A stretch of DNA of 26,496 nucleotides, taken from the IMG/VR virus record IMGVR_UViG_3300006071_000080, positions 1 through 26,496 of that record. One strand, 5' to 3'. Below are positions 1 through 26,496 of this stretch, one piece after another. Numbering within the stretch: the first letter of the stretch is position 1; the number at the start of each line of letters is the position of its first letter. The stretch is from a virus. Position numbers and translations under genes: made by a program. The notes under the pieces are model-generated. The model did not search any database. It worked only from the letters and a program-made list of their open reading frames with translations, and was not told the DNA's origin.

Positions 1-1380
1 GAGAGCCGGTTTGCAGAAGGGTCAGATTTCTTCAAGCGCCTAGAACTGGCTGGCCTAGAGGTTGTGGACAAGCGCCCAAGCTACAAGCGTTCCGTCAAGT
101 GGAAGAAATTGACCGCCATTGAGGTGATTGAAGAGCGCGAATGGCCAGGCACTTACATTCCTGTCGTTCCTGTTTATGGTCGCCATGTGGTGATTGGGGA
201 CAAAAAGAAGAAGTTCGGCATGGTACGCCACGCCAAAGATGCACAACGGATGTACAACTTCTGGCAGACAACCATCACGGAATCTGTCGCGCTGGCTCCA
301 AAGGCCAAGTGGATAATGGCAGAAGGCCAAGACGAAGGCCACGAGAACGAATGGGCTGGCGCTAACGTCAAATCCTACCCCCTGCTGCGTTACAAACAGA
401 CCGACATTGACGGACAACCAGCGCCACCGCCACAACGCTTGCAGCCTGAGCCACCACCCGCTGGAGTAATGGCTGCTGCCGAGACGATTAATCAGGATAT
501 TGCAACGCTGATGGGCATCTTTGACCCAAGCCAGCAATTGCCGGGCAATATCTCCGGTAAGGCGCTAAACGGCCAGCAGCAACAGGTTGACCTAACTAAC
601 TTTGACTTCTACGACAACCTAACCAAGTCAATCCAGCACACCGGCAAGATTATTTTGGACCTGATCCCGCATATTTATGACTCTTACAGGGTCATGCGTA
701 TCATCGGCAGCGACGGAAAACCCGACTTAGTTGGCATTAATGAGCCACAACAGGACGAACAGGGTGTATATAAAGTCATGCACGACATGAGCGTGGGCAA
801 ATACGATGTGGTGATGGACACAGGACCAGGCTACAACAGTAAGCGCCAAGAAGCCGTGGAATCAATGGTGGATATGCTCAAGGTTGACCCTGCGCTCATG
901 CAGCAGGCTGGTGACCTTATTTTTAGGAACATGGATTTCCCTGGCGCAGACATCATTGCTGACCGCCTCGCAGCAGCTAACCCGCTGGCGCAGATTGACG
1001 ATAAATCGCCCATCCCGCCACAGGTGCAGATGCAACTCAAGCAAGCGCAGGCTCAGGTCCAGCAGATGCAGCAGCAAATGCAACAAATGCAACTGGCCAT
1101 GAAGCAGCGTTCAGACATTGAACAGGTCAAGCAAGATGCCGAGACCAAGCGCGAACTAATGCGGGTTACCGCCAAGGCCCACGACATTGAAATGCGTGAT
1201 GCGGAACGCCATACGGACATGAAACTGCGGACAGATACTGCGGCACACGATACCGTGCTGAAAACCCAGACGCAGATTGAAATCGAGCATATTAAGGCGC
1301 AATTGGCGCTAATGTTGGCGGGTATTGATCGATTGTCTACAAAAGAAGCGGAAAGCGAAGCAATAGAACGCGCAATATAA
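1..1380 (+). CDS. P22-like portal protein, C-terminal part (5' end outside window)
   Basis: The reading frame is open from the first base, so this is the last 459 codons of a larger gene. The portal is the dodecameric ring at one capsid vertex through which DNA is packaged and ejected. Assignment rests on overall resemblance to the P22 portal family: a proline-rich linker (frame residues about 139-155), the stretch around NQDIATLMGIFDPSQQLPG, and a glutamine-rich helical C-terminus (about 340-459, runs of QQMQQQMQQMQ) like the helical barrel of P22 gp1. Genes for scaffold and coat follow, the same order as in P22. P22 portal is about 725 aa, so roughly the first third is missing here. The ATG-like start at 64 (a GTG) is only a window-edge artefact. 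Confidence 0.9.
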   Translation, partial: ESRFAEGSDFFKRLELAGLEVVDKRPSYKRSVKWKKLTAIEVIEEREWPGTYIPVVPVYGRHVVIGDKKKKFGMVRHAKDAQRMYNFWQTTITESVALAPKAKWIMAEGQDEGHENEWAGANVKSYPLLRYKQTDIDGQPAPPPQRLQPEPPPAGVMAAAETINQDIATLMGIFDPSQQLPGNISGKALNGQQQQVDLTNFDFYDNLTKSIQHTGKIILDLIPHIYDSYRVMRIIGSDGKPDLVGINEPQQDEQGVYKVMHDMSVGKYDVVMDTGPGYNSKRQEAVESMVDMLKVDPALMQQAGDLIFRNMDFPGADIIADRLAAANPLAQIDDKSPIPPQVQMQLKQAQAQVQQMQQQMQQMQLAMKQRSDIEQVKQDAETKRELMRVTAKAHDIEMRDAERHTDMKLRTDTAAHDTVLKTQTQIEIEHIKAQLALMLAGIDRLSTKEAESEAIERAI

Positions 1381-1383
1381 ATT

Positions 1384-1437
1384 TGTGGTATAAACCACAC
1401 AACCTTACCAGTTAGGTATTAACTGGGTTTATTTCTT
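1384..1437 (+). promoter_or_regulatory. Two tandem hairpins between portal and scaffold genes
   Basis: Hairpin 1 pairs TGTGGT (1384-1389) with ACCACA (1394-1399) around a 4-base loop. Hairpin 2 pairs CCAGTTA (1408-1414) with TAACTGG (1420-1426) around GGTAT and is followed by a T-rich stretch, GTTTATTTCTT (1427-1437). The scaffold Shine-Dalgarno lies directly after. The second hairpin could be a weak terminator, an RNA processing site, or a structure influencing scaffold translation. The sequence shows the pairing but not the function. Confidence 0.5.
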
Positions 1438-1447
1438 GAGGAAACTC

Positions 1448-2344
1448 ATGTCAAGTGAAAAAGAAGCCGGTCAAGTATTGACTAGCGAGAATGCAGCAGA
1501 TTTTTATTCGAACAAACTTGGATTAGCTGACGAAACACAAACTCCCGTGGCTGAAGAATCAGAGCCGGTAGAGGACGTTGAGCAGAGTGATACAAGCGAA
1601 CAAGAAGATGCAAAACCAACAGAAGAGCGAAAACAGAATCCGAAAATCGAGAAAAGGTTTTCAGAAATAACCAAGCAACGTGAACTGGCGCGGCAAGAAG
1701 CGGCACGGGAGCGCGAAGCAAGGGAAAAGCTGGAAGCTGAAGTAGCGGAGTTGCGAAAGCAGGGCAAGCCTCCAGAGGCCAAGCAGGTAGACGCAAAGCC
1801 TCAGCCGTCTCAATTTACCGATGCCTTTGAATTTGCAGAGGCATTAGCTGATTGGTCTGCTGAACAAGCATTGATTAGGCGAGATAAGGAAGACGCTGAA
1901 CGCAGGGCAGATGCCGAACGGCAGAAAGTAATTTCTAGCTGGACGACAAAGGTTGCAGCAGCGAAGGCAGATATTCCTGATTTCGACGATATGGTTGCAT
2001 CAAGTAGCGTTGCGGTAAGTGACGCAATCCGAGATGCTATTTTGGAAAGTGACGTGGGACCACAAATCCTGTATCACCTTGCAAAAGATGACGACGTTGC
2101 AAAACGTATTACATCCATGTCACCCAATGCTGCACTACGCGAGATTGGGAAACTAGAGGCAAGGTTTGAGAAGCAAACTGAGACCAAGCCAAGCGAACCT
2201 GTTGTTAGAACTAAAGCAAAACCGCCGATCAACCCGATTCGCAGCGCATCGAGTTCAGCAGAGGCTGGTGTGGACGCAAATGGACAATTCCACGGCAGTT
2301 ATCAGGCATGGAAAGAGCAACGCAAAGCAGGGAAGATTCGGTAA
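1448..2344 (+). CDS. Scaffolding protein, P22 gp8-like by position and composition
   Basis: Predicted 298-aa internal scaffold that guides coat assembly into a procapsid and then leaves. The start at ATG 1448 follows a GAGGAAA Shine-Dalgarno (about 1438-1444); a TTG at 1436 would put the ribosome site inside the gene. The protein is highly charged: an acidic N-terminal third, a Lys/Arg/Glu coiled-coil-like segment (about residues 70-115), then mixed helices, ending with a basic tail (WKEQRKAGKIR). P22 gp8 is 303 aa and also ends in a basic helix-turn-helix that binds coat. I cannot see a diagnostic sequence motif, so the call relies on size, charge pattern and its place between portal and coat. 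Confidence 0.8.
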   Translation: MSSEKEAGQVLTSENAADFYSNKLGLADETQTPVAEESEPVEDVEQSDTSEQEDAKPTEERKQNPKIEKRFSEITKQRELARQEAAREREAREKLEAEVAELRKQGKPPEAKQVDAKPQPSQFTDAFEFAEALADWSAEQALIRRDKEDAERRADAERQKVISSWTTKVAAAKADIPDFDDMVASSSVAVSDAIRDAILESDVGPQILYHLAKDDDVAKRITSMSPNAALREIGKLEARFEKQTETKPSEPVVRTKAKPPINPIRSASSSAEAGVDANGQFHGSYQAWKEQRKAGKIR

Positions 2345-2374
2345 CCATGTTTCTTAATCTTAGGAGTATTCCAA

Positions 2375-3607
2375 ATGGCAAATAACTTGCTAACCATTAG
2401 CAAGATCACCAATGAAGCATTGATGGTCTTGGAAAATGAATTGACTTTCACCTCGGAAGTTGACCGTAATTACGACGACCAGTTCGCCGTTGTTGGTGCA
2501 AAAATCGGTAACACCGTTAACGTCCGTAAGCCTGGTCGTTTCATCGGTACTACCGGCCCTGCTTTGAACGTTGAAGATTTCAACGAATCTAGCGTGCCTG
2601 TGACTCTGTCGACGCAATTCCACGTTGACACTCAGTTCACCACGCCAGACCTCGCCTTGTCGTTGGATATGTTCTCTAGCCGTGTTCTGAAACCCGCAGT
2701 TGCAGCAATCGCTAACAAGATTGACCGTGACGGTTTGGCTATGGCTACTTTGAACACCGCCAACATCGTTGGAACCGCTGGTACGCCTCCCACAGGTCTG
2801 ATTACTTATCTGACCGCTGGTGCTTACCTCGATTCCGAAGGCGCTCCTCGCGATGGTCGTCGTTCGGTTATTGTTGAGCCGTTCACCTCTGCAACTATTG
2901 TTGACAGCCTCAAGGGCCTCTTTGTGCCTCAAGAAGCTATCGGAGAACAGTACCGCAAGGGCTTGATGGGTCGTGATTCCGCTGGAGTGAACTGGAAATT
3001 GGACCAGAACGTTGTGTCGCAAACTTTTGGTAGCTGGTCTGCAAACACCATCGCCATCAACGTGACCACCGCAACTGGTTTCTTGACCTCTGGCTGGTCT
3101 CAGTTCTCGACGTTGTCTATGACGGCTTCTGCTGCCTCTACGCTCAATGCTGGTGACGTGTTCACTATCCCTGGCGTGTATGCAGTCAACCCACAAAACC
3201 GTCAGTCTTACGGCAAGCTGCGTAACTTCGTCGTTATGTCTACGACTACCGTTGGAACTGGTGCTACCTCGGTGCAAGTTAGCCCCGCTATCATCACCGC
3301 TGGCCAATTCCAGAATGTAAGCGTTACATCTACTGGTTCTCAGAATATCACGGCGTTTAACAACACCGGCGTGGCTTCTCCGCAAAATATCATGTCACAC
3401 AGGCATGCTTTTACGTTGGCAGTTGCTGACCTCGAGCTGCCCGACGGGGTCCATTTTGCTGGTCGTGCAAGCGATAAAGAAATTGGCCTGTCTATGCGTG
3501 TGGTCCGTCAGTACACAATTAACAACGATTCGATCCCGACTCGTTTGGATGTACTGTATGGATGGGCGCCACTCTACCCTGAGTTGGCTTGCCGCATCGC
3601 TAGCTAA
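2375..3607 (+). CDS. Major capsid (coat) protein, P22 gp5-like
   Basis: A 410-aa protein that forms the icosahedral shell. The N-terminus (MANNLLTISKITNEALMVL, then a VGAKIGNTVNVRKPGRF-like segment) matches the P22 coat family pattern, and the length is near the 430 aa of P22 gp5. Family knowledge predicts an HK97 fold with an extra I-domain; the stretch around residues 225-325, including NAGDVFTIPGVYAVNPQNRQ, is the likely equivalent. ATG 2375 follows TAGGAG (2361-2366). Codon use is strongly biased to C-ending codons, consistent with high expression. A hairpin terminator follows. The long antisense frame over this gene is a by-product of that codon bias. Confidence 0.92.
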   Translation: MANNLLTISKITNEALMVLENELTFTSEVDRNYDDQFAVVGAKIGNTVNVRKPGRFIGTTGPALNVEDFNESSVPVTLSTQFHVDTQFTTPDLALSLDMFSSRVLKPAVAAIANKIDRDGLAMATLNTANIVGTAGTPPTGLITYLTAGAYLDSEGAPRDGRRSVIVEPFTSATIVDSLKGLFVPQEAIGEQYRKGLMGRDSAGVNWKLDQNVVSQTFGSWSANTIAINVTTATGFLTSGWSQFSTLSMTASAASTLNAGDVFTIPGVYAVNPQNRQSYGKLRNFVVMSTTTVGTGATSVQVSPAIITAGQFQNVSVTSTGSQNITAFNNTGVASPQNIMSHRHAFTLAVADLELPDGVHFAGRASDKEIGLSMRVVRQYTINNDSIPTRLDVLYGWAPLYPELACRIAS

Positions 3608-3615
3608 ACCTGAAT

Positions 3616-3646
3616 GGGGCCTCGGCCCCGTTTAATAACTTTTTTT
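3616..3646 (+). terminator. Hairpin with T-run after the coat gene
   Basis: GGGGC (3616-3620) pairs with GCCCC (3625-3629) around CTCG, and a run of seven T follows at 3640-3646. About ten bases separate stem and T-run, so termination is probably partial. Its place after the most abundant protein suggests it lowers transcription of later genes. The Shine-Dalgarno of the next gene sits immediately after the T-run. Confidence 0.6.
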
Positions 3647-3658
3647 AAGGAACTTATC

Positions 3659-4102
3659 ATGGCTAATCCCGGACCGGCAGTAACTAATACTACCCACCCC
3701 CAAGGCGCTACTACCGCCACCACCCTGCGTCTCATTGGCACGATCAAGAACGTGACCGCTAACGCCACCGGAAACTACGCTTTCCAAGTGGTCAATAGCA
3801 CCGTTTATCTGCCTCAGAGCCTTATTGTGACCAACCTCAACGCTGCTGGCGCATCTGTCACGCCTACCGGCCTGGCACTCGGTGTGGCCACGACTTCTGG
3901 TGGTTCTAGCTTGTTTGGCGCAATTACGGCCTCTCAACTCAGCACCCCTCAAGGCGTGTCGCTGGTAGCTGCATCGTCGTCTGCAACCGCTGCTACGGTA
4001 CAAAACCTGTACTTGAACGTGACCGCTGCTCTGTCTACCCCTGTGGCTGGCGCTACGTTTGACGTTTATATCTACGGCTACGACTTCAGCGTACCGTTCT
4101 AA
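3659..4102 (+). CDS. Small virion-associated protein candidate, unknown function
   Basis: I do not recognise this 147-aa protein. The start ATG 3659 has AAGG at 3647-3650; the frame can be extended upstream to 3614, but that would run back through the coat terminator. It is rich in Thr, Ala, Ser, Val and Asn, nearly lacks charged residues after the first 35, and ends with an aromatic tail (DVYIYGYDFSVPF), suggesting a beta-rich structural protein. Sitting directly after coat and enclosed between two terminators, with codon bias like coat, it may be an abundant capsid decoration protein. That role is inferred only from context and composition. Confidence 0.75.
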   Translation: MANPGPAVTNTTHPQGATTATTLRLIGTIKNVTANATGNYAFQVVNSTVYLPQSLIVTNLNAAGASVTPTGLALGVATTSGGSSLFGAITASQLSTPQGVSLVAASSSATAATVQNLYLNVTAALSTPVAGATFDVYIYGYDFSVPF

Positions 4103-4123
4103 ACTGATGTAAGCAGGAAGAAG

Positions 4124-4151
4124 GCCGTCCTCACAAGGGATGGCTTTTTTT
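4124..4151 (+). terminator. Intrinsic terminator
   Basis: GCCGTCC (4124-4130) pairs with GGATGGC (4138-4144), including one G-U pair, around a 7-base loop. Seven T follow directly (4145-4151), then CTTTT. This is the best-formed rightward terminator in the window and closes a coat plus small-protein unit. Confidence 0.8.
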
Positions 4152-4192
4152 CTTTTCGGGTTACAATTTCTCACCTTTTCAAAGGAATCAAT

Positions 4193-4519
4193 ATGTCTTC
4201 TACGACCATCACCCGTGGTAATTCCCACGAAACTTTTTACATCGCTCCTAGCCTTGCACCTACTGCCGTTGCTGCTTACACCAGTTCGGTGCAGACGTTT
4301 AACGTGCCTGGCCTCCAAACCTCTGACCTCATTTTGGTCATTGGCGCTATTGGTGTCCAAACCGTGGGTATTGTTCCCGGCGAAGCTGATTGCTACACAA
4401 ACGGCGTTCTTTCGGTTCAATTTTTAAATGCTACAAATGCAAGTGCTACACCAGCACAAGGCGCGTATGCAATTCAAATCGTCCGCGCTGAAGGTCCTTT
4501 GCCTACGACTGCCGTCTAA
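4193..4519 (+). CDS. Small structural protein candidate, unknown function
   Basis: I do not recognise this 108-aa protein. ATG 4193 has an AAAGGAA ribosome site (about 4180-4186) and lies just beyond a strong terminator. The composition is beta-rich with few charges. Two recognisable features are a QTFNVPGLQTSDLILVIGA segment (about residues 34-52) and a conserved-looking QFLNATNASATPAQGAY stretch near the C-terminus, a pattern I associate with small head-fibre or decoration proteins of aquatic phages; that is an impression, not a family assignment. Its stop is two bases before the next ATG, so the pair is probably translated together. Confidence 0.75.
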   Translation: MSSTTITRGNSHETFYIAPSLAPTAVAAYTSSVQTFNVPGLQTSDLILVIGAIGVQTVGIVPGEADCYTNGVLSVQFLNATNASATPAQGAYAIQIVRAEGPLPTTAV

Positions 4520-4521
4520 TC

Positions 4522-4875
4522 ATGGCTAACACCTCCGTTCTCCGTTTGGCTGGTCAGACTCTCGGCTTGTCCGTGACGACTAGCGCACATTCGGCGGTGG
4601 CATTGGTAACAAATACGACTGACCAGGCTAACTACGTCTCCCTGCTGAACACCGGCACGGGTAGCGTGGCTATCAAATTAAGTCAAATTTCTACTGATGT
4701 TGCCGCAGTACCGGGCGACGGCACTTTTGGGGATTTCGTACTGCCAGCAGTAATGGAAGTTCCAATCGTGCTCGCTTGTCCCGTTATTAACAACCAGTTG
4801 CCCTGCTACGTTACCGCAAAGAGCGTATCGGGGACTAACTTGGTGTATGTGACACCTTTGGTCGATCAATCGTAA
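4522..4875 (+). CDS. Small structural protein candidate, unknown function
   Basis: I do not recognise this 117-aa protein. It starts two bases after the preceding stop and has no strong ribosome site of its own, which points to translational coupling. It is rich in Val, Thr, Ser and Leu and looks like a beta-sandwich: LLNTGTGSVAIKLSQ (about residues 40-54) resembles the N-terminal strands of small virion proteins, and PVINNQLPCYVTAKSVSGTN gives a likely C-terminal strand pair. Together with the two preceding small genes it forms a trio between coat and tail fibres, a position where decoration or head-tail proteins are plausible. Terminator-like hairpin follows at once. Confidence 0.72.
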   Translation: MANTSVLRLAGQTLGLSVTTSAHSAVALVTNTTDQANYVSLLNTGTGSVAIKLSQISTDVAAVPGDGTFGDFVLPAVMEVPIVLACPVINNQLPCYVTAKSVSGTNLVYVTPLVDQS

Positions 4876-4881
4876 AAAATT

Positions 4882-4908
4882 CAGCCCTAGGAAACTAGGG
4901 TTGTTTTT
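4882..4908 (+). terminator. Intrinsic terminator overlapping the tail-fibre ribosome site
   Basis: CAGCCCTAG (4882-4890) pairs with CTAGGGTTG (4895-4903) over nine base pairs (one G-U) with a GAAA tetraloop, followed by five T (4904-4908). The next gene's ATG begins at 4909. The only Shine-Dalgarno-like bases for that gene, AGGG (4897-4900), are in the 3' arm. The element can thus act as a terminator and, on read-through RNA, mask the ribosome site. Confidence 0.78.
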
Positions 4909-6915
4909 ATGGCGACAAACACCAACATTAACATACCGCAATCCCCCTTTCTGGATGGCTTAACAGGTCGCCCAGCTAGGGAATGGATGCTATGGTTAAT
5001 GTCGCCATCAATCATTCAGCTAACAACGGCAAATGCACTTGGCGTAACGTCTGGCGGCACAGGGTTAACCACAATACCAACCAACGGGCAATTTCTGATT
5101 GGTAACGGAACCGGCTACACATTAAATACGCTTGGCTACGGCGCTGGAATCTCGGTCACCAATGGCAGCGGGACAATCACGGTTGCAAACACCGGCGTAT
5201 TGTCAAACATTGCGGGAACGGGCATTTCGGTCTCTAGCGCAACAGGCAACGTCACGGTATCAAATACGGGCGTTTTAACGTTCTCTGGCGGCTCCACAGG
5301 GCTTACCCCTGCCACGGCTACTAACGGCGCTATAACGCTGGCTGGAACGCTTGCAATCGCCTCTGGTGGCACTAACGGTTCGGCATCTCCTACGGCTGGC
5401 GCTATTGCCTACGGAACTGGCACGGCTTATGGTTTTACCCTTGCGGGAACTACAAACCAAGCATTGTTGTCTACCGGCGCAGGCACTCCAACATGGAACA
5501 CATTAACTAGCGGCAGTTCAATTCTGTACGGTAATGGGTCTGGCCTTTTTAGCAACGTAACAATTGGGTCTGGCGTTTCTTTTGCCGGTGGTGTGTTAAG
5601 CGCCACGGGTACTGGCGGTACGGTCACATCGGTAACAGCCACCACGCCTTTGGCATCTAGCGGCGGTACAACGCCTAATCTGACAATTCAGCAATCCAGC
5701 GCCAGCCAAGCCGGTTACTTGTCAGCGGCAGATTGGTCAACCTTCAATGGTAAACAGCCAGCAGGAACCTACGTTAACTCCGTTACCGGAACTTCGCCCG
5801 TGGTGTCGTCTGGTGGAGTAAATCCTGCAATCAGTATGCCTGCCGCCACTACGTTGGTGAACGGCTACCTGACCAGCACGGATTGGAACACGTTCAACAA
5901 CAAGCAACCGGCTGGCACTTACGTTAACTCGGTAAGCGGCACATCTGGTCGCATTACTTCTACGGGCGGCGTAACGCCTGTTATAGACCTTGCTAGTGGC
6001 ATTGCCACGCCTGGAACAACTGGCTCATCAACGCTAGTGCCAGTCATAACAATTGACACTTATGGCCGCGTGACCAGCATCACCACTGCTGCGAACCCCC
6101 AAGGCACGGTGACCTCGGTCAGCGGTACGGGAACTGTCAACGGCATCACCCTGACCGGCACCGTGACAAGCTCAGGTAGCCTGACTCTGGGTGGTACGCT
6201 GGGTGGTATTGGAAACTCGCAGCTCACCAACAGCAGCATTACCATCAATGGAAGTGCAATCAGCCTTGGCGGCTCAGTAAGCGTAGGCACGGTCACCTCA
6301 GTCACCGGAACAGCCCCTGTTGTCTCTTCTGGTGGAACGACTCCAGCAATCAGCATGGCGGCGGCTACCACGTCAACCAATGGCTATTTGACCTCAACTG
6401 ACTGGAACACGTTTAACGGCAAGCAGCCTGCTGGAACTTACGTTACAAGCGTTTCGGTGGTGTCTGCCAACGGCTTTGCTGGCACGGTCACAACTGGAGC
6501 AACGCCAGCTATAACGCTGACAACAACAATTACCGGCCTTCTAAAGGGGAACGGAACCGCCATTTCTGCTGCGGTAGCCAACACAGACTACGTTCCCCTA
6601 TCCACGGTGCTGACCGTAACGGCAGACTATACAATTACAGGTACTGACACCTGGATTATTAACAACAAAACAAGTTCTGCGCTTACTCTTACGTTTCCAG
6701 CCGCATCATCTTGGACTGGTCGATCAATTACAGTCAAAAATTTGCAGACCCAACTGGTAAACTCGGCATCAAGCAATATTGTGCCAATAGGCAGCGCAAC
6801 GGCTGGAACCGCAATTCTTTTGAATGTGGTGGGAAATTGGGCAACAATGGTGTCGGACGGCACTAATTGGGTCATTATGCAAGCAGCATCTAACAACAAC
6901 TTGTTACTGGAATAA
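4909..6915 (+). CDS. Tail fibre protein with internal repeats
   Basis: A 668-aa Gly/Thr/Ser-rich protein. The N-terminus (residues 9-31, PQSPFLDGLTGRPAREW then WLMSP) is a conserved head of phage tail proteins and probably the virion-attachment part. The body is a shaft of GTG-, SGG- and TNTG-rich strands and includes at least three copies of a module of the form W-(S/N)-T-F-N-x-KQPAGTYV, at residues about 276, 326 and 499, each followed by (S/T)SV and then a GTxxxxSSGG-type segment. The last 100 residues (LTFPAASSWTGRS, then VVGNWATMVSDGTNWVIM) look like a compact tip domain. Expected role: a trimeric fibre for host surface binding. Translation starts directly after a terminator. A more specific receptor cannot be read. 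Confidence 0.85.
   Translation: MATNTNINIPQSPFLDGLTGRPAREWMLWLMSPSIIQLTTANALGVTSGGTGLTTIPTNGQFLIGNGTGYTLNTLGYGAGISVTNGSGTITVANTGVLSNIAGTGISVSSATGNVTVSNTGVLTFSGGSTGLTPATATNGAITLAGTLAIASGGTNGSASPTAGAIAYGTGTAYGFTLAGTTNQALLSTGAGTPTWNTLTSGSSILYGNGSGLFSNVTIGSGVSFAGGVLSATGTGGTVTSVTATTPLASSGGTTPNLTIQQSSASQAGYLSAADWSTFNGKQPAGTYVNSVTGTSPVVSSGGVNPAISMPAATTLVNGYLTSTDWNTFNNKQPAGTYVNSVSGTSGRITSTGGVTPVIDLASGIATPGTTGSSTLVPVITIDTYGRVTSITTAANPQGTVTSVSGTGTVNGITLTGTVTSSGSLTLGGTLGGIGNSQLTNSSITINGSAISLGGSVSVGTVTSVTGTAPVVSSGGTTPAISMAAATTSTNGYLTSTDWNTFNGKQPAGTYVTSVSVVSANGFAGTVTTGATPAITLTTTITGLLKGNGTAISAAVANTDYVPLSTVLTVTADYTITGTDTWIINNKTSSALTLTFPAASSWTGRSITVKNLQTQLVNSASSNIVPIGSATAGTAILLNVVGNWATMVSDGTNWVIMQAASNNNLLLE
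5743..6450 (+). repeat. Imperfect coding repeats in the tail fibre gene
   Basis: Three diverged 39-base copies encoding FN(G/N)KQPAGTYV(N/T)S occur at 5743-5781, 5893-5931 and 6412-6450. Larger repeat units around them also share a GTxPVVSSGG...PAISM segment. The copies differ mainly at synonymous positions, so selection on protein sequence rather than recent DNA duplication maintains them. Confidence 0.75.
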
Positions 6916-6926
6916 AAGGAAATCAA

Positions 6927-8609
6927 ATGTCAGTCATTCTTTCCCCCTTTGCTGGCGCTGGAGCGCAATTCTTTGACAACTCTGGCAATTTGCTATCCGG
7001 TGGTTTGATTTATACCTATACCGCAGGAACAACAACGCCTCAAGCCACTTATACAACGTCCAGCGGTTCGGTTGCACAAGCAAACCCAATTGTTTTAGAC
7101 TCTTCTGGCCGAGTGCCCAATGGGGAAATCTGGTTAACTGCTGGTGTTATTTACAAATTTGTTTTGCAAAATTCTGTTGGCTCAACCATTGCAACCTACG
7201 ACAATATTGACGGTGTTAATGATTTTTCATCATTTACGGCATCTTCTGGCTCTTCTTTAATTGGTTACTTACCTCCTGGTACTGGTTCCGTAGCAACCAC
7301 CGTACAGGCTAAATTGCAACAAACTGTCAGCGTTATTGATTTTGGAGCAGACCCTACTGGATCAACAGATTCAACTACCGCATTCACAAATGCACAAACT
7401 GCAAGCAAAAATGTTTACATACCGCCAGGAACATACTTGTTAAATGGCCTAAGAATTCAAAATGGAGTAAATCTTATTGGCGCAGGAAAAACTGCGGTAA
7501 GTATTAATCAGTCTGTGGCTGGAACACCAGCAATTAACTGTACATCTGATGCAAGCGTTGGCCAGTTAAAAAATGTAAATTTGTCTGGATTTACAGTATT
7601 TGGTGCAACAAGTGCTACGGTAGCTGCCGTGCTAGTTGCGGCTTATGGTGCATACGCCATTTGGAATTCCACGTTTGATTATTCTGCGAAAAACACATTC
7701 CGCGCTTTGGAAATTCAAGGAGCAACTTCTAACAATGTATTTGATTGTAAATTTACAATTCAATCTGAAGGAACAAGTGACACTGCTGTTTTAGCTAACG
7801 GTGGCGTATACAACTTGTTTGATTTATTTCTTACGCAATGTGCATCTTACGCTTTATCAGATTCTGGATTTAACTGCACATATATTAGATTGGTTACTGA
7901 TAATTGCTGGACTTCTTCTGGGCAGAACACTGTATTTATTAATCCAACTGTTGAACAAATCTATTCATCTTCTGCGCCATCTTCTACCGTTATCACATTA
8001 AGTGGATTTAACCAAACATTAATTAATCTTACGGTAATTTTGAACACGGCAAATTCAGCAAAAGTAACAACCGTACTTACTCCTTTTTCTGGAACAAATC
8101 TTACTGAACCAAGATTTTTATGCACAGTTACAAATCCATTTGGAACAAGTAATCAAACTTGGACTTTAATCGGTCCAGGTCAAAGTTCTTGCACAAACAA
8201 AATAGAAACTGTATACGACGGCTCTGCTGATATTAAAAATTTACGCAATGTAACTTTTGTTTCAAATTGTTCAACATTTACAAATCAATCTGTTCCTCAT
8301 GGCGGCAAAAACGTTCAATATCTTGCGCCAAGTGGGTCATTTAACTTTACGGCACTTAGCAATACGGATGCTGTAATTTTTGACTTTACTGGAACTATTG
8401 CCGTAGCAAATGTTGTAATCGGTACAACTGGCGTTTCAATACTTAATAATCAAGTTATATCTTTTTACTCAAAAGGAACAATTACAACATTAAATATTAC
8501 CAGCCAAAGTTCAGCTAACGTGGCATTGTTGCCTACCACAATGGCTGCTGGAAGCAAGTTTTCCGCTATTTATTATTCAACCACTAATACTTGGTATCCA
8601 ATTGGATAA
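6927..8609 (+). CDS. Tailspike protein with beta-helix (pectate-lyase-like) domain
   Basis: A 560-aa protein with a ribosome site AAAAGGAAA before ATG 6927. Residues about 5-97 form a widespread phage tailspike N-terminal domain (FAGAGAQFFDNSGN..., SGGLIYTYTAGTTTPQATY, SSGRVPNGEIWLTAGVIYKF), which attaches the spike to the virion. Residues about 130-200 carry the entry motif of right-handed beta-helix spikes (VSVIDFGADPTGSTDSTTAF, YIPPGTYLLNGL, GVNLIGAG), as in the pectate lyase superfamily. The remaining residues are Asn/Thr/Val-rich helix rungs and a C-terminal cap. Such spikes bind and often cleave surface polysaccharide; enzymatic activity is likely but no catalytic residues can be assigned. 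From about 7200 on the DNA is much richer in A+T than the head genes, suggesting exchange. Confidence 0.88.
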   Translation: MSVILSPFAGAGAQFFDNSGNLLSGGLIYTYTAGTTTPQATYTTSSGSVAQANPIVLDSSGRVPNGEIWLTAGVIYKFVLQNSVGSTIATYDNIDGVNDFSSFTASSGSSLIGYLPPGTGSVATTVQAKLQQTVSVIDFGADPTGSTDSTTAFTNAQTASKNVYIPPGTYLLNGLRIQNGVNLIGAGKTAVSINQSVAGTPAINCTSDASVGQLKNVNLSGFTVFGATSATVAAVLVAAYGAYAIWNSTFDYSAKNTFRALEIQGATSNNVFDCKFTIQSEGTSDTAVLANGGVYNLFDLFLTQCASYALSDSGFNCTYIRLVTDNCWTSSGQNTVFINPTVEQIYSSSAPSSTVITLSGFNQTLINLTVILNTANSAKVTTVLTPFSGTNLTEPRFLCTVTNPFGTSNQTWTLIGPGQSSCTNKIETVYDGSADIKNLRNVTFVSNCSTFTNQSVPHGGKNVQYLAPSGSFNFTALSNTDAVIFDFTGTIAVANVVIGTTGVSILNNQVISFYSKGTITTLNITSQSSANVALLPTTMAAGSKFSAIYYSTTNTWYPIG

Positions 8610-8611
8610 GC

Positions 8612-9940
8612 ATGGCTAATTCAAAAATATCAGCCTTACCTTCAGCTACTACGCCATTGGCTGGTACTGAAGTTTTGCCCATTGTTCAAAGTTCGGCTAC
8701 TGACCAAGTAACGGTTGCCAACTTAACGGCTGGTCGTGCTGTGAGTGCTTTAAGCATTACTACAACTAATGATGCTTCAATTAATGGTCAAACATTGGGA
8801 AAAGGTGGAAGTAATATTTCATCAAATACTACACATGGAAATAATGCATTAAATTCAAATACAACAGGCTCCAACAATACCTCAATGGGGCAACAAGCAT
8901 TAAATTCAAATACTACTGGAAGTAATAATACTGCGGTTGGTCAACAATCATCAATTTTTAATACAACTGGAAATAATAATGTAAGCTATGGAATTGCTTC
9001 TTTGTATCAAAATACAACTGGAGGAAACAATACAGGAATTGGACGCTATGCATTATTTGGTGTCACTACAACAGTTGGAACTTTGGGCGCAATAACTGGT
9101 GGTACAGGATATAACGGTGGTGCTTCTGGTGGTCCGTTTACAGTTCAATCTTCTCTTTCAAGTGGTACACCCGCTGGAACTTATCCAACATTAAGTATTA
9201 CAGTTACTTCTGGCGTAATTACGGGAGCAACTTTAGTTACATTTGGTACGAAATTTCAAGACACAACAACCGTATTAACTGTAACTTCTGCCGCAATGGT
9301 GAGTGCTGGTTTTGCCGCTGGTGGTTCTGGTTTTAGCATACCAGTTGCCACATTGTTAACACCAAACAACAATACTGGAATTGGATATTCTTCTGGTTTA
9401 GGTTTAACGTCAGGCTCCAATAATGTTATTTTAGGTTCTTATCAAGGAATTTTTGCCCCTATTTTGGTAACGGGTAGTAGTTATGTTGTATTAAGTGATG
9501 GCGCTGGCAATGTGCGTGGATATTTTGATTCAAGCAATAATTTTTTTGCATCTGGTCCAATTCTTAGCAATAGCGTTGCGGTTCCAACAATATCAAGCAC
9601 TTCAACTTTAACGAACAAATGGATTCAGCCTCGCGTTTTAGCAAGCACCGCAAATAGCGCAACGCCCACGCTAAACACAGATAACTACGACATGATGGTT
9701 ATCACAGGTCAATCCGTGGCTATTACGTCGTTTTCCACAAACTTAACAGGTACTCCTGTAAACGGTCAAAAATTGATTATTGCAATCACAGGCACGGCAT
9801 CCATTGCCATAACCTGGGGCGCATCGTTTGAATCGTCCACAACAACATTGCCATCCACAACATCGGGAACTAATCGTTTAGACATTGGATTTGTTTGGAA
9901 CGTAGCCACAAGTAAGTGGCGCTGCTTGGCGGTGGCTTGA
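8612..9940 (+). CDS. Tail fibre with short NNT(G/A)xG repeats and an inserted module
   Basis: A 442-aa protein starting at ATG 8612, two bases after the tailspike stop; a TTG at 8591 would overlap the tailspike and is not needed. Residues 1-60 (KISALPSATTPLAGTEVLPIVQ) are a common fibre N-terminus. Residues about 68-149 carry repeats near (A)LNSNTTGSNNTAVGQ, 17 residues apart where clearest, typical of beta-roll fibre and adhesin stalks. Residues about 152-249 are a different segment (TLGAITGGTGYNGG to GGSGFSIPVATL), after which NNNTGIG repeats resume at 252. The C-terminal 100 residues (TDNYDMMVITGQSVAITSF to FVWNVATSKWRCLAVA) form a tip domain common in phage fibres. DNA is A+T-rich like the preceding gene. 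Likely a receptor-binding accessory fibre. Confidence 0.82.
   Translation: MANSKISALPSATTPLAGTEVLPIVQSSATDQVTVANLTAGRAVSALSITTTNDASINGQTLGKGGSNISSNTTHGNNALNSNTTGSNNTSMGQQALNSNTTGSNNTAVGQQSSIFNTTGNNNVSYGIASLYQNTTGGNNTGIGRYALFGVTTTVGTLGAITGGTGYNGGASGGPFTVQSSLSSGTPAGTYPTLSITVTSGVITGATLVTFGTKFQDTTTVLTVTSAAMVSAGFAAGGSGFSIPVATLLTPNNNTGIGYSSGLGLTSGSNNVILGSYQGIFAPILVTGSSYVVLSDGAGNVRGYFDSSNNFFASGPILSNSVAVPTISSTSTLTNKWIQPRVLASTANSATPTLNTDNYDMMVITGQSVAITSFSTNLTGTPVNGQKLIIAITGTASIAITWGASFESSTTTLPSTTSGTNRLDIGFVWNVATSKWRCLAVA
8846..8913 (+). repeat. Direct repeat, period 51 bases, in the short-repeat fibre gene
   Basis: GCATTAAATTCAAATAC is present at 8846-8862 and again at 8897-8913, exactly 51 bases (17 codons) apart, and the flanking codons repeat with near-identity at protein level. 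The exact DNA match suggests a fairly recent internal duplication or unit-slippage in the fibre stalk. Confidence 0.8.
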
Positions 9941-9941
9941 T

Positions 9942-10808
9942 ATGACCCAAGTAATACTTACTGGTTCTGGAACTTGGACTCTTCCGTCTGATTGGAATGA
10001 TTCAGTAAACACCATTGAGATATATGGTGCTGGTGGTAATGGTGCAACTGGAACCGCATCTGCCTCTGGCGGTGGTGGTGCTGGTGGCACTTATGCAAAG
10101 TTTTCAAATGTCCCGATTTCATCATTGGTTGCGAATGGGTATATTAATGATTTAGCATACAACACTTATGTAACAACCAACTCCACATACAATTCTTCTT
10201 ACTTTTTGCATGGAACTCCAGACGGAATAACTTTTAATGCTCCACTCTTTTCTGCTGCTGGATTAAATGCTTCTGGAATTACTGGTGGGGCTGGAACTTT
10301 ACAATTAGCAAGCACAATAAATGGTACAAATTACCTAGCAGCTTCTAAGGCTAGTGGTGCTGGAGGCAATGGTCGATCTTCAACTACTGCTGCCGGAGGC
10401 GGTGGTGGTGGCGGTGCTGGTGCAATTGGAGTTGGCGGCGCGGGTTCAAACAATACAGTTGCAACAATTGGTAACGGCGGCGGTGGCGGTAATGGCGGTG
10501 GCAATGCTTCTGGTGTAACTGGAGGCTCTGCTGGAACAGGCGCTGGTGCTGGAGGCAATGGCGGTATAGCATCAACATCAGGCTCTGCTGGTAGCGCTGG
10601 TTCTACGGGATATTCTGGCGGTGGTGGCGGCGGTGCTGGTGACGGTGTAACCGCAACATCCGGTGGCGCTGGTGGTCTTTATGGTGGCGGCGGCGGTGGT
10701 GGTGCATCTTCCACAATTTCAACTGGTGGACTTGGTGCTGCTGGCATCATTATTATTAACTACACACCACTCGCAACTTCTACCGGAAATTTCTTTCTTG
10801 TTTTTTAA
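9942..10808 (+). CDS. Glycine-rich tail fibre adhesin
   Basis: A 288-aa protein beginning one base after the stop of the preceding fibre gene. The N-terminus (MTQVILTGSGTWTLPSDWND, then NTIEIYGAGGNGATG) matches the glycine-rich phage tail domain in which a beta-stranded start leads into poly-glycine segments. From about residue 125 to 265 there are many runs of 4-7 Gly separated by short Ala/Ser/Thr/Asn loops, ending in GAAGIIIINYTP. Similar Gly-rich segments fold as polyglycine II bundles in the gp38 tip adhesin of T-even-like phage S16, where variable loops between Gly runs contact the receptor. Here it probably forms or caps the tip of a neighbouring fibre; direct homology to gp38 is not claimed. 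Confidence 0.8.
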   Translation: MTQVILTGSGTWTLPSDWNDSVNTIEIYGAGGNGATGTASASGGGGAGGTYAKFSNVPISSLVANGYINDLAYNTYVTTNSTYNSSYFLHGTPDGITFNAPLFSAAGLNASGITGGAGTLQLASTINGTNYLAASKASGAGGNGRSSTTAAGGGGGGGAGAIGVGGAGSNNTVATIGNGGGGGNGGGNASGVTGGSAGTGAGAGGNGGIASTSGSAGSAGSTGYSGGGGGGAGDGVTATSGGAGGLYGGGGGGGASSTISTGGLGAAGIIIINYTPLATSTGNFFLVF

Positions 10809-10816
10809 ATAAAATT

Positions 10817-11092
10817 ATGATTAAAGTAGCATCAGGTTTCATTCTTTGGTTTATGAACCGAATGAAGTTTCAAGGCTGGACCAGTCTTTGGGGCGACATT
10901 TACTTTGTGCCTGGCTGCGAAACTGACGCCGGCCTCATTCTCCATGAGCAAACCCACCTAAAACAAATGGCAAAAGATGGAAAGCTGGTCTACATGGTAA
11001 AGTACCTATACTGGACGGCACGTTACGGCTATATGCAAAACCCCTATGAAATAGAGGCTAGAGCCGTTCAGTATGGCATAAGCAAAGGATAA
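10817..11092 (+). CDS. Small HExxH putative metallopeptidase-like protein
   Basis: A 91-aa protein with HEQTH at residues 43-47 and a downstream acidic segment, NPYEIEARA (residues 75-83), in the arrangement of gluzincin-type zinc peptidases (two His plus a distal Glu). A hydrophobic first 15 residues ([10 protein letters not shown]) may anchor it. Similar small HExxH proteins occur in many tailed-phage genomes, but their substrate is not known to me. It sits between tail fibres and the gp4-like gene, and its stop lies two bases before that gene's ATG, so it is co-translated with virion genes. Possible jobs are virion protein processing or cell-envelope modification. No clear ribosome site precedes ATG 10817; ATG 10853 is an alternative. 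Confidence 0.78.
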
Positions 11093-11094
11093 TC

Positions 11095-12066
11095 ATGACA
11101 AAGCCAATTGACATTATCAGCCGCGCTCTAAAAGACATTGGTGCGCTTGAAGCTGGTGAAACGCCCACGTCAGAAGCAGCGCAAGATGCCTTTGATATGC
11201 TGAACGATTTGTGCGACCAATGGTCAAACGAACAGATGATGGTGTATTACAAGTCTGAAATCATTTTCCCGATTGTCTCGGGTCAGACGCAATACACAAT
11301 TGGACCAGGCGGTGAGATTGGCGCAAGTTTCACAGGCTCTATATCTGGCTTTACCCTTACCGTGACCGGCATTACGTCTGGTGCGCTTGCTATCGGTCAA
11401 ACCTTGAGTGGAACCGGCATTGCTGCTGGAACAACCATTGTGGCCATGAATACCGGCGCTGGTGGCAACATTAACGAAGTTGGAACGTACACGGTCAACA
11501 TTTACCAAACGGTGGCTAGCACAACCATCTCGGCTTACTATCAGCGTCCTTTGACAATCAATTCTTGCTTTGTAAGGGTAAACACAAACTCCAACGGAAC
11601 GCCTATTGTCAACGGCGGCTTGGACTATCCGATGGCGGTGCTGAATTACGAAGACTACGCTTTAATTGGCCTTAAAACGCTTAACGGACCTTGGCCTAAG
11701 GCTTTGTATTACCAGCCCGCTGAAACTCTTGGAAATATCTTCCTATGGCCTAATCCAGCGCAGGGCGAGGTTCATATGTTCTGCGATACGTTGTTTGCGC
11801 GGTACAGTTCCCTGTCTGACAATATTATCCTGCCACAAGGCTACCTAATGGCTCTGCGCTGGTGCCTGGCTGAACGTTTGATGCCTATGTACGGCAAAGC
11901 CTCGCCAACGCAAATTGACATGATTATGAAGTTTGCTGGCCAAGCAAAGGCTACAATTAAGCGCACAAACATGAAACCGCCTCCTGTTGCGCGGTACGCT
12001 GATGCGCTATTGGTTGGAAGGTCACGCGACGCAGGGTGGATTTTGAGTGGCGGTTTCTTACGCTGA
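11095..12066 (+). CDS. P22 gp4-like tail accessory factor with inserted beta module
   Basis: A 323-aa protein. Residues 1-70 ([20 protein letters not shown], then [19 protein letters not shown]) fit the P22 gp4 family, which binds under the portal ring to begin closing the packaged head and accept the tail machine. The remainder ([55 protein letters not shown]) continues the same family. Between them, residues about 78-147 form a Gly/Thr-rich segment of the pattern [21 protein letters not shown] ... [17 protein letters not shown], split here by an ellipsis, which resembles a module I know from unrelated phage proteins. P22 gp4 itself is 166 aa, so this version is much longer. The start follows AAAGGA in the upstream gene's end. 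Confidence 0.87.
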
Positions 12067-12082
12067 CCTTACAAGGCAAAAA

Positions 12083-12715
12083 ATGTATTACGTTTACAGC
12101 CATTTACGCAAAGACACAAACGAACCTTTTTATGTTGGGAAAGGTAAGGGGAAAAGGTGTTTTTCTGAAAACGCAAGAAATTTGTATTGGAAAAAAGTTG
12201 CAAATAAGGCTGGCTATGAAGTCAAAATACTTGTTAGCAACATTGATGAAGAACTTGCGTTTATGGCAGAAGCCGAGTGCATTGATTTGTACAAACGAAT
12301 TGGCTACAAGTTGACAAACATGACTGATGGTGGAGAAGGCGCATCAGGCTATCAGCATACAGAAGAACATAAAGAAAAAATGAAGGGCAATGAACTTTGG
12401 AAGCTGGTTAAAACAAACGGCTTTAAAGGGAAGACTCATTCTGATGAACAGAAAGCCAAATGGTCTGAAATGCGTAAAGGCGCGCCAGGCCCAAGAAAAG
12501 GCGTAATTCTTTCTGAAGAAACAAAACGCAAGCAAAGCATTGCAAAAACAGGTGTTCCTATTCTTAAAAAACGTGTATTGCAAAACGATCAAATACATGA
12601 AATTCGTGTTTTGCTAATCAACAATTCTATCGCGTCTATTGCTAGACAATACGGTGTTGGGGAATCAACCATCCGCAGAATTAGAGATGGCGAGCGTTAT
12701 GGAGATGTCAAATAA
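12083..12715 (+). CDS. GIY-YIG endonuclease with NUMOD3-like repeats (free-standing homing endonuclease)
   Basis: A 210-aa protein. The GIY-YIG catalytic module occupies residues 2-75: YVY (3-5), FYVGKGKGKR (16-25) with the catalytic Arg region, and a Glu-rich helix (AEAECIDLYKR, 62-72). Three NUMOD3-like DNA-binding repeats follow (about 89-102, 113-132, 138-157), each with a G-x(1-5)-(T/S)-(E/D)-E pattern and basic ends, and a C-terminal helix-turn-helix (SIASIARQYGVGESTIRRI, 182-200). ATG 12083 has AAGG at about 12073-12076; an upstream GTG would overlap the gp4-like gene. The stop overlaps the next ATG (TAATG). The insertion between two conserved virion genes, and A+T-rich DNA, fit a homing gene. 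Target site unknown. Confidence 0.88.
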   Translation: MYYVYSHLRKDTNEPFYVGKGKGKRCFSENARNLYWKKVANKAGYEVKILVSNIDEELAFMAEAECIDLYKRIGYKLTNMTDGGEGASGYQHTEEHKEKMKGNELWKLVKTNGFKGKTHSDEQKAKWSEMRKGAPGPRKGVILSEETKRKQSIAKTGVPILKKRVLQNDQIHEIRVLLINNSIASIARQYGVGESTIRRIRDGERYGDVK

Positions 12716-14178
12716 TGGCAGATTTCAATTTTGTTGGTCAAAGCTACGAAGCACCATCCATCTATCAAGACGCGCAGGAGTGTATCAATTTCTTTCCGGA
12801 AGTTGACCTAACCAAGCCTCAAGGTAGCCGTGGAATTGTTGCGCTTTACCCAACGCCAGGTCTGACTCAAATCTTACAATTTGAACAAGCTGAAGTGCGC
12901 GGAATGCGTACCTTGTCCGGTGGTGCTTATTTAATTATTGTTGTCGGACCATACGTTTATTCGGTAAACAATTCATACGTTGCCACAAAAGTAGGAACAT
13001 TAACCACAAATTCTGGTCGCGTTAGCATTACGGACAATATCATGTCCGATACCGGACTAAACGCTTACATTGTGGATGGCGTTAACCGTTACTATTGGGT
13101 GGCTTCTACAAACACCTTTGCAACGCTACCGTCCACCGATGGTCCGTGGCAAGGCGCGAATGTGTGCGAGGTGGTGGACAATTACATCATCTACAACCAA
13201 CCAGGCACTCAACTATGGGCGGCTACCGACCTTGGCCTTGTAACATCTTCTAATGCGTATTACGGTGCTAAAGACGGCTCCCCTGACCCCTTAGTATCCC
13301 TTATCGTAGACCGTCGTCAGGTGTCTTTGCTTGGAGAATTTACCACCGAAGTTTGGACTGACGTGGGCAATGTGATTAACGGCATTATTTCGTTTCCCTT
13401 CCAGCGCATTCCCGGTACAAGCTCGCAACACGGCATTGCCGCTAGATTTTCTGTGGCTCGATTTGGTGAACAGTTCTGCTTTGTCAGCCAAGACAACCGT
13501 GGCCAAGCCATCATTGGCGTTATGGAAGGTTACGCGTTTAAACGTATCTCCACACACGCAGTAGAACAGACGTTAATGAACCAGCCAATTTCCGATGCCG
13601 TTGCCTATACCTACCAGCTAGAAGGCCATGAGTTTTACGTTGTCACGTTCCCATCAATCAACCTGACTTGGGTTTACGACATTACAACGCAGGCATGGCA
13701 CAAGTGGCTATCGTGGGACGGAAAACAATATAACCGCCATCGTTCTAATTGCGGCGCTATTTTTAACAACGTGTATCTTGTTGGCGACTACCAAAACGGT
13801 AAAATCTACCAACTAGACAATGCGGTATATACGGACAACGGAAGCACTATTCGCAGACTGCGTCGCGCTCCTCATCTAGTGACAGACTTTCAGCGCCAAT
13901 ACTTTGCAGAGTTGCAGATTCAGTTCCAGCCTGGCGTTGGTCTAGAAGTTGGACAAGGACAAGACCCGCAGGCTATGTTGCGCTGGTCAAACGATGGCGG
14001 CTCAACTTACTCTAATGAGCATTGGGTAAGCATTGGTAAAGTTGGAAAATATCGCAATCGTGCTATATGGCGGCGTTTGGGAACTGCGCGTGACCGAATC
14101 TTTGAAGTGGTTATTACGGACCCCGTAAAAGCGGTCATTGTCTCGGCAAACTTAAAAGCCGAAGAAGCTGAAAATTAA
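12715..14178 (+). CDS. P22 gp10-like packaged DNA stabilisation protein
   Basis: A 487-aa protein near the 472 aa of P22 gp10. The N-terminus (FNFVGQSYEAPSIYQDAQEC, then NFFPEVD) and later segments (YPTPGLTQIL, DRRQVSLLGEFTTEVW, FPFQRIPGT, FCFVSQDNRGQA) fit the phage stabilisation-protein family. gp10 forms the hexameric hub that binds below gp4, seals packaged DNA in the head and supports the tailspikes. ATG 12715 overlaps the homing endonuclease stop, with GGAGATG at 12701-12707 inside that gene providing the ribosome site, so the endonuclease gene contributes to this essential gene's translation signal. The C-terminal FEVVITDPVKAVIVSANLK is typical of the family end. Confidence 0.9.
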   Translation: MADFNFVGQSYEAPSIYQDAQECINFFPEVDLTKPQGSRGIVALYPTPGLTQILQFEQAEVRGMRTLSGGAYLIIVVGPYVYSVNNSYVATKVGTLTTNSGRVSITDNIMSDTGLNAYIVDGVNRYYWVASTNTFATLPSTDGPWQGANVCEVVDNYIIYNQPGTQLWAATDLGLVTSSNAYYGAKDGSPDPLVSLIVDRRQVSLLGEFTTEVWTDVGNVINGIISFPFQRIPGTSSQHGIAARFSVARFGEQFCFVSQDNRGQAIIGVMEGYAFKRISTHAVEQTLMNQPISDAVAYTYQLEGHEFYVVTFPSINLTWVYDITTQAWHKWLSWDGKQYNRHRSNCGAIFNNVYLVGDYQNGKIYQLDNAVYTDNGSTIRRLRRAPHLVTDFQRQYFAELQIQFQPGVGLEVGQGQDPQAMLRWSNDGGSTYSNEHWVSIGKVGKYRNRAIWRRLGTARDRIFEVVITDPVKAVIVSANLKAEEAEN

Positions 14179-14188
14179 GGAGAAAATT

Positions 14189-15217
14189 ATGGCAGGTTGG
14201 TTTGAAAATTTTGTTAGTAATCCGATAGGCACTTTGAGTAATACTGTTTCCGATTTTATACAAAGCCCATCTCAATCCATTGGACAAATGTGGAATAGTG
14301 GCGGGAAAACGGCTGCTGAACTTGCTGCATTGTATTATGGAGGTAACGCATTATTGAGTTCTGGTACTGCTGGTGGTGCTGCTAATGCTGCATCTGAAAT
14401 GTCGGCATATCCCACTTCTGGCATTGTTGGTAATGTTCCTGCTGCTGCTACTGGTTCTGCGGGTATTTCTGGATTAGGAACTACTCTTTCATCATTGACC
14501 GGATTAAGCCCTACAAGTCTTGCACTCTTAGGTTCTGGTGCATTAAATTATTTGGGTTCTCAGGGGCAGGCTAATGCAGCACAAAATGCTGCTCAGGCAC
14601 AAGCTAATGCAGCGCAAACGGCACAAGCGCAGCAACAAGCTAACTTTAACCTGATTAACCAACAACAAGCGCCAGTTCGTTCTGTTGGTTACTCTGCGTT
14701 AAACACGCTCGGCTCCATGTTGCCAGGTCAAAACCAACAGTACGATGCCAAAGGCAATCCAATTGGTACGGTACAAGGTACTGGTGCTTTGACGCAAACC
14801 TTTGGCCCAGAGCAATTGAAATCTAATCTTGCGCCCAACTATCAATTTATGTTGAGCCAAGGTCTTGGCGCTCAAAACCAAGCTATGAATGTTGGTGGTG
14901 GTGGTTCTAACATCAACCGTGCTGGAACTAAATTTGCGGAAGATTACGCCTCTAATGCGTATCAGAATGCGTTTAACAACTTTCAAAATCAGCAAACCAA
15001 CATTTACAACCGTCTTGCCGGTATTGCCGGTCTTGGCCAACAAGGTCAATCTGCCGTAAACGCCGCAGGCACAAACGCAACAAACGCAATCGGTCAACTT
15101 GGCGTAGGCGCTGCTGGCGTTCTTGGCTCTGGTCAGATTGGTGCAGCTAATGCTAACGCTACTGGTCTGGCCAATCTTGGAAACACCGCTTATTTGACAA
15201 ACCTTATGGGGCCATAA
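14189..15217 (+). CDS. DNA ejection protein candidate (P22 gp7 position; DNA transfer protein-like)
   Basis: A 342-aa protein with AAGGAGA before ATG 14189. The N-terminus is moderately hydrophobic with Ala/Gly-rich helices; residues about 128-155 form an Ala/Gln repeat (ANAAQNAAQAQANAAQTAQA) likely to be a coiled coil. The segment LAPNYQFMLSQGLGAQNQAMN (split NVGGGG) followed by YASNAYQNAFNNFQNQQTNI, YNRLAGIAGLGQQGQSAVN matches proteins commonly labelled DNA transfer protein in podophages. It occupies the place of P22 gene 7, downstream of gp10 and first of three. Expected role: packaged in the virion, expelled into the cell envelope to conduct DNA. The exact correspondence to gp7 is inferred from order. 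Confidence 0.78.
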   Translation: MAGWFENFVSNPIGTLSNTVSDFIQSPSQSIGQMWNSGGKTAAELAALYYGGNALLSSGTAGGAANAASEMSAYPTSGIVGNVPAAATGSAGISGLGTTLSSLTGLSPTSLALLGSGALNYLGSQGQANAAQNAAQAQANAAQTAQAQQQANFNLINQQQAPVRSVGYSALNTLGSMLPGQNQQYDAKGNPIGTVQGTGALTQTFGPEQLKSNLAPNYQFMLSQGLGAQNQAMNVGGGGSNINRAGTKFAEDYASNAYQNAFNNFQNQQTNIYNRLAGIAGLGQQGQSAVNAAGTNATNAIGQLGVGAAGVLGSGQIGAANANATGLANLGNTAYLTNLMGP

Positions 15218-15220
15218 AAA

Positions 15221-16516
15221 ATGCCTGATTACAACTTTATTAATGCTGCAAACGAAGTAAAACCTGTACAACAGACTTCCATAGCAGATATGTTGAACTT
15301 AGCGCGTGGGGCGCAGGCATACCAGCAGGCGCAGCAAATTAACCCATTAGTGTTGCGTCAACAAGCTGCACAAACTGCTGCGGCAGAGGGCACGTTGCAA
15401 CCAAGCATTGATACCGCTACCGCAAACGCAAAAACAGCAACGGCTGGAGCAAATAACGCGCAATTAAAAAATGCACAAGAGCAGCAAGCAAATGTTTCTA
15501 GAAGTTTATTGAAATTGCTAGTGAACACACCGGATGGTCAATTAACACCAGATGTTATTAGTGAATTTGCAAAAGACAATTTAAAACAACAAAACGCAAC
15601 GCCTCAAGCGTATGACCAAGCAATGCAAAGTCTGCCCACAAAGGGAACCGATAAAGAATTGCGTTTATTTATTGCTCAACACGCATTAAATTCTGTATCC
15701 GCAGAAGCTCAAATTGAAAAAATGTACCCTGCCAACCAGATGATTACTACTGGCGCAAGGTCAGTTCCTGTAACGTCTGGAAGCGCGCTCGCAATGCAAC
15801 CGCCTGGCCAAGCAACCGGACCCGGAATCCAAGCGGAATTGCCACCTACAACTCCAGTAATTCGAGATGGTAAAGCGGGTTATTTAGGTGCGCCATCAAA
15901 TGTACAAGCTGCACTAACGCCAGCACAATCTGCAATGAGTACCGGTACTGGAACCGCTGCTGCATCAGATGTTGCACAAACGCAAGCCGACGCTACTACT
16001 GCACCTAAAAACAAGGCTATTTTCCAAACCATTAAAGGTCTTATTCCAGACTCTTACACCGGATTAGGAAGCGAAAAGAAATTGTTTGCAGAAAAAATTG
16101 CAGACGCTATCGGCATTCCTTATGACACTCTTAAAACGTCTAACACGGAAGAGTTGATTAAGAATCAAAACTTGCTAGCTTTGGTTGGCGGCAATACTGA
16201 TTCTGCCCGTGCGTTGGCTCAAGTTGCCAATCCTAACGTGACAATGACCAAGGCTGGTTTGAATAAAGTTCTTAATCAGTTAATTGGATTAGAAGACTTT
16301 AAAACAAACAAAGCAAACTTTTTGTCTCCATATCAAAATGACCCAACAACGTATGGTCAAAAATTGTTGCAATGGAATAATTACGCAGACCCACGATTTT
16401 TTCAGCAAATGTCGCAAGAAGAAGCACAGCAAATGCTTAAAACAATGACTCCAGCAGAATTGCAGGCATTGCGTCAAAAGAAAGCCGCTGCCAAACAACT
16501 TGGGATTATTCAATAA
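15221..16516 (+). CDS. Second ejection protein candidate (P22 gp20 position)
   Basis: A 431-aa protein beginning four bases after the preceding stop. Its first 120 residues are helical, rich in Ala and Gln (LARGAQAYQQAQQINPLVLR, then QQAAQTAAAEGTLQ; ATANAKTATAGANNAQ), like virion proteins that cross the envelope. The middle is Pro/Thr-rich, and residues about 265-405 form a more globular helical region ending with QQMSQEEAQQMLKTMTPAEL. No enzymatic motif is visible. Being the second gene of a three-gene block after gp10, it is probably one of the ejected proteins; P22 gp20 is a similar size (471 aa). Its stop overlaps the next start (TAATG). Confidence 0.7.
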   Translation: MPDYNFINAANEVKPVQQTSIADMLNLARGAQAYQQAQQINPLVLRQQAAQTAAAEGTLQPSIDTATANAKTATAGANNAQLKNAQEQQANVSRSLLKLLVNTPDGQLTPDVISEFAKDNLKQQNATPQAYDQAMQSLPTKGTDKELRLFIAQHALNSVSAEAQIEKMYPANQMITTGARSVPVTSGSALAMQPPGQATGPGIQAELPPTTPVIRDGKAGYLGAPSNVQAALTPAQSAMSTGTGTAAASDVAQTQADATTAPKNKAIFQTIKGLIPDSYTGLGSEKKLFAEKIADAIGIPYDTLKTSNTEELIKNQNLLALVGGNTDSARALAQVANPNVTMTKAGLNKVLNQLIGLEDFKTNKANFLSPYQNDPTTYGQKLLQWNNYADPRFFQQMSQEEAQQMLKTMTPAELQALRQKKAAAKQLGIIQ

Positions 16517-18963
16517 TGGCTACTTTCGCAGACTTCCTTGACGCTCCTGCGGCTCCATCGCAGTCTTCTAGTCCTGCGCCCAATAAAGTTAAAAACCCAA
16601 CGGCGCAAGAACTGTATGGCGTAAATGATTTGCAGAATTCTTTGGCGCAAATTCAATCAACTTTGCCCGACTTAGTGCCAGGCTCTCCGTCTCATAAACG
16701 GGCATTGGCTGACATTCAAAGCATCCAATCTGAGTTGCAACGCCATGCAACACAACAATCTGCGCCAGCAATGCCCAAAACTGGCACGTTGTCGGATTTT
16801 CTTGATGCCCCCGCCTCACCAGACACGTCTGCCGTTGGCGCAACAACTCCGCAGGGGCATTTAACTCCGCAGCAAATGGAGGCTCAGGTTAAGCCCGTTC
16901 AGCCCGATTTGGTTACACAAGCATTTCAACGTGCATTGGAATTGAGGCAGCAATTAAAACAACGTCAGCCGGGTGAAATTGCCTCTACTTTGGATGTTGT
17001 TGGAAATCTGCCATCACAATTTGCTGGAACGGTTGGTTATGGCGCTGGTCGTTTGTTTGGTTTAACTGATAAAGAAGCTACCGCTGCCGCTGCGCCCGTG
17101 TCTCAAGCATTGGCAAACCCTGTTGGCCGTTTAATGGGCGTTACAGACCAGCCAGGCTATCAAACTTCTTTGCCTGCAATGGCGCAGCAAGCAGTAGGCG
17201 GTGTTGTACAAAAAGGCGCTGAAGCTATTGGACAACGTACAGGCATTAGTCCAACCGACATTGAGCAAGGCGTGTCTGCCGCAATGATGGCTGCTCCATT
17301 TGTTAAAGCACCTTTAGGACGCGCTGGCGCTGCTATCAAGTCTGCATTGCCTGAATACACTTTTGTTGAACCTAAAACGGCTGTTATGGCGGCTCCTTCT
17401 GAAACCGTTGGGCTTGGAAGTGCCGGTGCTGCTGCATCTAAAACAGACCCTTATGCGGGTCAAATAACTGGAGAAGAATCCGCAAGAGGCGGTCAATTCC
17501 CGCAAATTAAACTTTCTAAAATTTCTCAAGATGTGCCCAAATCCGAACAAGCAGTAAGGGCGCAAATTGCAAATGAAATTCTTGGAGATAGTGGACAAAT
17601 CCGACCCGGTGTTGTTACGGGTAATGAAAACACGTTACGCAATGAATACACATTGGCAAAAATGCCAGACCCTACACCAGAAGGTCAAGTTTACAAACAA
17701 CAAATTACAAACGAACAAAATGCGTTGTCTAACTATGCTCAAGAACGTGTAAAAGCAACTGGAGCAGACCCATCATTGATTGATGATGAACAACGTGGAC
17801 GCTCAGTTAATGATGTGTTTTATGGAAACCATCCTGATGACCTGGTTCCAACAAGCATTACCGGATATTTTCAAAGAGCAAAAGAACAAATTTATCAATC
17901 AGCAAAAGATAGATATGGAAATAATCCAATTCAAACATCCAATGTTGATAATTTGCTAAACAACCCTCAATGGATTGCCGGTCTTGAAATTAAAGGAAAT
18001 CAAGGAGTTGCCTCCTCTGCTCAAAAATTTCTTAATCTTGCTAAAAATGTTGGATTTGAAGATGCTAGTGGTGTTATGCAACCCGCTGGTTCTGTATCTG
18101 CTTATGATGCAGTAAGAAAAGCATTAAATAGCGAATGGTCTCCACAAAATTCTAGAGCAATTGCGGCTGTAAATAGTGCCATTGATAAAGACATTGCAAG
18201 CGCAGCCGACCCATCACTTTATAAACTTGGTGATAATATTCACAAGTTAGAAAAAACAATTTTTGAATCAAAAGGAATTGCAGATATTTTTGGGCCGCAA
18301 GATAAAAATAACGTAACTTTGTCTAGCACTCCAGTAGAAAAAATATTGCCAAAATTAAACAATTTGCCTATTGAGCAATGGCGTCATATTCACGATACAT
18401 TAAATCAATTTGCAAGTGGAAGTTTGCGTGATGCATTAGAAGGAATGCCTCCAATCCCGCCTGAATTGCAAAATGCAGCTTCTGCTGCTCAAAAAGAAAT
18501 AGCAGGCGCATTAGCGCGTAAAGTGTATGAATCGGGCGCTTCTAAAATTGGCACATGGAATCCGAACTCTGTTAATTCCACGCTTAATTCAACAATTGGT
18601 CAAAAAATACTTCAAACATTTCCACAAGATGAAGTTGCAAAATTTCACACATTAAATCGTGGTGGTTATTTAATGCCTGGCATACATTCGTATGAAGGTG
18701 CAGCGTTACAACAAAAACGTGTTGGTAATTTGGCGGGAACTCTTGCAGAAAAAGGACTTACTGCCGGTGGTGCGGGTTTAGGAGGTGCATTGTTTGGGCC
18801 TCCAGGTGCTGCGGCTGGTGCTGGAATTGGTCAACAAGTAGGTGGTAAAGTTGCTGGTGCATTGGAACAACGCGCGTTATCTAAGAAAGCTACTAAAGCT
18901 GTTGAAGAAATGCAAAAAGCAGCAGCACTTAATAAAACTTCTTTAAAAGACATTGGTAAATAA
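16516..18963 (+). CDS. Third ejection protein candidate (P22 gp16 position)
   Basis: An 815-aa protein. The N-terminus contains two copies of a short motif, TFADFLDAPAAP (residues 3-14) and TLSDFLDAPASP (91-102), suggesting paired binding sites for a partner. A hydrophobic Gly/Ala-rich region lies at about 158-270 (FAGTVGYGAGRLFGLTDKEA; AAMMAAPFVKAPLG), and near the end (about 749-785) is a glycine zipper (GGAGLGGALFGPPGAAAGAG), both able to insert in membranes. The middle is long helical sequence. P22 gp16 (609 aa) is ejected and needed for DNA entry across the inner membrane. No lytic transglycosylase motif is visible. DNA from about 17580 to 18700 is richer in A+T than the start of the gene, hinting at mosaic origin. 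Confidence 0.72.
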   Translation: MATFADFLDAPAAPSQSSSPAPNKVKNPTAQELYGVNDLQNSLAQIQSTLPDLVPGSPSHKRALADIQSIQSELQRHATQQSAPAMPKTGTLSDFLDAPASPDTSAVGATTPQGHLTPQQMEAQVKPVQPDLVTQAFQRALELRQQLKQRQPGEIASTLDVVGNLPSQFAGTVGYGAGRLFGLTDKEATAAAAPVSQALANPVGRLMGVTDQPGYQTSLPAMAQQAVGGVVQKGAEAIGQRTGISPTDIEQGVSAAMMAAPFVKAPLGRAGAAIKSALPEYTFVEPKTAVMAAPSETVGLGSAGAAASKTDPYAGQITGEESARGGQFPQIKLSKISQDVPKSEQAVRAQIANEILGDSGQIRPGVVTGNENTLRNEYTLAKMPDPTPEGQVYKQQITNEQNALSNYAQERVKATGADPSLIDDEQRGRSVNDVFYGNHPDDLVPTSITGYFQRAKEQIYQSAKDRYGNNPIQTSNVDNLLNNPQWIAGLEIKGNQGVASSAQKFLNLAKNVGFEDASGVMQPAGSVSAYDAVRKALNSEWSPQNSRAIAAVNSAIDKDIASAADPSLYKLGDNIHKLEKTIFESKGIADIFGPQDKNNVTLSSTPVEKILPKLNNLPIEQWRHIHDTLNQFASGSLRDALEGMPPIPPELQNAASAAQKEIAGALARKVYESGASKIGTWNPNSVNSTLNSTIGQKILQTFPQDEVAKFHTLNRGGYLMPGIHSYEGAALQQKRVGNLAGTLAEKGLTAGGAGLGGALFGPPGAAAGAGIGQQVGGKVAGALEQRALSKKATKAVEEMQKAAALNKTSLKDIGK

Positions 18964-18965
18964 TC

Positions 18966-19199
18966 ATGGAAATGCAAAGCCTAATCGACGCTGGCCTTGG
19001 TTTAATCATGGCCGTATTAGGCTGGTTTGCCCGTGAGTTGTGGGCTGCGGTCAAAGACCTTAAAACAGACTTGTCTAAGCTGCGGGAAGACCTCCCCAAA
19101 GAATACGTTGCCAAAGACGACTACCGCCAGGATATACGCGAACTCAAAGAAATCATGAACAAGGTCTTTGACAGGCTGGAAAACAAGGTAGACAAATGA
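18966..19199 (+). CDS. Small membrane-anchored coiled-coil protein
   Basis: A 77-aa protein I cannot assign. Residues 6-28 (LIDAGLGLIMAVLGWFAREL) form one membrane helix and residues 29-77 a charged heptad-like helix (VKDLKTDLSKLREDLPKEYV, then DIRELKEIMNKVFDRLENKV). This single-helix plus coiled-coil form resembles small BhlA/holin-related or phage-membrane proteins that sit close to lysis genes. ATG 18966 is two bases after the preceding stop, and its TGA overlaps the next ATG (ATGA), so three genes are translated in series. A role as an accessory holin is possible but unsupported by more than shape and place. Confidence 0.7.
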   Translation: MEMQSLIDAGLGLIMAVLGWFARELWAAVKDLKTDLSKLREDLPKEYVAKDDYRQDIRELKEIMNKVFDRLENKVDK

Positions 19200-19666
19200 T
19201 TGACCCCATTACCCTAATTGCAACTGCAAAGGCTACCATTGCCGGGGTAAAGCAGGCTATTGCATTGGGAAAAGATGCGTCCGAATTAATTCATCAGTTT
19301 TTTGATGCAAAAGACGCGGTGATGAAGGAAAAGGCAAACCCTACTAAAAAGCCATTCCAGTCCGTCAACAGTCAGGCCATGCAGATCATTCAGTTGGCAG
19401 AAGAAATGCAACAAGTGGAAGAAGAAATCAAGATGTCTTTCATGCGCCGAGGCAAGACCAACCTTTGGATGGATTTCCTGCGGGAGCGCAACCGCATCGT
19501 TGCAGAAAATCAAAAAAACGAAATTGCGGAAAAGAAAGCTAAAGCTGCTCGCAAAAAAGAAATTCAAGAGGCCGTTGAGTTGGTTGCCCTAGTTGCTTTG
19601 GCTGCGCTTTTAATCACCGTAGTTGCGTGGGGTACTATGGAATACGTTACCTTCATGAAAGCATGA
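19196..19666 (+). CDS. Helical protein with C-terminal membrane segment, unknown function
   Basis: A 156-aa protein I do not recognise by name. Residues 1-40 are a hydrophobic-amphipathic helix; 41-125 are strongly charged and helical (EEMQQVEEEIKMSFMRRGK, RERNRIVAENQKNEIAEKKA); 126-150 are a membrane helix (VELVALVALAALLITVVAWG). It overlaps the upstream gene by four bases (ATGA) and ends one base before the lipoprotein ATG. Similar helical tail-anchored proteins appear before lysis genes in podophages of aquatic bacteria, as far as I can recall. It might act in the inner membrane with its neighbours during lysis or DNA entry. Confidence 0.7.
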   Translation: MIDPITLIATAKATIAGVKQAIALGKDASELIHQFFDAKDAVMKEKANPTKKPFQSVNSQAMQIIQLAEEMQQVEEEIKMSFMRRGKTNLWMDFLRERNRIVAENQKNEIAEKKAKAARKKEIQEAVELVALVALAALLITVVAWGTMEYVTFMKA

Positions 19667-19667
19667 C

Positions 19668-19871
19668 ATGAAAGCGGCGCTGGTTGTCTTGTTTGTTGCG
19701 GTGGGCTTGGTGAGTTGCAAAGACAGTTACCGTTACCAGTGTCAAAACCCCGACAACTTTAATATTCCAGCTTGCACCAAGCCTCGTTGCGAATTTGACC
19801 AAACTTGCCCAGATTACTTGGTGGCTCCTGTTCTGGAGAAGAAAATTGAACAACCAAAGACTTACCGCTGA
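19668..19871 (+). CDS. Small cysteine-rich lipoprotein
   Basis: A 67-aa protein with a signal peptide (MKAALVVLFVAVGLVSC): a Lys at position 2, hydrophobic residues 3-15 and a lipobox LVSC with the modified Cys at 17. The mature part has four further Cys (25, 36, 41, 47) in a CQNPDNFNIPACTKPRCEF...CPDY arrangement that could form two disulphides in the periplasm. It is one base downstream of the preceding stop and overlaps the next gene by 26 bases. Not an Rz1: it lacks a proline-rich mature chain and is not nested in an Rz gene. Superinfection exclusion or envelope signalling would fit a phage lipoprotein, but nothing in the sequence decides this. Confidence 0.78.
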   Translation: MKAALVVLFVAVGLVSCKDSYRYQCQNPDNFNIPACTKPRCEFDQTCPDYLVAPVLEKKIEQPKTYR

Positions 19872-20334
19872 AGAGATCGAGGTCCGCGTTTGGGCGGTTA
19901 CAGTTTTTGCCATCACGCTAATTCTGTTCGGGATCGTTGCGTCCCTGTTGTACTCGGTAACCTTTGTGGTGCAGCCAATCAAGAGCATGGCTCCTATTGA
20001 CCAAGCCTACACCAAGATGTTGAATGACATTGTGCTGCTCATTGTGGGAGGTATCGGCGGTGTAGTTGGGAAACGTGCCGTCAGCCAGGCTGCACAGCGT
20101 ATGGCCTCGCCAATGCCTCCGTGCTACCCACAAGCACCTTACCCATCGCCCTATGGATTCCAGCCTCAAAATACGGCTCCTGCGCCTTTTGGCGGTATGC
20201 CTGTGTTTAACAATCCTCCGTTAGATCAATCGTGGACTCCACCACCACCTCCAAACACGCCTCCACATTACTTGGAGCCTGATGAAGAACGTGAAATTTT
20301 GGCCATTGCCCGTGCGGAGATGCGAAATGTTTAA
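19846..20334 (+). CDS. Two-helix membrane protein, holin candidate
   Basis: A 162-aa protein if started at TTG 19846, which has GGAG at 19835-19838 with 7-base spacing; extension to 19795 would overlap the lipoprotein gene further and has no ribosome site. Two membrane helices are visible, residues about 14-43 (VWAVTVFAITLILFGIVASL) and 60-77 (NDIVLLIVGGIGGVVGKR), with charged ends. The rest is a Pro/Tyr-rich tail (PPCYPQAPYPSPYGFQPQN; WTPPPPPNTPP) and a charged C-terminal helix. It lies directly before Rz, Rz1 and the endolysin, which makes it the best holin candidate, although holins rarely carry such a long proline-rich tail. The stop is inside the Rz start region. Confidence 0.7.
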   Translation: MNNQRLTAEEIEVRVWAVTVFAITLILFGIVASLLYSVTFVVQPIKSMAPIDQAYTKMLNDIVLLIVGGIGGVVGKRAVSQAAQRMASPMPPCYPQAPYPSPYGFQPQNTAPAPFGGMPVFNNPPLDQSWTPPPPPNTPPHYLEPDEEREILAIARAEMRNV

Positions 20335-20800
20335 CCCTTGGATTATTTTGGCCGCAATCTTTGTTTTTGTTGGCTTTGGTTTAATTGAGTACGACAAGGG
20401 CTACGCCAAAGCTACGGCAGAGAATGAAGCCAAAATAGCCATTGCTAATGAGCATTCACGAGATACAGAAGAAAAGTTAGCAAATGCTTTGTCCGATAAC
20501 GAAAATCAACTGAAAAAGGTGCAAAAAAATGCTGACAAGAAAATTAAAAAGCTCAAGTCTTCTATTAGCGATGGTTCTTTGCGGTTGTCAATCCCTGTCA
20601 TCGCCCAAGGTTGTGTACAAGCCCCCGCAAGTGCCTCCTCTGCCAGCGGAGATAGCGGACAAGTCCGAGCCGAACTTGACAAATCGACTGCTCAAGATCT
20701 TGTCTCCATCACAGCAGACGGAGATGCAGCCATCCGAAAGCACGCAGCCTGCGTTGATGCCTACAACCAAGTGAGGGAGCAAATCAATGCTAACCGCTGA
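20327..20800 (+). CDS. Rz: Inner-membrane spanin subunit (Rz-like)
   Basis: A 157-aa protein with one N-terminal membrane helix (residues 4-20, PWIILAAIFVFVGFGLI) and a long charged periplasmic helix (EYDKGYAKATAENEAKIAIA, then LANALSDNENQLKKVQKNAD), the standard i-spanin layout. The start is ATG 20327 with GGAG at 20316-20319; an ATG at 20282 would give a longer protein with no ribosome site. A nested reading frame encodes the outer-membrane partner. Spanins join inner and outer membranes and disrupt the outer membrane after holin and endolysin have acted. The C-terminus has two Cys that could form intermolecular disulphides. It overlaps the endolysin start by 14 bases. Confidence 0.83.
   Translation: MFNPWIILAAIFVFVGFGLIEYDKGYAKATAENEAKIAIANEHSRDTEEKLANALSDNENQLKKVQKNADKKIKKLKSSISDGSLRLSIPVIAQGCVQAPASASSASGDSGQVRAELDKSTAQDLVSITADGDAAIRKHAACVDAYNQVREQINANR
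20529..20774 (+). CDS. Rz1: Outer-membrane lipoprotein spanin subunit (Rz1-like), nested inside Rz
   Basis: An 81-aa reading frame entirely inside Rz in another frame, a hallmark of lambda-type Rz/Rz1. It starts at ATG 20529, after AAAAAGGTG. The signal peptide (MLTRKLKSSSLLLAMVLCGC) has a lipobox ending at Cys 20, with Cys 18 as a less likely site. The mature chain starts QSLSSPKVVYKPPQVPPLPA, the proline-rich form expected for o-spanins that meet the Rz C-terminus across the periplasm. The nested position, lipobox and proline pattern together make this robust even though the frame would normally be dismissed as a shadow. Confidence 0.85.
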   Translation: MLTRKLKSSSLLLAMVLCGCQSLSSPKVVYKPPQVPPLPAEIADKSEPNLTNRLLKILSPSQQTEMQPSESTQPALMPTTK

Positions 20801-21383
20801 ACAATGCCAAGCCATGGGCATCCCACAAGGATGGGATACCGCCCTAAATGCCACGTTTGACAAGTTTGGCATTGATACCCCTGCGCGTCAGGCCAGCTTC
20901 ATTGGGCAGTGCAGCCACGAGTGCAACAACTTTCGCACCCTTGAAGAAAACTTGAACTACAAGGCCGAGGCGCTGATGCGTCTGTGGCCAACTCGGTTTA
21001 CAACCATTGAGATCGCTAACCAGTATGCCAAGAATCCCCAGAAAATCGCCAACAAGGTCTACGCTGACCGCATGGGAAACCGTGACGAGGCTTCTGGTGA
21101 CGGCTATCGTTTTCGTGGTCGGGGCTGCATTCAGCTTACTGGTCATGCTAATTACTTCCACGCTGGCGCTTCCTGTGGTGTTGATTTTGTTATGCAACCG
21201 GATTTGGTCGCCACGCCCCAATACGCAGCAATGACTGCTGGGTGGTTTTGGTCCACACATGACTTAAATCAGTTTGCAGACTTGCAAGACTATGTGACGA
21301 TGACCAAGCGCATCAACGGCGGAACTATTGGACTAGAAGAACGCATTACCAAAATCCAAAACGTATTGAACATCTTAAAGTAA
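20787..21383 (+). CDS. Endolysin, glycoside hydrolase family 19
   Basis: A 198-aa single-domain peptidoglycan hydrolase. Family 19 features are clear: GQCSHECNNFRTLEENLNYK (residues 40-59), holding the proposed catalytic Glu 45 and the second acidic site at Glu 53/54, and YRFRGRGCIQLTGHANY (about 107-123), the conserved substrate-cleft motif. The ending (TMTKRINGGTIGLEERI) is also family-typical. There is no signal peptide, so it needs a holin for release to the periplasm. ATG 20787 overlaps the Rz end and has GAGGGAG at about 20773-20779. GH19 phage endolysins act as N-acetylmuramidases or chitinase-like glycosidases on the glycan chain. Confidence 0.93.
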   Translation: MLTAEQCQAMGIPQGWDTALNATFDKFGIDTPARQASFIGQCSHECNNFRTLEENLNYKAEALMRLWPTRFTTIEIANQYAKNPQKIANKVYADRMGNRDEASGDGYRFRGRGCIQLTGHANYFHAGASCGVDFVMQPDLVATPQYAAMTAGWFWSTHDLNQFADLQDYVTMTKRINGGTIGLEERITKIQNVLNILK

Positions 21384-21427
21384 CAAAATTGTGTTACGTT
21401 CCAAAGGTTGTAACTACAAGGTGCTTT

Positions 21428-22378
21428 ATGAACTTGTCAGATGCTGAATTTATCGAACTTTGGGGAACCCATAAATCACCTGCAAAGGTGGCTAAAGCAA
21501 TGGGAACAAACCTTCGAAACGTCTATCGTCGCAGACATAATCTTGCACAGAAATACAACATGAGCCTAGAAACCCACAAAGAAGTCAAAACCTGGGCGCC
21601 ACCTCCTCCTAAATCCGAATTGGGCATTGAAAATGGAACAGTTATTGTTTTTTCTGACGCTCATTTCTGGCCTGGGATACGGACTACTGCTTTTCAAGGT
21701 CTACTGTGGGCAATTGAAAAACTACAACCGAAAGCAGTCATTTGCAATGGGGATGCTTTTGACGGTGCATCTGTATCTCGCCATCCACCTCTGGGTTGGG
21801 CTAAAACACCAAGCCTAATCGAAGAACTCCACACTTGCCAAGAGATGCTTGGTGAAGTCTCTGAGGCCGCTAAAAAGGCTCGGCATAACGTCAAGCTGAT
21901 CTACACAATGGGCAACCACGACGCTCGGTTTGAAATGCGTTTGGCCTCCAACGCCCCACAATACGTTCAAACGCCAGGCTTTAAACTCTCGGATCACTTT
22001 ACGGATTGGCATTTCTGTATGCTCACATGGGTGACAGATGACGTTATTGTCAAGCACCGCTACAAGGGCGGCATCCATGCTACCCACAATAACACGGTAG
22101 GGGCTGGTAAGTCGATTGTCACGGGGCATTTGCACAGTCTGAAAGTCACGCCCTTTGCTGACTACACCGGCAATCGTTTCGGCGTGGATACAGGCACTCT
22201 CGCAGAGCCTTACGGTCCTCAATTTGAATATGGTGAAGGCAACCCACTAAACCATCGGTCAGGCTTTGCGGTGCTGACAATCAAGGATGGCAAACTGCTC
22301 TGGCCTGAGCTAGTCCACAAGTGGGACGATGGGCAGATCGAGTTTCGCGGTGAAGTGATAGACGTAAGCGGCCTATAA
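21428..22378 (+). CDS. Metallophosphoesterase with N-terminal helix-turn-helix-like domain
   Basis: A 316-aa protein from ATG 21428 (AAGGTG at 21417-21422). Residues 3-45 (SDAEFIELWGTHKSPAKVAK, NLRNVYRRRHNLAQ) look like a helix-turn-helix. The rest is a calcineurin-like phosphoesterase: DAH (77-79), GDAFDG (108-113), GNHDAR (162-167), a His at 217 or 220, and GHLHS (233-237), which supply the two-metal site. Members cleave phosphodiesters or phosphomonoesters; the phage group it resembles is often annotated as DNA repair or Mre11-like. It is the last rightward gene, after lysis, and is followed by a terminator. A DNA substrate is suggested by the HTH-like part but not shown. Confidence 0.85.
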   Translation: MNLSDAEFIELWGTHKSPAKVAKAMGTNLRNVYRRRHNLAQKYNMSLETHKEVKTWAPPPPKSELGIENGTVIVFSDAHFWPGIRTTAFQGLLWAIEKLQPKAVICNGDAFDGASVSRHPPLGWAKTPSLIEELHTCQEMLGEVSEAAKKARHNVKLIYTMGNHDARFEMRLASNAPQYVQTPGFKLSDHFTDWHFCMLTWVTDDVIVKHRYKGGIHATHNNTVGAGKSIVTGHLHSLKVTPFADYTGNRFGVDTGTLAEPYGPQFEYGEGNPLNHRSGFAVLTIKDGKLLWPELVHKWDDGQIEFRGEVIDVSGL

Positions 22379-22403
22379 AAAAAGGGGAGCATCAGCCCCC
22401 CTT
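22377..22403 (-). terminator. Terminator between convergent transcription units
   Basis: AAGGGG (22382-22387) pairs with CCCCTT (22398-22403), with an inner GC/GC step. Read leftward, the hairpin is followed by seven T (complement of A-run 22377-22383), giving a good terminator for the leftward genes. Read rightward only a loose CCTTGTGTTT follows, so it would be weaker for the rightward unit, though it probably serves both. Confidence 0.75.
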
Positions 22404-22420
22404 CCTTGTGTTTGCAGAAT

Positions 22421-22756
22421 TTACTCTGCTTCGTCTTCTACCAGCAGCCATTCGCCGGTATCTTCGTTCAGCCAGTACCAGGCATCGTACTCTTCGTCGT
22501 ACCAGCAGAAGCATTCTGCGTCTTCGTCGTAGACATACTCTTCGCCTTCGTCAAAGAGATCAACGATGTTTTCGTCAAGCTCTTCGAACTCTTCTTCCTC
22601 AAACTCTTCGCACTCTTCTTCTTCGTTTTCTTCCTCATCGGAAACAACTTCTAGATTGCCCATCATGTGAGCAATTTCTGCGAGACGAACGATAGAGCTG
22701 GTGCAGAACTCAAAATAGCCACCATCTTGCATATCAATAGATACCGTGAAATTCAT
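22421..22756 (-). CDS. Extremely acidic small protein, DNA-mimic candidate
   Basis: I do not recognise this 111-aa protein. Counting residues gives 43 Asp/Glu against one Arg and no Lys. Residues 1-37 are normal in composition (MNFTVSIDMQDGGYFEFCTS onward); 38-75 are nearly pure Glu/Asp (EEENEEEECEEFEEEEFEEL); 76-111 mix Asp/Glu with many Tyr and Trp (YVYDEDAECFCWYDEEYDAW). Such charge and aromatic content occurs in DNA-mimic proteins, for instance anti-restriction proteins, but also in histone-like or assembly chaperone partners. It is the last gene of the leftward unit, with GGGGG as ribosome site. The reading frame is real by its start signal and terminator, and the opposite-strand frames are low-complexity shadows. 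Confidence 0.75.
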   Translation of the reverse strand: MNFTVSIDMQDGGYFEFCTSSIVRLAEIAHMMGNLEVVSDEEENEEEECEEFEEEEFEELDENIVDLFDEGEEYVYDEDAECFCWYDEEYDAWYWLNEDTGEWLLVEDEAE

Positions 22757-22765
22757 AAAACCCCC

Positions 22766-22792
22766 AAAAATTTAGAGCAGCAAACCCGCTGC
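22766..22792 (-). terminator. Terminator-like hairpin upstream of the acidic protein gene
   Basis: On the minus strand GCAGC (22792-22788) pairs with GCTGC (22781-22777) around a 6-base loop and is followed by TCTAAATTTTT. The stem has only five base pairs, so it may reduce rather than stop transcription into the acidic protein gene. Confidence 0.4.
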
Positions 22793-22801
22793 AAGAACAT
22801 C

Positions 22802-23077
22802 TTACACATCTTTTTTGACGGAACGTGCGTACTTTGTATTAGGTGTCTTTTCCGGTTTAGGGCAGTTTTCTGGCACAGAAACAACGCACCAGACCGCACT
22901 AAGATACCTTTGTGTTCCACGATATTGCCACCGGTCAATATAAGCGTCAGGCATCGAATGCAGTACTGCTCGCATACGTCCATCTGGCGCTTTAATCATT
23001 TGGTGCAATTGTGTTGTGGTTAAACCATCTGGATGCGCTTTAAGCGCAGCGCGGACTTCTTTGTTATAGCTATACAT
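22802..23077 (-). CDS. Winged-helix-like small protein of phage type
   Basis: A 91-aa protein starting at ATG 23077, where GGGGAA sits correctly ahead inside the upstream gene's end; longer starts (TTG 23104, ATG 23101) lack this. Residues about 5-50 (EVRAALKAHPDGLTTTQLHQ, then GRMRAVLHSMPDAYIDRWQ) match a pattern of small phage proteins with a winged-helix or HTH fold, and YLSAVWCVVSVPENCPKPE is their usual end. The C-terminus is basic. It may bind DNA and regulate early genes, but no operator can be linked to it. It overlaps the upstream gene by eight bases, which implies coupled translation. Confidence 0.78.
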   Translation of the reverse strand: MYSYNKEVRAALKAHPDGLTTTQLHQMIKAPDGRMRAVLHSMPDAYIDRWQYRGTQRYLSAVWCVVSVPENCPKPEKTPNTKYARSVKKDV

Positions 23078-23297
23078 TGTTCCCCATTGCTCGTATTGCA
23101 TCAACGTTTACCCAGCCCAAAGAATCCGCAAGCTCCAAAATAGCCTCACGCTCATCGGCGCGGATGAGTTCGGCAAACTTTTGTAGCGCATCCTCGGTAA
23201 ACTCAATGCATTTCATGCCGTTGTCGTATTTTGTGTTGTATACATCAGGCGTCATTTCGGCTACTTTATTAACAAGTTCAATGTCTCGTTCGTTCAT
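23070..23297 (-). CDS. Small hypothetical phage protein
   Basis: A 75-aa protein from ATG 23297 with AAGGAGA as a strong ribosome site; a longer frame to 23345 would overlap the preceding gene deeply. It is acidic and helical with FAELIRADEREAILELADSL (about residues 41-60), a segment that occurs in many small early proteins of proteobacterial phages. No enzymatic motif is visible. Its ATG overlaps the stop of the preceding gene (ATGA), and its end carries the ribosome site of the next. Function unknown. Confidence 0.78.
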   Translation of the reverse strand: MNERDIELVNKVAEMTPDVYNTKYDNGMKCIEFTEDALQKFAELIRADEREAILELADSLGWVNVDAIRAMGNNV

Positions 23298-23482
23298 GTG
23301 TTCTCCTTGAGTTTGGCTTCGCCCGCCTCCAGTGCGGCTTGCCACTGCTCAAACTCGGGACGTTGCGGGCAGTAATCCATGTGTGGATGACGTTTATCTC
23401 TGCCGTTCATGCTTGCCGCATATCCACCGCAAGTGCAGTAGTTCTTAAAGGTTTTTAAATTCTTTGCCTCCTCGTATGTCAT
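23294..23482 (-). CDS. Small Cys/His-containing protein, possible zinc binder
   Basis: A 62-aa protein. It has CTCGGYAASMNGRDKRHPHM (residues 16-35) and then DYCPQ, giving Cys 16, Cys 18, His 32, His 34 and Cys 38 as candidate zinc ligands. The pattern resembles a small hypothetical family I know from phages of Betaproteobacteria. The start ATG 23482 has AAGGAGA and overlaps the previous stop (ATGA). The C-terminus reads LKENT because the next gene's ribosome site and start are encoded there. Function not known. Confidence 0.76.
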   Translation of the reverse strand: MTYEEAKNLKTFKNYCTCGGYAASMNGRDKRHPHMDYCPQRPEFEQWQAALEAGEAKLKENT

Positions 23483-24039
23483 GTGTTCTCCTTTATGCCA
23501 TGCAATGCTTCAATGGCGTCAATTACTTTTCTGCCTTGCTTTGATACAGGGCCAGCACCGTTGTTTCGTCCAAAGTTGTAGCGCAAAGTCTCATCTGCCA
23601 AAATCTGTTTATCTGTGAGCGGCTTGCGCTGGGGTGGGGTGGTGTAAAGCAATGACCCTCTAGCTGGTTTTTTAGCCCACACAGGCAATCCGTCCGCATG
23701 GTCAATGTATCCGACCGGCTCCTGCGCTGGCTGTTTAGCCTTCACATACTCCAACGCTTTCCACCAGCCAAAAGAGTACGCGATTTTTTCGGCCTCGGTC
23801 TTGCATTCTGGTGGTGGCGGCGCTGGCTGTGCTAAGGCTTCGCGCAGTTCGTCTAAAGTCAGGCTATGTTGCCTCACCGCCTCTTGGTACGCAGCCCTCC
23901 AGTCGGTTTCCTGCGGTTGTGCTAGGGCTTCTTTGATTGCGTTAAGGGCGACTTTGCATTTAGCAATGTAAGGCTTGTCATCACTAAGCGCCCCCTCCAA
24001 CGCCTCAAGCGCCAGCTTCAATGCTTCTTCTTTAGTCAA
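23479..24039 (-). CDS. Hypothetical phage early protein with EALAQP repeats
   Basis: A 186-aa protein starting with TTG 24039, whose first bases overlap the stop of a 30-aa upstream gene (TTGA), with GAGGATG about ten bases ahead. The N-terminal region is helical (MTKEEALKLALEALEGALSD). KEALAQPQ (about residue 36) and REALAQPAPPPP (about 66) are two copies of a linker, followed by a SFGWWKALEYVKAK segment and then a C-terminal part (PVWAKKPARGSLLYTTPPQR, KPLTDKQILADETLRYNFG). Comparable modular proteins ending in a TPPQR...PLTDEQI-type region are common in phages of Burkholderiales. Function is unknown; presumably early and cytoplasmic. Confidence 0.78.
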   Translation of the reverse strand: MTKEEALKLALEALEGALSDDKPYIAKCKVALNAIKEALAQPQETDWRAAYQEAVRQHSLTLDELREALAQPAPPPPECKTEAEKIAYSFGWWKALEYVKAKQPAQEPVGYIDHADGLPVWAKKPARGSLLYTTPPQRKPLTDKQILADETLRYNFGRNNGAGPVSKQGRKVIDAIEALHGIKENT

Positions 24040-24128
24040 AATGGTGCATCCTCATAGTTGTCGGGGTTGGGTTTCAATGGCGGTGCTTTGGCAGGCATGG
24101 GGCGAGGGAATGGTGGAAATGGCCACAT
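24036..24128 (-). CDS. 30-aa proline-rich mini-protein
   Basis: A 30-codon frame, MWPFPPFPRPMPAKAPPLKP then NPDNYEDAPF. Its ATG (24128-24126) overlaps the stop of the upstream gene by one base (TGATG) and its TGA overlaps the TTG start of the next gene by three bases (TTGA). This perfect packing between two genes, and the non-random composition (11 Pro), argue that it is translated. Two-sided coupling could also mean it mainly serves to pass ribosomes to the TTG start. Function unknown. Confidence 0.6.
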   Translation of the reverse strand: MWPFPPFPRPMPAKAPPLKPNPDNYEDAPF

Positions 24129-24349
24129 CACAACCCCCTGCTCTTGATGCGTTGGTGGTCGTTAGCGCCTGACCTGACGTAATCATTTTTTGGCACATAC
24201 ACAGGGCGCTCCCACAGGTTCATTGCTGGCGGCAATACTGCATCTGGGTCTTTACGCGCCGGCACAAATCCTGTGCGGTATTTCTTGTGTTCCTTGATGC
24301 CGGTGGTGTTTGCAAACGCACCGAGCGTTGTTTCTTTATTGATTCGCAT
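24128..24349 (-). CDS. Small hypothetical phage protein
   Basis: A 73-aa basic protein (MRINKETTLGAFANTTGIKE onward) ending PPAMNLWERPVYVPKNDYVR, GANDHQRIKSRGL. The ending resembles small early phage proteins with a SRG-type C-terminus. An in-frame stop lies two codons upstream, so ATG 24349 is the furthest start; no good ribosome site precedes it. A different-frame ORF (24220-24414) overlaps most of this gene and has a strong ribosome site. I prefer the present frame for its protein-like sequence and because its stop abuts the next gene's start, but coupling from the overlapping ORF may be how it is translated. Confidence 0.6.
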   Translation of the reverse strand: MRINKETTLGAFANTTGIKEHKKYRTGFVPARKDPDAVLPPAMNLWERPVYVPKNDYVRSGANDHQRIKSRGL

Positions 24350-24433
24350 AATTTAAGGTGGGGGTACTCGCTGCGTCTGGCTGACCGCCGTTCCGCAATC
24401 CCCTGTACCAACATCCGCTTTCCCCCCTAAAAG

Positions 24434-24868
24434 TTAAAAACCTATACTTAATTCTTTGTGACGTTTTTTGTGGCAAGGCTGGCAAAGCCACATAACTTCA
24501 AGAGGTTTATCGTAATCTTCGTGATGTGCAACTGTTTTTGTTTCTCCACATCTGCAACAAGATTGTCGAAATAAACCGCCAAATCTTATGGCTTTAGCCA
24601 CCATGTTGTGTGCATAAGCTCTTCTACGATCTTCTGCTCTCCATGCGCGTGTAATTTCCGTAGTTGCTTTGATGCGATCAGATTCTTTTGCGCGCGCCCT
24701 ATCATAAGCCCGTATTTTTTCAATATTTTTATTTCTATGAGATGTAACATCATTTTTGTTGCACTCCTTACATTTGTTAACGTGGCCGTCACGCATTTGG
24801 GGATGTTTGTAAAAATCTTCCAAAGGCTTGACGGTATTGCACTTAAAACATTTTTTAGAACGAATCAT
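24434..24868 (-). CDS. HNH endonuclease with N-terminal zinc finger
   Basis: A 144-aa protein from ATG 24868, with AGGAG at 24878-24874. Residues 7-36 hold two CxxC pairs (CFKC, CKEC), a zinc-ribbon-like fold; 45-95 are strongly basic and helical; and 104-137 form an HNH core: CCRCG (104-108), AHHEDYDKPLEVMW (114-127), CQPCHKKRH (129-137). Phage HNH proteins are nicking or cutting endonucleases, either homing genes or packaging helpers; being among early genes and far from the terminase argues for a free-standing homing gene. DNA is A+T-rich compared with neighbours. Its expression signals are unusual (see the upstream regulatory entry). Extension to 24898 is possible but would start inside the hairpin. 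Confidence 0.85.
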   Translation of the reverse strand: MIRSKKCFKCNTVKPLEDFYKHPQMRDGHVNKCKECNKNDVTSHRNKNIEKIRAYDRARAKESDRIKATTEITRAWRAEDRRRAYAHNMVAKAIRFGGLFRQSCCRCGETKTVAHHEDYDKPLEVMWLCQPCHKKRHKELSIGF

Positions 24869-24872
24869 GTTG

Positions 24873-24902
24873 ACTCCTGTGACTATAGGAGTAACCATTA
24901 TA
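24873..24902 (-). promoter_or_regulatory. Candidate promoter and ribosome-site hairpin for the HNH gene
   Basis: On the minus strand a perfect -10 hexamer, TATAAT, lies at 24902-24897, predicting a start near 24890. No good -35 is seen at the usual distance. Just downstream ACTCCT (24892-24887) can pair with AGGAGT (24878-24873) around an 8-base loop, placing the AGGAG ribosome site in the 3' arm. Long transcripts from upstream would have the ribosome site masked, whereas a transcript starting at the local promoter loses part of the 5' arm. Confidence 0.5.
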
Positions 24903-24910
24903 GACCCGTT

Positions 24911-25159
24911 CTAATTAAAAGGTATATCTTGATCGTCAGCAGCAGGTCTGCGGCCTTTTGGGGCCTCATCCTCGCGTGGCGCGTTCATAAATGCCCAACC
25001 GTCCCAACCGCCTTCTTTTAAAGGGATAACGTCCAGTTTAAGCATTTCGCCGTTCTTGGTGGACAGAACTGAGCCGATACGTTGGTAGCGGTTCTTGGTC
25101 TGACCTTCTTTGTTAGTGTACGTCCCGACAATGCAGGAAATTTCTTTAGTAATTGCCAT
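24911..25159 (-). CDS. Small protein with SSB-like acidic tail, recombination partner candidate
   Basis: An 82-aa protein from ATG 25159 (MAITKEISCIVGTYTNKEGQ onward), overlapping the nuclease gene by 14 bases. Residues 5-60 are predicted strands (NRYQRIGSVLST, MLKLDVIPL, WDGWAFMNA) of OB-like size. The end, DDQDIPFN (75-82), is very close to the DDDIPF tail with which bacterial SSB proteins recruit host repair enzymes, though with one residue after the Phe. Together with ERF and a PD-(D/E)XK nuclease just upstream, this points to single-strand binding or recombination mediation. I do not recognise a named family for the core. A longer start at 25216 has no support. Confidence 0.75.
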   Translation of the reverse strand: MAITKEISCIVGTYTNKEGQTKNRYQRIGSVLSTKNGEMLKLDVIPLKEGGWDGWAFMNAPREDEAPKGRRPAADDQDIPFN

Positions 25160-25784
25160 GTTTGTGTTGCTGGTTGATTTCTTGAATGACTTGGGCGTAG
25201 TAGTCCCGAGCCGCATTAACTTTAACTTTAATCTTCTCTTCTAGCGTTGCGTCCCTTTCATATTGAACGGTGGTTACTCTTAGATTGCGGTGGATGTGGT
25301 CTACGTTATGCAGTAGGGGCGATTCCCATCCGATCAGGTCTTCCGGCGTGGATACTAGGCAATACGCAATCTCAGCATAGGGTTTGTCCCACAACATCAT
25401 GTAAGCACGGAGTTGCCATTCGTAGCCCTTGTCTTCTCCTTGGTCGGAAAGCACAGGGAACGTAGTCAAGCACCAACTAGATTTAATGTCAATAATCTTA
25501 TGCGTTGCCACAATGTCAGCTTCGCCAGTAATCCAATCGTTTGTGCGACGCTCCGTGTTTTTGGCATAGCTGGTCAGGTGCACGGCGTTAAACAAGTCAA
25601 TTGAGGCGTCTTCCACGCGCAGACCTTTTTCCATGTATTTGTTAGACACACGTTCGTCGTAGCCGTAGATAAATTCTTTAGCCAACTTGGTGATGTACGT
25701 CTTAGCGCCGACTGACAGTTCGTCTTTGACTTTGCCGTCGGTCATGATGGAGGAGAGGGCCGAAGCCCGGATGGTGAGTTTCAT
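25146..25784 (-). CDS. PD-(D/E)XK exonuclease, YqaJ/RecB-like
   Basis: A 212-aa protein. The nuclease core is visible: an acidic helix residue in GLRVEDASIDLF (Glu 58), GEAD (Asp 90), DIK (Asp 99-Lys 101) followed by SSW, and Gln 124 with Tyr 128 in EWQLRAYMM, the QxxxY motif of RecB and lambda-exonuclease relatives. Members digest duplex ends 5' to 3' to expose single strands. ATG 25784 overlaps the ERF stop (ATGA), pairing nuclease with annealing protein as in many phage recombination systems. Length suits the phage YqaJ-like group. Substrate polarity cannot be read from sequence. Confidence 0.85.
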   Translation of the reverse strand: MKLTIRASALSSIMTDGKVKDELSVGAKTYITKLAKEFIYGYDERVSNKYMEKGLRVEDASIDLFNAVHLTSYAKNTERRTNDWITGEADIVATHKIIDIKSSWCLTTFPVLSDQGEDKGYEWQLRAYMMLWDKPYAEIAYCLVSTPEDLIGWESPLLHNVDHIHRNLRVTTVQYERDATLEEKIKVKVNAARDYYAQVIQEINQQHKHGNY

Positions 25785-26386
25785 AGTGTTGCCTTCTTCG
25801 CGTCTTTGGCTTTGATGATTGCGTCTTTAGCGTGGGTGTCGTTGCCCGCGGCCTTGATTGCCTCAAAATATGCGGTCTTTAGTTGGTCATGCGTAGTGCA
25901 TTCGCCAATGTCAGACAAAAACATTTTTAGTGTTGCGTCTGTTAATTTTGCGGGTTGCACCAAGTGAGTGTGGGCATCTGCATCGTTGTCCGATTCTGTT
26001 GGAATGCTAAACGCCTGGAAAGCTGCGTATTTGTAGGCCGCAGACATTGCTTTGTTGGTTGCCTTGTCACCGCTATCCATTGCTTCGCCAAACGTCTTGA
26101 CTGTGTGTTTGCTTCCGTCTTCAGCAGATACAAAATCGAATTCCACTTCAACTGTAACGTAAAACAACGCACCACCGTTTTTGCTAAGTCGTTCAACGCA
26201 TTCCCGTGTTAAAACCCTTGGAAGAATGCAAAGAGCGTGTTTGGCAAGCATGGGGCTGATTGCGTTGTACACATCATCAATACCGCGAAATTTGTAACCA
26301 GACCCTTGAGTGTTGGTGCGGTCTTTGGTAATTCCTACCGTGGACAGTTCTTTTTGAACTGCGTTGATTGCTTGATAGACTTTCAT
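25781..26386 (-). CDS. erf: ERF-family single-strand DNA annealing protein
   Basis: A 201-aa recombinase of the ERF superfamily, known from P22. Diagnostic parts are YKFRGIDDVYNAISPMLAKH (residues 31-50), the strand-rich FYVTVEVEFDF, and GEAMDSGDKATNKAMSAAYK (100-119) with the following YAAFQAFSIPTE. ERF anneals complementary single strands and supports circularisation and repair of phage DNA. I place the start at ATG 26386 because a 29-codon upstream frame stops there in an ATGA overlap; starts at 26401 (ATG) or 26431 (TTG) would overlap that frame and have no ribosome site. The C-terminus (LSDIGECTTHDQLKTAYFEA) is a common ERF-linked tail helix pair. Confidence 0.92.
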   Translation of the reverse strand: MKVYQAINAVQKELSTVGITKDRTNTQGSGYKFRGIDDVYNAISPMLAKHALCILPRVLTRECVERLSKNGGALFYVTVEVEFDFVSAEDGSKHTVKTFGEAMDSGDKATNKAMSAAYKYAAFQAFSIPTESDNDADAHTHLVQPAKLTDATLKMFLSDIGECTTHDQLKTAYFEAIKAAGNDTHAKDAIIKAKDAKKATL

Positions 26387-26472
26387 TTGATGATGTTCCA
26401 TGTTGATTTGATTGCTTGTTTGACTGTCCAACCTTTACGGCGAAACATGAGGTAAATGCGAACGGCGTTCAT
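26383..26472 (-). CDS. 29-aa basic mini-protein upstream of ERF (may extend past the window)
   Basis: A 29-codon frame, MNAVRIYLMFRRKGWTVKQA then IKSTWNIIK, ending in TGA that overlaps the ERF ATG (ATGA). It is basic and amphipathic, and its composition is not random. An in-frame ATG at 26481 would add MAI, and the frame stays open to the window edge, so the true start is not certain. A GGATGG near 26482-26477 could be its ribosome site. It resembles short proteins placed before recombination genes in related phages, to my recollection. Function unknown; it may act mainly in translational coupling to ERF. Confidence 0.55.
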   Translation of the reverse strand: MNAVRIYLMFRRKGWTVKQAIKSTWNIIK

Positions 26473-26496
26473 AATGGCCATCCGTAGACTAAGGCG

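Follow-up and report, generated by a model that had tools for sequence, protein, structure and literature searches.

The window, a stretch of 26,496 nucleotides (positions 1 to 26,496 of the IMG/VR virus record IMGVR_UViG_3300006071_000080), belongs to a freshwater phage whose P22-like genes include those for a major head protein, an Hc3 head-closure protein and an Erf-type annealing protein. An operon on its minus strand runs in the order erf, exonuclease, ssb-like gene and HNH gene, and the gene order is identical in a Manatee Spring phage, where a 'single strand binding protein' precedes the HNH gene. The features around the junction of the last two genes are as follows:

24911-25159, minus strand: SSB-like gene, C-terminus ..DDQDIPFN, its start taken at MAITKEIS
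24441-24916, minus strand: inserted cassette, made of the last ssb base(s) or new stop, the leader with its hairpin and putative promoter, and the HNH ORF (from the empty-site comparison)
24903-24914, minus strand: outer stem, 5′ arm UUAGAACGGGUC, containing the ssb stop codon (fold and covariation)
24897-24902, minus strand: -10-like box TATAAT, the most conserved block of the leader, inside the bulge TATAATG (sequence)
24889-24891, minus strand: predicted transcription start, 6-8 nt past the -10 (from the box position and the opening energies of the truncated RNA)
24887-24895, minus strand: inner stem, 5′ arm GUUACUCCU (fold and covariation)
24869-24878, minus strand: inner stem, 3′ arm AGGAGU-C-AAC with the C bulged, containing the Shine-Dalgarno (fold and covariation)
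24874-24878, minus strand: Shine-Dalgarno AGGAG (sequence)
24855-24866, minus strand: outer stem, 3′ arm GAUUCGUUCUAA, spanning the final base of the start codon and HNH codons 2-5 (fold and covariation)
24434-24868, minus strand: HNH endonuclease gene, 144 aa, PHROG 2340 'endonuclease'

The HNH protein matches the PHROG 2340 endonuclease family at 1.9e-34. It has a zinc-ribbon-like N-terminus and a C-terminus reading HHEDYD..CHKKRH; C7, C10, C33, C36, C104, C107, H115, H116, C129, H133 and H137 are invariant among 26 diverse relatives, and the conserved HNH and zinc residues expected of an HNH (beta-beta-alpha metal) nuclease are present. Its structure is predicted with confidence (pLDDT 93.7), the chain finishing with two strands and a helix; a Foldseek comparison of the model with the PDB gave no significant match, the best being Hpy99I with an E of 0.13. 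A Pfam match to AvrPphF was under its cut-off and was taken as noise.

Two relatives, L154 and L155, have no HNH gene and an ssb protein 98.75% identical to that of the window. The DNA match between them and the window stops at 24917 and resumes at 24440, which makes them a precise empty site, the cassette ends being uncertain by about 4 nt because TTTT is present at both joints. Leader and HNH gene were accordingly inserted as a unit. Among 80 loci of ssb relatives retrieved with the window ssb protein, only two have an HNH gene, whereas it is the next gene in all 69 exact leader matches. Of 129 upstream genes, nearly all terminate in [IVL]PF(N), usually preceded by acidic residues, and they belong to various families: SSB (PF00436), PHROG SSB-like, SpoVG-like and Cys-rich proteins. 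With the tail removed, similarity among these families was not detectable at E 1e-3, and remote homology, for example through OB folds, is conceivable. HNH proteins that are 90% identical were found behind different upstream families. The HNH tree has 41 switches of upstream family, where the minimum is 7 and shuffling gives a mean of 64.5, so that the spread of the HNH gene has been independent of the ancestry of the resident gene. Of 131 HNH genes, 50 themselves have Phe as the last residue before the stop, as if the ssb end had been re-used. At the level of sequence, a mobile, homing-like spread of the cassette is thus supported.

Some observations concern the surroundings of the cassette. 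In L056, L060, L067, L073, L075 and L081 the same cassette lies behind small Cys-rich proteins that are not recognisably SSB and whose SSB-like tail reads W..[SE][IL]PF. In class C leaders (L033, L056 and others) a second hairpin, CCCGTTTT/AAAACGGG, is located just 5′ of the -10 box; it derives from the ssb IPF codons and has no T run after it. Downstream of the HNH gene, at 24357-24432 on the minus strand, the window carries an intergenic-looking element, GGGGAAAGCGGATGCTG-N(20-50)-GCAGCGAGTACCCC, also found in L151, L154, L159 and from L406 onward; its ends hardly vary, and the variable part between them often forms a hairpin closed by CTGx/xCAG. It has at least 120 exact matches in IMG/VR, in varied contexts; no Rfam family matched at the copies scanned, and it looks like an undescribed structured RNA or a small mobile element. 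The insert-free relatives L152 (440-508, minus strand) and L154 (622-688, minus strand) give matches to int-alpA RNA (RF02996) that score just below the gathering threshold.

RNA folding turns the HNH leader (minus strand, ATG at 24868) into a two-part hairpin, in which the outer stem UUAGAACGGGUC/GAUUCGUUCUAA of 12 bp is separated from the inner one by an asymmetric bulge, TATAATG on the 5′ side versus AU on the 3′ side. The first-pass annotation had reported a TATAAT at minus-strand 24902-24897 and a hairpin formed by ACTCCT (24892-24887) and AGGAGT (24878-24873). Both are there, AGGAGT being the Shine-Dalgarno, 5 nt before the ATG at 24868; the hairpin, however, had been drawn too short, for it corresponds to the inner part and the outer stem had been missed. 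An in-frame ATG at 24898 was considered as the HNH start and rejected: the distance from box to ATG is 28-31 nt in close relatives and the frame is not kept, which leaves 24868 as the start. No Rfam family matched at the leader. Taken alone, the fold of the window sequence is only moderately unusual (z of -2.2; 6 of 200 shuffles), and evidence was therefore sought in comparison with relatives.

About 120 unique leaders were gathered from 80 IMG/VR relatives, 69 loci with an exact pattern (partly overlapping), a second search, MAG contigs and cultured phages; the leader is present in about 110 unique relatives, and class A comprises 75 unique leaders chosen by their 5′ side only. The 15-base pattern AAAACGGGTATAATG was too short for a scan of the collection, HNH loci being few among its 72 matches, and an alignment-based scan returned mostly the same close relatives.

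Compensatory changes in related leaders, which the first-pass annotation had proposed to look for, proved abundant: on a tree of the HNH gene from which the stem codons were left out, about 74 double events are reconstructed for the class A leaders, 25 in the outer stem and 49 in the inner one. In class A, outer pair 6 is C-G in 66 leaders and U-A in 9, with no intermediates, and outer pair 9 is G-C or A-U, with one G-U; inner pair 3 is mostly U-A or C-G, and inner pair 4 may be G-C, A-U, U-A or C-G. Of 1332 core cells, 1286 are paired; 500 simulations that treat the columns as independent gave 1143 on average and 1209 at most. Cells with a double change number 83 versus a simulated maximum of 60. 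A separate count on the 33 class A leaders without gaps gave 95.9% of cells paired (98.2% in the outer stem), a figure that drops to 35-44% when the partners are slid. Changes in the HNH codons (IRS, IHS, ISS, HSS) are mirrored in the leader, as in L305 with AGAACUGUGC/GCACAGUUCU. Among the core cells that are not Watson-Crick, 206 are G-U and 8 are A-C; since the two mismatches are equivalent in a DNA dyad, this imbalance means that pairing acts in the RNA of the coding strand. The comparison shows a conserved RNA pairing over the HNH initiation region.

More distant relatives (about 34-52% identity) have hairpins of unrelated sequence that are laid out alike, TAnnnT being followed by the 5′ arm, the loop, the 3′ arm (which in most cases holds the Shine-Dalgarno) and the start codon. 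This set consists of Vibrio 1220 g2, E. coli ECOO78, Pararheinheimera KLER1-1, Pseudomonas PPpW-3, Vibrio 1.278.O and Xanthomonas Kintu. Homologues keeping the gene and not the hairpin had been named beforehand as a point against the initial reading; such cases do occur, but among distant relatives only (roughly below 55% identity), whereas close relatives keep the hairpin. The HNH genes without leader are those of L306, L307, L312-L315, L317, L401 and L405. In L312, L313, L314, L315, L401 and L405 the HNH start overlaps the 3′ end of ssb, hairpin and -10 being absent, and in several of them the ssb ORF continues past the DDIPF tip into the nuclease gene; this overlap is a second expression strategy within the same HNH family. 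In L306, a Saprospiraceae MAG, the HNH gene begins a few nucleotides past the ssb stop. The Shine-Dalgarno is little used in this host group, and the lack of a leader fits this, there being nothing to mask.

The -10-like box is the other conserved part of the leader. On a tree of 113 leaders, its six positions underwent 1, 0, 3, 8, 3 and 1 changes, as opposed to 7-44 for the ten positions downstream, with the reservation that the box regex used in this count partly selects TAnnnT. For this reason the box was rechecked with an anchor that ignores it: TAnnnT lies within 10 nt in 107 of 110 leaders, 23% being expected after shuffling, and two of the three misses are errors of the anchor. The window has TATAATGG and its relatives have variants such as TATACT, TATGAT, TACAAT, TAAAAT and TAAGAT, so that TAnnnT is almost invariant and constitutes the best conserved block of the leader. 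Recognition of a -10 by sigma-70-type factors calls for T at position 1, A at 2 and T at 6, which is the pattern of conservation seen here. The earlier caveat that there is no clear -35 was right: neither a -35 nor a TGn extended -10 exists at the window site, and the window family has no -35. A consensus scan for promoters and terminators did not list the site, its counts being at the level of shuffled sequence. By inspection, a relative from an E. coli phage (L316) has TTGTAA 17 nt upstream of TACACT. In L378 the start hairpin is kept (AATCGTC/GGCGATT) and the -10 box is lost (TAATCG), which makes it a natural promoter-minus case. Conservation of the -10 box is evident from comparison of the leaders, and a promoter inside the HNH leader hairpin is probable.

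What starting inside the hairpin would do was estimated as the predicted cost of opening the region from -15 to +13, the truncated RNA being taken to start 7 nt past the box; the per-base unpaired probability of Shine-Dalgarno and AUG served poorly and was abandoned, since a Shine-Dalgarno enclosed in a loop scores as unpaired. Median costs are 16.3 kcal/mol for the read-through RNA, 6.1 for the truncated RNA and 6.8 for 302 control genes, which are other genes from the same loci. Truncation lowers the cost by 5 kcal/mol or more in 100 of 111 leaders and, among controls truncated at -22, in 5%. Folding of both transcripts, another check suggested at the outset, accordingly gave a predicted masked read-through RNA and a predicted open truncated one. 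It had been objected that a start at 24890 still leaves four base pairs; this is so, yet the predicted cost in the window falls from 16.3 to 6.6 kcal/mol, within the range of control genes.

We consider it quite likely that these elements make up a portable, self-insulated expression cassette for HNH at the end of phage ssb genes, in which the hairpin mutes read-through and an internal promoter frees the gene. A free-standing HNH endonuclease cassette would have been inserted at the end of ssb; in the ssb read-through RNA, the region of the ssb stop would pair with HNH codons 1-5 while a second stem holds the Shine-Dalgarno, and HNH would hardly be translated from this RNA, however strong ssb transcription may be. 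A -10-type promoter within the hairpin would start a short RNA at about 24890, devoid of the outer 5′ arm and of most of the inner 5′ arm, and the ribosome site would consequently be open, so that the promoter of the cassette itself would set the level of HNH and possibly its time. The activity of the promoter, the translational silencing of HNH and homing cleavage at the ssb end are what we infer from these patterns. The putative promoter may be either late, as in T4, or weak, constitutive and of host type. A plain weak promoter would already be at work early, and for this reason we prefer insulation from ssb read-through to late timing as the common function; the two are not mutually exclusive.

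The best placed alternative, to which we grant a small chance, is translational coupling: ribosomes terminating ssb would melt the hairpin, HNH would be made in proportion to ssb, and TATAAT would be a by-product. The ssb stop of class A does lie within the outer 5′ arm, much of which a terminating ribosome would cover; however, the inner stem with the Shine-Dalgarno begins about 16-18 nt past the stop, and class C leaders have their entire hairpin about 20 nt beyond the ssb stop, outside a normal footprint. Nor would coupling account for the bulged TATAATG varying less than any other block. It seems a little less probable still that the hairpin is a riboregulator opened by some factor (a phage protein, an sRNA, an RNase or HNH itself) with no promoter inside. 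The missing -35 would agree with it, control of this sort exists for some T4 genes (PMC3014915), and HNH could bind a left homing half-site overlapping the leader, as I-TevI does its operator (PMC2988022). But both stems drift freely in sequence while pairing persists, and the distant relatives, whose hairpins are unrelated in sequence, still have TAnnnT at their 5′ arm. The inverted repeats of which the leader is made might also serve as double-stranded DNA, as an operator or recombination site; this is strongly disfavoured by the excess of G-U over A-C, and we regard it as very improbable. Least credible of all is a chance hairpin beside a chance TATAAT, which the modest z score of the single sequence would allow and which the covariation refutes, all comparative results being against it.

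Returning to the insulated cassette, we also lean, with less assurance, towards the view that it homes to the DNA encoding the SSB tip (acidic-[IVL]PF-stop), replaces the final codons and the stop as it inserts, and can thereby move between genes that have nothing but this tip in common, carrying its hairpin and -10 with it. Because it would bring its own insulated expression unit, it could work behind any ssb-like gene, whatever the transcription level of the latter. The link with the SSB tail offers a testable account of how one endonuclease moves between unrelated genes, and cultured relatives (Escherichia phages ECOO78 and Alux-21, Vibrio phage 1220 g2, Xanthomonas phage Kintu) bring the system within reach of the bench.

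No paper describing this leader or an HNH cassette targeting the ssb tail was found in the open-access library searched. According to reviews, the same logic operates in I-TevI, I-TevII, I-TevIII, segB, Aeh1 mobE and T4 gene e (PMC2988022, PMC3014915). In the three T4 I-Tev genes the early or middle read-through RNA hides the ribosome site and the transcript from the promoter is without the 5′ arm (PMC2988022), as predicted here. They differ in being intron-encoded and in depending on late or middle promoters for which T4 factors are required, whereas the present gene is free-standing, its phage is not T4-like and its outer stem uses codons of the endonuclease. The T4 late consensus TATAAATA is not matched by the box, be it TATAAT in the window or TATACT, TATGAT, TACAAT or TAAAAT in relatives, and without a late-promoter sequence the leader does not belong to the T4 group. 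Closer in kind are T4 segB and mobE of the Aeromonas phage Aeh1, free-standing homing endonucleases with a hairpin-masked ribosome-binding site and the promoter arrangement, mobE being likewise described as HNH (PMC2988022, PMC3014915); however, they reside in T4-like phages, at nrdA and tRNA-region sites, and not behind genes with an ssb tail in many phage types. For T4 gene e (lysozyme), the read-through RNA folds over the initiation region, late promoters sit just upstream of the ribosome site and late transcripts are without the 5′ strand (PMC3014915), but this is a host-lysis gene with a T4 late promoter and is not mobile. T4 segG, beside gene 32, resembles our case in being a homing endonuclease that targets the gene for a single-stranded-DNA-binding protein; it differs in being a GIY-YIG enzyme of another protein family and promoterless, and the review reports no such leader for it (PMC2988022). 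That T4 homing-endonuclease logic, a masked ribosome site with a -10-like element in the hairpin, also operates outside T4, as the first-pass annotation had proposed, is strongly supported by covariation, wobble pairs, -10 conservation and the predicted effect of truncation, and it is well supported that the leader works like those of I-TevI, segB and mobE, here with HNH genes of an unrelated family and in phages that are not T4-like. Hiding of the ribosome site in this style is described in the reviews for a handful of T-even-like cases (PMC2988022, PMC3014915); here it appears in an unrelated nuclease family, in numerous uncultured phages and some cultured ones, and the covariation is strong enough for the structure to be defined. 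This suggests that mobile nuclease genes generally need to be insulated from read-through of the host gene.
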